A DNA stretch of 64,000 nt from Pseudomonas sp. GOM6. GTDB taxonomy: Bacteria > Pseudomonadota > Gammaproteobacteria > Pseudomonadales > Pseudomonadaceae. The stretch covers positions 62,001 to 126,000 of the forward strand of contig NZ_JARPUS010000001.1 of the NCBI RefSeq assembly GCF_029537485.1. Direction: 5' to 3'. The position numbers and the translations under genes are program-made. Positions 1 through 64,000 of this stretch are shown piece by piece. How positions within the stretch are numbered: the first letter of the stretch is position 1; each line of letters starts with the position of its first letter. Below the pieces are notes generated by a model that made no database searches, was not told the origin of the DNA, and saw nothing but the letters and a program-made list of their open reading frames with translations.

Positions 1-763
1 CCGGACCATGGATTGTGAGGCCGGCGCGTTGTTCGACCACTTCGCCATGCAGGTCGTGGCTGTGGTCGTGATGGTGGTGGTAGATGGCCAGGCTCTTGGC
101 GTCCTGGCCGAACAGCTCGACGAAGGCCGGGTCGTTGCTGACCTGCTCGGGGTGGCCGGAGCAGCACACGTGGCGGTTGAGGCAGACCACCTGGTCAGTG
201 GCGCTCATCACCAGATGCAGGTCGTGGGACACCATCAGCACGCCACAGCCGTGGCGGTCGCGCAGCTGGGTGATCAGGCGGTACAGCTCGGCCTGGCCGG
301 CGACATCGACGCCCTGCACCGGCTCGTCGAGCACCAGCAGTTCGGGCTCGCGCAGCAGGGCGCGGGCCAGCAGCACGCGCTGCAGTTCGCCACCGGAAAT
401 GCTCTGCAGCGGGCTGTCGATCACCTGTTCCGCTCCGACTTCACTCAACGCGGCCTGCGCTGCGGCGCGGTCGACGCCCGGCACCAGGCGCAGGAAGCGC
501 AGCACCGAGAGCGGCAGCGTCGCATCGACATGCAGCTTCTGCGGCATGTAGCCAATACGCAGGCGCGGCTTGCGCCGCACCGTGCCGCTGTCCGGCTTGA
601 GCAGGCCGAGCACGGTGCGTACCAGGGTGGTCTTGCCGGCGCCGTTGGGCCCGATCAAGGTCACGATCTCGCCGGCGTGCAGGGCCAGTTGCACCTGCTG
701 TAACACCGGCTGGCCGGAGAATGCCACGCCGACATCCTGCAGTTGGATCAAGGTATCGCTCAT
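1..763 (-). CDS. znuC: Zinc ABC transporter ATP-binding protein ZnuC (3' end outside window)
   Basis: Cytoplasmic ATPase that powers zinc import by the ZnuABC transporter. The N-terminal half has the Walker A motif GPNGAGKTT, then the ABC signature SGGELQR, Walker B with LLVLDEP and the switch-histidine region VSHDLH. The C-terminal part carries a histidine run ([10 protein letters not shown]), as is usual for pseudomonad ZnuC. About 253 codons are visible and no stop is reached before position 1, so roughly the last ten residues are missing. The start ATG overlaps the zur stop codon (ATGA), so the two genes are translationally coupled and probably regulated together by Zur. znuB is expected next, outside the window. 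Confidence 0.95.
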
Positions 764-1260
764 GTCGACTTCCGGCAGCCGGCACAGAGGCCAATGACCT
801 CGACGGTCTGGCTTTCAACGGCGAAGCCGACGTCCTTGGCGCTGCTGATGATGGCTTGGCTGATGGCTGGCTGTTCCAGTTCGATGGCAGCGTGACAGCT
901 CTTGCAGATGAGGAACTGGCCCTGATGTGCATGTTCCGGATGGACGCAGCCAATAAAGGCGTTGAGTGATGCGATGCGATGCACCAGGCCGTTTTCCAGG
1001 AGGAAATCCAGCGCGCGGTAGACGGTGGGCGGCGCGGCCCGGCGGCCGTCTTCTTCGCTCAGCACGCCCAGGATGTCGTAGGCGCCGAGTGGCTTATGGC
1101 TGGCCCAGACCAGCTCCAACACACGCTTGCGCAGCGCGGTCAGGCGCGTGCCCTGTCTGGCGCAGATCTGTTCGGCCTCGGTCAGCGCATCGGCGACACA
1201 GCGCGAATGATCGTGAGGCAGACAGGCGAGGGGCGTGTTATTGGTCAGCGGCTTGAACAT
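760..1260 (-). CDS. zur: Zinc uptake regulator Zur (Fur family)
   Basis: Fur-family repressor of 166 residues that senses zinc and represses zinc-uptake genes. A winged-helix DNA-binding domain (about residues 25-95, including [20 protein letters not shown]) is followed by the metal-binding dimerisation domain with the [13 protein letters not shown] region. Cysteine pairs CKSC and CAGC fit a structural zinc site. It is divergent from znuA across a short gap holding a Zur-box-like dyad and overlaps znuC by four bases. This zur-znuC arrangement opposite znuA is the one known from P. aeruginosa, so autoregulation with the transporter is likely. Confidence 0.95.
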
Positions 1261-1280
1261 GACGAGGACGTCCGGATGCA

Positions 1281-1303
1281 GAGACGTTATTCTATTACCC
1301 TTT
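1281..1303. promoter_or_regulatory. Probable Zur box in the zur/znuA gap
   Basis: The core GTTATTCTATTAC lies in a 23-base dyad that agrees at about two thirds of its positions with the enterobacterial Zur consensus (GAAATGTTATAwTATAACATTTC). It sits between the divergent zur (start 1260) and znuA, where one bound repressor could block both. The match is by eye. Confidence 0.65.
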
Positions 1304-1309
1304 TGCCCA

Positions 1310-2224
1310 GTGAGTCTTGCCGTCGTGTTCCGTTTCGCCGCCGTTGTCGTTTTTTCCCTGCTCAGTCTGGCCGCTCAGGCCGAGGTACGGGTTCTCACCA
1401 GCATCAAGCCGCTTCAGCTGATCGCCGCCGCGGTGCAGGATGGCCTCGGTCAGCCTGCGGTACTGCTGCCGCCCGGCGCCTCGCCGCACCATTTCGCCTT
1501 GCGTCCGTCCGACGTGCGTCAGGTCCAGAGCGCCGACTTGCTGTACTGGATCGGCCCGGACATGGAGGGCTTCCTGCCACGGGTGCTCGACGGCCGCGAC
1601 AAACCGACTGTCGCCGTGCAGGCGCTGCCGGGCCTGACTCTGCGTCACTTCGGAGAGGGCGCTGAGCATGCCCACGAACATGACCACGATGCGCATGACC
1701 ATGACCATCGCCCCGGCAGCCTGGACGCGCACCTCTGGCTGCTGCCGGCCAACGCCCGAGTGATCGCCACCCGCATGGCGGATGACCTGGTTACCGCCGA
1801 CCCAGCCAATGCAGCGCGCTATCAGACCAACCTGGCGGCATTCGAGCAGCGTCTCGCGCGCCTCGACACCGAACTGAAGGCGCGTCTGGTGCCTTTGGCA
1901 AGCAAGCCGTTCTTCGTCTTCCATCAGGCCTTCGATTATTTCGAGAGTGCCTACGGCCTGCAGCATGCCGGCGTGTTCAGTGCCGCCAGCGAGGTGCAGC
2001 CCGGTGCGCGGCAGGTGGCGGCGATGCGCGAGCAGTTGCAGGCTGCCGGCCCTGCCTGCGTATTCAGTGAGCCGCCGCTGCGCCCGCGTCTGGCTGAAAC
2101 CCTCTCAGCCGGGTTGCCGGTAAGGCTGGCCGAGCTGGACGCCCTGGGCGCCAAGGCGTTGAGCTACGAGCAACTGCTGCGCGATCTCGCCGGTGGCCTG
2201 GCCGGCTGTCTGGAAAGTCTCTAG
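1310..2224 (+). CDS. znuA: Zinc ABC transporter periplasmic binding protein ZnuA
   Basis: Periplasmic zinc-capture protein of the ZnuABC importer (cluster A-I solute-binding family). With the GTG start chosen here it has 304 residues and opens with a signal peptide ending AAQA before EVRVLTSIKPLQ. Expected ligand regions are visible: PPGASPHHF, the histidine/aspartate-rich loop near residues 118-134 (HAHEHDHDAHDHDH) and FFVFHQAFDYF. The reading frame is open upstream to 1235, but an earlier start would place the Zur box inside the gene and would overlap zur. No clear ribosome binding site precedes the GTG, and GTG at 1325 is another possibility. It is divergent from zur-znuC. Confidence 0.9.
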   Translation: MSLAVVFRFAAVVVFSLLSLAAQAEVRVLTSIKPLQLIAAAVQDGLGQPAVLLPPGASPHHFALRPSDVRQVQSADLLYWIGPDMEGFLPRVLDGRDKPTVAVQALPGLTLRHFGEGAEHAHEHDHDAHDHDHRPGSLDAHLWLLPANARVIATRMADDLVTADPANAARYQTNLAAFEQRLARLDTELKARLVPLASKPFFVFHQAFDYFESAYGLQHAGVFSAASEVQPGARQVAAMREQLQAAGPACVFSEPPLRPRLAETLSAGLPVRLAELDALGAKALSYEQLLRDLAGGLAGCLESL

Positions 2225-2261
2225 GCGGGTATCGCCAGGCCTTTCTGCTCGTCGGTAGCCG

Positions 2262-3212
2262 TTACAGCGCGAACGGCAGTGGCAGGCTGACCTGCTGACG
2301 CTGGGCCAGGCGTCGCTGGAACTCGGCCGGATCCTTGACCAGTACGTCGCGGCCCTGGAAGCGCCGGGCAGCGATCAGTCTGGAGAGCCAGAAGCGCAGG
2401 CAGGCAATGCGCAGCATGGCCGGCCACAGTTCGGCTTCGGCACGGCTAAAGGGGCGTAGCGCGGCATAGGCGCCGAGCAGCGCCTGGGCGCGCGGCACAT
2501 CGAGGCGCTGGTCGGCCAGCGAGCACCAGTCATTGAGGGTGATTGCCAGGTCGTAGAGCATCGGCCCGGAGCAGGCGTTGTAGAAGTCGATGACTCCGGT
2601 CAGGTGGTTGCCGTCGAACAGTGCGTTGTCGAGGAACAGGTCGGCGTGCAGGTTGGCCCGGGGCAGGGAGAGGATGCGCGCTTTCAGCTCGTCGACTTCC
2701 TGCAGGCTGTCGCGCAGCAGTGGCAGCTGTTCATCGTGCAGTTCTAGGGCCAGCACCGGGCCTTCTTCCAGCATCCAGTCGAGACCACGGTCGCTGCGCC
2801 GCTCCAGCGGCTCGTCGCGGGTAGCCAGGTGCAGGCGTGCCAGCCAGGCGCCGATTTCCGCGCAGTGGTGGGTGTTGGGCTGGCTGACGTGCTTGCCGGC
2901 CAGACGCGGTTGCAACAGCGCCGGCTTCTCGGCCAGTTCGCGCAGCACTTCGCCGTCACGGGTGGCGACGCCATAGGGCACCGGCAGGCCGGCCTGGTGC
3001 AGGCGTTCGAGCAGGGCGACGAAGAACGGCAAGTCGCCACGCGGGCCGCGCTCGACCAGGGTGAGGACGAACTCGCCGCCTTCCAGGCTGATGAAGAAGT
3101 TGCTGTTCTCGCTGCCGGCGGCGATGCCCTGGAAGTCCTTCAGACGGCCGAGCCCGTAGGGCTCCAGGAAGACTTCCAGTTCATGGCGTTCGAGCGGGGT
3201 GAATACGGACAT
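2262..3212 (-). CDS. thrB: Homoserine kinase ThrB (aminoglycoside-phosphotransferase fold)
   Basis: Phosphorylates homoserine with ATP in threonine biosynthesis. This is the pseudomonad type that belongs to the APH-like kinase fold, not the GHMP family of E. coli. The 316-residue protein starts MSVFTPLERHELEVFL and carries the catalytic Brenner-type motif NLHADLFLDNALFDG and the metal-binding region GVIDFYNACSGPMLYDLA. It lies just downstream of the DUF2782 gene on the same strand, with a 6-base gap, and is convergent with znuA. The pair DUF2782-thrB divergent from polA matches P. aeruginosa gene order. Confidence 0.93.
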   Translation of the reverse strand: MSVFTPLERHELEVFLEPYGLGRLKDFQGIAAGSENSNFFISLEGGEFVLTLVERGPRGDLPFFVALLERLHQAGLPVPYGVATRDGEVLRELAEKPALLQPRLAGKHVSQPNTHHCAEIGAWLARLHLATRDEPLERRSDRGLDWMLEEGPVLALELHDEQLPLLRDSLQEVDELKARILSLPRANLHADLFLDNALFDGNHLTGVIDFYNACSGPMLYDLAITLNDWCSLADQRLDVPRAQALLGAYAALRPFSRAEAELWPAMLRIACLRFWLSRLIAARRFQGRDVLVKDPAEFQRRLAQRQQVSLPLPFAL

Positions 3213-3218
3213 CGTGGT

Positions 3219-3503
3219 TTACCAGCTGAAGATTTCCCAGGCCGGGATGAGCATGTCCGGCTGGTCGGAGCGGATGAAGTTGCCTTCGCTGCCATCGGCG
3301 CGCACCAGGAAGTACGGCTTGCCGTTTTTCGGCGTGACCTTGATGGCGTAGAGGAAGCCGTTCTGGCGGTATTCGGTGATGGTCTTGTCGCCATCCTGGC
3401 GGATGGTGACGTCCGGATCGCCGGTGACCTCGTCTTCGGCCAGGGCGAGCATCGGGCTGGCGGCCAGCAGGGCGGCCAGGGTCAGGCGGGTGAGCATGCG
3501 CAT
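3219..3503 (-). CDS. Periplasmic DUF2782 protein
   Basis: Small exported protein of 94 residues. It begins MRMLTRLTLAALLAASPMLALA, a clear signal peptide, followed by a compact domain rich in charged residues (GDPDVTIRQDGDKTITEYRQ, then NGFLYAIKVTPKNGKPYF), the pattern of DUF2782. The function of the family is unknown. The start was set at ATG 3503 because a purine-rich ribosome binding site (AAAGGGACAAGG) precedes it; the frame stays open upstream to 3575 but would overlap polA. It is probably cotranscribed with thrB and divergent from polA. Confidence 0.85.
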   Translation of the reverse strand: MRMLTRLTLAALLAASPMLALAEDEVTGDPDVTIRQDGDKTITEYRQNGFLYAIKVTPKNGKPYFLVRADGSEGNFIRSDQPDMLIPAWEIFSW

Positions 3504-3577
3504 GGTAACCTTGTCCCTTTCTTCAGGTTGATGCAGCCATTCTAGCGCTCGCACCCGGCAAAAGGTTGATCCCAAGC

Positions 3578-6370
3578 ATGTCCAATGCCCCTCTCGTTCT
3601 GGTCGACGGTTCCTCCTACCTGTACCGCGCCTTTCATGCCCTGCCGCCGCTGGCCAACTCCAAAGGCCTGCAGACCGGCGCGGTGAAAGGCGTGCTGAAC
3701 ATGCTCAAGAGCCTGCGCAAGCAGTATCCGGATAGCCCCTTTGCCGTGGTATTCGACGCCAAGGGCGGCACCTTCCGTGATGCCATGTTCGCCGAATACA
3801 AGGCCAATCGCCCGCCGATGCCCGAGGAGCTGCGCGGCCAGGTCGAGCCGCTGCACGCCGCCGTGCGCGCCCTCGGCTACCCGCTGCTGTGCGTGGAAGG
3901 CGTGGAGGCCGACGACGTGATCGGCACCCTGGCCCGGCAGGCTGCCGCGTTGGGCCGCGACGTGGTGATTTCCACCGGCGACAAGGACATGGCCCAGTTG
4001 GTCTGCACGCACGTCACCCTGGTCAACACCATGACCGGCAGCGTTTATGACATCGAGGGCGTGCGCGAGAAGTTCGGTGTCGGCCCGGAGTTGATCATCG
4101 ACTACCTGGCGCTGATGGGTGACAAGGTCGACAACATCCCCGGCGTGCCGGGCGTCGGCGAGAAGACTGCACTGGGCCTGCTGGTGGGTGTCGGCGGTGG
4201 TCTCGACGTGCTCTACGCCAACCTGGACAAGGTCCCCGAACTGCCGATTCGCGGCGCCAAGACCCTGCCGGCCAAGCTGGCCGAGCACAAGGACATGGCC
4301 TTCCTTTCCTATCAGCTGGCAACCATCAAGACCGATGTCGAGCTGGACGTCGGCGTCGACGACCTGCACCCCGGCGAGGCTGACCGTGCGGCGCTGGTCG
4401 AGTTGTACAGCGAGCTGGAATTCAAGGGCTGGCTGGACGAGCTGCAACGCGAGAAACCCAGGGCGCGCCCGGCCACGGTGCCGGCGCCCACGGGTGGGCT
4501 GTTCGATCAGCCAGAGGCCGCCGCGGAAGTCGCGGCCGACGCGCCGCTGGCCGAAACGCACTACGAAACCGTGTTGGATCAGGCGCAGTTTGATGCCTGG
4601 CTGGGCAAGTTGCAGGCTGCCGAACTGATCGCCTTCGACACCGAAACCACCAGCCTCGATCCGCAGCGGGCCGAGGTAGTGGGTGTGTCCTTCGCCGTGA
4701 CCGCTGGCGAGGCGGCCTATGTGCCGCTGGCGCACAGCTATATGGGCGTGCCGGCGCAGCTGGATCGCGACGCAGTGCTCAAGGCGCTCAAGCCGATCCT
4801 CGAAGACCCGGCCAAGGCCAAGGTTGGTCAGCACGGCAAGTACGACATGAATGTGCTGGCGCATGCCTCGACGCCCATCGCGGTGCAGGGCCTGGCCTTC
4901 GACACCATGCTTGAATCCTATGTGCTGGACTCCACGGCGACCCGCCATGACATGGACAGCCTGGCGATGAAGTACCTTGACCACAGCACCATCCGCTTCG
5001 AGGACATCGCCGGCAAGGGCGCCAAGCAGCTGACCTTCGATCAGATTGCCCTCGAACAGGCCGGCCCTTATGCGGCGGAAGACGCCGATGTGACCCTGCG
5101 TTTGCACCAGGCTTTGTGGGCCAAGCTCGAAGCCACGCCTTCGCTGGTCAAGGTGCTCAAGGAGATTGAAATGCCGCTGGTGCCGGTGCTGGCGCGTATC
5201 GAGCGCAACGGCGCGCTGGTTGACGCCAAGCTGCTCGGCCAGCACAGCATCGAGCTGGGGGAGCGCCTGGTGGCGCTGGAGCGGCAGGCTTTCGAGCTGG
5301 CTGGCCAGGAGTTCAATCTCGGCTCGCCCAAACAACTCGGCGCCATCCTCTACGACAAACTCGGCCTGCCGGTGCTGAGCAAGACTGCCACCGGTCAGCC
5401 CTCTACCGCCGAAGCGGTGCTGGCCGAACTGGCCGAGCAGGATCACGCCCTGCCCAAGCTGCTGATGGAGTACCGCAGCCTGAGCAAGCTGAAGAGCACC
5501 TACACCGACCGGTTGCCGGAGCAGATCAACCCACGTACCGGACGTATACACACAAGCTACCACCAGGCGGTAGCGGCCACCGGGCGTTTGTCTTCAACCG
5601 ATCCGAACCTGCAGAACATTCCGATCCGCACTGCCGAGGGAAGGCGCATCCGTCAGGCCTTCGTCGCGCCCAAGGGCTACAAGCTGCTGGCGGCCGACTA
5701 CTCGCAGATCGAGCTGCGCATCATGGCGCACCTGGCCAAGGACGAAGGCCTGCTGGACGCCTTCCGCCATGACCGTGACGTGCACAAGGCGACCGCTGCC
5801 GAGGTGTTCGGTGTGGCGCTGGAGGAGGTCACCGGTGACCAGCGCCGCAGCGCCAAGGCCATCAACTTCGGCCTGATCTACGGCATGAGCGCCTTTGGCC
5901 TGGCCAAGCAGATTGGTTGCGAGCGCAAGCAGGCGCAGGCCTATATCGACACCTACTTTGCCCGCTATCCCGGCGTGCTGGCCTACATGGAGCGCACCCG
6001 CGAGCAGGCCAGCCAGCAGGGCTACGTCGAGACTTTGTTTGGGCGTCGCCTGTACCTGCCGGACATTCATGCGAAGAACCCGTCCCTGCGCAAGGGGGCC
6101 GAGCGCACCGCAATCAACGCGCCGATGCAGGGCACCGCAGCGGACATCATGAAACGCGCGATGATTGCCGTGGATCAGTGGCTACCGCAGTCCGGGCTGG
6201 ACGTGAAAGTCATCCTGCAGGTGCACGACGAACTGGTGCTGGAGGTGCGCGAGGATCAGGTCGAGGCCCTCAAGGCCGGCCTTCTGCCGTTGATGAGTGG
6301 CGCCGCCGAGCTGGATGTGCCGCTGCTGGTCGAGGCCGGGGTAGGTGATAACTGGGACGAGGCGCACTGA
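3578..6370 (+). CDS. polA: DNA polymerase I
   Basis: Repair and Okazaki-fragment-processing polymerase of 930 residues, close to the usual length. Domains in order: 5'-3' exonuclease (about 1-290, with [21 protein letters not shown] and GDKDMAQLV), 3'-5' proofreading exonuclease (about 330-515) retaining the acidic FDTETTSLD motif, and polymerase domain (about 530-930) with motif [14 protein letters not shown], motif [15 protein letters not shown] and motif [11 protein letters not shown]. Start taken at ATG 3578 ([19 protein letters not shown]), with AAAAGG upstream; an in-frame TTG at 3566 lies too close to that site. A probable ErsA RNA gene follows in the gap to engB. Confidence 0.98.
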
Positions 6371-6447
6371 TGCCCAGTAAATACGCGTCTTATGCTGGGC
6401 GCGTCAGGGGGTTCTGTTTTTTATCGCAATGCGATTTAAAAAAAACT

Positions 6448-6475
6448 GAACTCTCCGCCAGGGGTGCCGGTCAGA
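6448..6475 (+). promoter_or_regulatory. AlgU (sigma-22/sigma-E) type promoter of the ErsA-like RNA
   Basis: GAACTC at 6448-6453 and TCAGA at 6471-6475 are separated by 17 bases. The reported AlgU/sigma-22 consensus is GAACTT-N16/17-TCtgA. The distance to the downstream terminator gives a transcript of about 128 bases, close to the 132 reported for ErsA of P. aeruginosa, which has a sigma-22-dependent promoter. Confidence 0.75.
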
Positions 6476-6481
6476 GTTGAT

Positions 6482-6609
6482 GAATGGCACGACGCCCTTC
6501 ATTGCTCCTAGCTGTGTTTTAGTGTTGGCAGAACTCTGAACCCCGCCCTAGCGGTTCAGAATTGAACCCCGGTCTTCTCCCTCCCCATACGAAGTCCGGG
6601 GTTTTTTTT
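6482..6609 (+). ncRNA. ersA: Probable ErsA small regulatory RNA
   Basis: The polA-engB gap is 310 bases and contains no convincing gene. It holds an AlgU-type promoter, a stem-loop (TCTGAACC 6535-6542 pairing with GGTTCAGA 6553-6560), a C/U-rich single-stranded stretch (TCTTCTCCCTCCCC) and a rho-independent terminator. ErsA of P. aeruginosa is transcribed from this same polA-engB position under envelope-stress control and regulates algC and other mRNAs by base pairing; E. coli Spot 42 also lies between polA and yihA. The identification rests on position, promoter type, size and terminator, not on an alignment. The 5' end is estimated from the -10 element. Confidence 0.75.
6567..6609 (+). terminator. 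Rho-independent terminator of the ErsA-like RNA
   Basis: CCCCGG at 6567-6572 pairs with CCGGGG at 6596-6601, followed by eight T (6602-6609). The loop contains the C-rich stretch expected to be the pairing region of ErsA. Confidence 0.85.
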
Positions 6610-6680
6610 GTCTGGCGAAAGCCCTCTGGACTGTCGCCAGCACCGTCGAAAATGCCTCCTGGCAATTTTCTGCTTGCGGC

Positions 6681-7331
6681 TCAGCCTTCTTCGCTTTCCT
6701 CTGCCTCGCCCTCGACCAGGCCCAGCCATTGCGCCAGTACCAACTGCGCTTCCTCCACGCCCATACGCTTTGGCGCGGAGAACAGCTGGATGCTGGCCGT
6801 TTCGTCGCCCCATTCCTTGCGGATTTCCTGGCGCACCTTGAGCAGGGCGTTCTTCGCCGCGCCAAAGGCCAGTTTGTCGGCCTTGGTCAGCAGGATATGC
6901 AGCGGCATGCCACTGGCCTTGGCCCAGTCCAGCATCATGCAGTCGAACTCGGTCAGCGGATGGCGGATGTCCATCATCAGCACCAGGCCACAGAGGCTTT
7001 CGCGGCTGCCCAGGTAGGCCTCCAGGTGCTTTTGCCAGTGCTGTTTGAGCGGAATCGGCACCTTGGCGTAGCCGTAGCCGGGCAGGTCGACCAGGCGCCG
7101 CTCATCGTCCAGGCGGAAGAAGTTGAGCAGCTGGGTGCGCCCCGGGGTCTTCGAGGTGCGCGCCAGGCTGGCGTGGGTCAGGGTGTTCAGCGCGCTGGAC
7201 TTACCGGCGTTGGAGCGGCCGGCGAAGGCCACTTCCAGGCCTAGATCGTCGGGGCACTGCTCGACCTTGGCGGCGCTGATCATGAAGCTGGCCTGCTGGC
7301 ACAGCCCGAGGATGGGGTTCTTTATTGACAT
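6681..7331 (-). CDS. engB: Ribosome-biogenesis GTP-binding protein EngB/YihA/YsxC
   Basis: Essential GTPase of 216 residues involved in large-subunit ribosome assembly. G1 [10 protein letters not shown]3 [10 protein letters not shown] and G4 LTKADKL are all visible, with the switch region [13 protein letters not shown] in between. The C-terminal tail is acidic ([10 protein letters not shown]). Start placed at ATG 7331 ([16 protein letters not shown]), the usual pseudomonad N-terminus; the upstream open frame to 7397 lacks support. It is convergent with the polA-ErsA unit and divergent from the cytochrome genes. Confidence 0.95.
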
Positions 7332-7427
7332 GGGGAATCCGCTTTGGGACAGGGGCTGGAAGCCTTGCGCGCCAAGTGCGGCAAGGGGCCGCGGCATGCT
7401 GTCGCTTCCGTTTCAGCGTCGCCAGTA

Positions 7428-7433
7428 TATAAT
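7428..7433 (+). promoter_or_regulatory. Possible -10 element for the cytochrome operon
   Basis: A perfect TATAAT lies about 98 bases upstream of the first cytochrome gene in the gap after the divergent engB. No convincing -35 hexamer is visible at the right spacing. Confidence 0.4.
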
Positions 7434-7530
7434 GCCGCAGATTTTGTGTGCGCTTTGTCCTTCTCCTGGGAACGAGTCACAACCACTGCGCGACCAGACG
7501 CAGGCCGTTCCCTCCCTGATGAGGTTGGCT

Positions 7531-7824
7531 ATGAAAAGAATGCTGGTCACCAGCGCAATGCTGCTGTGCTTGTCGAATGCCGTTCAGGCGGCGCAGGATC
7601 CGGAAGCGGTATATGCCAAGGCCTGTGCGGCCTGCCACAATGGTCAATTGCCGATGGCGCCCAAGCGTGGCGACAAGGCAGCCTGGGAGCCCAGGCTGGC
7701 CAAAGGTATGGATGCACTGGTGCAGAGCGTCACCAACGGTTTGAATGCCATGCCACCCCGTGGTTTGTGCATGGACTGCAGTGCCGAGGACTACCAGGCT
7801 GTCATCAAGGTGATGAGCGAGTAG
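7531..7824 (+). CDS. Small class I cytochrome c (c5-like), periplasmic
   Basis: Exported haem protein of 97 residues. A signal peptide (MKRMLVTSAMLLCLSNAVQA) precedes a mature domain with one haem site, CAACH, and a distal Met region near NAMPPRGLCMDC. The cysteine pair in CMDC near the C-terminus is typical of cytochrome c5. It lies 45 bases upstream of the dihaem cytochrome c4 gene and probably shares an operon with it. GAGG seven bases upstream supports ATG 7531 over the in-frame ATG at 7519. Its redox partner cannot be told from sequence. Confidence 0.88.
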   Translation: MKRMLVTSAMLLCLSNAVQAAQDPEAVYAKACAACHNGQLPMAPKRGDKAAWEPRLAKGMDALVQSVTNGLNAMPPRGLCMDCSAEDYQAVIKVMSE

Positions 7825-7869
7825 TCCCGTAAAAACTCTTAATACACTTAGCCGTTATTGGATTAGCTG

Positions 7870-8487
7870 ATGAACAAAGTACTCGTGAGCCTGCTGTTGA
7901 CCCTGGGTGTCTCCGCTGCAGCGCATGCCGCCGGCCCGCTCGTCGGTGATGCCGAGGCCGGCCAGGCCAAGACTGCGGTCTGTGGCGCCTGCCACGGTGC
8001 GGATGGCAACAGTGCCGCGCCAAACTTCCCGAAGCTGGCTGGTCAGGGCGAGCGTTACTTGCTCAAGCAGCTGCATGACATCAAGGGCGGCAAGCGTACC
8101 GTGTTGGAAATGACCGGCATTCTGGACCCGCTCAGCGATCAGGACATGGCCGACATCGCTGCTTACTACGCCAGCCAGAAGATGAGCGTCGGTGCTGCCG
8201 ATCCGAAGCTGGTGGCTGCCGGTGAGGCCCTGTTCCGCGGCGGTAAAATTGAGGAGGGCATGCCGGCCTGTACCGGTTGCCACTCCCCTGAAGGTGCTGG
8301 TAACGCGCCTGCCGGCTTCCCGCACCTGGGTGGTCAGCATGCGCAGTACGTGGCTAAGCAGCTGACTGATTTCCGCGAGGGCAACCGCACCAACGACGGC
8401 GACAGCATGATCATGCGCGCCATCGCTGCGAAGCTGAGCAACAAGGATATCCAGGCTGTTTCCAGCTACATTCAGGGTCTGCACTGA
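7870..8487 (+). CDS. cc4: Dihaem cytochrome c4
   Basis: Periplasmic two-domain cytochrome of 205 residues that carries electrons toward terminal oxidases. After a signal peptide (MNKVLVSLLLTLGVSAAAHA) come two homologous haem domains, with haem motifs CGACH and CTGCH. Each has the SDQDMADIAAYY / SNKDIQAVSSYI type C-terminal helix and methionine ligands (VLEMTGI, DSMIMR). Cytochrome c4 next to a small cytochrome c and dsbA is conserved in pseudomonads. A strong terminator follows. Confidence 0.95.
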   Translation: MNKVLVSLLLTLGVSAAAHAAGPLVGDAEAGQAKTAVCGACHGADGNSAAPNFPKLAGQGERYLLKQLHDIKGGKRTVLEMTGILDPLSDQDMADIAAYYASQKMSVGAADPKLVAAGEALFRGGKIEEGMPACTGCHSPEGAGNAPAGFPHLGGQHAQYVAKQLTDFREGNRTNDGDSMIMRAIAAKLSNKDIQAVSSYIQGLH

Positions 8488-8506
8488 GTCTTACTGCGCT
8501 GAACTA

Positions 8507-8532
8507 AAAGGGTGGCCATGGCCACCCTTTTT
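8507..8532 (+). terminator. Terminator after cytochrome c4
   Basis: AAAAGGGTGGCC pairs with GGCCACCCTTTT around a CATG centre, followed by T residues. The hairpin ends about 95 bases before dsbA. Confidence 0.9.
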
Positions 8533-8627
8533 CTTTGGCGCTGCCGCTACAATGCCGGAACCTGCCAGCGCGGCGTCGGTCGAATCGGCGTCCGCCCTGA
8601 GCGGTTCCCAATGCCAAGGAGTTTTGC

Positions 8628-9257
8628 ATGCGTAACCTGATTCTCGGCGCTGCCTTTGCCTCTCTCAGTTTGTTCGGTGCCTTCGCCCAGGCCGAGAGTA
8701 TCGAGGCCGGCCGCCAATACGAAGAACTCAGCAACCCGGTGCCGGTATCGCAGCCAGGTAAGATCGAAGTGGTAGAGCTGTTCTGGTATGGCTGCCCGCA
8801 TTGCTATCAGTTTGAGCCGACGCTCAATCCGTGGGTCGACAAGCTGCCGGAGGACGTGAACTTCGTGCGTGTTCCCGCCATGTTTGGCGGAGTTTGGGAT
8901 ATCCATGGTCAGCTGTTCATCACGCTCGAATCCATGGGGGTCGAACAGCAGGTGCATGATGCGGTGTTCAAGGCCATCCATCAGGAAAAGCGCAAGCTGG
9001 CGACTCCCGAGGAAATGGCGGAGTTCCTCGCCGGCCAGGGCGTGGACAAGGACAAGTTCCTCAGCACCTACAACTCTTTTGCGGTGAAAGGTCAGGTGGC
9101 CAAGGCCAAGAAGCTGGCTGTGGCCTACCAGATCAAGGGAGTGCCGGTGCTCATCGTCAACGGTAAATACCGTTTCGATATCGGTAGCTCGGGTGGCCCT
9201 GAGCAGGCGCTGGATGTGGCTGATTTCCTGATCGACAAAGAACGCAGCGCCAACTGA
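8628..9257 (+). CDS. dsbA: Thiol:disulfide interchange protein DsbA
   Basis: Periplasmic oxidase that introduces disulfide bonds into exported proteins. The 209-residue protein has a signal peptide ending AFAQA, the active site CPHC within FWYGCPHCYQFEP, and the cis-proline loop KGVPVLIVNGKY. The DsbA-fold helical insert lies between. ATG 8628 follows an AAGGAG ribosome binding site. The next gene begins 11 bases after the stop, so the two may be cotranscribed. Confidence 0.96.
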   Translation: MRNLILGAAFASLSLFGAFAQAESIEAGRQYEELSNPVPVSQPGKIEVVELFWYGCPHCYQFEPTLNPWVDKLPEDVNFVRVPAMFGGVWDIHGQLFITLESMGVEQQVHDAVFKAIHQEKRKLATPEEMAEFLAGQGVDKDKFLSTYNSFAVKGQVAKAKKLAVAYQIKGVPVLIVNGKYRFDIGSSGGPEQALDVADFLIDKERSAN

Positions 9258-9267
9258 GTTCATCGCC

Positions 9268-10113
9268 ATGTTGCGCCGCTGGAGCACCAGGCGTGTCGCC
9301 GGCCTGCGTCAAACGCAGGTCAACGGCCACTGCCAGGACTCCGGTGTGCGCCAGGATGCTGGGCTGCTGCGCTTACTCAGCTTCAATATCCAGGTTGGTA
9401 TCAGCACCGCGCGCTATCACCATTACCTGACCCGTAGCTGGCAGCACCTGCTGCCGCACAGGGGGCGCAACGGTAACCTGCAGCGCATCGGCGCGTTGCT
9501 CGGCGACTACGATCTGGTGGCCTTGCAGGAGGTCGATGGTGGCAGCCTGCGCTCCGGCTACGTCAACCAGGTCGAGCATCTTGCCGAGCTCGGCGATTTC
9601 CCCTACTGGTACCAGCAGCTCAACCGTAATCTCGGTCGCTTCGCCCAGCACAGCAACGGTGTACTCAGCCGCTTGCGCCCAAGCCATCTGGAAGACCATC
9701 CGCTCCCCGGCCCTGCCGGTCGTGGTGCGGTGCTGCTGCGGTTTGGCGAGGGCGCCGACGCTCTGGTGGTGATCAACATGCACCTGGCCCTGGGCGCGCG
9801 GGTGCGTACCCGGCAGCTGGCCTATGTGCGCGAGCTGATCGAGGGGCACCGCCATGTGGTGCTGATGGGGGATATGAATACCCACGCCGTCGACCTGTTG
9901 CAGCATTCGCCACTGCGTGACCTCGGCCTGCTCGCCCCGCAGGTTGAGGCGACTTTTCCCAGCTGGCGCCCGCAGCGCTGTCTGGATCATATTCTGCTGA
10001 GCCCCGAACTGGCCCTGGAGCGCTTCGAGGTGCTCAGTCAGCCGATTTCCGATCATCTGCCGGTCGCGGTGGACATTCGCCTGCCGAGTGCTCTGACTCT
10101 GCCTATGCTGTAG
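9268..10113 (+). CDS. Endonuclease/exonuclease/phosphatase family protein
   Basis: A 281-residue protein with the EEP (DNase I-like) fold. Visible motifs are LLSFNIQVG, VALQEVDGG (metal-binding Glu), VVINMHLALGAR, VVLMGDMNTHA and the C-terminal LDHILLSPEL and PISDHLPVAVDI, covering the catalytic Asp/Asn/His residues. There is no signal peptide, so it is probably cytoplasmic. The substrate could be a nucleic acid, a phospholipid or another phosphodiester. It sits between dsbA and the GGDEF gene as in P. aeruginosa. Confidence 0.88.
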   Translation: MLRRWSTRRVAGLRQTQVNGHCQDSGVRQDAGLLRLLSFNIQVGISTARYHHYLTRSWQHLLPHRGRNGNLQRIGALLGDYDLVALQEVDGGSLRSGYVNQVEHLAELGDFPYWYQQLNRNLGRFAQHSNGVLSRLRPSHLEDHPLPGPAGRGAVLLRFGEGADALVVINMHLALGARVRTRQLAYVRELIEGHRHVVLMGDMNTHAVDLLQHSPLRDLGLLAPQVEATFPSWRPQRCLDHILLSPELALERFEVLSQPISDHLPVAVDIRLPSALTLPML

Positions 10114-10137
10114 TGGCTTTGCCACTGGATCGCCACC

Positions 10138-12045
10138 ATGACCGATGAAGCCCAGCGCTGGAAAGCCAAATACCTCAAAAGCCTGGAACAGCAGGAGCAA
10201 CAGGAGAAGCTGTGGAGCCAGCGTCTCGACCTGTTGCGCCGTGGCCTGGTGCGCAGCTCATTGGCGGCCGAAGGCAGCGACAAGGCAGTGGATCAGTGCA
10301 TGCAGGAGCTGCGCGAGCTGATTCGCGGAGACAAGATGGATGCCGGTTTGGCTGCCTTGATCCCACGCCTGGAGCGTGCCGTGCTGGACTCGGAGACACG
10401 TCGCCAGCAACGCGTGGAGCAGAGCGTTGCCGGGTTTACCAGCCTGACCCAGCAACTGCTGGCCATGGAGCCACCACGCGAAGTGCGTCGGGCACTCAAG
10501 CAGTTCGCCAAGCGTATCGACGAGCGCGCCAGCCAGTCCCGTGAAGTGCCGGCGTTGCTGGCCGAACTCGGCAGTCTGCAGGAGAAGACCCTGGCGGTGC
10601 TCGCTGGTGAGGTGGTGGCGCAACCAGGCCTGTTGCAGCGACTGTTCGGCAGCCGCGAGCGGGCAGAGGAACACCAGGAAAGCGAGCCCGTTCAGCATCA
10701 GGCCCCGGCTGCGGCTGTTGCGCATCAGGCTGAGGACGCGTCTGCTCCAGAGACTCCGACTCCGACTCCGACTCCGACTCCGACTCCGACTCCGGCTGCC
10801 TCGACCACGCAGGAGCCGGCCAGTGAGTCTCTGATTCGCGCGACCACGGCGGCGGCGCAGGCGTCCTTCGTGCAGGTCGCCGCCGTGGCGCCTGCGCCGC
10901 TGGCCAAAGCGCCGACACTGGACAGCCTGCCACTGGATGCGCGCATGCTGACCGGCGAGGGCGATCCTGACTTTGCCCTGCCGGACCGGCCCGAACCCGG
11001 CTACAGCGCAGTGGCGCCGCATGTGGCCGAGAGCCTGACGCGACTGCTCGACGAGCTTGATCTGCCGGCACATCACCTGCCCCAGGGTGATGCCCTGCGT
11101 GAGCGGCTCAAGGGTGGCCTCAACTGGTATGAGCTGGTACCCGTACTGGATGATCTGGCGGTCTTGGTGCTGGCGGTAACCGACAGCGGCCAGCGTGAGT
11201 TCGCCGGTTATCTCAAGTTGCTCAATGAGCGCCTGGCGGCATTTATCCACACCCTGAGCGAAGCCCACGAGGGTTACAGCGAGTCGGTGGAAAGTGCCCG
11301 CAGCTTCAACCAGGAGCTGCGTGAACAGGTCAGTGACCTGCAGGCCAGCGTACAGGATGCGGTAGACCTGCCCAGTCTCAAGCAGGCGCTGGAGCGTCGT
11401 CTGGAAGGTCTGCTCAGCACGGTCACTGAGCACCAGCGCGCCCGAGAGGGGCGTGAGGAAGAAGTGGCCAAACGGTTGCAGGCCCTGGCGCAGCGTGTGA
11501 CCGAGATGGAGCAGGAGGCCCAAGGCTTTCGTGAACATCTGGAAGAACAAAGGCAGAAAGCCCTTACCGACCCGCTGACCGGTCTGCCCAACCGCGCGGG
11601 CTGGAGTGAGCGGCTGGAGCTGGAGCTGGCGCGCTGGCGTCGCTATGGCGGTGATCTGTTGTTGGCGGTGCTGGATATCGACCATTTCAAGCGGATCAAT
11701 GATGACTATGGTCACCTCGCCGGAGACAAAGTGCTGAAGATCATCGCCGGCGAGCTGAACAAACGCCTGCGCAAGACTGACTTCCTCGCGCGCTATGGTG
11801 GCGAGGAATTCGTCCTGCTGGTGCCGAGCACACCGCTGGAAGGCGGAGAGCAGCTGCTGGAGACGCTGCGCACAGCCATCGAGGCCTGCCCCTTCCATTT
11901 TCGCGGCGAGCCCATGTCCATCACCCTGTCTGCGGGACTAACGGCCTTTGCCTCCGGCGAGTCCAGCGAGGCGGCTTTCGCCCGGGCTGACCAGGCGCTT
12001 TATCGCGCCAAGCGCGAAGGACGCAACCGCATCGTGTTGGGCTAA
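10138..12045 (+). CDS. dgcH: GGDEF diguanylate cyclase (DgcH-like)
   Basis: Cytoplasmic protein of 635 residues predicted to make cyclic di-GMP from GTP. The C-terminal GGDEF domain (about 470-635) begins [16 protein letters not shown] and has an intact active site GGEEF near 554-558. An RKTD inhibitory I-site lies five residues upstream, so product feedback is expected. The N-terminal 450 residues are helical and coiled-coil-like, without membrane segments. Near residues 206-219 a (Thr-Pro)7 linker is encoded by a tandem hexanucleotide repeat. The gene order dsbA / EEP protein / GGDEF protein matches the P. aeruginosa dgcH locus; the symbol is given on that basis. Confidence 0.88.
10753..10794 (+). 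repeat. Tandem hexanucleotide repeat (ACTCCG)x7
   Basis: Seven exact copies of ACTCCG in frame inside the GGDEF gene encode a Thr-Pro linker. Copy-number change would lengthen or shorten the linker without shifting the frame. Confidence 0.98.
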
Positions 12046-12051
12046 GCGGCC

Positions 12052-13473
12052 TCAGGCGGCGCTGGGTAGATAGGGTTTCCAGTGCTCCGGTACCTGCTCC
12101 AGGCGGGGGTAGCCCATGGCATCGAGTTGCAGGTGCGACAGCAGGAAAGGCGTGTGCCGCAGGTGCGCGGGTACCCCCTGCAGCTCAGGTAGCCAGAGGC
12201 TGACGTAAGCACCCGTCGGGTCGTATTGGCGGGCCTGGCGCAGGGCATTGAACAGCTCGCGGCCGCGCGGGGCGCTGGCCACGCCGGCGAGGTAGGCCCA
12301 GTTCCCCCAGTTGCTCGCCGGGTCATAGTCCAGCAGGTGCTCTTCGAACCAGGCGGCGCCATGCCGCCAGTCCTGCTGCAGGTCGCCGACCAGGTAGCTG
12401 GCGACCACCTGGCGGCCGCGGTTGGAGATGAAGCCGGTGCTGGCCAGCTCACGCATGTTGGCATCCACCAGCGGCATGCCGGTGCGGCCCTGGCACCAGC
12501 GCTCGAAACGCGCATCAAGCTGGTCTGGCGTGCGTGCCGTGGCCTTGAGAGCGTCGCGGCGGAACAGCGCGGTGCCGTGGCGTAGCAGTGTCCAGCGGAA
12601 GAAGTCACGCCACAGCAGCTGCCGCCACAGGCTGCGGGTCGATTCATTGCTGCCGTACTGGGCCTCGTGGCGGCGCAGTTCGGCCATCACCCGGCGTGGC
12701 GACAGGCTGCCATTGGCCAGCCAGGGTGAGAATTTGGACGAATATTCGCTGCCGATCAGGTCGTTACGGGTGTCCTGGTAATGGCGCACATTCTGGGTCT
12801 GCCACAGGTAGTCGCGCAGGCGCGCCTGCCCGGCCGGTTCGCCGCCGGAGAAAGGGAAGGCACTGCTGGCCATGCTTAGCGGCTCGCCCAGGCCGAGTTG
12901 GGAGAGGCTGGGCAGGGCGGCGAAATAGGCGTTGGCATTGTCCGGCAGGGCCGCCAGGCGTGCGGGGGCCGGGCGCGGCTGGAAGATCGGCAGGCGCTGC
13001 TCGACCAGTGCGTAGAACTGGCTGAACACGCTGGGCAGCTTGTCGGGCGTGCAGGGCAGCTCGCTGGCCTGGAGCAGGTGGTTGGCCGGCAGTGCGCGCA
13101 ATTTGTCAGCCCCCAGCGTGGTGCGCAGGCTGGCGAGCTGGGCGCGCTCCTCGGGGGCGATTTCATCCAGGGTCAGCACTTCGTCCAGGTCGAGCTGTTC
13201 GACCAGGCGTGGAATCAGCTGTTCGGCGCGGCCCTGCAGTACCAGCAGGCCGGAGCCGCGTTGGCGCAATTCGCCGTCGAGGGCTGCCAGGCTTTCCATC
13301 AAAAAGCGCGCGCGGTGCACGCCCAGGCGACTGCTGCCCAGCGGGCCCGGCTGCAGTTGTGCCGGGTCGAAGACATAGAGCGGCACGATACGATCAGCAT
13401 CCAGGGCGGCCTGTACGGCAGGGTGGTCGTCGAGGCGCAGATCCTGTTTGAACCAGAGCAGCACGCGGCGCAT
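12052..13473 (-). CDS. DASH-type cryptochrome / photolyase family flavoprotein
   Basis: FAD protein of 473 residues. The N-terminal alpha/beta photolyase domain starts MRRVLLWFKQDLRLDDHPA. The FAD-binding helical domain contains GSEYSSKFSPWLANGSLSPR, NMRELASTGFISNRGRQ and DYDPASNWGNWAYLAGV, followed by QYDPTGAYVSLWLPEL. These strings are characteristic of the DASH clade, whose members repair pyrimidine dimers in single-stranded DNA or act as photoreceptors. Start at ATG 13473 is supported by GAGGA seven bases upstream; earlier in-frame ATGs lack this. It is convergent with the GGDEF gene. Confidence 0.85.
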   Translation of the reverse strand: MRRVLLWFKQDLRLDDHPAVQAALDADRIVPLYVFDPAQLQPGPLGSSRLGVHRARFLMESLAALDGELRQRGSGLLVLQGRAEQLIPRLVEQLDLDEVLTLDEIAPEERAQLASLRTTLGADKLRALPANHLLQASELPCTPDKLPSVFSQFYALVEQRLPIFQPRPAPARLAALPDNANAYFAALPSLSQLGLGEPLSMASSAFPFSGGEPAGQARLRDYLWQTQNVRHYQDTRNDLIGSEYSSKFSPWLANGSLSPRRVMAELRRHEAQYGSNESTRSLWRQLLWRDFFRWTLLRHGTALFRRDALKATARTPDQLDARFERWCQGRTGMPLVDANMRELASTGFISNRGRQVVASYLVGDLQQDWRHGAAWFEEHLLDYDPASNWGNWAYLAGVASAPRGRELFNALRQARQYDPTGAYVSLWLPELQGVPAHLRHTPFLLSHLQLDAMGYPRLEQVPEHWKPYLPSAA

Positions 13474-13670
13474 GGCGTCATCCTCGTTGAGCATGTCATC
13501 ACGATACGCTGCTGTGACCACCGCGCATGGCCGTTTGTCCCCGGCGGCCGGCCCCGTGTCTGGTAGGGCTGCTCTTGTGTGATCTGTGTCACATATTGCC
13601 TCGGTGTTGCGGCGGACAGACGACAGCGCCGGCGCCGGATAAACTGTGCGCACCTTCCAAGGAGCCCCGC

Positions 13671-14264
13671 ATGGACATCTTCAGCATCGCCGTTCTGGTT
13701 TTTCTGGTCACCGACCCGTTCGGCAACATCGCCATCTACCTCGCCGCCCTGAAAAACGTCGCCCCCGAGCGGCGCATGCGCGTGGCGCTGCGTGAGCTGT
13801 TGCTGGCGCTGGCGCTGCTGATGATCTTTCTGACCTTCGGCGAGAAGATTCTCAGTGGCCTGGGTCTGTCGCGCGAAGCCACGGCGATTGCCGGTGGCAT
13901 CATCCTGTTCGTAATTGCCATGCGCCTGATCTTCCCCAAGCCCGAGGGCGTGCTGGGCGACCTGCCGGATGGCGAGCCGCTGCTGGTACCACTGGCCACC
14001 CCGGCGGTGGCCGGGCCTTCGGCCCTGGCGGTGCTGATGACCTTGCGCAGCACCTTCGAAGGACCGATCTGGGAGCTTTACCTGGCTGTCGGTCTGGCCT
14101 GGCTGGCCACCGCCAGTATCCTGTTGCAGGCTTCCTGGCTACAGAAATTCCTCGGCCCGCGCGGCCTCACCGCCGTGGAGCGGCTGACCGGCATGCTGCT
14201 GATCATGCTCAGCGTCGACATGCTGCTGGATAACCTGCAGAGCATCCTGCATATCACCCCTTGA
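13671..14264 (+). CDS. MarC/YhgN-family inner-membrane protein
   Basis: Integral membrane protein of 197 residues with about six hydrophobic helices. It opens MDIFSIAVLVFLVTDPFGNIAI and has the family's VPLATPAVAGPSALAVLM stretch before the fourth helix, both typical of the MarC family (also called NAAT). The family's substrate is poorly defined; MarC itself does not explain multiple antibiotic resistance. AAGGAG lies seven bases before ATG 13671. The amidase gene follows within 16 bases, so the two are likely cotranscribed. Confidence 0.88.
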   Translation: MDIFSIAVLVFLVTDPFGNIAIYLAALKNVAPERRMRVALRELLLALALLMIFLTFGEKILSGLGLSREATAIAGGIILFVIAMRLIFPKPEGVLGDLPDGEPLLVPLATPAVAGPSALAVLMTLRSTFEGPIWELYLAVGLAWLATASILLQASWLQKFLGPRGLTAVERLTGMLLIMLSVDMLLDNLQSILHITP

Positions 14265-14280
14265 GCCTGTGTACAGACCA

Positions 14281-15060
14281 ATGAGACTTGCCACCCTCAC
14301 CCTTTGTGCCCTGTTCCTTGCCGGCTGTACCGGCAGCGGTCTGCGCATCGACGACCGCTACCAGGCCCAGGGCCAGAGCAGCCGCGTGCAGTACATCGTG
14401 GTGCACTACACCTCTGCCGACCTGCAGCGTTCGCTGCAACTGCTGACCCAGGGCGAGGTCAGTGCCCACTACCTGATCGGCGACTCGCCGGCCACCGTCT
14501 ACCGCCTGGTGGATGAAAACCGTCGAGCCTGGCACGCCGGCGTCAGCGAGTGGCAAGGGCGTACCTGGCTCAACGCCAGTACCCTCGGCATCGAACTGGT
14601 CAATCAGGGCTATTTCGACGGCCCCAGCGGGCGCTACTGGCAGCCCTACAGCGAAGCGCAGATCGAGGCGCTGATCGTGTTGCTCAAGGACCTGGTCAAG
14701 CGCCACGATCTGCCGTTCGACAGCATCATCGGCCACAGCGATATCGCCCCGCAGCGTAAGGTCGACCCCGGCCCGCTGTTCCCCTGGAAGCGCCTGGCCG
14801 ATGCCGGGCTGATCCGCTGGCCGGAGGCCGCCGCGGTGGCTCGTGAACAGCAGCGCCTGGCCACGGCCCTGCCCGATGCCGCCTGGTTCCAGGCGCAACT
14901 GGCGCAGCTCGGTTACCCGACGCCGCAGACCGGCGAATGGGACAAGGCCACACGCCGGGTGCTGGCTGCCTTCCAGATGAAATATCGGCCGGCCCGCTAC
15001 GACGGCGATGCGGATGCCGAGAGCGCGGCCATCCTCGTGGTGCTCAATAACGCTTCCTGA
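14281..15060 (+). CDS. ampDh2: Lipoprotein N-acetylmuramoyl-L-alanine amidase AmpDh2
   Basis: Zinc amidase of 259 residues that cleaves the stem peptide from peptidoglycan. A lipobox (LAGC, Cys16) predicts an envelope-anchored lipoprotein. The Amidase_2 domain (about 33-190) contains the zinc-ligand regions IVVHYTS and IIGHSDIAPQRKVDPGP, and a C-terminal peptidoglycan-binding domain (about 195-255) follows. In P. aeruginosa the periplasmic AmpD homologue AmpDh2 sits at this locus and helps recycle cell wall and limit AmpC induction; that role here is inferred from family and position. Confidence 0.92.
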   Translation: MRLATLTLCALFLAGCTGSGLRIDDRYQAQGQSSRVQYIVVHYTSADLQRSLQLLTQGEVSAHYLIGDSPATVYRLVDENRRAWHAGVSEWQGRTWLNASTLGIELVNQGYFDGPSGRYWQPYSEAQIEALIVLLKDLVKRHDLPFDSIIGHSDIAPQRKVDPGPLFPWKRLADAGLIRWPEAAAVAREQQRLATALPDAAWFQAQLAQLGYPTPQTGEWDKATRRVLAAFQMKYRPARYDGDADAESAAILVVLNNAS

Positions 15061-15099
15061 GGGCGCGCTGAGCGATACCTGAGGCGCGCACTGCTGCCT

Positions 15100-15126
15100 C
15101 TGCCGCGCAGGTGGCGCGGCAGTTTT
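15100..15126 (+). terminator. Terminator after ampDh2
   Basis: CTGCCGCG (15100-15107) pairs with CGCGGCAG (15115-15122), followed by four T. Confidence 0.7.
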
Positions 15127-15147
15127 GCCCGAGGGTGAGCGGCAATC

Positions 15148-15555
15148 TCAGGCGGGCGGGGTGGTGCCGATCAGGCGCGAGTCGAACAGGGCCGCGGTGC
15201 GATGCACGGTGGCGGCCTGGTACTCGGGGTCGTTGAGCATGCTCAGGAAGGCTTCCGGCGAGGGGTAGCGCACCAGCAGCATGTCGTCCCAGGCTTCGCC
15301 GGCCGGGGCGATCAGCGCCACCTGCACGGGCGCCATGAACTCCACCCGGCCACCGACGGCCTGCACCTTGGCGATGGCCGTGCGACTGTAGCGCTTGTAA
15401 GCCTCGCGACCGGTACAGGCAGCGTGTTCGCTGCCGGCCGGATAGCTGGCGGTGGCGTTGTAGCGCAGCAGGTTGAGCATCATGATCGGCTGACCGGCGG
15501 GCATCCGGGCGGCGAACTCGGCGAGTTGTGCGGGGCTGGGATTGAGGCTGGGCAT
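15148..15555 (-). CDS. DUF1330-type dimeric alpha/beta-barrel protein
   Basis: Small cytoplasmic protein of 135 residues from ATG 15555 (MPSLNPSPAQLAEFAARM). The segment PIMMLNLLRYNATASY followed by GREAYKRYSRTA and DDMLLVRYPSPEAFLSML is the pattern of DUF1330 in the dimeric ferredoxin-like (Dabb) superfamily. Function unknown; members resemble stress-inducible monooxygenase-like folds. GGAG six bases upstream favours ATG 15555 over ATG 15567. It stands alone between ampDh2 and a lipoprotein gene. Confidence 0.8.
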   Translation of the reverse strand: MPSLNPSPAQLAEFAARMPAGQPIMMLNLLRYNATASYPAGSEHAACTGREAYKRYSRTAIAKVQAVGGRVEFMAPVQVALIAPAGEAWDDMLLVRYPSPEAFLSMLNDPEYQAATVHRTAALFDSRLIGTTPPA

Positions 15556-15639
15556 GGCGGTCTCCATGAGGTCAAGCGGCCAGACTGTTGAGCCAGGCCG
15601 CGTTGGTCAATCCTCATCCACCAGCCTGATGGTTGACCA

Positions 15640-16296
15640 TCAGGGCTTGAAGGCGCTGGCGTCCTTTGCCCATACATCCAGAGCGGGCTGCAGGTCGGCC
15701 AGGCTCAGCTGGCTGTCGCGGTTTTCCAGGTCGAGGCCGTGGCCTTTGCGCACCACGCGTATCATCGGCTGGCTGGTGCGCCCATCCAGCGCCTCCAGTT
15801 CGACGTAGATATCGGTGTTGCGGTCGCGTGTACCGACGGCAGTGCTGGTGGCTGCGATGACCAGGGCGATGGGAATGACTTCATAGGGCTTGAGGCCTTC
15901 GGTCTCCGCCGTTACCGCAGTAATGGCGCTGCGCAGTACCAGGGTGTCCGTGTTGGGCGTTTCGACCACGGTCATGCGTTGGGCCAGTTCGCGCTTCATG
16001 GCGCTGTGCAGATAGGTAGCGACCTGGTTCAGGGCTTCCTGGCTGACCTGCTCGCTCGGGGTAGGCGTCGGGTAGAACACCGGCTTTTCGATGTACACCG
16101 AGGTGTAGTGGTCGCCCTGGTAGTCGGGCGATACCCAGCGCAGAACCGGGACGCCGCTGGCGGAGGTGGTGGGCTGTAATTGCGTGTATTCACCCAGGAA
16201 GCCGGAATATTGCTCAGGCTGGGTAATGTCGCTGGCACAACCCGTAAGGGCCAGCCCGGCGGACATGGTTAAACCAAACAGAAATGAGCGACGCAT
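15640..16296 (-). CDS. DUF3313-type lipoprotein
   Basis: Lipoprotein of 218 residues. The signal peptide MRRSFLFGLTMSAGLALTGC has a clear lipobox with Cys20. The mature part carries YSGFLGEYTQL and VLRWVSP typical of DUF3313, followed by a mixed alpha/beta domain and a segment with alanine-rich helix (IALVIAATSTAVGTRDRNT). No function is known for the family; outer-membrane attachment is likely. AGGAAATTTC upstream supports ATG 16296; the frame is open further upstream without support. Confidence 0.8.
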   Translation of the reverse strand: MRRSFLFGLTMSAGLALTGCASDITQPEQYSGFLGEYTQLQPTTSASGVPVLRWVSPDYQGDHYTSVYIEKPVFYPTPTPSEQVSQEALNQVATYLHSAMKRELAQRMTVVETPNTDTLVLRSAITAVTAETEGLKPYEVIPIALVIAATSTAVGTRDRNTDIYVELEALDGRTSQPMIRVVRKGHGLDLENRDSQLSLADLQPALDVWAKDASAFKP

Positions 16297-16443
16297 ACTG
16301 AAATTTCCTTTGGTAATAGGAAATCTCAGCCTAGTTGGCTTGCCGCAATCTGCCACATGTATTTTTTCTGACAGTCGACGCGCCGAAAATCAGGTGCTAG
16401 AGCCTCGCCGCAGCCTTGTTCCGGGCGTCTGTGCGGTTGTGGC

Positions 16444-16839
16444 CTAGGCGTTGGCGAGCAGGCCCAGGCAGTCCGCCAGCTGGTTCAGGTCATAGGGTTT
16501 TACGATGCTTTCGGTGCGGGCGTTTGGGTGGCGCTGGCGCGCTTCATCGACGATGGCCTGTTCGCCATAGCCGCTGGCGAACAGCACCGGCAGGGTGGGT
16601 CGCAGTTCGCGGGTGGCCTGCACCAGCTCCCGGCCACTGAGGCCGGGCAAACCGACGTCGGTCATCAGCAGGTCGACGGGCTCGCCTTGCTGCAACAGCT
16701 GCAAGGCACTCGGCGCATCGCTCATGGCCTGCACGCGATAACCGAACTCTTCCAGTATCTCGACCGTGAGCATGCGGACAATGTCGTCGTCTTCGACCAG
16801 CAGGACGCATTTGCGGATAGGGGGCTCGTCGGTGGACAT
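16444..16839 (-). CDS. Single-domain response regulator
   Basis: A receiver domain alone, 131 residues. The acidic pair lies in VLLVEDDDIVRML, the phosphoacceptor aspartate in LLMTDVGLPGLSG and the conserved lysine in SIVKPYDL. No output domain is present, so it probably acts by protein contact or as a phosphate sink. It is divergent from the hybrid kinase that follows and probably belongs to the same pathway. Start chosen at ATG 16839 with GAGAG upstream. Confidence 0.88.
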   Translation of the reverse strand: MSTDEPPIRKCVLLVEDDDIVRMLTVEILEEFGYRVQAMSDAPSALQLLQQGEPVDLLMTDVGLPGLSGRELVQATRELRPTLPVLFASGYGEQAIVDEARQRHPNARTESIVKPYDLNQLADCLGLLANA

Positions 16840-16987
16840 CGTGCTCTCAACGTTGTGGTTATGGCAGTAAAGCGCGGCTAAGTTTGGCAAACTTTGATTG
16901 CATCATGCGGTCAGTTTGCCACGCGCGCCCGCCACATTAGCAGTGAGCCAGTCACGAATGGACGTACAAGAATCGAGCAAGGCTGTA

Positions 16988-20455
<3,468 letters not shown>

Positions 20456-21265
20456 ATGCCTGACCAGATCGAGCTGCGCCTGCTGATCGAGGCCATCTAC
20501 CTGCGCTACAACTACGACTTCCGCAATTACTCCGGCGCTTCGCTCAAGCGCCGGGTGCGCCAGGCCCAGCAGCAGCTCGATTGCGCGACCATCTCCGCGC
20601 TGCAGGAGCGCATCCTGCACGACCCGCAGGCTTTCATGCAGCTGCTGCAGTTCCTCACCATTCCGGTCAGCGAAATGTTTCGTGACCCCGGCTACTTCCT
20701 CGCCCTGCGCGAGCAGGTGGTGCCGCTGCTGCACACCTACCCGTCGCTGAAGATCTGGGTAGCCGGTTGCAGCACCGGCGAGGAGGTCTACTCGCTGGCC
20801 ATCCTGCTGCATGAGGAAGGCTTGCTGGAACGCAGCATGATCTACGCCACCGACATCAACCCGCACTCGCTGGAGAAGGCCGAGCAGGGCATCTTCGCGC
20901 TCAGCAACCTGCGTACCTACACCGAGAACTACCAGAAGTCCGGCGGCCAGCGGGCCTTCTCCGACTACTACTCGGCGGCCTACGACCGCGTGCTGTTCGA
21001 CAAGATGCTGCGTCGCAACGTGGTTTTTGCCGACCATAGCCTGGCCACCGACAGCGTGTTCGCCGAGACCCAGCTGGTGTCCTGTCGCAATGTGCTGATC
21101 TATTTCAATCGCGAGCTCCAGGATCGCGCGCTCGGCCTGTTCCACGACTCCCTCTGCCACCGCGGCTTTCTCGGCCTGGGCAGCAAGGAGAGTCTGGATT
21201 TCTCCGCCTATGCCCAGCAGTTCGAGCCGCTGGTGCGCCAGGAACGGATTTTTCGCAAACGATGA
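20456..21265 (+). CDS. CheR-type protein-glutamate methyltransferase
   Basis: Methyltransferase of 269 residues. An N-terminal helical CheR domain (RYNYDFRNYSGASLKRRVRQ) precedes the SAM-binding domain with VSEMFRDPGYF, WVAGCSTGEEVYSLA, IYATDINPHSLEKA and LVSCRNVLIYF. It should use SAM to methylate glutamates on a partner protein. No TPR or other tail is present. The operon lacks a chemoreceptor, so the target may be the adjacent hybrid kinase. It overlaps the cheB-like gene by four bases. Confidence 0.9.
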   Translation: MPDQIELRLLIEAIYLRYNYDFRNYSGASLKRRVRQAQQQLDCATISALQERILHDPQAFMQLLQFLTIPVSEMFRDPGYFLALREQVVPLLHTYPSLKIWVAGCSTGEEVYSLAILLHEEGLLERSMIYATDINPHSLEKAEQGIFALSNLRTYTENYQKSGGQRAFSDYYSAAYDRVLFDKMLRRNVVFADHSLATDSVFAETQLVSCRNVLIYFNRELQDRALGLFHDSLCHRGFLGLGSKESLDFSAYAQQFEPLVRQERIFRKR

Positions 21266-21876
21266 ACGGGCCACGGCGAATCATCGTGCGCGGGCAGGCC
21301 CGCCCGGCCCCCGAAGCGCTGCTGATCGGGGCATCGGCGGGCGGGGTGGAGGCCCTGCTTCGTTTACTGGTGGACCTGCCCGGCGACTATGGCTTGCCCA
21401 TCGTGTGCCTGCTGCATGTGCCGGACAGCCGTGACAGTCTGTTGGCCGAGCTGCTGGCCCGGCGCCTGGCCCTGCCGGCCAAGGAGGCCGAGGACAAGGA
21501 GCGGCTGCGAGCGGGTGTGGTCTATGTCGCGCCTGCCGGTTATCACCTGTCGATCGAGCGTGACCACAGCTTTTCCCTGAGCCGCGAAGAGCCGCGGCAT
21601 TTTTCCCGGCCCTCCATCGATATTCTCTTTGAGTCTGCCGCCGACGCCTATGGCGCAGGTCTGGCGGCTGCCCTGCTCACGGGGGCCAACGAAGACGGCG
21701 CCGCGGGTCTGCTGGCCGTGCAGCGCGCCGGTGGCCTGACCCTGGTGCAGAGCCCCGCCGAGGCGCAGGTGCCGACCATGCCCGAGGCGGCCCTGGCGCT
21801 GCTGCAACCGGATTTTCTCCTGCCCCTGGCTGCCATGCACAGTCTGCTGGCCGAACTGGATGCCCCATCATGTTAA
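21262..21876 (+). CDS. CheB-type methylesterase domain without receiver
   Basis: Catalytic CheB domain alone, 204 residues. The serine motif GASAGGVEALLRLL, the histidine segment CLLHVPDS and the aspartate segment LLTGANEDGAAGLLAV supply the Ser-His-Asp triad. Canonical CheB has an N-terminal receiver that gates activity; here it is absent, so control must come from elsewhere, perhaps from receivers encoded beside it. It overlaps the genes on both sides, indicating translational coupling within the operon. Confidence 0.9.
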   Translation: MNGPRRIIVRGQARPAPEALLIGASAGGVEALLRLLVDLPGDYGLPIVCLLHVPDSRDSLLAELLARRLALPAKEAEDKERLRAGVVYVAPAGYHLSIERDHSFSLSREEPRHFSRPSIDILFESAADAYGAGLAAALLTGANEDGAAGLLAVQRAGGLTLVQSPAEAQVPTMPEAALALLQPDFLLPLAAMHSLLAELDAPSC

Positions 21877-23057
21877 GGAAGATTGAAGCCAAGCTGCTGA
21901 TCGTCGACGACCGGCCGGAGAACCTGCTGGCCCTGGAGAAGCTGATTCAGGATCAGGAGCGTACCGTGTACCAGGCCCGTAGTGGCGACGAGGCGCTGTC
22001 GCTGTTGCTCGAACACGAGTTCGCCCTGGCCATTCTGGATGTGCAGATGCCGGGCATGAACGGCTTCGAGCTGGCCGAGCTGATGCGCGGCACGGACAAG
22101 ACCAAGCAGATCCCGATCATCTTCGTCAGCGCTGCCGGGCGCGAGCTCAACTACGCCTTCAAGGGCTACGAGAGCGGTGCGGTGGACTTCCTGCACAAGC
22201 CGCTGTCGCCCCACGAAGTGCGCAGCAAGGTGTCGGTATTCGTCGAGCTGTATCGCCAGCGCAAGGCGCTCAACCGCCAGCTCGATGCGCTGGAGGCGGC
22301 GCGCCGTGAACAGGAAGCGCTGCTCGACGAGCTGCGTGAAACCCAGGCCGAACTGCAGCGCGCGGTACAGATGCGTGACGTGTTCATGTCCGTGGTCTCC
22401 CACGAGCTGCGCACGCCGCTCAATGGCCTGACCCTGGAAGTGCAGTTGCGCAAGTTGCGTCTGCAGCAGAACAACCTCGATGCCTTCAGCCCGGACAAGC
22501 TGCGCGAGATGACCGAGCGCGACGAACGGCAGATCCTCAACATGACCCGACTGATCGACGACATGCTGGATGTGTCACGCATCCGCACCGGCAAGTTGTC
22601 GATCCGTCCCCAGCCCAGCGACCTGGGCGTGCTGGCCGGGCGCGTGGTGGAGAACCTGAGCCCTCAGTTCGCCCATGCCGACAGCCGGGTGGCGCTCAGT
22701 GTCGAGGGGCCGGCGCCGGTGCGGATGGACGAGTTTCGCATCGAGCAGGTGCTGGCTAACCTGCTGACCAATGCCCTGCGCTATGGCGCGGGCAAGCCGG
22801 TGGAGGTCAGCGTTTACTGCCAGGCGCAGGAGGCGCGTGTCGACGTGCGCGATCAGGGGATGGGCATTTCTGCGGCGGATCAGCGGCGCGTGTTCGAGCA
22901 GTTCGAGCGGGTCGCTGACAACGGCGTACCCCAGGGGTTGGGGTTGGGCCTGTTCATCAGCGAGCAGATCGTCCAGGCCCACGGCGGGCGCATCGAGCTG
23001 AGCAGCCAGTTGGGCGAGGGCTCGTGTTTCAGCGTGATTCTGCCGTGCGGCAGGTGA
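21870..23057 (+). CDS. Receiver-histidine kinase fusion protein
   Basis: Soluble 395-residue protein: an N-terminal receiver (about 8-125; LLIVDDRPENLLALEKL, phosphoacceptor in LAILDVQMPGMNGFEL, lysine in FLHKPLSP), a short coiled coil, HisKA with SHELRTPLNGL, and HATPase with NLLTNALRYG, DQGMGI and GLGLGLFISEQIV. There is no membrane segment. A receiver placed ahead of a kinase suggests it is switched by phosphoryl transfer from another kinase, most simply the hybrid kinase at the start of the operon. It is the last gene of the cluster. Confidence 0.9.
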   Translation: MLRKIEAKLLIVDDRPENLLALEKLIQDQERTVYQARSGDEALSLLLEHEFALAILDVQMPGMNGFELAELMRGTDKTKQIPIIFVSAAGRELNYAFKGYESGAVDFLHKPLSPHEVRSKVSVFVELYRQRKALNRQLDALEAARREQEALLDELRETQAELQRAVQMRDVFMSVVSHELRTPLNGLTLEVQLRKLRLQQNNLDAFSPDKLREMTERDERQILNMTRLIDDMLDVSRIRTGKLSIRPQPSDLGVLAGRVVENLSPQFAHADSRVALSVEGPAPVRMDEFRIEQVLANLLTNALRYGAGKPVEVSVYCQAQEARVDVRDQGMGISAADQRRVFEQFERVADNGVPQGLGLGLFISEQIVQAHGGRIELSSQLGEGSCFSVILPCGR

Positions 23058-23058
23058 T

Positions 23059-23103
23059 CGTGCATTTTGCAATCATGCGAAATGCACGATCTTGCAGAAT
23101 GCA
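23059..23103 (+). promoter_or_regulatory. Putative upstream activator sites (TGCA-N3-TGCA dyads), proposed AlgB
   Basis: Three dyads occur: TGCATTTTGCA (23061-23071), TGCGAAATGCA (23076-23086) and TGCAGAATGCA (23093-23103). The first two form a 13-base inverted repeat with one mismatch. They lie about 65-110 bases upstream of a sigma-54 promoter, where an NtrC-type activator would bind. Assignment to AlgB is inference. Confidence 0.6.
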
Positions 23104-23128
23104 CGAAAGGTGCTCCGCGAGTATTTAT

Positions 23129-23141
23129 TAAGTTATTGATT
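23129..23141 (-). promoter_or_regulatory. IHF-like site
   Basis: On the reverse strand AATCAATAACTTA fits the IHF consensus WATCAANNNNTTR exactly. It lies between the activator dyads and the -24/-12 promoter, where DNA bending would be useful. Confidence 0.55.
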
Positions 23142-23167
23142 TATAAGAAATAAATATTGATTTTGGG

Positions 23168-23184
23168 TTGGCATGGTCGCTGCA
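23168..23184 (+). promoter_or_regulatory. Sigma-54 (-24/-12) promoter
   Basis: TTGGCATGGTCGCTGCA has GG and GC separated by exactly 10 bases and fits TGGCACRNNNNTTGCW at all but two positions. It reads toward the small exported protein gene at 23229. Confidence 0.75.
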
Positions 23185-23228
23185 AAAGTCAGGTTGTAAG
23201 CCCGACTGACTGCTGATGGAGAAGCGCC

Positions 23229-23519
23229 ATGTACACCGCCCCCCTGAGCCTGTTTTGTGCTGCTGCATTGCTGGTCAGCGGCGCTTACGCCAATGATTCC
23301 ATCGAGGCGAATGGCCGAGCTGCCGACTTCCGTGTGCCGGCTCACCTGCTCGTCGAGAAGCGCGATGCGGACGCCCTACAGCCGTTTGCCAGTCTGCATC
23401 GTCAGGCCTTTGATGCCACGCGCCAGGACGGCCACTGGCTGCGCATCTCCGAGCCAGACACCGAAACGGCTGTGCGTCAGCCCCAATCCCTCGACCACAC
23501 ACCGCGTTGGGTGTTCTGA
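23229..23519 (+). CDS. Small exported protein ending in WVF, module copy 1
   Basis: Unrecognised protein of 96 residues. It begins with a signal peptide (MYTAPLSLFCAAALLVSGAYA) and has a charged, mostly hydrophilic mature part ending HTPRWVF. It is the first gene after a sigma-54 promoter with dyad sites and is followed 14 bases later by a tiny membrane protein gene. A shorter exported protein with the same C-terminal WVF, also followed by a tiny membrane protein gene, lies at 28661. Function unknown; envelope location is inferred from the signal peptide. Confidence 0.75.
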   Translation: MYTAPLSLFCAAALLVSGAYANDSIEANGRAADFRVPAHLLVEKRDADALQPFASLHRQAFDATRQDGHWLRISEPDTETAVRQPQSLDHTPRWVF

Positions 23520-23533
23520 GCAAGGAGCCTGTC

Positions 23534-23719
23534 ATGTCCCGAAGTGCCGTTTGCATGCTGATCACGACCCTGCTTAGCCTGGCCGTGCTGTGGCTGTATC
23601 CCCAACTGGATGTCACCGTGGCGATGCTGCTCAAGTGTCTGGCCTCTGTGGCTGCCGTGGCCTCCGTGCTGGCGCTGCTGATAGGGCGCCGCTACAAGTT
23701 CGACCCGGTCCTGCGCTGA
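23534..23719 (+). CDS. Tiny two-helix membrane protein, module copy 1
   Basis: A 61-residue protein made of two hydrophobic helices (about 6-24 and 33-52) with a short basic tail (GRRYKFDPVLR). AAGGAG lies six bases before ATG 23534. It is the second gene of the sigma-54 operon that begins at 23229 and is followed by a strong terminator. No family recognised. Its placement after a WVF protein parallels the gene at 28860. Confidence 0.72.
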   Translation: MSRSAVCMLITTLLSLAVLWLYPQLDVTVAMLLKCLASVAAVASVLALLIGRRYKFDPVLR

Positions 23720-23736
23720 GCAGCGATCACATCAAG

Positions 23737-23758
23737 GCCGCCTACGGGCGGCTTTTTT
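23737..23758 (+). terminator. Terminator of the first sigma-54 operon
   Basis: GCCGCC (23737-23742) pairs with GGCGGC (23747-23752), followed by six T. Confidence 0.88.
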
Positions 23759-23803
23759 GCGTTGGCTGCCCGAGGCCATGGGCATGCAAGGGGGTGACGT
23801 GGT

Positions 23804-23902
23804 GTAGGTTGGGGTCGCCTAGGTTGAGCGTGGCGGAACCCGCCGGGTGACCAGGCGGCTCCGTTGTTGGGCTTCGGCGCAGCGCACCTCAGCCCAACCT
23901 AC
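23804..23902. repeat. Inverted-repeat-bounded intergenic element
   Basis: A stretch of about 100 bases is bounded by GTAGGTTGGG (23804-23813) and its exact complement CCCAACCTAC (23893-23902). The internal wording (TTGAGCGTGGCGGAACCC) resembles the dispersed GTAGGTTGGGTTGAGC elements common in pseudomonad genomes. It lies between convergent operons and encodes nothing evident. Confidence 0.7.
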
Positions 23903-23933
23903 GCTGTCTGCGCGTTGCAGGTTAACGGAAGCC

Positions 23934-25706
23934 TCATACCGGCAGGCTGAGGTAGAAGTTCGCGCCCTGGCCCGGTCGTGAGTGCACACCGAGCAGGCCG
24001 CTGTGCAATTGCACGATCTCCCGCGACAGGGCCAGGCCCAGGCCGACACCGCCCTTGCGCGGGCCGACCTGGACAAAGGGCTCGAAGATGCGGGTCTGCT
24101 GGCTGAAGGGGATGCCCTGGCCCTGGTCCTGTACGCTGATGATCACGCGCTCACCCTGGCGTTTTGCCTGCAGCTGCACCTCATCACCCGGTTCGCTGTG
24201 GCGCAGGGCGTTGCTGATCAGGTTATCCAGCACCCTGGCGATCTGCCCCGCATCGAGGCTCAGGCGCGGCAGTGGCTGCTCGCTGGCGGCGCTGAGTGTC
24301 ACCTGGCGCTCTGCGGCTTCCAGGGCAAAACGCTCACGGGCCTGTTCAAGCAGCTCGGCCAGGTCGCAAGGCTCGCGCCGCAGGATCTGCAGGCCATTCT
24401 GGTAGCGCGAGAAGTTGAGCAGGTCGTCGATCAGCTGCACCAGGCGGCGGATTTCCTCGTCGACCGTGCGCATCAGATCCTGCTCGCGGCCCTCTTCGGG
24501 CAGGACGAGCCGCTCACGCAGCAGACTGAACGCCATGTGGATGCCGGTAACCGGCGTGCGCAGCTCATGCGAGGCGCGCAGTACGAACTCCCCGCGCACG
24601 CGCTCGAAGGCGCGCTGGGCGGTGACATCACGCAGCACCATGACGGCCCCGAGGATGCCGCGCTCTTCATCCTGCACCGGGGTCAGGCTGTAGCTGAGCA
24701 GGCGCTGTTCGCCGTCGCTGTCGATCACTAGGTCTTCGCCCTGCCGTGGGGTCTCACCCGCCAGTGCCTGGCTCAGCTGCTCGGCCAGCGGGGCATGTCC
24801 CAGCAGTTGCGGCAACGCTTGTCCCGTGGGCACTTCGTTCCAGCCGAATTGCCGCTGTGCCACGGGATTGCCATGTTCCAGGCGGCCATCACAGCCGATG
24901 ATCAGCAAGCCGTGATCGATGCTGTCGAGTACCGCCTGCAGGCGCCGCTGGCTGGCGATCAGCTCTGCGACCCGGCTGGCGCGGAACTGCCTCAGCGCCT
25001 CGGCCATCTGGGCAAAGCGCTGGGTCAGCGAAGCCAGTTCGGCTTCGCGGGTCTGCGGCAGGGCGATTTGGAAGTCACCCTGACCAATCTGGTCGGCGGC
25101 GGCGGCCAGCGCTTCGAGCGGTCGGCCGAAGCGCTGGGCTACGCCATGCGCCGTCAGAAAACCGGTTACCAGCAGCGCCAGGCTGATCAGGCCAAGCAGG
25201 CCGGCCACCAGCCAGGCCCGCTCGCGGGCCTGCTGCTGTTCCTGCTCCACGCTCTGCACATAGCGGGTCTGCACGGCATTGATACGATCACGCAAGGCCT
25301 GCAGGGCCAGGGCGAAGGTGTCGTCATTGAGCAGGTCGCGGCGTATTTGCAGCGGGCTGTCGAGGAAATGGTCGAAGTGGCTGTAGGCACGCTCGATCTC
25401 GGTCACCGCCTGCAGATCGCTGTCATCGATGGCGCCCGCCGCCGCCCGTTGCAGCCACTGACGGAAGCGCTGGTCGGAGGCCTCCAGCGCCTGGCGATCC
25501 AGGCGGTCACGCAGCAGCAGGATGACCTGGCTGCCCATCTCCTGGCGCATGCCGAGGCTGGCATCGATGATCTCCAGGTTGCGGGTCATGGCCTGGTTCT
25601 GCTCGCGGGTCAGCAGCAGGGTGCTGGCCATGCCCAGCAGCAGGCCGAGCAGGGCCAGGGTCATGAGTGCGCTGCTGCTGATGAACAGCCGGCTGCGCAG
25701 TTTCAT
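23934..25706 (-). CDS. kinB: Alginate-regulating sensor histidine kinase KinB
   Basis: Inner-membrane kinase of 590 residues, cognate to AlgB. Two transmembrane helices (about 10-32 and 165-187) flank a periplasmic helical sensor; HAMP, PAS, HisKA (RASHELRTPVTG) and HATPase (NLISNALRHS, DQGQGIPFSQQ, GVGLGLALSREIV) follow. The conserved KinB wording IFEPFVQVG is present. In P. aeruginosa KinB acts as phosphatase and kinase on AlgB and restrains alginate production. Its ATG overlaps the algB stop (ATGA), so they form one operon. It is convergent with the small sigma-54 operon. Confidence 0.96.
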   Translation of the reverse strand: MKLRSRLFISSSALMTLALLGLLLGMASTLLLTREQNQAMTRNLEIIDASLGMRQEMGSQVILLLRDRLDRQALEASDQRFRQWLQRAAAGAIDDSDLQAVTEIERAYSHFDHFLDSPLQIRRDLLNDDTFALALQALRDRINAVQTRYVQSVEQEQQQARERAWLVAGLLGLISLALLVTGFLTAHGVAQRFGRPLEALAAAADQIGQGDFQIALPQTREAELASLTQRFAQMAEALRQFRASRVAELIASQRRLQAVLDSIDHGLLIIGCDGRLEHGNPVAQRQFGWNEVPTGQALPQLLGHAPLAEQLSQALAGETPRQGEDLVIDSDGEQRLLSYSLTPVQDEERGILGAVMVLRDVTAQRAFERVRGEFVLRASHELRTPVTGIHMAFSLLRERLVLPEEGREQDLMRTVDEEIRRLVQLIDDLLNFSRYQNGLQILRREPCDLAELLEQARERFALEAAERQVTLSAASEQPLPRLSLDAGQIARVLDNLISNALRHSEPGDEVQLQAKRQGERVIISVQDQGQGIPFSQQTRIFEPFVQVGPRKGGVGLGLALSREIVQLHSGLLGVHSRPGQGANFYLSLPV

Positions 25707-27049
25707 AGGCCGTACTGCTTGCGTTTGCGGTACAGGGTGGAGACGTCGATGCCCAGGGTGCTGGCGGCCTGTTCCAGGGTCGGGCTGGTGGCCAGCATGG
25801 CGGCGATATGGGCCTTCTCCAGCTCCTCCAGGCTCAAGGCGGCCCCGACCCTGGCGGCGTTGTCCGTGGTGCTGGGCGTGAGGCCGAGGTGCGTCGGTTC
25901 GATTTCTGTGCCGGGGCAGATGATACTGGCCCGCTCGATCACGTTGCGCAGTTCGCGCACGTTGCCGGGCCAGTGATAGTCCTGCAGGGTGGCCAGGGCT
26001 TCACTGCTGAAGGCGCGCGCCGGGCGCCCGTACTCGCTGACAAAGTGCGCGAGAAAACGCTCGGCCAGGGTCATGACATCCTCCCGGCGTTCACGCAGGG
26101 GGGGCAGTTTGAGGGTAATGACGTTGAGGCGGTACAGCAGGTCTTCGCGAAAACGCCCCTCGCGCACCATGTCATCGAGATCGAGGTTGGTGGCGGCGAG
26201 AATGCGTACATCGGCCTGGCGCGTCACCGGGTCGCCAACCCGTTCGTATTCCTTGTCCTGAATGAAGCGCAGCAGCTTGGGTTGCAGCGGCAGCGGGAAG
26301 TCGCCGATTTCGTCGAGGAACAGGGTGCCACCGTCGGCCTGGCTGACTCGGCCCAGGGTGCTTTCGCTGGCGCCGGTGAAGGCGCCGCGGCTGTGGCCGA
26401 ACAGTTCGCTTTCCATCAGCTCGGTCGTCAGTGACGGGCAGTTGATGGTGGCGAAGGGTTTGCGTGCGCGTCGGCTCCAGCCGTGAATGGCCCGGGCCAG
26501 TTCGCCCTTGCCGGTACCGGATTCGCCGAGGATGAGGATGTTGGCATCGGTGGCTGCCACTTGGCGGGCCGTCTCCAATACGGCCATGAAGGCCGGACTG
26601 TGCGAATCGAGGCCGTCCTGGGTGCGTTTCATCTGGCCTTCCAGGGCTTCCAGGCGCGCGGCCAGCTGGCGCACTTCCAGTTGTTTGGCGGCCGCCAGGC
26701 GCAGCTGCTCAGGGCTGCACGGCTTGACCAGATAGTCGGCGGCGCCGGCCTGAATGGCGTCTACCGCGCTGTCCACCGCCGAGTGGGCGGTGACGATCAC
26801 CACGCGCATCCAGGGGGCCTGCACGCGCAGGCGTTGCAGCACTTCCAGGCCATCGTCTTCGCCCAGGCGCAGGTCGAGGAAGCACAGGTCGAACACCTGG
26901 CGCTGCAGCAGTGTTTCGGCCTGGGCCGCACTGCTGGCGGTGGCCACCTGATAGCCGCTGTCTTCTAGGCAATAGCGGAAGGTGCGCAGGATGGCGGCTT
27001 CATCGTCCACCAGCAGGATGCGTCCACTGTTGTTCGGGCTATTGGGCAT
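25703..27049 (-). CDS. algB: NtrC-family response regulator AlgB
   Basis: Two-component activator of 448 residues. Receiver (about 1-125; [24 protein letters not shown] region, lysine in [11 protein letters not shown]), AAA+ domain with Walker [12 protein letters not shown], the sigma-54-contacting loop GAFTGA and Walker [11 protein letters not shown], then a Fis-type HTH ending [12 protein letters not shown]. The intact GAFTGA indicates it can drive sigma-54 RNA polymerase. AlgB activates algD in P. aeruginosa. Start at ATG 27049 with GGAGAG upstream. Dyad sites about 46 and 77 bases upstream could also serve autoregulation. Confidence 0.96.
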
Positions 27050-27094
27050 CGTTGGCTCTCCGTTATTGCTGTGCAGCTTAGTCAGCGCAATGTC

Positions 27095-27138
27095 GTGCAA
27101 GTTGCACGGTGATTTTCAGGCGACCTTGCACAATGCAA
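27095..27138 (+). promoter_or_regulatory. Putative upstream activator sites in the algB / BON-operon gap
   Basis: GTGCAAGTTGCAC (27095-27107) and TTGCACAATGCAA (27126-27138) are both dyads of the TGCA-N3-TGCA type, spaced 31 bases apart, about three helical turns. They lie 70-110 bases upstream of a sigma-54 promoter. Similar dyads precede the sigma-54 promoter at 23168. Confidence 0.62.
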
Positions 27139-27163
27139 GCGGTGGGCGTCTATGTGTATCTGC

Positions 27164-27176
27164 TAAATATATGATT
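27164..27176 (-). promoter_or_regulatory. IHF-like site
   Basis: The reverse strand reads AATCATATATTTA, one mismatch from WATCAANNNNTTR, 30 bases before the -24 GG. The site upstream of 23229 has the same offset, and TGATTTATAAGAA is identical in both regions (27172-27184 and 23137-23149). Confidence 0.5.
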
Positions 27177-27204
27177 TATAAGAATAAAAAATATTCTCCA
27201 GGGC

Positions 27205-27220
27205 TGGCACAGGGCTTGCG
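27205..27220 (+). promoter_or_regulatory. Sigma-54 (-24/-12) promoter
   Basis: TGGCACAGGGCTTGCG matches TGGCACRNNNNTTGCW at 15 of 16 positions, with GG and GC 10 bases apart. It reads toward the BON-domain gene at 27280. Confidence 0.85.
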
Positions 27221-27279
27221 ATATCTCCTCCAGCGGTCGCCACGGCGGCTGCAACGGACACGTATTTGGAGGAACCGCC

Positions 27280-28113
27280 ATGTATCAGATGAAGAAACTC
27301 GCCCTGGCCACCCTGACCGCCGGTGTGCTCGGCCTCTCACCTCTGGCCGCCCAGGCCGCCGAGGGTGATCTCGGTCGCCAGCTCAGTGAGGCGCGCCAGG
27401 AAGGCTCGATCTGGACGGCGATCGCACTCAACCGCCATCTCAGCCCGTTCAGCATCGATGTGGATGTGGAGAACGGCGTGGCCGTGCTGACCGGCAAGGT
27501 GGAGAGCGACATCGATCGCGACCTGGCTGGCCAGCTGGCTCTCGGCACCGAGGGCGTGAAGAAGGTGGACAACCGTCTGCTGGTGGACCCCGACACCCAG
27601 CCGCGCCAGCAGGAAAGCAGCCTGGCCCAGCAATTCGATGACGCCACCCTGACCGCCATGGTCAAGTCCAAGCTGCTGTGGAACAGCAATACCGAGGGCC
27701 TGGACATCGATGTCGACACCCAGAACGGCGTGGTCACCCTCAAGGGTAACGCTCGCTCGGCCGAGGCCAAGGAGCTGGCTGGCCATCTGGCGCAAAACAC
27801 CGAGGGTGTGGAGCGGGTCAACAACCACCTTAGCGTGAGTGAGGCCGACAGCACCGCCGCCCAGGCCCAGCAGGCGGCCGAAGACACCACGCGCGCCATC
27901 AGCGATGCCTGGATCACCAGCAAGGTGAAGTCCAGCTACCTGTATGACCGCCAGCTCGATGGCCTGGATATCTCGGTCGAGACCAAGGCCGGCATGGTCG
28001 AACTCGGTGGCAGCGTGCTCAGCGCGGCCGAGAAGGAACTGGCCATCGAGACTGCCCGCAATATCCGCGGTGTGCGCGGCGTTGATGCCGACGCCCTGCG
28101 CATCGACGGCTGA
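27280..28113 (+). CDS. Periplasmic triple-BON-domain protein (OsmY-like)
   Basis: Exported protein of 277 residues. After a signal peptide ending AAQAA come three BON domains (about 40-100, 120-185 and 205-275). Each has the pattern of a strand-turn D(V/I)xVxxGxVxLxGxV followed by a helix with the glycine-valine hinge: VENGVAVLTGKV, TQNGVVTLKGNA and TKAGMVELGGSV. BON proteins bind phospholipid or stabilise the envelope during osmotic stress. GGAGGA precedes ATG 27280. It is the first gene of the operon driven by the sigma-54 promoter at 27205. Confidence 0.88.
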   Translation: MYQMKKLALATLTAGVLGLSPLAAQAAEGDLGRQLSEARQEGSIWTAIALNRHLSPFSIDVDVENGVAVLTGKVESDIDRDLAGQLALGTEGVKKVDNRLLVDPDTQPRQQESSLAQQFDDATLTAMVKSKLLWNSNTEGLDIDVDTQNGVVTLKGNARSAEAKELAGHLAQNTEGVERVNNHLSVSEADSTAAQAQQAAEDTTRAISDAWITSKVKSSYLYDRQLDGLDISVETKAGMVELGGSVLSAAEKELAIETARNIRGVRGVDADALRIDG

Positions 28114-28178
28114 CTCCCCGGCGCCGGCACTTCGCCGGCGCCCCAACCGGCGTGTGACGCCGCAACAAGGAGAAAACC

Positions 28179-28610
28179 ATGACCCAGCAAACAGCTCAGC
28201 TCAACGAACTGATCGAGATCACCCGAGACGGCCAGCGTTTCTATGAGCACGCCAGCCGCGAGGTCAAGGACCAGCACCTGAAGAGCCTGTTCGGCGAGAT
28301 GTCGCGGGCCAAGGTCGAGGTGATTCAGGCGCTGTCCGCCCGTGTCGCCGCCAACCACGAGCAGCCCGCCACTGGCGGCACCCTGCTTGGCAAGCTGCGC
28401 CAGGTCTATGCCGATACCAAGGCCACCCTGGTCAGCGACGAGGCGGCCACTTACGTGGCGCAGTTGGAGGAGGCCGAGGACCGCATCCTGCACGCCTTCG
28501 AGGACGCCCTGCAAAGCGCCGATGCGCAGCTCAAGCCGCTGCTGGTGAGCGAGATGCCCAAGGTGCGCGCCTGCCACGACCGCATGCGCGGTGTGAAGCG
28601 CACGATCTGA
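28179..28610 (+). CDS. PA2169-family four-helix-bundle protein (DUF2383)
   Basis: Soluble helical protein of 143 residues. It has LNELIEITRDGQRFYEHASREV, followed by two helices ending EEAEDRILHAFEDAL and MPKVRACHDRMRGVKR, a pattern of the DUF2383 ferritin-like group. No signal peptide. Related proteins are often stress-induced; no biochemical role is established. AGGAG lies seven bases upstream. Its place in an envelope-stress-type operon suggests a protective function. Confidence 0.82.
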   Translation: MTQQTAQLNELIEITRDGQRFYEHASREVKDQHLKSLFGEMSRAKVEVIQALSARVAANHEQPATGGTLLGKLRQVYADTKATLVSDEAATYVAQLEEAEDRILHAFEDALQSADAQLKPLLVSEMPKVRACHDRMRGVKRTI

Positions 28611-28660
28611 GCCCACGGCGGGTCGCCGCATGGGCGGCCCGCACGCCAGGAGAAACCGTC

Positions 28661-28846
28661 ATGAACGCCCTGCATCTGTTGACGCCCGCGGCCTTGTTGC
28701 TGGTGCTCGGTCTGGTTACCGGCCTGAGCTGGCCGACCTCGTCCAGCCTGCGTCAGCAAGAGGCGATCCAGCCGCAGCCATTTCCGCCGCTGGCTGTACG
28801 GGCCGATCCGCTGCAGGCCCGGCGCACCGTGCACTGGGTGTTTTGA
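28661..28846 (+). CDS. Small exported protein ending in WVF, module copy 2
   Basis: Unrecognised protein of 61 residues. An N-terminal hydrophobic helix (about 8-24) acts as signal or anchor, then a proline-rich stretch (QPQPFPPLAVRADP) leads to the C-terminus RRTVHWVF. The 96-residue protein at 23229 ends PRWVF and, like this one, is followed by a tiny membrane protein gene. AGGAG precedes the start. It lies in the second sigma-54 operon. Confidence 0.7.
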   Translation: MNALHLLTPAALLLVLGLVTGLSWPTSSSLRQQEAIQPQPFPPLAVRADPLQARRTVHWVF

Positions 28847-28859
28847 GGAGGTCCCTGTC

Positions 28860-29033
28860 ATGTATGCCCTGCTTGTTCTGGGTGTGATCGCCTTGCTGGC
28901 CCTGGCCAGTCTGATCAGTGCCCTGCTGGTTGGTCAGGCCCTGCTGCAGAGCCGCCTGATCGAAACCGAGGACATGTCGGCGCAACCCGCGTCCGTCAGC
29001 CTCAACCGTCATCCGCAGCCGTTGACTGCGTAG
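28860..29033 (+). CDS. Tiny membrane protein, module copy 2
   Basis: A 57-residue protein with one long hydrophobic helix (about 2-25, [20 protein letters not shown]) and a hydrophilic tail. GAGGAGG lies seven bases before the ATG. It follows the WVF protein by 13 bases, as the tiny protein at 23534 follows its own partner by 14. No family recognised. Its shortness makes the call depend on the strong ribosome binding site and operon position. Confidence 0.68.
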
Positions 29034-29043
29034 GAGAGTCGCC

Positions 29044-29208
29044 ATGCTTAGCTGGTCCATTACCTTCCTGATCGTTGCCATCATTGCCGCCGTTTTCGGC
29101 TTTGGTGGTATCGCTGGCACTGCCGCCGGCATCGCCAAGATCCTGTTCCTGGTGTTCCTGGTGATGTTCGTCCTGTCGTTCATCCTGGGCCGCCGCCCTC
29201 GCAGCTGA
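29044..29208 (+). CDS. DUF1328 small membrane protein
   Basis: A 54-residue protein of two hydrophobic helices around a glycine-rich turn ([22 protein letters not shown], shortened here to its first half [10 protein letters not shown]) ending ILGRRPRS, the pattern of DUF1328 (YtjA-like). In P. aeruginosa a DUF1328 gene lies next to algB and the ivy homologue. Function unknown. Ribosome binding site GGAGAG is seven bases upstream. Confidence 0.85.
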
Positions 29209-29218
29209 GGAGGAGCCC

Positions 29219-29680
29219 ATGACATCCCGCCACACTCTGTTGGCCGCCGCCCTGCTGACCCTGGCCTGCACCGCGCAGGCCACCAGCAGCGGCGCTGAGA
29301 TGCGCGTGGAGCAGATCCTGCGCAGTGACCCGCAATACCAGGACACCTGGCAGGCGGTGCTCGAAGATGAGGAGCGCCTGCCCGACTGGGTCATCAACCT
29401 GGACGGTCAGGGCCAGCCCATGCAGACCCTGGAAAGCGATGGTGAGCAGTACCTGGTCGGTCGTCTGTGCGATGGCTACGACTGCTTTCACCAACGTCTG
29501 TTCGTTGCATTTAGCTGGGACAAGCAGCAGGCCTACGCCCTCTGGGTGCAGCTGCCGCAAGCCCTGCCGGTCGATGCAGCGCCTGCTCAGCACGACCGTC
29601 AGCGCTGGCTCGGTGAGCCGGATGAGGACATGCGTCAGCTGTTGCTGGAGCAGCTGGCCGCTGAGCCGGACTGGTACTGA
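29219..29680 (+). CDS. ivy: Ivy-family inhibitor of vertebrate lysozyme
   Basis: Periplasmic protein of 153 residues that inhibits C-type lysozyme. After the signal peptide (MTSRHTLLAAALLTLACTAQA) the mature part has the Ivy core, with the disulfide loop LCDGYDC corresponding to the active CKPHDC loop of E. coli Ivy, followed by RLFVAFSWDKQQAYALWVQL. The loop keeps both cysteines but lacks the usual Lys-Pro-His triplet, so strength of inhibition is uncertain. It is the last gene of the sigma-54 operon region and lies at the same locus as the P. aeruginosa homologue. Confidence 0.87.
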   Translation: MTSRHTLLAAALLTLACTAQATSSGAEMRVEQILRSDPQYQDTWQAVLEDEERLPDWVINLDGQGQPMQTLESDGEQYLVGRLCDGYDCFHQRLFVAFSWDKQQAYALWVQLPQALPVDAAPAQHDRQRWLGEPDEDMRQLLLEQLAAEPDWY

Positions 29681-29758
29681 ACCGGGCGCTTCTGCCCTGG
29701 TTGCGTTCTGACACAGACGGACGGTCACGCCATAGGCGCGTGAGCCGTGGCTTTCCGG

Positions 29759-29764
29759 TATAAT
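29759..29764 (+). promoter_or_regulatory. Possible -10 element upstream of purE
   Basis: A perfect TATAAT lies about 110 bases before purE. No clear -35 hexamer is seen. A terminator hairpin lies between it and purE. Confidence 0.4.
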
Positions 29765-29803
29765 GCGCCGCCTTCGGGGCCCCAGAGGCCTGATCCAATC
29801 ATG

Positions 29804-29838
29804 ACAAGCCACGCCCAATGCGTGGCTTGTTGGTTTTT
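29804..29838 (+). terminator. Terminator or attenuator upstream of purE
   Basis: ACAAGCCACGC (29804-29814) pairs perfectly with GCGTGGCTTGT (29820-29830), followed by a T-rich run. It ends 37 bases before the purE start. It either ends the ivy transcript or attenuates purEK. Confidence 0.8.
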
Positions 29839-29874
29839 GTCGCGCCGCCAGGCGCCCGAACAAGAGGCACAACG

Positions 29875-30366
29875 ATGAGCGCACTGGTTGGCGTGATCAT
29901 GGGTTCCAAGTCCGACTGGAGCACCCTGAGCCATACCGCGGAGATGCTGGAGAAGCTCGGCATCCCCTACGAGGTGAAGGTGGTTTCCGCCCACCGCACG
30001 CCGGATCTGCTGTTCCAGTACGCCGAACAGGCCGAGGAACGCGGCATCCAGGTCATCATCGCCGGTGCCGGTGGCGCCGCCCACCTGCCGGGCATGTGCG
30101 CGGCCAAGACGCATCTGCCGGTACTCGGCGTGCCGGTGCAGTCCGCCGTGCTCTCCGGCGTCGACTCGCTGCTGTCGATTGTGCAGATGCCGGCCGGCAT
30201 TCCGGTCGCCACCCTGGCCATCGGCAAGGCCGGTGCGGTCAACGCCGCGCTGCTGGCCGCCAGCATTCTTGGTCACCAGCATCCGCAGTTCCATGCCAAG
30301 CTCAAGCAGTTCCGCGACGAGCAGACGCAGACCGTGCTGGACAATCCGGACCCCCGCGAAGCCTGA
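29875..30366 (+). CDS. purE: N5-carboxyaminoimidazole ribonucleotide mutase PurE
   Basis: Class I PurE, 163 residues, converting N5-CAIR to CAIR in purine synthesis. Substrate loops are intact: [33 protein letters not shown], and [21 protein letters not shown]. The catalytic His lies in SAHRTP. AAGAGG precedes ATG 29875. purK follows after 17 bases, so the two form an operon. Confidence 0.97.
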
Positions 30367-30383
30367 ACAAGAGACTTCCCGCA

Positions 30384-31466
30384 ATGAAGATCGGTGTAAT
30401 CGGTGGCGGCCAGCTGGGCCGCATGATGGCCCTGGCGGGCACTCCGCTGGGTATGGACTTCGCCTTCCTTGACCCGGCGCCGGATGCCTGTGCCCAGGCG
30501 CTCGGCGAGCACATCCGCGCCGATTACGGCGACCAGGACCACCTGCGCCAGCTGGCCGACGAAGTCGACCTGGTGACCTTCGAGTTCGAGAGCGTGCCGG
30601 CTGAAACCGTGGCCTTCCTCTCGCAGTTCGTACCGGTCTATCCGAGCGCCGAAGCGCTGCGCATTGCCCGTGACCGCTGGTTCGAGAAGTCGATGTTCAA
30701 GGATCTCGGCATCCCGACTCCGGACTTTGCCGATATCCAGTCGCAGGCCGATCTCGATGCCGCTGTCGCCGCCATCGGTCTGCCGGCCGTGATGAAGACC
30801 CGCACCCTGGGTTACGACGGCAAGGGCCAGAAGGTCCTGCGCAAGGCGGAAGACGTGGTCGGCGCCTTCGCCGAGCTGGGCAGCGTGCCGTGCATTCTCG
30901 AAGGCTTCGTGCCCTTCACCGGCGAGGTGTCGCTGGTGGCCGTGCGCGGCCGTGACGGCGAGACGCGTTTCTACCCGCTGGTGCACAACCGTCACGACAG
31001 CGGCGTGCTGGCCCTGTCCATCACCAGCACCGACCACCCGTTGCAAGCACTGGCCGAAGACTACGTTGGCCGCGTGCTGAGCAAGCTCGACTATGTCGGC
31101 GTGCTGGCCTTCGAGTTCTTCGAAGTCGACGGCGGCCTCAAGGCCAACGAGATCGCCCCGCGCGTGCACAACTCCGGGCACTGGACCATCGAAGGCGCCG
31201 AGTGCAGCCAGTTCGAGAACCACCTGCGCGCCGTCGCCGGCCTGCCGCTGGGCTCGACCGCGAAGGTGGGTGAGAGCGCCATGCTCAACTTCCTCGGCAG
31301 CGTGCCCGAGGTGAGCCAGGTAACCGCCATCGCCGATTGTCACTTGCACCACTACGGCAAGGCCTTCAAGGCCGGACGCAAGGTCGGTCACGCCACGATT
31401 CGCAGCAAGGACATGGCGACTCTGAAGGCGCGTATCGCCGAGGTCGAGGCACTGATCAAGGGCTGA
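30384..31466 (+). CDS. purK: N5-carboxyaminoimidazole ribonucleotide synthase PurK
   Basis: ATP-grasp enzyme of 360 residues that makes N5-CAIR from AIR, ATP and bicarbonate, feeding PurE. It begins MKIGVIGGGQLGRMM, has the ATP-grasp segments MKTRTLGYDGKGQ and ILEGFVPFTGEVSL, and the metal-binding motif NEIAPRVHNSGHWT. Length is typical. A hairpin without a strong T-run follows. Confidence 0.97.
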   Translation: MKIGVIGGGQLGRMMALAGTPLGMDFAFLDPAPDACAQALGEHIRADYGDQDHLRQLADEVDLVTFEFESVPAETVAFLSQFVPVYPSAEALRIARDRWFEKSMFKDLGIPTPDFADIQSQADLDAAVAAIGLPAVMKTRTLGYDGKGQKVLRKAEDVVGAFAELGSVPCILEGFVPFTGEVSLVAVRGRDGETRFYPLVHNRHDSGVLALSITSTDHPLQALAEDYVGRVLSKLDYVGVLAFEFFEVDGGLKANEIAPRVHNSGHWTIEGAECSQFENHLRAVAGLPLGSTAKVGESAMLNFLGSVPEVSQVTAIADCHLHHYGKAFKAGRKVGHATIRSKDMATLKARIAEVEALIKG

Positions 31467-31490
31467 ACCGCTGGGCTATGCTCTGGTCAC

Positions 31491-31518
31491 AACAAGGCGT
31501 GCTGAGGCACGCCTTGTT
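31491..31518 (+). terminator. Hairpin after purEK
   Basis: AACAAGGCGTGC pairs with GCACGCCTTGTT around TGAG. The following T-run is weak (CGTTTCTG), so efficiency is uncertain. Confidence 0.6.
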
Positions 31519-31548
31519 CGTTTCTGACCCTGCGAAAGGAGCTTCCCA

Positions 31549-31794
31549 ATGGGCATCATCGGCACCATCTTCATCGGTTTGATCGTTGGATTGATCGCGC
31601 GCTTCCTTAAGCCGGGCGACGACAGCATGGGCTGGGTGATGACCATCCTGCTGGGTATTGGTGGTTCCATCGCCGCGACCTACGGTGGTCAGGCGCTGGG
31701 CATCTACCAGGTCGGCCAGGCTGCCGGTTTCATCGGGGCGGTGATCGGCGCGGTGATCCTCCTGGTGATCTACGGTGCCCTCAAGAAAGGCTGA
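31549..31794 (+). CDS. GlsB/YeaQ/YmgE-family small membrane protein
   Basis: Membrane protein of 81 residues with three hydrophobic helices. It has the family pattern: IIGTIFIGLIVGLIARFLKPG, here split as IFIGLIVGLIARF then PGDDSMGWVMTILLGIGGS, and ends in FIGAVIGAVILLVIYGALKK. The group is labelled transglycosylase-associated or stress-response; no function is proven. AAAGGAG precedes the start. It is monocistronic between purK and the DUF3299 gene. Confidence 0.87.
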   Translation: MGIIGTIFIGLIVGLIARFLKPGDDSMGWVMTILLGIGGSIAATYGGQALGIYQVGQAAGFIGAVIGAVILLVIYGALKKG

Positions 31795-31854
31795 GGTGGG
31801 AACCGCGCCGCGGCGGCGTTAGTCTTAGCGGCTTTCCCGTCACGAGAGCCCGCC

Positions 31855-32388
31855 ATGCGTCGCCTGTTGCTGTGCCTGATGTTGTTGCCCCTGTTGAGCC
31901 ACGCCGAACTGGCTGAAACCGACTGGCTGGAGCTGATGCCACTGGAGGATCAGCAGGCACTGGAGGCCATGCCGGAGATCAGCCATGACTCCCCCGAGCT
32001 GGCCGGTACCTTCGACAGCAAGGGTGGGCTCAAGCAGCAGGATCAGGATCTGCCGGCGGTGATGTATTCGGCCAAGACCGTGGCAGCGCTGGACGGCAAG
32101 GCCATCCGCCTGGGCGGCTACCCGGTACCGCTGGAAAGTGATGCCCAGGGGCGCAGCACGCTGTTCTTCCTGGTGCCTTACCCAGGTGCCTGCATCCACG
32201 TCCCGCCACCGCCGCCGAACCAGATCGTGCTGGTGCGCTATCCCCAGGGCATTGCCTTGGAGGACATCTACGCACCGCTGTGGGTGAGCGGCACCCTGCA
32301 TATCGAAGCCGTGGACAACGATCTGGCCCAGGCTGCCTATGCCCTCGACGCTGCTACGGCCCGGCTGGTCGATGAGGCTGACCTGTAG
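31855..32388 (+). CDS. Periplasmic DUF3299 protein
   Basis: Exported protein of 177 residues. Signal peptide MRRLLLCLMLLPLLSHA precedes a domain with DGKAIRLGGYPVPLE, TLFFLVPYPGACIHVPPPPPNQIV, and PLWVSGTLHIE. The conserved cysteine before the proline run is characteristic of DUF3299. Proteins of this group are often encoded beside ABC lipoprotein exporters; here the neighbours give no such hint. Function unknown. Confidence 0.83.
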   Translation: MRRLLLCLMLLPLLSHAELAETDWLELMPLEDQQALEAMPEISHDSPELAGTFDSKGGLKQQDQDLPAVMYSAKTVAALDGKAIRLGGYPVPLESDAQGRSTLFFLVPYPGACIHVPPPPPNQIVLVRYPQGIALEDIYAPLWVSGTLHIEAVDNDLAQAAYALDAATARLVDEADL

Positions 32389-32393
32389 AAACG

Positions 32394-32420
32394 ACAAGGC
32401 CCGTGTGGAACGGGCCTTGT
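32394..32420. terminator. Bidirectional hairpin between DUF3299 gene and dctM
   Basis: ACAAGGCCCGT pairs with ACGGGCCTTGT. It lies between convergent genes; T-runs are poor on both sides. Confidence 0.5.
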
Positions 32421-32438
32421 GCGCTCAGGGCAGTGGCA

Positions 32439-33807
<1,369 letters not shown>

Positions 33808-33815
<8 letters not shown>

Positions 33816-34353
33816 GCTTCACCTCCGGCGCGGGAATCTTGCCGGTCAGGACATGGGCGTACTTGATCAGTTCTGCCACGCTTTGCAGCACCAGACTGAA
33901 GACCAGTACCAGGATGATGGTCTTCTGCAGGTACACCAGCGGCAGGCCGCCGCTTTCGCCGGATTTCTCCAGGGTCGACCAGGACGCGCTGACATAGTCC
34001 CAGCTGTTCCAGCCGAGGAACAGGCAGAACGGCAGGAGGAACAGGATGTTGCCGAGGATCTCCACCAGGGCCTGCTTACGGCCGGAAAACTTCTGGTAGA
34101 AGATGTCCACGCGCACATGGCCGCCGCGCTGTAGGGTCCAGGCCGCGGCGCCCATGAACACCATGGCGTGCGCGTACATCACGGCTTCCTGCAGGGCGGT
34201 GGCGCCAATGCCGAAGCCGTAGCGCAGAACCACGACTACGGCAGTGCCGATGACGAGGAACAGGGTCAGCCAGGCGCAGGCCCGGCCCAGCCAGGCATTC
34301 GCCGCGCTGAGCGCGTTGGCGAAGCCGAGAAGCGGGGGAGTGGAGGCGGACAT
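33808..34353 (-). CDS. dctQ: TRAP transporter small permease DctQ
   Basis: Small membrane subunit of 181 residues with four hydrophobic helices. VVVLRYGFGIGATALQEAVMYAHA and AAWTLQRGGHVRVDIFY (each within the second and third helices) are typical DctQ stretches with the conserved Glu and Arg. It probably pairs with DctM translated from the overlapping gene. The start at 34353 faces the divergent binding-protein gene across 265 bases. Confidence 0.92.
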
Positions 34354-34550
34354 CGTGGGTCCTTCTTGTAATGTGTTGGCAAGGCAGCGACCGCTTGTGG
34401 CGGCGCGAGAGGCTGCGCTCTTCGGCGCAGGCTCGCGATTCTCGCAGGCTGTGGATAGCCCAGCAATCCACCTACAACTTTAGTCGAAGCGGCTAGGCTT
34501 GAACGTCGGCAGGCCCTAATGTGATGGGGCTCAGTCTGGCCCGGGTGATC

Positions 34551-34567
34551 CTCTGGTCTGACCAATT
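34551..34567. promoter_or_regulatory. GntR/PdhR-like operator upstream of the TRAP binding protein
   Basis: CTCTGGTCTGACCAATT matches the PdhR-type palindrome AATTGGTNNNACCAATT perfectly in its right half and in the central GGT-N3-ACC. It lies about 52 bases before dctP in the divergent gap. The rest of the 265-base gap shows no gene. Confidence 0.5.
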
Positions 34568-34618
34568 GAACCTTGCGCTGTCCATGGGCGGGGTTCCTAC
34601 AACAATAAGGAGTCTTGC

Positions 34619-35725
34619 ATGAAACGTCGTGACATCATCGCCGCCGCCGGTGTCGGCCTGGCTGCCACCGCGCTGGCCGGCTGCAGCAAGCAGCCCGAGG
34701 CGAACTGCGAACCGCAGAAGGGTGGCAGTGGCGGTGGAGAGACCTTCACCTGGAAAATGGTCACTTCCTGGCCGAAGAACTTCCCTGGCGTGGGCGTGGG
34801 CGCCGAGCGTTTCGCCAAGCTGGTCAACGAGATGAGCGGCGGCCGTCTGACCGTCAAGGTCTATGCCGCCGGCGAGCTGGTGCCGGCTCTGGAAGTCTTC
34901 GACGCGGTGTCCCGCGGCACCGCCGAGATGGGGCACGGCGCGCCCTACTACTGGAAGGGCAAGGTGCCGGCCGCCCAGTTCTTCTGCGCCCTGCCGTTCG
35001 GCCCCAATGCTGCCGAGATGAATGCCTGGCTGTTCAAGGGCGGCGGCATGCAGCTGTGGGAGGAGGTGTACAAGCCGTTCGGCGTGCTGCCGATCCTGTG
35101 CGGCTCCACCGGTGTGCAGACCGCCGGCTGGTTCAACAAGGAAATCAACTCCCCGGCCGACTTCGAAGGCCTGAAGATGCGTACCCCGGGCCTGGGCGGC
35201 GAAGTGCTGACCAAGATGGGCGGCACCGTGGTCAACCTGCCGGCCGGCGAGATCTTCACCGCCCTGCAGACCGGCGCCATCGACGCCACCGAGTGGATCG
35301 GCCCGTACAACGACCTGGCCCTGGGTCTGCATAAAGCTGCCAAGTACTACTACACCCCGGGCTGGCAGGAGCCGAACGTAACCTTTGAGCTGGACGTCAA
35401 CCTGAAGGCCTGGGAAACCCTGCCGGCCGACCTGCAGGCCATTGTTCGCGCCGCCGCCCGTGACGTGAACGGCGACATGCTCGACGACTACAACGCGCGC
35501 AACATGGAAGCGCTGGAAACCCTCAAGCAAGAGGGCGTGGAAGTGCGCCGCCTGCCGGACGAGGTGCTGGCCAAGCTCAAGGGTGTTGCCGCCGAAGTGG
35601 TCACCGCGGCCGCTGCCGCCGATCCGGCCGCAAGCAAGGTGTACGAAGCGCAGACCGCTTACTTCAAGCGCCTGCAGGAGTACGCCAAGGTGTCCGAAGA
35701 GGATATCTACAAGATTCGCGGCTAA
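34619..35725 (+). CDS. TRAP substrate-binding protein (TakP-like, 2-oxo acid type)
   Basis: Solute-binding protein of 368 residues. The N-terminus combines a twin-arginine start (MKRRDIIAAAGVGLAATALAG) with a lipobox ending in LAGC (Cys22), suggesting a lipoprotein, perhaps exported by Tat. The mature domain has WKMVTSWPKNFPGVGVGAER, STGVQTAGWFNKEINSPADF and TGAIDATEWIGPYNDLALG. These match the TakP type that binds 2-oxo monocarboxylates such as pyruvate in Rhodobacter. The exact ligand is inferred. A strong terminator follows; the permease genes are divergent. Confidence 0.9.
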   Translation: MKRRDIIAAAGVGLAATALAGCSKQPEANCEPQKGGSGGGETFTWKMVTSWPKNFPGVGVGAERFAKLVNEMSGGRLTVKVYAAGELVPALEVFDAVSRGTAEMGHGAPYYWKGKVPAAQFFCALPFGPNAAEMNAWLFKGGGMQLWEEVYKPFGVLPILCGSTGVQTAGWFNKEINSPADFEGLKMRTPGLGGEVLTKMGGTVVNLPAGEIFTALQTGAIDATEWIGPYNDLALGLHKAAKYYYTPGWQEPNVTFELDVNLKAWETLPADLQAIVRAAARDVNGDMLDDYNARNMEALETLKQEGVEVRRLPDEVLAKLKGVAAEVVTAAAAADPAASKVYEAQTAYFKRLQEYAKVSEEDIYKIRG

Positions 35726-35744
35726 TTGGCAGTGCGGTTGAACG

Positions 35745-35775
35745 AAGGCCGGTGAAATGATTCACCGGCCTTTTT
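35745..35775. terminator. Bidirectional terminator between dctP and zwf
   Basis: AAGGCCGGTGAA pairs with TTCACCGGCCTT around ATGA, with T-runs downstream on the forward strand. It lies between convergent genes. Confidence 0.9.
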
Positions 35776-35778
35776 GTT

Positions 35779-37224
<1,446 letters not shown>

Positions 37225-37268
37225 CGAGAAGACTCCGGCCGTGTTTGCCTGTGCGGGGTGGCTGTTCA

Positions 37269-37283
37269 TGTAGTATAACTACA
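37269..37283. promoter_or_regulatory. HexR-type operator
   Basis: TGTAGTATAACTACA fits the HexR consensus TGTARTNNNAYTACA at every position and is a near-perfect palindrome. A further half-site (ACTACA, 37289-37294) follows. It lies between zwf and the divergent HexR-like regulator, so the regulator could control both. Confidence 0.8.
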
Positions 37284-37386
37284 CGGTCACTACAATCGAT
37301 CATAACAGGCCGGGAGAAGGCACTGCGAGTCAGGCTGTCGCCGGCTGCTGATGTTTCTCACCCGCCACCTATTCAGAGTCCTGCCT

Positions 37387-38253
37387 GTGAATCTTCTGCA
37401 GCATATTGCCCAGTCGCGAAACCTGCTTCGCAAGTCCGAACTGAAAGTGGCCGAACACGTCCTGCAGGATCCTTCGGCGGTGATGCACAGCTCCATGGCC
37501 GACCTGGCTCAGGAGGTCGGCATCAGCGAGCCGACCATCGTGCGCTTCTGCCGTGCCATCGGCTGCAGCGGCTTCCAGGACCTCAAGCTGAAGCTGGCGC
37601 AGAGCCTGGCGGCCGGTGCCAGCTTCGGTCAGTTCTCGATCAGCGAGAACGACTCGGTGAGCGACTTCAGCCTGAAGATCTTCGACACCACCCTGCACAC
37701 CCTGATGGAAGTGCGCGAGCGCCTCGACCCGCAGGCGCTGGAGAAGGCCATCAACGCCATCGCCAATGCGCGGCGCATCGAATTCTATGGTTTCGGTGCC
37801 TCCGGCGCGGTGGCCGCCGACGCGCAGCACAAGTTCTTCCGCCTGCTGCTGACCGCCGCGGCTTATTCCGACCCGCACATGCAGGCGATGAGCGCGGTCA
37901 CGCTCAAGCCGACCGACGTGGCCATCTGCATCTCCCAGTCCGGGCGCTCCAAGGATCTGCTGATCACCGCCAACCTGGTGCGCGAGTCCGGCGCCACGCT
38001 GATCACCCTGTGCCCGGGACAGACCCCGCTGGCTGACCTGGCCGACGTCAACCTGGCCATTGATGTGCAGGAAGACACCGAGATCTATACCCCGCTGACC
38101 TCGCGCATCGCCCATCTGGTGGTGATCGACGTGCTGGCCATGGGCGTGGCCATGGCCCGTGGTCCGGACCTGGTCAACCACCTCAAGAGCGTCAAGCGCA
38201 GCCTGCGCAGTCTGCGCCTGTCGCCCAAGTCGGTGCGCAGCGCGGAAGACTGA
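37387..38253 (+). CDS. HexR-like RpiR-family transcriptional regulator
   Basis: Regulator of 288 residues. An N-terminal HTH (about 1-77, with SMADLAQEVGISEPTIVRFCRAIG in two halves around ISEPTIVRFC) is joined to a C-terminal SIS sugar-phosphate domain (about 120-250, RRIEFYGFGASGAVAADAQ). HexR responds to 2-keto-3-deoxy-6-phosphogluconate; a similar ligand is likely. GTG 37387 (reading NLLQHIAQSRN) fits the family N-terminus; an ATG at 37351 is also in frame. It is divergent from zwf across the operator. Confidence 0.9.
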   Translation: MNLLQHIAQSRNLLRKSELKVAEHVLQDPSAVMHSSMADLAQEVGISEPTIVRFCRAIGCSGFQDLKLKLAQSLAAGASFGQFSISENDSVSDFSLKIFDTTLHTLMEVRERLDPQALEKAINAIANARRIEFYGFGASGAVAADAQHKFFRLLLTAAAYSDPHMQAMSAVTLKPTDVAICISQSGRSKDLLITANLVRESGATLITLCPGQTPLADLADVNLAIDVQEDTEIYTPLTSRIAHLVVIDVLAMGVAMARGPDLVNHLKSVKRSLRSLRLSPKSVRSAED

Positions 38254-38354
38254 GCGGTGTCACCGGGCGTTCATGGAAAATTCACCGCGCCGCCGCGCTA
38301 GCGTCACGCCGCACCGGCACGCTGGGCTCTCGTCACCGGACCAGGAGCCTCGCG

Positions 38355-38555
38355 ATGAATCTGCATCACGCCGAACCCGTTCTCGACAGCAAGACCCGCC
38401 GCAAGCTGGAAGACCAGCGCCGCATGGCCTTCCGCCGGGCCATCGAAGACTACGCCGAGCAGCGTCGCCTGCAGCATGACCTCGACGACTTCCCTGACCT
38501 GATTCCCGCCAGTTACCGGTTTGCCAAGCGCGCCAGCGAACCGCGTGCGGCCTAA
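38355..38555 (+). CDS. Small conserved hydrophilic protein
   Basis: Charged protein of 66 residues, with KTRRKLEDQRRMAFRRAIED and EQRRLQHDLDDFPDLIP. It resembles the short pseudomonad family annotated after PA3496 (putative envelope integrity), recalled from memory and not verified. AGGAG lies eight bases before ATG 38355. It follows the HexR-like gene by about 100 bases and overlaps the convergent pycR stop by four bases. Confidence 0.65.
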   Translation: MNLHHAEPVLDSKTRRKLEDQRRMAFRRAIEDYAEQRRLQHDLDDFPDLIPASYRFAKRASEPRAA

Positions 38556-39499
38556 GCGCCGGTTGCTTCGCTGAAGCGCTGTTCCAGCGCGGTAATCTGC
38601 ACCCGTTCGTTGCGAATGAAGTCGCGGAACGCCTGCGCCACCGGCGACAGGCGTTTGCCGCGTGCGTGTACCACGCACCAGCTGCGCTGCAGTGGCAACT
38701 CTTCTACCGGCAGTTCGCGCAACAGGCCCTGGCCCAGTTCCAGGCGCACGGCATGGCGCGGAAGCAGAGCAATGCCGAGGCCGGCGATGACCGCTTCAAC
38801 CTGGGCCTCGCAGGAGCCAACCTCCAGGGTCTGGGGGAAATGCGCGCGCTTCTGGTAGCAGTATTCCTCGGTCGCGCGGCGGGTACCGGAGCCGGCTTCG
38901 CGCAGGAGCAAGGGGAAGCCGCTGAGGTCGGTCAGGCGCAGTTTCTCCACCGAGCACAGCGCATGATTCGGCGGTGCTACGGCGATGATCGAATTGGTCA
39001 GGAAGGGGAAGAAGTCCAGAGCCTGATCGCCCGGCGGTTGCGACATGATCAGCAGGTCGTCACGGCTCACCGACAGGCGGCGTACCGCCTGGGCATGGTT
39101 GACCACCACCAGCTGCAGGCTGACCTCCGGATGCTGTTCGCGGAAGGCGGCGAACAAGTGGGGCACCAGGTACTTGGCGCTGGACTCCACGGCCAGGCTG
39201 AGCTGGCCTTGCAGCGAGCCCTGTAGGTCGGAGAGCTGCATGTCCAGAGCCTCCAGGCGCCCGAACACGTCTTCGCTGGCGCGCAGCAGGGCTTCGGCGG
39301 CGGGGGTCAGGTGCAGCTTCTTGGCCACGTAATCGAACAGAGGCTGGCCGACCAGCTCTTCCAGCTGACGGATCTGCAGGCTGACGGCCGGTTGGGTCAG
39401 CGCCATTTCTTCCGCGGCGCGGCTGTAGGAGCGGCTTTCGCATACGGCACGAAAAATTTGCAGCTGGCGAAAGGTCATTCGCATCAATGACTTACGCAT
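38552..39499 (-). CDS. pycR: LysR-type regulator PycR
   Basis: LysR-family regulator of 315 residues. The N-terminal winged HTH reads FRQLQIFRAVCESRSYSRAA then MALTQPAVSLQIRQLEEL; the effector-binding domain follows. It is divergent from pycA, the position of PycR in P. aeruginosa, where it regulates pyruvate carboxylase and is needed for lung persistence. ATG 39499 has GAGAG nine bases upstream; the later ATG 39484 has none. The gap to pycA contains inverted repeats that could be its operators. Confidence 0.9.
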   Translation of the reverse strand: MRKSLMRMTFRQLQIFRAVCESRSYSRAAEEMALTQPAVSLQIRQLEELVGQPLFDYVAKKLHLTPAAEALLRASEDVFGRLEALDMQLSDLQGSLQGQLSLAVESSAKYLVPHLFAAFREQHPEVSLQLVVVNHAQAVRRLSVSRDDLLIMSQPPGDQALDFFPFLTNSIIAVAPPNHALCSVEKLRLTDLSGFPLLLREAGSGTRRATEEYCYQKRAHFPQTLEVGSCEAQVEAVIAGLGIALLPRHAVRLELGQGLLRELPVEELPLQRSWCVVHARGKRLSPVAQAFRDFIRNERVQITALEQRFSEATGA

Positions 39500-39532
39500 T
39501 TATTACAGCTCTCTTGCGGTTCCTTTTCAAAT

Positions 39533-39587
39533 GACTATAAGTCTTTACTAATGGATAACCCAACAAATATTCATTTTGGTTAATCCA
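39533..39587. promoter_or_regulatory. Inverted repeats in the pycR/pycA gap
   Basis: GACTATAAGTC (39533-39543) is an exact dyad. TGGATAACC (39552-39560) is an imperfect inverted match to GGTTAATCCA (39578-39587). Either could be a PycR site. No start-proximal promoter is clear. Confidence 0.4.
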
Positions 39588-39688
39588 CTATCGGCGCTAG
39601 CTTTGAGGCAAGACCGCTGCGGCCCGGGCGGTCATCCATAGACCGCATCCAAGCGGCCCTTTGTTCACGTGATCGAGGAGCCTGGCTC

Positions 39689-41104
<1,416 letters not shown>

Positions 41105-41120
41105 GGGAAGGATTTACACC

Positions 41121-42929
41121 ATGAGCAAGAAAATCAGCGTTACCGACACCATCCTGCGCGATGCCCATCAGTCGATCATCGCCACGCGCATGCGCACCGA
41201 AGACATGCTGCCGATCTGCGACAAGCTGGACAAAGTCGGCTACTGGTCGCTGGAAGTCTGGGGCGGCGCCACCTTCGACGCCTGCGTGCGCTTCCTCAAG
41301 GAAGACCCGTGGGAGCGTCTGCGCAAGCTCAAGGCCGCGCTGCCGAACACCCGTCTGCAGATGCTCCTGCGCGGGCAGAACCTGCTCGGCTACCGTCACT
41401 ACAGCGACGACGTGGTGCGCGCCTTCGTCGCCAAGGCGGCGGTCAACGGCATCGACGTATTCCGTATCTTCGACGCGATGAACGACGTGCGTAACCTGCG
41501 CGTGGCCATCGAGGCGGTGAAGGCCGCCGGCAAGCACGCCCAGGGCACCATCGCCTACACCACCAGCCCGGTGCACACCATCGACGCCTTCGTCGAGCAG
41601 GCCAAGCAGATGGCCGCCATGGGCGTCGACTCCATCGCCATCAAGGACATGGCCGGGCTGCTCACCCCCTACGCCACCGGCGATCTGGTCAAGGCGCTGA
41701 AGGATGCCCTGCCGCTGGAAGTGGTGGTGCACTCGCACGACACCGCCGGCGTGGCCAGCATGTGCCAGCTCAAGGCCGTGGAAAACGGTGCAGACCGCAT
41801 CGACACGGCGATCTCCAGCTTCGCCTGGGGCACCAGCCACCCAGGCACCGAGTCGATGGTCGCCGCGCTGCGCGGCACGCCCTACGACACCGGCCTGGAC
41901 CTGGAGCTGATCCAGGAAATCGGCATGTACTTCCACGCCGTGCGCAAGAAGTACCACCAGTTCGAGAGCGAATTCACCGGCGTCGACACCCGCGTGCAGG
42001 TCAACCAGGTGCCGGGCGGGATGATTTCCAACCTGGCCAACCAACTCAAGGAGCAGGGCGCGCTCAACCGCATGAACGAAGTGCTGGCGGAAATCCCGCG
42101 GGTGCGCGAAGACCTCGGCTTCCCGCCGCTGGTGACGCCGACCTCGCAGATCGTCGGCACCCAGGCGTTCTTCAACGTGCTGGCCGGTGAGCGCTACAAG
42201 ACCATCACCAACGAGGTGAAGCTCTACCTGCAGGGGCGTTACGGCAAGGCGCCGGGCAAGGTCAACGAGGAGCTGCGCAAGCAGGCCATCGGCAGCGAGG
42301 ACGTGATTGACGTGCGCCCGGCCGACCTGCTCAAGCCTGAGCTGGACCGCCTGCGCAGCGAGATCGGCGCGCTGGCCAAGTCCGAGGAGGACGTGCTGAC
42401 CTTCGCCATGTTCCCCGACATCGGGCGCAAGTTCCTCGAAGAGCGCGAGGCCGGCACCCTGACCCCCGAAGTGCTGCTGCCGATTCCGCAGGCTGGCGGA
42501 GCGGCTCCGGCCGGTGGCGAGGGCGTACCGACCGAGTTCGTGGTCGACGTGCACGGCGAGAGCTACCGCGTGGACATCACCGGCGTGGGCGTGAAGGGCG
42601 ATGGCAAGCGCCACTTCTACCTGTCCATCGACGGCATGCCGGAAGAGGTGGTGTTCGAGCCACTCAACGATTTCGTCGCCGGCAGCGGTGGCAAGCGCAA
42701 GAGCGCCAGCGCACCGGGCGACGTGTCGACCACCATGCCGGGCAATATCGTCGACGTGCTGGTCAAAGAGGGTGACAAGGTCAAGGCCGGCCAGGCCGTG
42801 CTGATCACCGAGGCGATGAAGATGGAAACCGAGGTGCAGGCGCCGATTGCCGGTACGGTCAAGGCCGTGCATGTGGCCAAGGGTGACCGGGTCAACCCCG
42901 GCGAAGTCTTAGTCGAAATCGAAGGTTAA
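41121..42929 (+). CDS. pycB: Pyruvate carboxylase subunit B (carboxyltransferase + biotin carrier)
   Basis: Subunit of 602 residues that moves the carboxyl group from biotin to pyruvate. The HMGL-like TIM barrel (about 1-290) starts ISVTDTILRDAHQS, with the metal ligands and VHSHDTAGV. A PYC/OADA domain and a proline/glycine-rich linker lead to the C-terminal biotinyl domain with TEAMKMETEV (Lys near 567). Oxaloacetate decarboxylase alpha is the close relative, but the pycA partner favours the carboxylase. A strong terminator follows. Confidence 0.95.
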   Translation: MSKKISVTDTILRDAHQSIIATRMRTEDMLPICDKLDKVGYWSLEVWGGATFDACVRFLKEDPWERLRKLKAALPNTRLQMLLRGQNLLGYRHYSDDVVRAFVAKAAVNGIDVFRIFDAMNDVRNLRVAIEAVKAAGKHAQGTIAYTTSPVHTIDAFVEQAKQMAAMGVDSIAIKDMAGLLTPYATGDLVKALKDALPLEVVVHSHDTAGVASMCQLKAVENGADRIDTAISSFAWGTSHPGTESMVAALRGTPYDTGLDLELIQEIGMYFHAVRKKYHQFESEFTGVDTRVQVNQVPGGMISNLANQLKEQGALNRMNEVLAEIPRVREDLGFPPLVTPTSQIVGTQAFFNVLAGERYKTITNEVKLYLQGRYGKAPGKVNEELRKQAIGSEDVIDVRPADLLKPELDRLRSEIGALAKSEEDVLTFAMFPDIGRKFLEEREAGTLTPEVLLPIPQAGGAAPAGGEGVPTEFVVDVHGESYRVDITGVGVKGDGKRHFYLSIDGMPEEVVFEPLNDFVAGSGGKRKSASAPGDVSTTMPGNIVDVLVKEGDKVKAGQAVLITEAMKMETEVQAPIAGTVKAVHVAKGDRVNPGEVLVEIEG

Positions 42930-42935
42930 GTCCCT

Positions 42936-42961
42936 GGGGCGCACAAGCGCCCCTTTTTTTT
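42936..42961 (+). terminator. Terminator after pycAB
   Basis: GGGGCG pairs with CGCCCC around a short loop (GCGCACAAGCGC), followed by eight T. Confidence 0.92.
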
Positions 42962-42981
42962 GCCCGCAAGAAAGGAGGTGT

Positions 42982-43920
42982 GTGTTGGATCCGGTGGTGT
43001 TGTTCTTCGTCTTCGGCCTGGTGGCTGGCCTGCTGAAGAGCGAGTTGAAGTTGCCGGCGGCGCTTTACGAAACCCTGTCGATCATCCTGCTCCTGGCCAT
43101 CGGCCTGCATGGCGGGGTGGAACTGGCCGAGCAGGCCAGTACCCAGCTGCTGGGCCAGGCCGGCCTGGTATTACTGCTGGGCATGGGCTTGCCGCTGCTG
43201 GCTTTCGTCCTGCTGCGCGGGCTGCGCTTCGATCGGGTCAATGCGGCGGCGGTGGCGGCGCACTATGGCTCGGTCAGTGCCGGTACCTTCGCTGTGGTGG
43301 TGGCCTTTCTGGCCTCGCGCGAGGTCGCGTTCGAGAGCTACATGCCGTTGTTCGTGGCGATTCTGGAAATTCCGGCGATCCTGGTCGGCATCGTCCTGGC
43401 CAAGGGCATCAGCCGCGATACTCAGTGGCGCGAGCTGGGGCGAGAGATCTTCCTGGGCAAGAGCATCATGCTGCTGCTCGGCGGCCTGGTGATCGGCGCC
43501 ATCGCCGGCAAGGAGGCGATCAAGCCGCTGGAACCGCTGTACACCAGCATGTTCAAGCCAGTGCTGGCGTTCTTCCTGCTGGAAATGGGCCTGATCGCGT
43601 CCGGCCAGCTCGGTGCGCTGAAACAGTTTGGCCTGCGCCTGGCCGCGTTCGCCCTGTTGATGCCGCTGCTCGGTGCGTTGATCGGCGCGCTGCTGGCGCG
43701 TTTCATGGGCCTGAGCCTGGGCGGTACGGCGATGCTCGCTACCCTGGCGGCCTCGGCGTCCTATATCGCCGTGCCGGCGGCCTTGCGCCTGGCCTTGCCC
43801 GAGGCCAACCCTTCGCTGTCGCTGACCGCCTCACTGGGCATCACCTTTCCCTTCAATATCCTCATCGGTATACCGCTGTATCTGGCGCTGGCCGAGCAAC
43901 TGATCGCCTGGGGGCTCTGA
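42982..43920 (+). CDS. sbtA: SbtA-family sodium-dependent bicarbonate transporter
   Basis: Membrane protein of about 312 residues with ten hydrophobic helices in two inverted halves. It shows family wording LDPVVLFFVFGLVAGLLKSEL, here recognised by GLLKSELKLPAALYETLSI, and AAHYGSVSAGTFAV and TLAASASYIAVPAA, two related half-motifs. SbtA takes up bicarbonate with Na+ in cyanobacteria. A near-perfect AAGGAGGTG sits just before the start; GTG 42982 or TTG 42985 initiates. It lies 21 bases after the pycAB terminator and is followed directly by an SbtB-like gene. Confidence 0.88.
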   Translation: MLDPVVLFFVFGLVAGLLKSELKLPAALYETLSIILLLAIGLHGGVELAEQASTQLLGQAGLVLLLGMGLPLLAFVLLRGLRFDRVNAAAVAAHYGSVSAGTFAVVVAFLASREVAFESYMPLFVAILEIPAILVGIVLAKGISRDTQWRELGREIFLGKSIMLLLGGLVIGAIAGKEAIKPLEPLYTSMFKPVLAFFLLEMGLIASGQLGALKQFGLRLAAFALLMPLLGALIGALLARFMGLSLGGTAMLATLAASASYIAVPAALRLALPEANPSLSLTASLGITFPFNILIGIPLYLALAEQLIAWGL

Positions 43921-43921
43921 G

Positions 43922-44224
43922 ATGAATACGCATACCCGCACCCTGCTCACCGTCATTGGCGAAGCGGCGTTGGAGAAGAAACTGGAGGCCGACCTGGAAA
44001 CCCTTGGTGCCCCCGGCTGGACCATCTCCGATGCTCGCGGTCGCGGCGCTCGTGGTGTGCGCAGCGCTGGCTGGGACACTGAAGGCAATATCCGCCTGGA
44101 GGTGATCTGTACCCGCGAGCTGGCCGAGCGTATCGCCGAGCACCTGCAGCAGCGCTACTACGCCCACTATGCCATGGTCTGCTACCTGGCCGAAGTGCAG
44201 GTGCTGCGCGCGGAGAAGTTCTAG
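43922..44224 (+). CDS. sbtB: SbtB-like PII-family protein
   Basis: A 100-residue PII-like protein. TLLTVIGEAALEKKLEADLET and the T-loop region GRGARGVRSAGWDTEGNIRLEV, here noted from its ends GRGARG and NIRLEVIC, match the fold, as does ELAERIAEHLQQRYYAHYAM. The start ATG lies one base after the sbtA stop, so it is coupled. In cyanobacteria SbtB binds adenylyl nucleotides and controls SbtA. The redox C-terminal CGPxGC loop of cyanobacterial SbtB is absent here. Confidence 0.8.
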   Translation: MNTHTRTLLTVIGEAALEKKLEADLETLGAPGWTISDARGRGARGVRSAGWDTEGNIRLEVICTRELAERIAEHLQQRYYAHYAMVCYLAEVQVLRAEKF

Positions 44225-44272
44225 AGAGGATGAATCCGGGCAGGTGATTTCGCCTGCCGCCAGGCCGCAGGC

Positions 44273-44299
44273 AAAAAAAGGGATGGCCGAAGCCATCCC
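44273..44299 (-). terminator. Terminator of aspA
   Basis: GGGATGGC (44280-44287) and GCCATCCC (44292-44299) form the stem; on the reverse strand it is followed by seven T (44273-44279). Confidence 0.92.
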
Positions 44300-44356
44300 A
44301 GAGTGGTGAGGCCGGTGAGAGCCTCGTCTATGAACTGTTTCCGGTAGATCGCCGGG

Positions 44357-45781
44357 TCAGGCGCTGAGCGGCACCAGGCGCGGGGCGATCATGTTTTCCG
44401 GGCGCAGGATGTCGGCCAGCGTGGCCTCGTCCAGCAGTTGCTCTTCGCGTACCAGCTCCAGCACGCCGCGGCCGCTGTCCAGCGCGGTCTTGGCGATGCG
44501 GGTGGCGTTCTCGTAGCCGATGTAGGGGTTGAGCGCGGTGATCAGGCCGATGGAGTTCTCCATCAGGGCGCGGCAGTGGGCTTCGTTGGCGGTGATGCCG
44601 TCGATGCACAGCTCGCGCAGCATGTCCATGGCGCGGGTCAGAAGGCGGATCGAGTCGAAGATCTTGTAGGCGATCAGCGGCTCCATCACGTTCAGCTGCA
44701 GCTGGCCACCTTCGGCGGCGAGGGTCAGGGCCAGGTCGTTGCCGATCACTTCAAAGGCCACCTGGTTGACCGCTTCCGGGATCACCGGGTTGACCTTGCC
44801 CGGCATGATCGAGCTGCCCGGCTGGCGCGGCGGCAGGTTGATCTCGTTGATACCGGTGCGCGGGCCGCTGGAGAGCAGGCGCAGGTCGTTGCACAGTTTG
44901 GACAGCTTGACCGCGGTGCGCTTGAGCATGCCGGAGAACAGCACGAAGGCGCCCATGTCGCTGGTGGCTTCGATCAGGTCGGCGGCCGGTTTCAGCGGGT
45001 GGCCGCTGATGATGGCCAGGCGCTGCACGGCCAGCTGCTGGTATTTCGGGTCGGCGTTGATGCCGGTGCCGATCGCGGTGCCGCCCAGGTTGACCTCGTG
45101 CAGCAGGGTCGGAGCGAGCAGCTTGAGGTGCTGCAGGTCCTCGCCGAGGGTGGTGGCGAAGGCGCGGAACTCCTGGCCGAGGGTCATCGGCACGGCGTCC
45201 TGCAGCTGGGTACGACCCATCTTCAGCACATGGCCGAACTCCAGGCCCTTGGCGGCCAGTGAGTTGATCAGCTTGTCCAGGGCGTTGAGCAGGCTGTCGT
45301 GGCCGAGCAGCAAGCCCAGGCGGATGGCGGTCGGGTAGGCGTCGTTGGTCGACTGCGCCATGTTCACGTCGTTGTTCGGGTGCAGGTGCTTGTACTCGCC
45401 CTTCTCATGCCCCATGGCCTCCAGGGCAATGTTGGCGATCACCTCGTTGGCATTCATGTTGGTCGAGGTGCCGGCGCCGCCCTGGATCATGTCGACCACG
45501 AACTGCTCGTGGAACTCACCCTGGATGATGCGCGCGCAGGCGGTGCTGATCGCCGTGTGCTTGGCGGCGGGCAGGTGGCCCAGCTCGCGGTTGGCGTCGG
45601 CGGCGGCCTGCTTGACCATGGCCAAGGCGATGACCAGTTTCGGGTAGTGGGACAGCGTTACGCCGGACAGTCGAAAATTCTGCACGGCTCGCAGGGTCTG
45701 GATGCCGTAATAGGCTTCGGCGGGGACTTCGAGGGTGCCAAGCAGGTCTTTTTCGATGCGGGTAGATGCAGCAGCGGACAT
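44357..45781 (-). CDS. aspA: Aspartate ammonia-lyase AspA
   Basis: Homotetrameric lyase of 474 residues converting aspartate to fumarate and ammonia. The fumarase/aspartase signature GSSIMPGKVNP, the SS-loop, GAGTSTNMNANEVIAN and MGRTQLQDAVPMTLGQEF are intact. An N-terminal RIEKDLLGTLEVPAEAYYGIQT is typical of aspartase rather than fumarase C. It is divergent from a LysR gene, as in P. aeruginosa. Confidence 0.94.
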   Translation of the reverse strand: MSAAASTRIEKDLLGTLEVPAEAYYGIQTLRAVQNFRLSGVTLSHYPKLVIALAMVKQAAADANRELGHLPAAKHTAISTACARIIQGEFHEQFVVDMIQGGAGTSTNMNANEVIANIALEAMGHEKGEYKHLHPNNDVNMAQSTNDAYPTAIRLGLLLGHDSLLNALDKLINSLAAKGLEFGHVLKMGRTQLQDAVPMTLGQEFRAFATTLGEDLQHLKLLAPTLLHEVNLGGTAIGTGINADPKYQQLAVQRLAIISGHPLKPAADLIEATSDMGAFVLFSGMLKRTAVKLSKLCNDLRLLSSGPRTGINEINLPPRQPGSSIMPGKVNPVIPEAVNQVAFEVIGNDLALTLAAEGGQLQLNVMEPLIAYKIFDSIRLLTRAMDMLRELCIDGITANEAHCRALMENSIGLITALNPYIGYENATRIAKTALDSGRGVLELVREEQLLDEATLADILRPENMIAPRLVPLSA

Positions 45782-45877
45782 GATGAGAGTTTTCTCGGGG
45801 AATACGGCGATTGCCGCGATGGGTGTGTATAGTGCGGCCTGTAGCCGTTTTTAGGCCAATGCTGTTGGTGGCTGACC

Positions 45878-45894
45878 TATGCACAATCGGCATA
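45878..45894. promoter_or_regulatory. LysR-type box between aspA and lysR
   Basis: TATGCACAATCGGCATA has perfect arms TATGC/GCATA and contains the T-N11-A motif expected for LysR regulators. It lies about 97 bases from the aspA start and 62 from the regulator start. Confidence 0.6.
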
Positions 45895-45955
45895 ACGTAG
45901 ATGTGACTCGAATGCTCAATCGTGTGTGCAGAATATTTAACGAAGGCGCTACTGC

Positions 45956-46861
45956 ATGAATCTGGAAAGCAAATGGCTGGAGGACTTCGTCGCGCTGGCC
46001 GCTACCCGCAGTTTTTCCCAGGCGGCGGTGAAGCGCTTCGTCACCCAGCCGGCCTTCAGCCGGCGCATTCGCAGCCTGGAGGAAGCCCTGGGGCTGACCC
46101 TGATCAATCGCACCCGCACGCCGGTGGAGCTGACCGAGGCTGGGCAGTTGTTCCTGGTCACCGCGCGTAACGTGGTCGAGCAGCTGAGCGAGGCCGTGCG
46201 CCATCTGCACCATCTGGAGGGGCAGCAGGGCGAGGTGCTGCAGATCGCTGCTGCGCATTCCCTGACCCTCGGCTTCTTCCCCGAATGGATCGCGCGCCTG
46301 CGCCGTGATGGTCTGCCGCTGTCGACCCGCCTGGTGGCGGCCAACGTCGGTGACGCGGTGCACCTGCTGCGCGAGGGCAGTTGCGACCTGCTGCTGGCGT
46401 TCTACGACCCGGATGCGGCGCTGCAGCTGCCGGCGGACATCTTTCCCTCGATGCACCTGGGCAGCACGGCCATGCTGCCGGTCTGCGCCGTCGGTGAGGA
46501 GGGTGCGCCGCTATACGACCTCGACGGCGGGCAGAGCGTCCCCTTGCTGGCCTATAGCAGTGGCACCTTCCTCGGGCGCTCGGTCAACCAGCTGCTGCGC
46601 CAGCGCGCGCTGCGCTCGACCACGGTGTACGAAACGGCCATGGCCGACAGCCTCAAGACCATGGCCCTGCAGGGGCTCGGCGTGGCCTGGGTGCCGCGGC
46701 TGTCGGTGACTGCCGAGCTGGCGCGCGGCGAGCTGGCGGTGTGTGGCGCGGAGAGCTGGCAGATTCCACTGGAGATCCGCGTGTACCGCTGGGTGCTGTC
46801 GCGCAAGGCGGCGCTACGCCTGCTCTGGCGCAAGCTGGAAGGTGGGGTGGGGCGGGACTAG
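45956..46861 (+). CDS. LysR-type regulator divergent from aspA
   Basis: Regulator of 301 residues. N-terminal HTH MNLESKWLEDFVALAATRSF followed by FVTQPAFSRRIRSLEEALG; effector domain with AAHSLTLGFFPEWIARLR and a C-terminal helix. Its position divergent from aspA and the box in the gap suggest it controls aspartase and itself. No ligand can be assigned. ATG 45956 lacks a strong ribosome binding site but fits the LysR N-terminus. Confidence 0.87.
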   Translation: MNLESKWLEDFVALAATRSFSQAAVKRFVTQPAFSRRIRSLEEALGLTLINRTRTPVELTEAGQLFLVTARNVVEQLSEAVRHLHHLEGQQGEVLQIAAAHSLTLGFFPEWIARLRRDGLPLSTRLVAANVGDAVHLLREGSCDLLLAFYDPDAALQLPADIFPSMHLGSTAMLPVCAVGEEGAPLYDLDGGQSVPLLAYSSGTFLGRSVNQLLRQRALRSTTVYETAMADSLKTMALQGLGVAWVPRLSVTAELARGELAVCGAESWQIPLEIRVYRWVLSRKAALRLLWRKLEGGVGRD

Positions 46862-46935
46862 CCGGTTGTAGAAAGCCTGGCCGGTGCTGTGTGGCTTTTC
46901 GGCGACCTGCCAGGTGCTGCCCTGCGGCGCTGGGG

Positions 46936-47163
46936 TCAGCGGATCTCGTTGGCTGGCAGGTCGGCGCTCGTGACCAGTGGGCAGACGATGATTTCGTAGC
47001 AGAACACCGTGCCGTCAGCGGCTTCCATCGGCAAGGCGCTGGGTGTGTCTTCCGGGGCGTAGACGGCCTGGGCTGGCGAGTTGTCGCGCTCGGTCAGGTT
47101 GGCGCAGCCGCCGAGGCTGGCAAGTGCAAGCAGTAGAGGGGTGAGGCTGGTGGTACGGCGCAT
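46936..47163 (-). CDS. Small lipoprotein, function unknown
   Basis: A 75-residue protein with a signal peptide and lipobox (SLGGC, Cys20): MRRTTSLTPLLLALASLGGC. The short mature part contains two cysteines (VFCYEIIVC) that could form a disulfide. AAGGATTTCAAG upstream supports ATG 47163. No family recognised. It stands between the LysR gene and the SpmAB-like gene on the opposite strand. Confidence 0.72.
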   Translation of the reverse strand: MRRTTSLTPLLLALASLGGCANLTERDNSPAQAVYAPEDTPSALPMEAADGTVFCYEIIVCPLVTSADLPANEIR

Positions 47164-47327
47164 CTTGAAATCCTTTTCAATCTGGCAGGGTTGAAGGGAA
47201 GGGCGCGGATTGTACGCGGCCTGGCGCATTGGCAAGGTGGTGGAGTTCTCGCTTTGCTCTCCTGATGCTTTGCCTGGCGGCGCGCGCCAAGGGTTATCAT
47301 CCCCCGCAACTGAAGCGGGGGTGCGGC

Positions 47328-48554
47328 ATGCTCAACGGCCTGTGGCTGGGTTTTTTCGTGGTGGCGGCGCTGGCCGCCGGGGTGCGCTGGCTGGGCGGTG
47401 ACCCGGCCGTGTGGGCGGCCATGGTGGAAAGCCTGTTCGCCATGGCCAAGCTGTCGGTCGAGCTGATGGTGGTGCTGTTCGGCACCCTGACCCTGTGGCT
47501 GGGCTTTCTGCGCATCGCCGAAAAGGCCGGCCTGGTCGACCTGCTCGGTCGCGCCCTCGGCCCGCTGTTCGCCCGCCTGATGCCCGAGGTGCCGCGCGGC
47601 CACCCCGCCCTCGGCCTGATCACCCTCAACTTCGCCGCCAACGGCCTGGGCCTGGACAATGCCGCCACGCCGATCGGCCTCAAGGCCATGAAGGCGCTGC
47701 AGGAGCTCAACCCCAGCGCCACGGTGGCGAGCAACGCGCAGATCCTCTTCCTCGTGCTCAACGCCTCGTCGCTGACCCTGCTGCCGGTGTCGATCTTCAT
47801 GTACCGGGTGCAGCAGGGCGCCGAGGACCCGACCCTGGTGTTCCTGCCGATCCTCCTGGCCACCAGCGCCTCGACCCTGGCCGGCCTGCTGTCGGTGGCG
47901 CTGATGCAGCGCCTGCGCCTGTGGGACCCGGTAGTGCTGGCCTACCTGGTTCCCGGTGCGCTGCTGCTGGGTGGTTTCATGGCGCTGCTGGCCAGCCTCG
48001 GCGCGGTGGCGCTCAAGGAGCTGTCGGCGCTGCTCGGCAACCTGACCCTGTTCGGCCTGATCCTGCTGTTCCTGCTGGTCGGCTGGCTGCGCAAGGTGCC
48101 GGTGTACGAAACCTTCGTCGAAGGCGCCAAGGAAGGCTTCGACGTGGCCAAGAACCTGCTGCCGTACCTGGTGGCGATGCTCTGCGCCATCGGCGTGTTG
48201 CGCGCTTCCGGCGCCCTGGACTTCGGCCTCGACGGCATTCGCGCGCTGGTCGACTGGCTGGGCTGGGACAACCGTTTCGTCGACGCCCTGCCCACCGCGC
48301 TGGTCAAACCGTTCTCCGGCAGTGCGGCGCGCGCCATGCTGATCGAAACCATGCAAAGCCAGGGTGTGGACAGTTTCCCGGCGCTGCTTGCCGCCACCGT
48401 GCAGGGCAGCACCGAGACCACCTTCTACGTGCTGGCCGTGTACTTCGGCGCGGTCGGCATCCAGCGCGCGCGCCACGCCGTGGGCTGCGCCCTGCTGGCC
48501 GACCTGGCCGGGGTGCTGGCGGCGATTGGCGTGTGCTACTGGTTCTTCGGTTGA
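47328..48554 (+). CDS. Fused SpmA/SpmB-like nucleoside-recognition membrane protein
   Basis: Inner-membrane protein of 408 residues with about 10 hydrophobic helices. The first half corresponds to SpmA (GTLTLWLGFLRIAEKAGLVDLLGRALGPLF noted by its ends; NFAANGLGLDNAATPIGLKAM), the second to SpmB (EGAKEGFDVAKNLLPYLVAM; STETTFYVLAVYFG). These are the gate domains of the nucleoside-recognition family. In Bacillus the halves are separate genes involved in spore core dehydration; here they are fused in a non-sporulating organism. ATG 47328 is preceded by GCGGGGGTGCGG. Function is unknown. Confidence 0.87.
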   Translation: MLNGLWLGFFVVAALAAGVRWLGGDPAVWAAMVESLFAMAKLSVELMVVLFGTLTLWLGFLRIAEKAGLVDLLGRALGPLFARLMPEVPRGHPALGLITLNFAANGLGLDNAATPIGLKAMKALQELNPSATVASNAQILFLVLNASSLTLLPVSIFMYRVQQGAEDPTLVFLPILLATSASTLAGLLSVALMQRLRLWDPVVLAYLVPGALLLGGFMALLASLGAVALKELSALLGNLTLFGLILLFLLVGWLRKVPVYETFVEGAKEGFDVAKNLLPYLVAMLCAIGVLRASGALDFGLDGIRALVDWLGWDNRFVDALPTALVKPFSGSAARAMLIETMQSQGVDSFPALLAATVQGSTETTFYVLAVYFGAVGIQRARHAVGCALLADLAGVLAAIGVCYWFFG

Positions 48555-48595
48555 GTCGTGGGGTGGCGAAGGCGAGAGAAGTTTACCGCCGCCCC

Positions 48596-48622
48596 TAAAT
48601 AACTGATCGATACTGACGTTAA
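48596..48622 (+). promoter_or_regulatory. Possible FliA (sigma-28) promoter
   Basis: TAAA (48596-48599), then 15 bases, then GACGTTAA, which matches six of eight positions of the -10 GCCGATAA. It lies 33 bases before the chemoreceptor start. Confidence 0.45.
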
Positions 48623-48655
48623 CCCTGTACTCCCCCCATAACCCCGGAGTCGATC

Positions 48656-50266
48656 ATGCTTCTGCGTTCGGTCAGCGTTGGTATGCGTAATCTCATCGGC
48701 TTCGGGGTGCTTACCCTGATTCTGCTCTGCACCGGCGGCGTCGCCCTCAGCCAGCTGTCCAGCCTGCGCGGCGACCTGCTGGAGGTGAAGGACGTGTGGA
48801 TGCTTGGCCTCGACCTGATGGCCAAGATCAAGTCCGAGCGGCAGGCGCTGCGCCTCACCGAGTATGAGCTGATGGCTCATCCGGAGCGCGATCAGCAGCT
48901 GAGCGCCACGGCCACGGCGATCCGCGAGCGGGTGGCCGGTTACGACAAGAACTACGAAGACACCATCATTTCCGACGAGGATCGCCGCCTGTTCGGTGAT
49001 TACCATGCGCGCAGTCAGGCCTACGAGGCCTCCCTGGCCAAGGTGGTGGAGAGTGTTCGTGCCGGCCAGCTGGATCAGGCCGCCGCCGAGAACTCGGCGG
49101 CGCGCTTCGCCGAGTTGATTGCGGCACTGGATAAGCTGATCGATCTGAACAACCGTGGTGCCGCCGATGCCGGCGCGCGGGCAGAACGGAATGCCGATGG
49201 CGCCACCTGGCTGTTCAGCCTGATTCTCGGCGCGGCGGTGCTGTTTACCGTGCTGGCGGCCTGGATGCTCAGCCGTAGCATCACCCAGCCGCTGGCCCAG
49301 TTGAGCGAGTCGGCCAAGCGCATCGCCAGCGGCGACCTCAGCCAGCCAGTACCCGCCGAGGGGGCTGACGAAGTGACCCAGGTCCAGCATTCTCTGGCCG
49401 ATATGCAGAAGACCCTGCGCGATACCTTGCAGAACATCCAGGGCTCGGCGACCCAACTGGCCTCGGCGGCGGAACAGCTGCATGCGGTCACCGAGGAGTC
49501 GTCCAAGGGCATCACCCGGCAGAACGACGAGATCCAGATGGCGGCCACGGCCGTGACCGAAATGTCGGCGGCGGTGGACGAGGTGGCGCGCAACGCCAAC
49601 CACACCTCGGACTCCTCGCGCGAGGCGGAACAGACCGCCGAGGCGGGCCGTCAGCAGGTCAGCAGCACGCGCAGCACCATCGAGCAGCTCAGCGAGCGCC
49701 TGCAAATCACCTCCGGCACCATCGGCCGTCTGGCCGACGAGGCCATCGCCATCGGCCGGGTGCTGGAGGTGATCCGCACCATCGCCGAACAGACCAACCT
49801 GCTGGCCCTCAACGCCGCCATCGAAGCGGCGCGCGCCGGCGACCAGGGCCGCGGCTTTGCCGTGGTGGCCGACGAGGTGCGTGCGCTGGCGCAGCGTACG
49901 CAGAGTTCGACCCAGGAGATCGAGCGCATGATCAGCGCCATCCAGGGCGCCAGCCAGGAGTCGGTGGAAGCCATGGATGAAAGCAGCCGCTACGCCAGCC
50001 GCAGCAGCGAAATGGCCAGCGAGGCGGACAGCGCGCTGGTGCTGATCGCCGAGCGGGTCAGCCAGATCAACGAGATGAACCTGGTGATCGCCAGCGCCGC
50101 CGAGGAACAGGCTCAGGTAGCCCGCGAAGTGGACCGCAACCTGGTGGCCATCCGCGACATCGCCGAGCAGAACGCCACCGGCGCCCACGAAACCTCGGTG
50201 GCCAGCGACCAGCTGGCACGCCTGGCCAGTGACCTGAACGGCATGGTGCAGCGCTTTCGGTTGTGA
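48656..50266 (+). CDS. Methyl-accepting chemotaxis protein
   Basis: Chemoreceptor of 536 residues. TM1 (about 10-32), a four-helix-bundle periplasmic sensor of about 150 residues, TM2 (about 185-206), HAMP (about 207-260) with the [20 protein letters not shown] pattern, then the signalling helices and hairpin tip [19 protein letters not shown] and [17 protein letters not shown]. No C-terminal NWETF-type pentapeptide. The short sensor domain suggests a small-molecule ligand, unidentified. The possible FliA promoter would tie expression to motility genes. Confidence 0.92.
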
Positions 50267-50322
50267 GCAGGGTGCTCCTGTAGGAGCTGCCACTCCGCCT
50301 TGGCTGCGGCAGGCCCGGCTCT

Positions 50323-50388
50323 GTGGGAGTGGCTTTAGCCACGATTGGGGCTGACAGAAAAAGCATCGCGGCTAAAGCCGCTCCCACA
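50323..50388. repeat. Inverted pair of REP elements
   Basis: GTGGGAGTGGCTTTAGCCACGA (abbreviated GTGGGAGTGGC) at 50323-50344 faces GCGGCTAAAGCCGCTCCCAC near 50369-50388. This is the common pseudomonad REP type. Related partial copies flank it from 50274 to 50400. Confidence 0.9.
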
Positions 50389-50420
50389 AGAGCCCCTACT
50401 TCCCACTAGAGCGCAGGTGG

Positions 50421-51428
50421 CTACTCCGTCACCACAAAACGCAGCACGCCAATTTGCTGGCCATTCTCGGTCACCACCTGCACCTGCCAGCGCCCCAGGG
50501 CGTCGGCCGGGAAGTTGCGCTTGTGCGTCCAGGCGCGGTAGCCGGCCTTGCGCCCGCCGTGGATGTCCAGGGCGATGCGGTCCATCTCGCGGCCATCATG
50601 GCGCCAGACATGGTAGATGCGCTCGTTCAGCCCGCGTGGGGCGCTGATGGCGGTGTAGGCATACAGGCCGACATCGCGCAGCTGGCGGCTGGTCACCGTC
50701 TGCAGGCTGCGCCCGGGGCTGCGCGCCTGCAGCTGATTGGTGACCGCCACCTCGCTCAGCCACAGGGTCGCTGGCGGCACCCAGGGGCGAGCCAGCCAGG
50801 CGCCGCCGCCGAGCGTCACCAACAGGCCGGCCAGCAGCGGCCAGCGCCACCAGCGTTGCATGCGCAGGCTGCCGGCCAGGCTGGGTGCGGCCAGCAGCAG
50901 GGCGATGGCAAGGGCCAACCGATAGCTCTCGGCGGTGGTCAGGTGGACGATCAGCGGCAGCGCCACCAGCAGCACGGCGAACAGCGCCAGCACGTGATAG
51001 CTCAGGTACAGCCAGCGGCGCTTGGCCAGCCAGCGGTAATACAGAGGGTCGATGATCGCCAGCAGCGCGGCGGCGCCGAGCAGGCCGGTAACCAGCGCCT
51101 GGCCGCTGTTCCAAGCGGTGGTGAGGAAGAAGAAGGGCAGGGCAAAGAACAGACTTTCCTGGTGGATCATCTGGGTCAGGTAGCGCACCAGCACGGGCGG
51201 CACTTCCAGGCCCAGCCAGCGCGCCGCGCCACGGGTCAGCAGACCTTCGAGCAGGAGCACCAGCCAGCTCAGCAGCATCAGCACGGCGATGACCTGGCCG
51301 ACGCCGGCCTGGCGATCCACCAGGATGAAACTGGCCACGCCGGAGCAGAAGCCGAACAGGGCGACCAGGCCGGGGTAGCGCTGCAGCAGGGCGACCAGGC
51401 GCAGCAGGTGGGGTTTCCAGTGGGGCAT
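50421..51428 (-). CDS. DUF5924 membrane protein with C-terminal DUF2914-like domain
   Basis: Membrane protein of 335 residues. About seven hydrophobic helices fill residues 10-210, then a soluble domain of about 110 residues ends in GRWQVQVVTENGQQIGVLRF, the pattern of DUF2914. The soluble part has RGLNERIYHVWRHDGREM and RAWTHKRNFP. Function unknown. ATG 51428 (MPHWKPHLL) was chosen; the frame is open to 51485 without a ribosome binding site. It lies downstream of the Na/Pi gene on the same strand. Confidence 0.8.
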   Translation of the reverse strand: MPHWKPHLLRLVALLQRYPGLVALFGFCSGVASFILVDRQAGVGQVIAVLMLLSWLVLLLEGLLTRGAARWLGLEVPPVLVRYLTQMIHQESLFFALPFFFLTTAWNSGQALVTGLLGAAALLAIIDPLYYRWLAKRRWLYLSYHVLALFAVLLVALPLIVHLTTAESYRLALAIALLLAAPSLAGSLRMQRWWRWPLLAGLLVTLGGGAWLARPWVPPATLWLSEVAVTNQLQARSPGRSLQTVTSRQLRDVGLYAYTAISAPRGLNERIYHVWRHDGREMDRIALDIHGGRKAGYRAWTHKRNFPADALGRWQVQVVTENGQQIGVLRFVVTE

Positions 51429-51511
51429 GAGGCGAGGCGCTGCGGGGACGGGCGCGCATGATCGCATGTGCGCCCGACGGGTCAACTGCTGCCCGACGTG
51501 CAGGGGCCGAC

Positions 51512-53197
51512 TCAGTGGCGGGTCGGTGTGGCGCCCTCCTGGTCAGCGGCAGCGCTATCGGCCCCTGCGCTGGCTGCTTGTTCAGCACCAGCGGCATTTT
51601 CGTCGAGCAGGGCATAGGCGCTGCTGCAGAACAGCGTGTTGAGGCGCTTCATGTCGGCGATCAGCTGCAGGTGCAGGTCGCTGGTCTCGAGGCTCTGCAC
51701 CACCTGTTGGCCCAGGCGACCTACATGGGCGTGGGCCAACTTGCGCTCCTCGCGGCGGAAACGGTGTTTTTCTTCCAGCAGGCGGCGGGCGTTGTCGCGA
51801 TTGCCGCCGAGAAACACGTTGAGGCCCAGACGCAGATTGGCCAGCAGCAGGCCGTGCAGGGCGACCAGCTCTTCCAGGCCACTGTCGGAAAAACTCAGGC
51901 GCTCGCGTTTGTGGCTGCCCAGGCGGCTGGCCATGCGCTCAATCAGGTCGCCGGCATGCTGCAGGTTGACCGCCAGCTCGATGATTTCCGCCCAGCGCCG
52001 GCTGTCGTGCTGCGGCAGGTCGTCACGCGGCATCTGTGCCAAGTACAGCTTGAGGGCGCTGTGCAGGGTGTCGAGGTCGTCGTCGAGGTTGTGTATCTGC
52101 TGCAGCGCCTGGGACGACCCCTCGCGCAGCACCTCCAGCAGCTGTTGCAGCATGCGCTCGACGATATCACCGATGCGCAGGGTTTCACGCACTGCGTTGG
52201 CCAGTGCCAGGCTGGGGGTGCCCAGGGCGGTGCGGTCCAGATGGCGCGGCTGGGCCGCACTGTCCTCACGCGGCCGTTCGGGCAGCAGCAGGCGGCACAG
52301 TCGCGCCATCCAGTTCACCGTGGGCAACAACAGCAGGCAGCGCAGGCTGTTGTAGGCCAGGTGAAAGACAATCACCAGAGTGGCGGCGTCCAGCTTCAGG
52401 CTGGCCATCCAGTCCACCAGTGGCTGCATCAGCGGCAGCACCAGGAGCAGGCCGAGCAGCTTGTACAGCAGGCTGCCGAGGGCCACCTGGCGCCCGGCGG
52501 CGGACTGCATGCCGCTGCTCAGCAGGGCCAGGATGCCGCTGCCGATGTTGGCACCGATGACCAGGCCGATGGCCACCGGCAGGCTGATCATGCTGCTGCC
52601 GGCCAGGGTCGCGGTGAGCAGCACGGCGGCCAGGCTGGAGTAGGTGACGATGGCGAACAGCGCACCAACCAGGGCGTCGAGCAGCAGGTCGCCGGTCAGC
52701 GAGGCGAACAGCGCCTCGATGCTGTTGGATTCGGCGATCGGCCGCGCGGCCTCGACGATCAGCTGCAGGGCGAGGATCAGCAGGCCGAGGCCGATGGCTA
52801 CCCGGCCGATCTGCCCGGCGCGGGTCTGCTTGCGCGAGAGAAACAGGATCACCCCGGCGAAGATCAGCAACGGCGACAGCCAGGACAGGTCGAAGGTCAG
52901 CACCCGCGCCATCAACGCCGTGCCGACATCGGCGCCGAGCATGATCGCCAGTGCCGGCGGCAGCGCCATTAGGCCCTGGGCGACGAAGGAGGTCACCAGC
53001 AGGGCGGTGGCGTTGCTGCTCTGCACCAGGGCGGTGACGCCGATGCCGGCGGCGAAGGCCTGCGGCCGTTTGCGCACGCTGTGGCTGAGGATGCGCCGCA
53101 GCTGCGAGCCGTACACCCGCAGGATGCCGGTGCGCACGATATGGGTGCCCCACACCAGCAGGGCGATGGCGGACAACAAGTTGAGCAAGGTCAGCAT
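51512..53197 (-). CDS. Na/Pi cotransporter family protein
   Basis: Membrane protein of 561 residues. The NaPi transport half (about 1-310) contains two copies of the Gln-Ser-Ser repeat: ALVQSSNATALLV in the first and AIVTYSSLAAVLLTATL in the second, where the Gln is replaced by Tyr-Ser. The C-terminal half (about 330-540) is helical and PhoU-like. Such proteins are related to eukaryotic NaPi-II and probably move phosphate with Na+. Direction and regulation are unknown. The DUF5924 gene follows. Confidence 0.9.
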   Translation of the reverse strand: MLTLLNLLSAIALLVWGTHIVRTGILRVYGSQLRRILSHSVRKRPQAFAAGIGVTALVQSSNATALLVTSFVAQGLMALPPALAIMLGADVGTALMARVLTFDLSWLSPLLIFAGVILFLSRKQTRAGQIGRVAIGLGLLILALQLIVEAARPIAESNSIEALFASLTGDLLLDALVGALFAIVTYSSLAAVLLTATLAGSSMISLPVAIGLVIGANIGSGILALLSSGMQSAAGRQVALGSLLYKLLGLLLVLPLMQPLVDWMASLKLDAATLVIVFHLAYNSLRCLLLLPTVNWMARLCRLLLPERPREDSAAQPRHLDRTALGTPSLALANAVRETLRIGDIVERMLQQLLEVLREGSSQALQQIHNLDDDLDTLHSALKLYLAQMPRDDLPQHDSRRWAEIIELAVNLQHAGDLIERMASRLGSHKRERLSFSDSGLEELVALHGLLLANLRLGLNVFLGGNRDNARRLLEEKHRFRREERKLAHAHVGRLGQQVVQSLETSDLHLQLIADMKRLNTLFCSSAYALLDENAAGAEQAASAGADSAAADQEGATPTRH

Positions 53198-53388
53198 GGC
53201 GCAGCCTCCTGAACGCGATCGGGGCTCGCTCGTTGTTCATGGGCACCGTTCCCGGTGCTGCTGTTATTCAGCTTGGTCGCTGTTGGGCGCCGGCGCCAGC
53301 CACGTTGTCTGTGGCGGCTATGCGTCATGAGCTGTCGCGTCGCTCCGGCAGGCTGCTACCCTAGCGCCCATCGAACGGATGCCCGCCC

Positions 53389-56300
53389 ATGCTCAGCCTG
53401 TACCACGCCCCCGATCTGGAAACCCTCGGCCAACTGGCCTGCGCGCTACTCGCCCAGCCGCAGGCGGATGTGCTGGCGCCGGCGCGGATCGTGGTGCCGA
53501 GCCAGGGTATCGGCCGCTGGCTGACCCTGCAGCTGGCCCGCGAGCAGGGCATCGCCATGCACCTCGATGTGCAGTTGCCGTCCAGCTTCGTCTGGGGCCT
53601 GGCGCGCGAGGTGCTGGGCGCGTTGCCGGAGCAGTCCGCGTTCAATCCGCAGGCCATGACCTGGCGCCTGTACGACTGGCTGTGCGAGCCGGCCAACCTG
53701 GCCCGTGCCGAGCGGCTCGAACGCTATCTGCAGGGCGGCGACGAACGCCGGCGCCTGGCCCTGGCGGCGAAGATCGCCGACGTGTTCGACCAGTATCTGC
53801 TGTATCGCGATGACTGGCTGGCCGCCTGGGAGCGTGGCGAGTCCTGCGACCTCGGGCCTGACGAAGGCTGGCAGGCGCTGCTCTGGGCCGAGCTGACCAA
53901 GGACGGCCACCCGCACCGTGCACGCCTGCTCGGCGAGCTGCTGGCGCGCCTGCACGGCGATCAGCCCATCGCCGGTCTGCCCGAGCGCCTGCTGGTGTTC
54001 GGCATCAGCTCGCTGCCGCCTCATCACCTGCGTGTGCTGGAAGGGCTGGCGCGGCATACGGATGTGGTGATCTTTGCGCTTAACCCCTGTCGCGAGGCCT
54101 GGGGCGAGATCCGCGACGTGCGCGAGCTGGCGCAGTCCGAGGTCAGCCCGGATGACTGGTATCTCGACGTCGGCCACCCGCTGCTGGCCAGCCTGGGCAA
54201 GCAGGGTCGCGACTTTTTCGACAGCCTGCTCGGGCAGATCGCCGAGGAGCACGGCATCTACCCACAAGACAACGAACTGGCCGACGACAGCCTGCTGCAT
54301 GCGCTGCAGAACGACATCCTGCGCCTGCGCACCCGTACGCCCGATGAGCGCCTGATGCTGCGCGAAGACGACCGCTCGCTAGAACTGCACATCGCCCACT
54401 CGCCGCTGCGCGAGGTGGAAATCCTGCATGACCAGCTGCTGGCACGCTTCGTCGCCGACCCGAGCCTGAGCCCGGATCAGGTGGTGGTGCTGACCCCGGA
54501 CATCGAGCGCTACGCGCCCTATATCGAAGCCGTCTTCGCCCGCCGTGAAGGCGCGCCGTATGTGCCCTACAGCCTGGCCGACCGCAGCCTGCGCGCCGAG
54601 ACGCCGCTGATCGAGGCCTTCCTCGGTCTGCTCAGCCTGCCGGAAAGCCGCTTCGCCGCCGAGGAGATCCTCGCCTGGCTGGAGCAGCCGGCCATCGCCC
54701 GCCGCGCCGGTATCGAGCCTGAGGACCTGCCGCTGCTGCGCGACTGGCTGCGCCAGGCCGGTGTGCGCTGGGGCCGCGACGGCAGCCATCGGGCGGCGCT
54801 CGATTTGCCGGCCGACGAGGCCTTCACCTGGCGCCAGGGCCTGGACCGCCTGCTGCTCGGTTTCGCCGCGCCACCGCAACTGGCCGGTGACGGCCTGCCC
54901 CTGCTCGGTGACAGCTGGCCACTGGATGCCCTGGAAGGCGCGCGTGCGCAGCTGCTCGGGCGCCTGTGTGCTTTCGTCGAGCTGCTTGCCAGTCTGGCCG
55001 AGCGCCTGCAGCGCGCCCGCCCGCTGGCCGACTGGGCGCTGGACCTGCAGGGTCTGATCGATGCGTTGTTCGACGAGCGCGAGGCCGGCGACACCCTGCT
55101 GTTGCTCAGCCAGGCTTGCGCCGCGCTGGCGCGCCAGGCCGAGGACTCGGCCATCACCCGCCCGGTGGAACTGGCCCTGGTGCGCCAGCAGCTCGGCGCG
55201 GCGCTGGACAGCGGCAGCGGCGCCTCGGGCTTTCTCACCGGTGCAGTGACCTTCTGCACCATGGTGCCGATGCGCAGCCTGCCGTTCCGCCACGTCTGCC
55301 TGCTCGGCCTGGATGACGGTGCCCTGCCACGGCGCACCCCGGCCGCCGGCTTCGACCTGATCGCCAAGCGCCCGCGGCGCGGCGACCGCGCCCGGCGCCT
55401 GGACGACCGCTACCTGTTTCTCGAGACCCTGCTCAGCGCCCGCGACGGCCTGTACCTCAGCTATGTCGGCCGCGACCCGCGCGACAACGCCGAGCTGCCG
55501 CCCTCGGTGCTGGTCAGCGAGTTGCTGGAAGCGGTGGATCTGACTGCGGTGGCAGTGCCCCCCTGTGGGAGCGGCTTTAGCCGCGATGCTTCTACGGCGG
55601 CCGACTCGCGGCTGAAGCGGGATGCTGCCCAGCCGATCCCGCAAAAGCGGGCCAGCGCCCGCATCACCATCGACCACCCGCTGCAGCCCTTCGCCCCCGG
55701 CAACTTCGAGCAGGCGGGCGCGCGGCGAGGCTTCGCCGCCAGCTGGTTCCGCGCCGCCCAGCGCCTGGCCGCCGCCCCGGCCGAGGCGCCAGCCTTTATC
55801 CAGCGCTTGCCGGAACCGAACCAAGATTGGCTGACCATCGAGCCCAGCCAGTTGCTCTACTGCTTCCGCCACCCGGCGCGCTTCCTGCTGGAGCAGCGTC
55901 TGGGACTGCGTCTGGCCGACGCCGAGGAAGGTATCGCCGCCGACGAGCCCTTCAGTCTGGAGCGCTCCTCCTACCAGGGTTTGCGCCAGCTGGCCCTGCA
56001 GGCGGTCGAGCGTGGCTGGAGCGAGGAGCAGGAACGCCGTGTGGCGCGTGCCGCCGGCTGGCTACCACCCGGCGAGCTGGGCCTGGCCCTGTGGGGCAAG
56101 CAGCGCGGCCCGGTGCGCGCGTTCGCGCCAAGGCTGTTCGAGGCGCGCCCGGAGGAAGCGCCGCAACCGCTGCTGGTGGATATCGAGCTGGCCGGCGTGC
56201 GCCTGCACGGCTGGCTGGATGGGGTGACTTCCTGTGGTCTGTTCGACTGGCGCCTGCGTGCGCCGGACGCCCGCGACCTGCCCGGCTTCTGGCTGCGCCA

Positions 56301-56727
56301 TCTGCTGCTCAACGTCGCCGCTACTGCTGATATCGCCCGCGAGAGCCTGCTGGTGTCGCCGGCCGGCGACTGGCAGCTGGGTCCGTTGCAGGACCCTCGC
56401 GCGCTGCTCGAACCCTGGCTGGCCGCCTATCGAGAAGCCTTGTGTGAGCCGTCGCCGTTTATCACCCGCAGCAGCTACGAGTTCGCCAAGGCACTGGTCA
56501 CGCCCAGCGCCAAGAGCCGCAAGGAACCCATCGACGCCGCCCGCGACAAGGCCCTGGCCGCCTGGCAAGGCGCCGAGTTCAGTCCCTTGCCCGGCGAGTG
56601 CCAGGACCCCTGGTACGCCCTGGCCTTCCGCGAGCGCGAGCCGCTCGACGCCCGCTTCGAGGCGCTGGCCGAACAGTTGCTCGGCCCGGCGCTCAAGGCC
56701 CTGGCCAGCAATGAGGAGGGCGAATGA
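53389..56727 (+). CDS. recC: Exodeoxyribonuclease V gamma subunit RecC
   Basis: Non-catalytic Chi-recognition subunit of RecBCD, 1112 residues. It begins LYHAPDLETLGQLACALLAQ and IVVPSQGIGRWLTLQLA, typical of RecC, with helicase-like core residues but no functional Walker A. Near residues 726-750 the sequence CGSGFSRDASTAADSRLKRD is the in-frame translation of a REP element, absent from the expected family wording. The stop overlaps the recB start by four bases. The order recC-recB-recD is usual in pseudomonads. Confidence 0.93.
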   Translation: MLSLYHAPDLETLGQLACALLAQPQADVLAPARIVVPSQGIGRWLTLQLAREQGIAMHLDVQLPSSFVWGLAREVLGALPEQSAFNPQAMTWRLYDWLCEPANLARAERLERYLQGGDERRRLALAAKIADVFDQYLLYRDDWLAAWERGESCDLGPDEGWQALLWAELTKDGHPHRARLLGELLARLHGDQPIAGLPERLLVFGISSLPPHHLRVLEGLARHTDVVIFALNPCREAWGEIRDVRELAQSEVSPDDWYLDVGHPLLASLGKQGRDFFDSLLGQIAEEHGIYPQDNELADDSLLHALQNDILRLRTRTPDERLMLREDDRSLELHIAHSPLREVEILHDQLLARFVADPSLSPDQVVVLTPDIERYAPYIEAVFARREGAPYVPYSLADRSLRAETPLIEAFLGLLSLPESRFAAEEILAWLEQPAIARRAGIEPEDLPLLRDWLRQAGVRWGRDGSHRAALDLPADEAFTWRQGLDRLLLGFAAPPQLAGDGLPLLGDSWPLDALEGARAQLLGRLCAFVELLASLAERLQRARPLADWALDLQGLIDALFDEREAGDTLLLLSQACAALARQAEDSAITRPVELALVRQQLGAALDSGSGASGFLTGAVTFCTMVPMRSLPFRHVCLLGLDDGALPRRTPAAGFDLIAKRPRRGDRARRLDDRYLFLETLLSARDGLYLSYVGRDPRDNAELPPSVLVSELLEAVDLTAVAVPPCGSGFSRDASTAADSRLKRDAAQPIPQKRASARITIDHPLQPFAPGNFEQAGARRGFAASWFRAAQRLAAAPAEAPAFIQRLPEPNQDWLTIEPSQLLYCFRHPARFLLEQRLGLRLADAEEGIAADEPFSLERSSYQGLRQLALQAVERGWSEEQERRVARAAGWLPPGELGLALWGKQRGPVRAFAPRLFEARPEEAPQPLLVDIELAGVRLHGWLDGVTSCGLFDWRLRAPDARDLPGFWLRHLLLNVAATADIARESLLVSPAGDWQLGPLQDPRALLEPWLAAYREALCEPSPFITRSSYEFAKALVTPSAKSRKEPIDAARDKALAAWQGAEFSPLPGECQDPWYALAFREREPLDARFEALAEQLLGPALKALASNEEGE
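55565..55622 (+). repeat. REP element inside recC coding sequence
   Basis: GTGGGAGCGGCTTTAGCCGC (55565-55584) continues through GCGGCTGAAGCGGGA (ending 55622). The element is translated in frame as part of RecC. Confidence 0.85.
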
Positions 56728-59700
56728 GTGACCTGAACCTGCACGACTCGTCCTTCGCTGGCCGCTCGCTGATCGAGGCCAGCGCCGGCACCGGCAAGAC
56801 CTGGACCCTGACCGCGCTGTACGCGCGCCTGCTGTTGGAGCGCGAGCTGTCGGTCGGGCAGATCCTGGTCGTCACCTACACCACGGCGGCCACCGCCGAG
56901 CTGCGCGAGCGTATCCGCGCCCGGCTGGCCGAGCTGCTGGCGCTGTATGAAGGTGGCGAGAGCGATGACGGCTTCCTTGTTGAGCTGCACCGCCGCCATC
57001 CCGGCGAAGCGGCACGGCGGCGCCTGCTGCTGGCCGTGCACGGCTTCGACGAGGCGGCCATCTTCACCATCCACGGCTTCTGCCAGCGCGCCCTGCAGGA
57101 CTCGGCCTTCGAGGCTGGCGGTGATTTCGATGCCGAGCTGACCCAGGACGACCGCGAGGTGCTCGACGCCCTGCTCGGCGACGCCTGGCGTCATGTATTG
57201 GCCGAGGCCGATCCGGCCTGGGCACGCTTCCTGGCCAAGCAACGCATCACCCCGGCGACCCTGCGCCAGGCCCTGCGCAGCCATCTGGGCAAACCCTACC
57301 TGCGCGTCGAGCCGCGCGAGCCGGTCGGCGAGGCCGAGCTGCAGGCCGCCAGCGCCGCCTGGCAGGCCGCTGCCGAGCTGTGGCGGGGCGAGGGCTACGC
57401 CTGGGTCGAGGTGCTGCGCGAGCACGGCGGCCTGAGCCAGAGCACACACAAGCTGGCCAAGCTGCCGTTGTGGTCGGCCGAGCTGGACAGCTACTTCGCT
57501 GATCCGGCGGCGCTGTTCGAGGTGCCGGACGGCTTGGCCAAGCTGGGCGCGGCGGCGCTGCTCAAGGCCACCAAGAAGAACTTCGAGGCGCCGCACAGCG
57601 CCGTGGCCGAGGCGCTGGATGCACTCGGCGAGGCGCTGGCGGCGGCCTTGCCGGCGGGCAAGCAGAAGCTGATCGCCCTGCAGGTCGAACTGCTCGACCG
57701 CCTCAACGTCGAGTTGCCCAAGCGCAAGGCGGCGCAGCGCCTGCTGGCCTTCGACGACCTGCTCAACAACCTGAATGAGGCGCTGCTCAGTGCGGCGGGC
57801 GACGACCTGGCCGCGCGCCTGCGCGAGCAGTACCCGCTGGCGCTGATCGACGAGTTCCAGGACACCGACCCGATTCAGTACGCGATCTTTGATCGTGTGT
57901 ACCGCGACGGCGGCGACCTCTGTTTTGTTGGTGATCCCAAACAGGCCATCTATGCGTTTCGCGGCGCCGATCTGGCGACTTATCTACAGGCTCGCGACGA
58001 CGCCGAGCGGCAGTACGACCTGCCGTTCAACTACCGCTCCACGCCCGAGCTGATTGCCGCGCTGAACCAGCTGTTCGATCGTCCGCAGCCGTTCGCCGAG
58101 GAAGGGCTGAGCTACCCGCCGGTCAGCGCCGGCAAGAAATCGCGAGCCACGCTGGTGCTGCCCGAGCAGGGTGGCACGGCGCCGCTGGGCCTGGTCTGGC
58201 TGGGTGACGAGAGCCTGAACAAGGCCAGGGCTGGCGAGCTGGCGGCGCTGGACACGGCGCGGCGGATTGCCGGGCTGTTGGCGGCCAGTGCGAGTGGAAA
58301 TGCTTATTTCGAAGACGATGGCGACATAAAGCAGCTGAAAGGCGGCGATATCGCGGTTCTGGTCAGCAACCACCGTGAGGCCGCCAGCATCGCCGCCGAG
58401 CTGGCCGCACGTGGCGTGCCCAGCGTGCGCCGTGGCCGCGACAGCGTCTGGCACAGCGAGGAGGCCGCCGAGTTGGCGGCGGTGCTGGCGGCCTATGCCG
58501 AGCCCGGTCGTGAGGGCGTGCTGCGCTATGCCCTGGCCACCCGTTTGCTGGGGCGCGACGCCGCGCAGATTGCCCGTTGCCAGGAAGTCGAGCAGGAATG
58601 GGACCGCGAGCGCGCGGCCGCCGAGCAGTACCACCAGCTGTGGCAGCAGCAGGGTTTTATGCGCGTCTTTAGAGCCTGGCTGGATCAGGAGCGGGTAGCT
58701 GAGCGCCTGCTGGCCGGCATCGACGGCGAGCGGCGGCTGACCAACCTGCTGCACCTGGGTGAGCTGCTGCAGGCCGAGAGTCTGCAACGCCCGGGGCTGG
58801 AGCCGTTGCTGGCCTGGTTCCAGGCCCAGCGCGGCAGCGAAGGCGCCGGCGAGGACGCCCTGCTGCGCCTGGAGAGCGATGCCGAGCGGGTGCAGATCGT
58901 CACCATCCACACCTCCAAGGGCCTGGAGTACCCGCTGGTGTTCTGCCCCTTCCTGTGGGACGGGCGTCTGCTCGGCCAGCATACCGACAGCGCACGCTGC
59001 CACGACGAGCACGGCCAGCCGCTGCTCGACCTCGGCAGCGACCGTTTGGACGAGCGCCTGCAGGCGGCGCGGCGTGAAAGCTTCGCCGAGAAGCTGCGGC
59101 TGACCTATGTGGCGCTGACCCGTGCCCGTGATCGCCTGTGGCTGCACTGGGGCCCGGCGGCCCTGCCGAAGCCGAAGAAGGACGGTTCGCTGCCCGACGA
59201 GGGCCTGCACAGCAGCGCCCTGGCCTGGCTGCTGCACGGTCGCGAGCTGCCTGGCGGCGATGCCCTGGCCGAGCTGGCGCAGCACCTGTCGAACCGCGAA
59301 GGCCCGGCCCTGGCCGCCGAATTGGACCAGCTGGCGGCCGCCAGCGCGGGACGCATTGCGCGCCTGACGTTGCTTGACGTCGAAGCCAGCAGCACCGGCG
59401 CAGGGCGTGCCGAACCCCCTCAGATGCAACAGGTGTTCAATCGCAGCCTGGGCAGCGCCTGGCGTATCGGCAGCTTCTCCGGGCTGGCCGCCGGCATGCA
59501 TATGGAGGCACCGGACCGCGACAGCCTGGCGCTGGTCGATGCCAGCGAGCCGGGCAGCGGCTTCTTTGCCTTCCCCCGTGGCGCCCGCGCCGGTACCTGC
59601 CTGCACGCCATTCTCGAAGACTGGATGCGCGACAAGGGCGAGCTGGCGCAGCTGGTGCCGGCGGCGTTGCAGGCGCACGGCATCGACGCCGAGCTGTGGA

Positions 59701-60269
59701 GCGAGATCGCCACGCAGCAACTGCAGGCGGTGCTCGATACCGATCTGGACGGCCAGGGCCTGCGCCTGTCGGCGCTGCAGGCCAATCGCCGGCTGCCCGA
59801 GCTGGGCTTCACCTTTCCGGTCGAGCGCCTGGATGTGCAGCGCCTGCGCGAGCTGCTGGCCGACCCGGCCTACGGCCTGCCGCCGGCCATGCGCCAGGCT
59901 GCCGAGCGTCTGCAGTTCGATGAGCTGAAGGGCTTCCTCAAGGGCTTTATCGACCTGACCTTCGAGCACGCCGGGCGCTGGTACATCCTCGACTACAAGT
60001 CCAACTGGCTCGGCCCGAGCGCTGCCCACTATGGCGCCGAGCGCCTGGAGCAAGCCATCGCCGGCGAGCACTATCACCTGCAGTACCTGATCTACCTGGT
60101 GGCGCTGCGCCGCTTCCTGCGCACGCGTCTGGCCGATTTTGCCGACGAGCAGCTGGGCGGCGCCTGGTACCTGTTCCTGCGCGGCATGCCGCAGGCCGGG
60201 GTGTACTTCGCGCGGCCGTCCGATGGGCTGCTGGATGCGCTGGATCGGCTGTTTGCGGAGGGCCACTGA
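56724..60269 (+). CDS. recB: Exodeoxyribonuclease V beta subunit RecB
   Basis: Helicase-nuclease subunit of 1181 residues. UvrD-like helicase motifs: Walker A EASAGTGKTWTLTAL, IHGFCQRAL, Walker B LIDEFQDTDPIQY, GDPKQAIYAFRGADL and TIHTSKGLEYPLVF. The C-terminal nuclease domain keeps FIDLTF and YILDYKSNWLG, which include the metal-binding Asp residues and the catalytic Lys. Together with RecC and RecD it resects double-strand breaks and loads RecA after Chi. It overlaps recC. Confidence 0.97.
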   Translation: MSDLNLHDSSFAGRSLIEASAGTGKTWTLTALYARLLLERELSVGQILVVTYTTAATAELRERIRARLAELLALYEGGESDDGFLVELHRRHPGEAARRRLLLAVHGFDEAAIFTIHGFCQRALQDSAFEAGGDFDAELTQDDREVLDALLGDAWRHVLAEADPAWARFLAKQRITPATLRQALRSHLGKPYLRVEPREPVGEAELQAASAAWQAAAELWRGEGYAWVEVLREHGGLSQSTHKLAKLPLWSAELDSYFADPAALFEVPDGLAKLGAAALLKATKKNFEAPHSAVAEALDALGEALAAALPAGKQKLIALQVELLDRLNVELPKRKAAQRLLAFDDLLNNLNEALLSAAGDDLAARLREQYPLALIDEFQDTDPIQYAIFDRVYRDGGDLCFVGDPKQAIYAFRGADLATYLQARDDAERQYDLPFNYRSTPELIAALNQLFDRPQPFAEEGLSYPPVSAGKKSRATLVLPEQGGTAPLGLVWLGDESLNKARAGELAALDTARRIAGLLAASASGNAYFEDDGDIKQLKGGDIAVLVSNHREAASIAAELAARGVPSVRRGRDSVWHSEEAAELAAVLAAYAEPGREGVLRYALATRLLGRDAAQIARCQEVEQEWDRERAAAEQYHQLWQQQGFMRVFRAWLDQERVAERLLAGIDGERRLTNLLHLGELLQAESLQRPGLEPLLAWFQAQRGSEGAGEDALLRLESDAERVQIVTIHTSKGLEYPLVFCPFLWDGRLLGQHTDSARCHDEHGQPLLDLGSDRLDERLQAARRESFAEKLRLTYVALTRARDRLWLHWGPAALPKPKKDGSLPDEGLHSSALAWLLHGRELPGGDALAELAQHLSNREGPALAAELDQLAAASAGRIARLTLLDVEASSTGAGRAEPPQMQQVFNRSLGSAWRIGSFSGLAAGMHMEAPDRDSLALVDASEPGSGFFAFPRGARAGTCLHAILEDWMRDKGELAQLVPAALQAHGIDAELWSEIATQQLQAVLDTDLDGQGLRLSALQANRRLPELGFTFPVERLDVQRLRELLADPAYGLPPAMRQAAERLQFDELKGFLKGFIDLTFEHAGRWYILDYKSNWLGPSAAHYGAERLEQAIAGEHYHLQYLIYLVALRRFLRTRLADFADEQLGGAWYLFLRGMPQAGVYFARPSDGLLDALDRLFAEGH

Positions 60270-60334
60270 TGGGCTGTATGGCTGGCAACAACGCCCTAGG
60301 AGGGGCCTTGGCCGCGACTCAGGCAATCCCAGAG

Positions 60335-60452
60335 TTTCGCGGGCAAGCCCGCTCCTACAGAGCTTCCGGCTATGACGCAGGGGCTCCAGTGGGAGCGGCT
60401 TCAGCCGCGATGAGGCTGGTTTCGCGGCTGAAGTGGTGTGCCGCCCAGCCGC
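60335..60452. repeat. Cluster of REP elements between recB and recD
   Basis: Three REP-type units: TTTCGCGGGCAAGCCCGCTC (60335-60354), GTGGGAGCGGCTTCAGCCGC (60389-60408) and TTTCGCGGCTGAAGTGG (60420-60436 and onward, imperfect). They fill most of the 214-base gap between recB and recD. Confidence 0.85.
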
Positions 60453-60483
60453 ACCCACAATGGCTTCCTGGTTTGGAGGTCGC

Positions 60484-62313
60484 ATGATCTTTTCCGATTT
60501 GCCCTTCGGTCCTCTGCAGCGCGCCCTGCTGGCCAGCCTGCAGCGTCTCGATCCCCGGGCCGACGAGGCCGTGCTGGCCTGCGCCGCCCTGTGCAGCGAG
60601 GCTCTGGCCGCGGGCGATGTGTGCCTGCCGCTGGCGCGGGTGGCAGGGCGCAGGCCCTGGCCGGAGTTCGATTTCGCCCTGCCGCCTTTGGCCGAGCTGC
60701 ATGGCCTGCTGCGCGCCTCCACCCTGGTTGGCGCACCGGGTGACTTTGCTCCGCTGATTGTCGAAGGCGAGCGCCTGTACCTGGCGCGCTATCAGGCCTA
60801 CGAGCAGCGCCTGGCCGAGCGCCTGCTGGCGATGTCCGCCGAGCGCCCCGAGGTGGATGAGGCCGTGCTGAGCGAAAGCCTGACGCGGCTGTTTTCGTTC
60901 AACACGCAACAGCCCGACTGGCAGCGCCTGGCCGCCGCGCAGGCGGTACGCCGGCGTCTGGCGGTGATCTCCGGCGGCCCCGGCACCGGCAAGACCACTA
61001 CCGTGGTGCGCCTGCTCGCCGCGCTCTTGGAGCAACCTGGTGGTGACAGGCTGGCCATCGGCCTGGCCGCACCGACCGGCAAGGCGGCGGCACGCATGGC
61101 CGAGGCGATCCGCAATGCCAAGGCCAGCCTGCCACTGGCCGACGAACTCAAGGCGCTGCTGCCCGAAGAGGCGCGCACCCTGCACCGCCTGCTCGGCAGC
61201 CGTGGCGACAGTCCGGCGGTGCGCCACGACGCGGCGCGGCCACTGGCACTGGACGTGCTGGTGGTGGACGAGGCGTCGATGGTCGACCTGGCGCTGATGG
61301 CCAAGTTGGTCGCTGCCCTGCCGCCGCAGGCGCGGCTGATCCTGCTCGGCGACAAGGATCAGTTGGCCGCCGTGGAGGCTGGCGCGGTGTTTGCCGAGCT
61401 GTGTGAGGGGCGTGGCTTCGATGCTGAAGCGGCCGCCGAGCTGCAGCGCATCACCGGGCAGGCGGTGCCGATCGAAGCGCCACGCTCGGCGCTGGGTGAT
61501 GCCGTGGTGCTGCTGAGCCACAGCCATCGTTTCGCCGGTGACAGCGGCATCGGCGAGCTGGCGCGCCGGAGTAATGCTGGCGATGCCGCCGGCACGCTCA
61601 ATCTGCTGCGCGAGAACCGCGCGGATCTGGCCTGGCAAGCCGAGCCGAGCCAGGCCGCGCTGCTGGAGCGCTTGGAGCAGGGTTATGCGCCCTATCTCAA
61701 GGCCGCCCGCAAAGGCGATCCAAGCGAAGCCTTCGCCGCCTTCAACGCCTTCCGCGCGCTCACCGCCCAGCGCGAAGGCCCCTGGGGCGTGAGCGGGATC
61801 AACGAGGCGCTGGAAGCGCGGATCAAACGCCGCTATTCGTTGCCCGAGCGCGAGCGCTGGTATCCCGGCCGTGCGGTGATGGTGCGGCAGAACGACTATG
61901 CCCTCGGTCTGTTCAACGGCGATATTGGCATCTGCCTCGCTTCCGAGTATGGCCTGCGCGTCTATTTCGAGGGCGAAGACGGCTTCCGCGCCTTCGCCCC
62001 GGCGCGCCTGCCCAGCCACGACAGCGCCTTCGCCATGACCGTGCACAAGAGCCAGGGCTCGGAGTTCGCCGAAGTGCTGCTGGTTCTGCCGGAAAGCCCC
62101 AGCCCACTGCTGACCCGCGCGCTGTTCTACACCGGTATCACCCGCGCCAAGCAGAAAGTGGAAATCTGGGGCCTGCCGGCGCGTCTGGCCGAGGCGGTGA
62201 ATACCAGGGCCGAGCGCGCGGCGGGGTTGGCCGAACGGTTGGGGGCGGGGCCGTGCGAGCGGTCACAACCACCGGCAGCAGTGACAGCAACGGATCAGCT
62301 CAGTCTGTTTTGA
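60484..62313 (+). CDS. recD: Exodeoxyribonuclease V alpha subunit RecD
   Basis: 5'-3' helicase subunit of 609 residues. Walker A SGGPGTGKTTTVVRLL (near 160-180), TGKAAARMAEAI, Walker B VVDEASMVDLALM and the C-terminal AMTVHKSQGSEF are present. ATG 60484 has GGAGG upstream (MIFSDLPFGPLQ). It lies 214 bases after recB, separated by REP elements, so expression may be uncoupled from recB. A repeat and a terminator follow. Confidence 0.95.
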   Translation: MIFSDLPFGPLQRALLASLQRLDPRADEAVLACAALCSEALAAGDVCLPLARVAGRRPWPEFDFALPPLAELHGLLRASTLVGAPGDFAPLIVEGERLYLARYQAYEQRLAERLLAMSAERPEVDEAVLSESLTRLFSFNTQQPDWQRLAAAQAVRRRLAVISGGPGTGKTTTVVRLLAALLEQPGGDRLAIGLAAPTGKAAARMAEAIRNAKASLPLADELKALLPEEARTLHRLLGSRGDSPAVRHDAARPLALDVLVVDEASMVDLALMAKLVAALPPQARLILLGDKDQLAAVEAGAVFAELCEGRGFDAEAAAELQRITGQAVPIEAPRSALGDAVVLLSHSHRFAGDSGIGELARRSNAGDAAGTLNLLRENRADLAWQAEPSQAALLERLEQGYAPYLKAARKGDPSEAFAAFNAFRALTAQREGPWGVSGINEALEARIKRRYSLPERERWYPGRAVMVRQNDYALGLFNGDIGICLASEYGLRVYFEGEDGFRAFAPARLPSHDSAFAMTVHKSQGSEFAEVLLVLPESPSPLLTRALFYTGITRAKQKVEIWGLPARLAEAVNTRAERAAGLAERLGAGPCERSQPPAAVTATDQLSLF

Positions 62314-62326
62314 CGATGCCCTCTCT

Positions 62327-62360
62327 CCCGGACTGAAGTCCGGGCTACAGTCCGGGCTAC
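62327..62360. repeat. Short CCCGGACT/AGTCCGGG repeat
   Basis: CCCGGACT-GA-AGTCCGGG (62327-62344) is a tight dyad, followed by another AGTCCGGGCTAC copy. It is a dispersed pseudomonad-type intergenic repeat by appearance. Confidence 0.6.
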
Positions 62361-62376
62361 TTCGGGGTAGGGAATG

Positions 62377-62407
62377 AAAAACGGGGCCATTTGGCCCCGT
62401 TTTCTTT
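62377..62407. terminator. Bidirectional terminator between recD and terC-family gene
   Basis: AAAACGGGGCCA pairs with TGGCCCCGTTTT around TT, giving a T-run on each strand. It serves recD forward and the TerC gene in reverse. Confidence 0.92.
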
Positions 62408-62422
62408 TGCGCGCGTTTCGGC

Positions 62423-63184
62423 TTATTCGCCCGGAATATCCTTGCGCAGCTTGACCGGGTCTTCCTTGCGGCCGCGGGCGATGCGCATGCGGATATTCAG
62501 CGCTTCGACGCCCAGGGAGAAGGCCATGGCGAAGTAGACGTAGCCTTTTGGCACATGCACTTCGAAGGCTTCGGCGATCAGCACGGTGCCGACCACCACG
62601 AGGAAGGCCAGGGCCAGCATCTTCAGCGACGGGTGCTTGTCGATGAAGTCGCTGATGGTGCCGGCGGCCAGCATCATCACCAGCACGGCGACGATGATTG
62701 CGGCGACCATGACCGGCACCTGGTCGACCATGCCGACGGCGGTGATCACCGAGTCGAGGCTGAACACGATGTCGATGATGGCGATCTGGATGATGGTGCC
62801 GATGAAGTTTCGCGCGGCGGTGTTGCCCGGCGTCTGCTCGGTTTCGTCCTCGCCTTCCAGGCTGTGGTACATCTCGGTGGTGCTCTTCCACAGCAGGAAC
62901 AGGCCGCCGAAGAACAGGATCAGGTCACGCCCGGAGATACCCTGGCCGAACAGCTCGAACAAGTCATTGGTCAGGCGCATGATCCAGGTGATCGACAGCA
63001 GCAGAAGGATGCGGGTGATCATCGCCAGGGCCAGGCCGAACAGACGGGTGCGCGCCTGCAGGTGCGGCGGCATGCGCCCGACCAGGATGGCGATCATGAT
63101 GATGTTGTCGATGCCGAGGACGATTTCCAGGGCGGTCAGGGTCAGAAAGGCAACCCAGATTTCCGGGTTGGTCAGCCATTCCAT
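62423..63184 (-). CDS. TerC-family integral membrane protein
   Basis: Membrane protein of 253 residues with about seven hydrophobic helices. Acidic residues within helices match the family: LEIVLGIDNIIMIAIL and DIVFSLDSVITAVGM, both with the Asp that is proposed to bind metal. TerC proteins are linked to manganese handling in several bacteria and to tellurium resistance in others. No ter operon is nearby, so metal export or loading during secretion is the better guess. Confidence 0.9.
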   Translation of the reverse strand: MEWLTNPEIWVAFLTLTALEIVLGIDNIIMIAILVGRMPPHLQARTRLFGLALAMITRILLLLSITWIMRLTNDLFELFGQGISGRDLILFFGGLFLLWKSTTEMYHSLEGEDETEQTPGNTAARNFIGTIIQIAIIDIVFSLDSVITAVGMVDQVPVMVAAIIVAVLVMMLAAGTISDFIDKHPSLKMLALAFLVVVGTVLIAEAFEVHVPKGYVYFAMAFSLGVEALNIRMRIARGRKEDPVKLRKDIPGE

Positions 63185-63287
63185 AGGGATTCCTTGGTGT
63201 GAGGGGCACGCGCCGTGAGCGGCGCGCGATTCTAGCGTCTGATTTGTGAAAAAAACGTCGAAACCGACCAGCGTCAGGTCGCCGTGC

Positions 63288-64000
63288 TCAATGGCTCAGC
63301 AGGCTCATCACCAAAGGCAGGCTGGCTGCGGCCAGCAGGGTTTGCAGGGTGATGATCCCGGCCATCAGGTGGCTGTCGCCGCCGAGCTGGCGGGTCAGCA
63401 CGTAGGCGGTGGGCGCGGTGGGCAGGGCGAAGAACAGGATCAACACGCTGCTTTCCAGCGGTGGCAGCTGCAGCAGGCGGGCGACGGCGAAGGCCAGGGC
63501 GGGCATGGCCAGCAGGCGCAGGGCGCAGTTCCAGGTCAGCGCGGCCTTTTCCCCGCGCAGCTCCTGTGGGCGCAGCGCGGCGCCGACGCAGAGCAGGCCG
63601 AGCGGCAGGCTGGCCGCAGCCAGCAGACCGAGCAGGCGGTCGCTGCCGCCGGGCAGGCCGAGGCCGCTCAAGTTGACCAGGACGCCGGCCAGGCAGGCGA
63701 GGATCAGCGGGTTCTTCAGCACCGGCAGCAGCAGACCGCGGGCGCTGACGCCGCGGTCCGCCGACAGCGACCACACCGACAGCACGTTCACCGTCGGCAC
63801 CATCAGCGCCAGCAGCAGGGCGGCCAGTACCAGGCCGGGCTGGCCATGCAGGCTGCCGATGGCGGCCAGGCCCAGATAGGTATTGAAACGCAGGATGCCC
63901 TGACTGAATGCGCCGAAACGCGCCGCCGGCCAGCCGCGCAGGCGGCGCAGTAGCAACAGGCCGAGCCAGCTGGCACCGAGGGCGCAGAACACCGCCAGGG
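63288..64000 (-). CDS. AEC-family transporter (5' part outside window)
   Basis: Membrane protein of the auxin-efflux-carrier family, with at least 237 residues visible and no start before the window ends. Helices include LLLPVLKNPLILACLAGVL, LLAAASLPLGLLCVGAALRP and the C-terminal PTAPTAYVLTRQLGGDSHLM, a family signature. Such carriers move small carboxylates or amino acids. The N-terminal part, about 60-80 residues by family length, lies beyond position 64000. Confidence 0.88.
   Translation of the reverse strand, partial: LAVFCALGASWLGLLLLRRLRGWPAARFGAFSQGILRFNTYLGLAAIGSLHGQPGLVLAALLLALMVPTVNVLSVWSLSADRGVSARGLLLPVLKNPLILACLAGVLVNLSGLGLPGGSDRLLGLLAAASLPLGLLCVGAALRPQELRGEKAALTWNCALRLLAMPALAFAVARLLQLPPLESSVLILFFALPTAPTAYVLTRQLGGDSHLMAGIITLQTLLAAASLPLVMSLLSH

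Follow-up and report, generated by a model that had tools for sequence, protein, structure and literature searches.

The 64-kb window analysed here, that is, the whole stretch of 64,000 nucleotides from Pseudomonas sp. GOM6, contains a kinB-algB pair flanked by two sets of short genes, operon 1 being located on the plus strand downstream of kinB and operon 2 being oriented divergently from algB. The following features can be deduced:

23229..23519, plus strand: operon 1 gene 1, 96-aa small protein with a signal-like N-terminus and the ending RWVF, no Pfam or NCBIfam match
23534..23719, plus strand: operon 1 gene 2, 61-aa PA3371 family protein (NF041882.1, 66 bits at a cut-off of 50)
23734..23755, plus strand: terminator-like hairpin 3' of operon 1 (consensus scan only)
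23934..25706, minus strand: kinB, sensor kinase (KinB_sensor, HAMP, PAS, HisKA and HATPase_c)
25703..27049, minus strand: algB, NtrC-type response regulator and predicted activator (receiver, Sigma54_activat, Fis-type HTH, GAFTGA)
27280..28113, plus strand: operon 2 gene 1, protein of 277 aa carrying three BON domains (PF04972; the OsmY model scores below its cut-off)
28179..28610, plus strand: operon 2 gene 2, DUF2383 / PA2169 family four-helix protein
28661..28846, plus strand: presumed member of operon 2, 61-aa small protein ending in HWVF and resembling operon 1 gene 1, no family match
28860..29033, plus strand: presumed member of operon 2, 57-aa ORF, no family match
29044..29208, plus strand: presumed member of operon 2, 54-aa DUF1328 membrane protein

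The gene at 25703..27049 shows all characteristics of AlgB, i.e., a receiver domain, an AAA+ domain with GAFTGA and a Fis-type HTH, and is followed by kinB. As claimed in the initial annotation, it encodes the sole NtrC-type activator in the window, the other 16 of the 17 Sigma54_activat matches being located elsewhere in the genome, and GAFTGA is kept. The operon products are probably envelope proteins with a role in envelope stress, as judged from predicted family names. Small proteins ending in WVF are encoded in both operons (23229-23519 and 28661-28846) and at the same place in relatives, and this ending looks like a common signal.

Upstream of both operons, the TGCA-N3-TGCA dyads, the IHF match, the shared 13-mer and the -24/-12 element previously described could all be located, and the full set is beyond what is obtained by chance in shuffled sequences:

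23059..23073, plus strand: distal dyad of promoter 1, CGTGCATTTTGCAAT, predicted AlgB site
23091..23105, plus strand: proximal dyad of promoter 1, CTTGCAGAATGCACG, predicted AlgB site, 32 bp past the distal dyad
23129..23141, plus strand: IHF-consensus match of promoter 1, TAAGTTATTGATT, 0 mismatches
23168..23184, plus strand: -24/-12 sigma-54-type element of promoter 1, TTGGCATGGTCGCTGCA
27094..27108, plus strand: distal dyad of promoter 2, CGTGCAAGTTGCACG, perfect palindrome, predicted AlgB site
27125..27139, plus strand: proximal dyad of promoter 2, CTTGCACAATGCAAG, predicted AlgB site, 31 bp past the distal dyad
27164..27176, plus strand: IHF-consensus match of promoter 2, TAAATATATGATT, 1 mismatch
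27204..27220, plus strand: -24/-12 sigma-54-type element of promoter 2, CTGGCACAGGGCTTGCG

The TGCA-N3-TGCA cores start at 23061, 23093, 27096 and 27127, corresponding to dyad-to-dyad distances of 32 bp in promoter 1 and 31 bp in promoter 2. Sigma-54 promoters follow a -24/-12 consensus of approximately YTGGCACG-N4-YTGCW, and both TTGGCATGGTCGCTGCA and CTGGCACAGGGCTTGCG, bearing GG and GC at fixed spacing, are close to it. IHF sites were scored against the consensus YAANNNNTTGATW. The matches are indeed positioned upstream of the -24 element, but not at the 29-30 bases given before, as they end 27 and 28 bases ahead of TGGC. The 13-mer TGATTTATAAGAA, present at 23137 and 27172, was rejected as a separate element since it shares bases with the IHF match and has a tail that differs among relatives. 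Both promoters thus show a helically phased pair of putative activator sites, with an IHF match between this pair and the -24 element; paired activator sites in fixed phase upstream of IHF and -24/-12 are the usual sigma-54 enhancer layout. Scanning 23000-29900 for sigma-70 promoters gave none, against 1.0 expected by chance, a result of little weight.

Four dyads were found in a pattern scan of the 64 kb, all of them in the two promoters, while 60 whole-window shuffles gave a mean of 2.7 single dyads and no pair. In dinucleotide shuffles of the two intergenic regions (5000 each), a single dyad was obtained in 2.0 and 1.3% and a TGGC-N8-TGC site in 3.5 and 5.0% of the cases, a dyad pair in one and none, respectively, and the full layout not at all. 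Hence, it is the combination of elements, not the single elements, that exceeds chance. In the whole 4.3-Mb genome, 59 dyads face only 9 matches of the reversed pattern.

Searching this genome for a dyad together with a well-spaced sigma-54 site, as had been proposed in the initial annotation, resulted in 6 matches, 3 of them with a second dyad. The three full copies are the two window promoters and C3:150713-150833, the latter 40 bp before a DUF3509 gene. A fourth promoter, on C34, has one dyad with one mismatch and an IHF-like match and precedes a BON gene (192-aa frame). Rejected were C3:117087, C6:49866 and C47:138717, where a sigma-54 site and a dyad are present but no second dyad, as well as C1:408653, C13:56368, C6:44315, C18:36267 and C5:54334, each with a single exact dyad but lacking a sigma-54 site at a suitable position.

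For comparison across the genus, a strict pattern was defined as two dyads 14-28 bases apart, followed after 50-80 bases by TGGC-N8-TGC. It is found in 118 of 149 genus genomes (including a repeat artefact in G123), its reversed control in none of the 149. Spacings were evaluated in 49 distinct strict matches, artefacts among them, from 48 loci (L060-L089 and L120-L137). In 47 of these, the dyads are spaced by 30-32. The best IHF match has at most one mismatch in 44 and is located 24-27 bases past the proximal dyad in 44, counted without an IHF chance control. In operon 1 promoters of the L063 type, 16-17 rather than 27-28 bases separate the IHF match from the -24 element, one helical turn less. 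For letter counts, L068, L078, L133 and the minus-strand match of L065 were left out. In all 45 remaining matches, TGGC is followed by A, a position absent from the search pattern, and then by C or T; thus, positions not targeted by the search also fit sigma-54. The gap between proximal dyad and TGGC amounts to 64-68 in 34 of the 49 matches and to 54-56, about one helical turn shorter, in another 11. Such a shift by a full turn, together with the usual enhancer layout of a phased dyad pair ahead of an IHF match and -24/-12, argues against the dyads being sites of a repressor or one-component factor unrelated to sigma-54 and lying beside a sigma-54 promoter driven otherwise; even considering that palindromic sites are common to many regulators and that dyads this close to the algB start could repress algB, such an arrangement is very improbable.

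The genes following the promoter belong to a small number of types. Among the 30 loci L060-L089, WVF-type and/or PA3371-family genes, i.e., relatives of operon 1, follow the promoter in 18, BON genes in 7 and genes of the DUF3509 type in 3, besides one locus with a gene for a 306-aa membrane protein and one repeat artefact (L068). Overall, the recurrent families are WVF-ending small proteins with the PA3371 family, BON, CsbD and DUF3509. The artefacts are tandem TGCAAGC repeats mimicking the dyad pattern in G123 (C238, C305) and in G082:C63 (L068), and the minus-strand match of L065 represents its own palindromic dyads read backwards. Hence, repeats and palindromic pairs can produce false pattern matches; nevertheless, that the matching motifs as such are due to chance or repeats and have no function is hardly conceivable in view of the shuffles, the reversed-pattern controls, control stretches elsewhere in the same loci and the recurrence of the same gene families downstream.

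The dyads are conserved upstream of orthologous operons, as the same layout precedes relatives of both operons in many genomes, either adjoining algB or distant from it. The predicted regulon is genus-wide, also comprising a DUF3509 gene and a second BON gene in the own genome and BON-CsbD operons in relatives. The suggestion that the core of the regulon is tied to the algB locus applies to the divergent operon, which is located there nearly everywhere, but not generally to the operon on the kinB side, found in some species only. The latter follows kinB also in G113, with the kinB-side promoter before the operon 1 relative, and, by coordinates, in G041, G042, G063 and G064, and in many other genomes operon 1 relatives are located elsewhere with the promoter retained.

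At a threshold of E <= 1e-150, AlgB is present in 144 of the 149 genus genomes and absent from G079, G093, G118, G123 and G138, where the best relatives are 40-46% identical. Four of these five lack a strict match, and the fifth, G123, has three, all in the tandem TGCAAGC repeat and 4-5 mismatches away from the phased composite (23 fixed bases). Single-dyad matches in the AlgB-less G079 and G093 were likewise rejected, being 5-6 mismatches from the composite. Accordingly, the strict pattern occurs in 117 of 144 AlgB-bearing genomes, counted by pattern, and in none of the five AlgB-less ones (Fisher p = 0.0004, or p = 0.007 with G123 kept, both ignoring kinship). Speaking against AlgB, the strict pattern is missing from 27 of the 144 AlgB-bearing genomes, where degenerate copies adjoining algB are common. 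In AlgB-less G118, the three-BON gene is kept and no dyads or -24/-12 element were seen before it.

In an order-wide sample of 341 genomes, 17 have AlgB, 14 the strict pattern and 13 both, so that the pattern is present in 13 of 17 genomes with AlgB versus 1 of 324 without it, kinship being ignored. Two AlgB genomes of the sample lie outside the own family, and the strict pattern is present in one of them (p = 0.012). The phased composite lies within the 760 bp divergent from algB in all 17 AlgB genomes, with no mismatch in 5, one in 6, two in 5 and three in 1; those without strict match (G168, G415, G469 and G214) have one mismatch each. As G224 and G214, which belong to other families, carry the composite beside algB, the site accompanies the regulator; in G224, the exact layout separates algB from a BON gene.

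None of the 79 named loci listed is named P. aeruginosa; an AlgB with 74% identity or more is encoded in 52 of them (Pseudomonas, Stutzerimonas, Halopseudomonas and unassigned bins). Among the matches listed, 51 of these 52 show the composite within 700 bp on the divergent side of algB, the number of mismatches being 0 in 17, 1 in 2, 2 in 24 and 3 in 8 loci. As a control, 2 of 1828 equal stretches from both strands of the same loci reach three or fewer mismatches, and these may be other copies. In contrast to the AlgB reading, L171 has AlgB and lacks the composite in the 700 bp divergent from algB, and Lysobacter loci with AlgB-like genes (57-58% identity) do not show it beside these genes; no composite was found adjoining other distant relatives of at most 50% identity.

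Hence, the promoter is found only where AlgB is found, ignoring kinship, with two exceptions. G435 bears a strict match without AlgB, located before a gene reading like a polysaccharide-export gene (no family search), and might possess another activator with a similar site. The respective locus L133 shows two dyads 28 bp apart, an IHF-like match and -24/-12. In G094, algB is broken up, its two pieces being located on opposite strands at a distance of about 13 kb (contig 2, 2181269-2196872), and the BON gene adjoining one of them has retained a single degenerate dyad and no sigma-54 site. However, the same genome keeps a one-mismatch copy before a DUF3509-like gene, which is at odds with the AlgB reading. 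Both cases might suggest that the promoters are true sigma-54 promoters with another NtrC-type activator bound at the dyads, the linkage to algB being incidental or due to shared regulation of algB, the more so as the own genome has 12 strong Sigma54_activat matches and five of its eleven activators other than AlgB have no match among the 30 loci searched in AlgB-less genomes, which hold part of the activators there. On the other hand, relatives of 74-90% identity exist for five others in AlgB-less, promoter-less genomes, for two of these activators in every one of the five genomes, and for a sixth, a relative of 70% identity is present in one AlgB-less genome. Moreover, the layout tracks AlgB across the order, adjoining algB in 17 of 17 cases, and the dyads are also present upstream of algD. 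An activator other than AlgB is therefore unlikely. Of the earlier proposal "AlgB, or a paralogue", the first part is supported, a paralogue being less likely in view of the five activators with relatives in AlgB-less genomes, although five more have no match among the loci searched there.

Of the four AlgD-type genes for which the upstream DNA sufficed, three, from three genomes, are preceded by exact dyads; AlgD-type genes were named by an N-terminal motif which we take to be characteristic of AlgD, and a further AlgD-type gene in G316 was left out due to too little upstream DNA. Relative to ATG, the dyads are located at -631 and -529 in G241, at -653 and -551 in G269 and at -446 in G078, whereas, contrary to the AlgB reading, a second AlgD-like gene of G078 has no dyad upstream. 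When the transcription start is estimated at 35 bases past the GGAACT box, the distal dyads are near -240 and -251, and both fall inside the region from -274 to -224, presumably the one through which AlgB acts on algD. For background, 8 dyads were counted in 56,691 bp of 16 other loci of the same group, with algB and BON promoters included. Thus, the site is shared with the known AlgB target algD, as far as the N-terminal motif identifies AlgD. In L282 and L273, from two genomes, the algD-upstream dyads are exactly 102 bp apart, compared with 31 bp in the sigma-54 promoters.

Taken together, promoter presence tracking AlgB and recurrence of the dyad upstream of algD support the assumption that AlgB drives both operons, and at a probability of roughly 85% both promoters are bound and activated by AlgB, which is predicted from these sequence comparisons to turn on both operons and thus their small proteins with a probable role in envelope stress. 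AlgB dimers would occupy the two dyads from the same face of the helix, as suggested by the spacing of 30-32 bp, about three helical turns. IHF would bend the A/T-rich DNA between the dyads and the -24 element, judging from the consensus and its near-constant position, and the AlgB ATPase would then open sigma-54 polymerase at -24/-12 via its GAFTGA loop, as known for the family. By their vicinity to the algB start, the sites may also feed back on algB. The phosphorylation state of AlgB would be set by KinB and, where present, BphP (PMC6932827).

This scheme resembles classical NtrC-type promoters in the order of activator sites, IHF site in between and -24/-12 but differs from them in the TGCA-N3-TGCA half-sites and a gene set particular to this regulon. 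AlgB and the kind of promoter (NtrC-type enhancer, IHF, sigma-54) are known. A study by Damron from 2012 has, by its title, reportedly linked KinB and RpoN to a gene set of P. aeruginosa. Control of algD by KinB-AlgB in P. aeruginosa involves the same regulator, and the same dyad is found upstream of algD in the three genomes mentioned. However, algD is AlgU-dependent, with dyads about 100 bp apart and far upstream, while the promoters described here are of the sigma-54 type, with dyads 31-32 bp apart, and precede non-alginate genes. Direct binding of AlgB to the algD promoter is stated in PMC6979010 and in PMC8988225 (both citing Leech 2008), according to a review the unphosphorylated protein reportedly binds there at three sites (PMC10418997), and RpoN is also implicated in algD expression besides AlgU (PMC4064291). 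In the part available of PMC6932827, AlgB is an NtrC-family protein with GAFTGA, KinB acts as its phosphatase and BphP-AlgB mediates light signalling in P. aeruginosa; the regulator is the same as here, and neither an AlgB site nor any of the present operons appears in that text. The statement therein that algB-kinB is present in all sequenced pseudomonads contrasts with the 5 of 149 genus genomes without AlgB found here. An HT-SELEX atlas names AlgB among predicted regulators (PMC8041468), its available text giving no match for TGCA or "AlgB motif", and a P. syringae RNA-seq and ChIP-seq study includes AlgB/KinB (Xie 2022, as cited in PMC11957545). Both data sets may already contain the motif; among the texts accessible to our literature search, no paper was found tying AlgB to these operons or to a TGCA-N3-TGCA site.

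Judged from sequence comparison, AlgB, well known as an alginate regulator, would likely serve mainly to control small proteins with a predicted role in cell-envelope stress. In terms of evolution, we somewhat favor the idea that the ancestral task of KinB-AlgB was a sigma-54 envelope-stress regulon marked by paired dyads and anchored divergent from algB, comprising BON, CsbD, DUF2383, DUF1328/PA3371 with WVF-ending small proteins and DUF3509, and that alginate control is a later branch established by adding AlgB sites upstream of algD. Such a history would account for the retained GAFTGA of AlgB and also for the normal alginate yield of an A. vinelandii algB mutant (PMC6979010). AlgB has mostly been studied in the context of alginate, biofilm and virulence, and a defined site with a genus-wide target list would yield a core sigma-54 regulon that can be tested with few promoter fusions. 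The proteins listed would then be outputs of KinB and BphP light signals since both act through AlgB, according to the available part of PMC6932827.

Further signalling genes are found directly 5' of operon 1, where 16898-23057 encodes a CHASE3-GAF hybrid kinase with three receiver domains and a receiver-histidine kinase, accompanied by CheR- and CheB-like ORFs (assigned by reading only).
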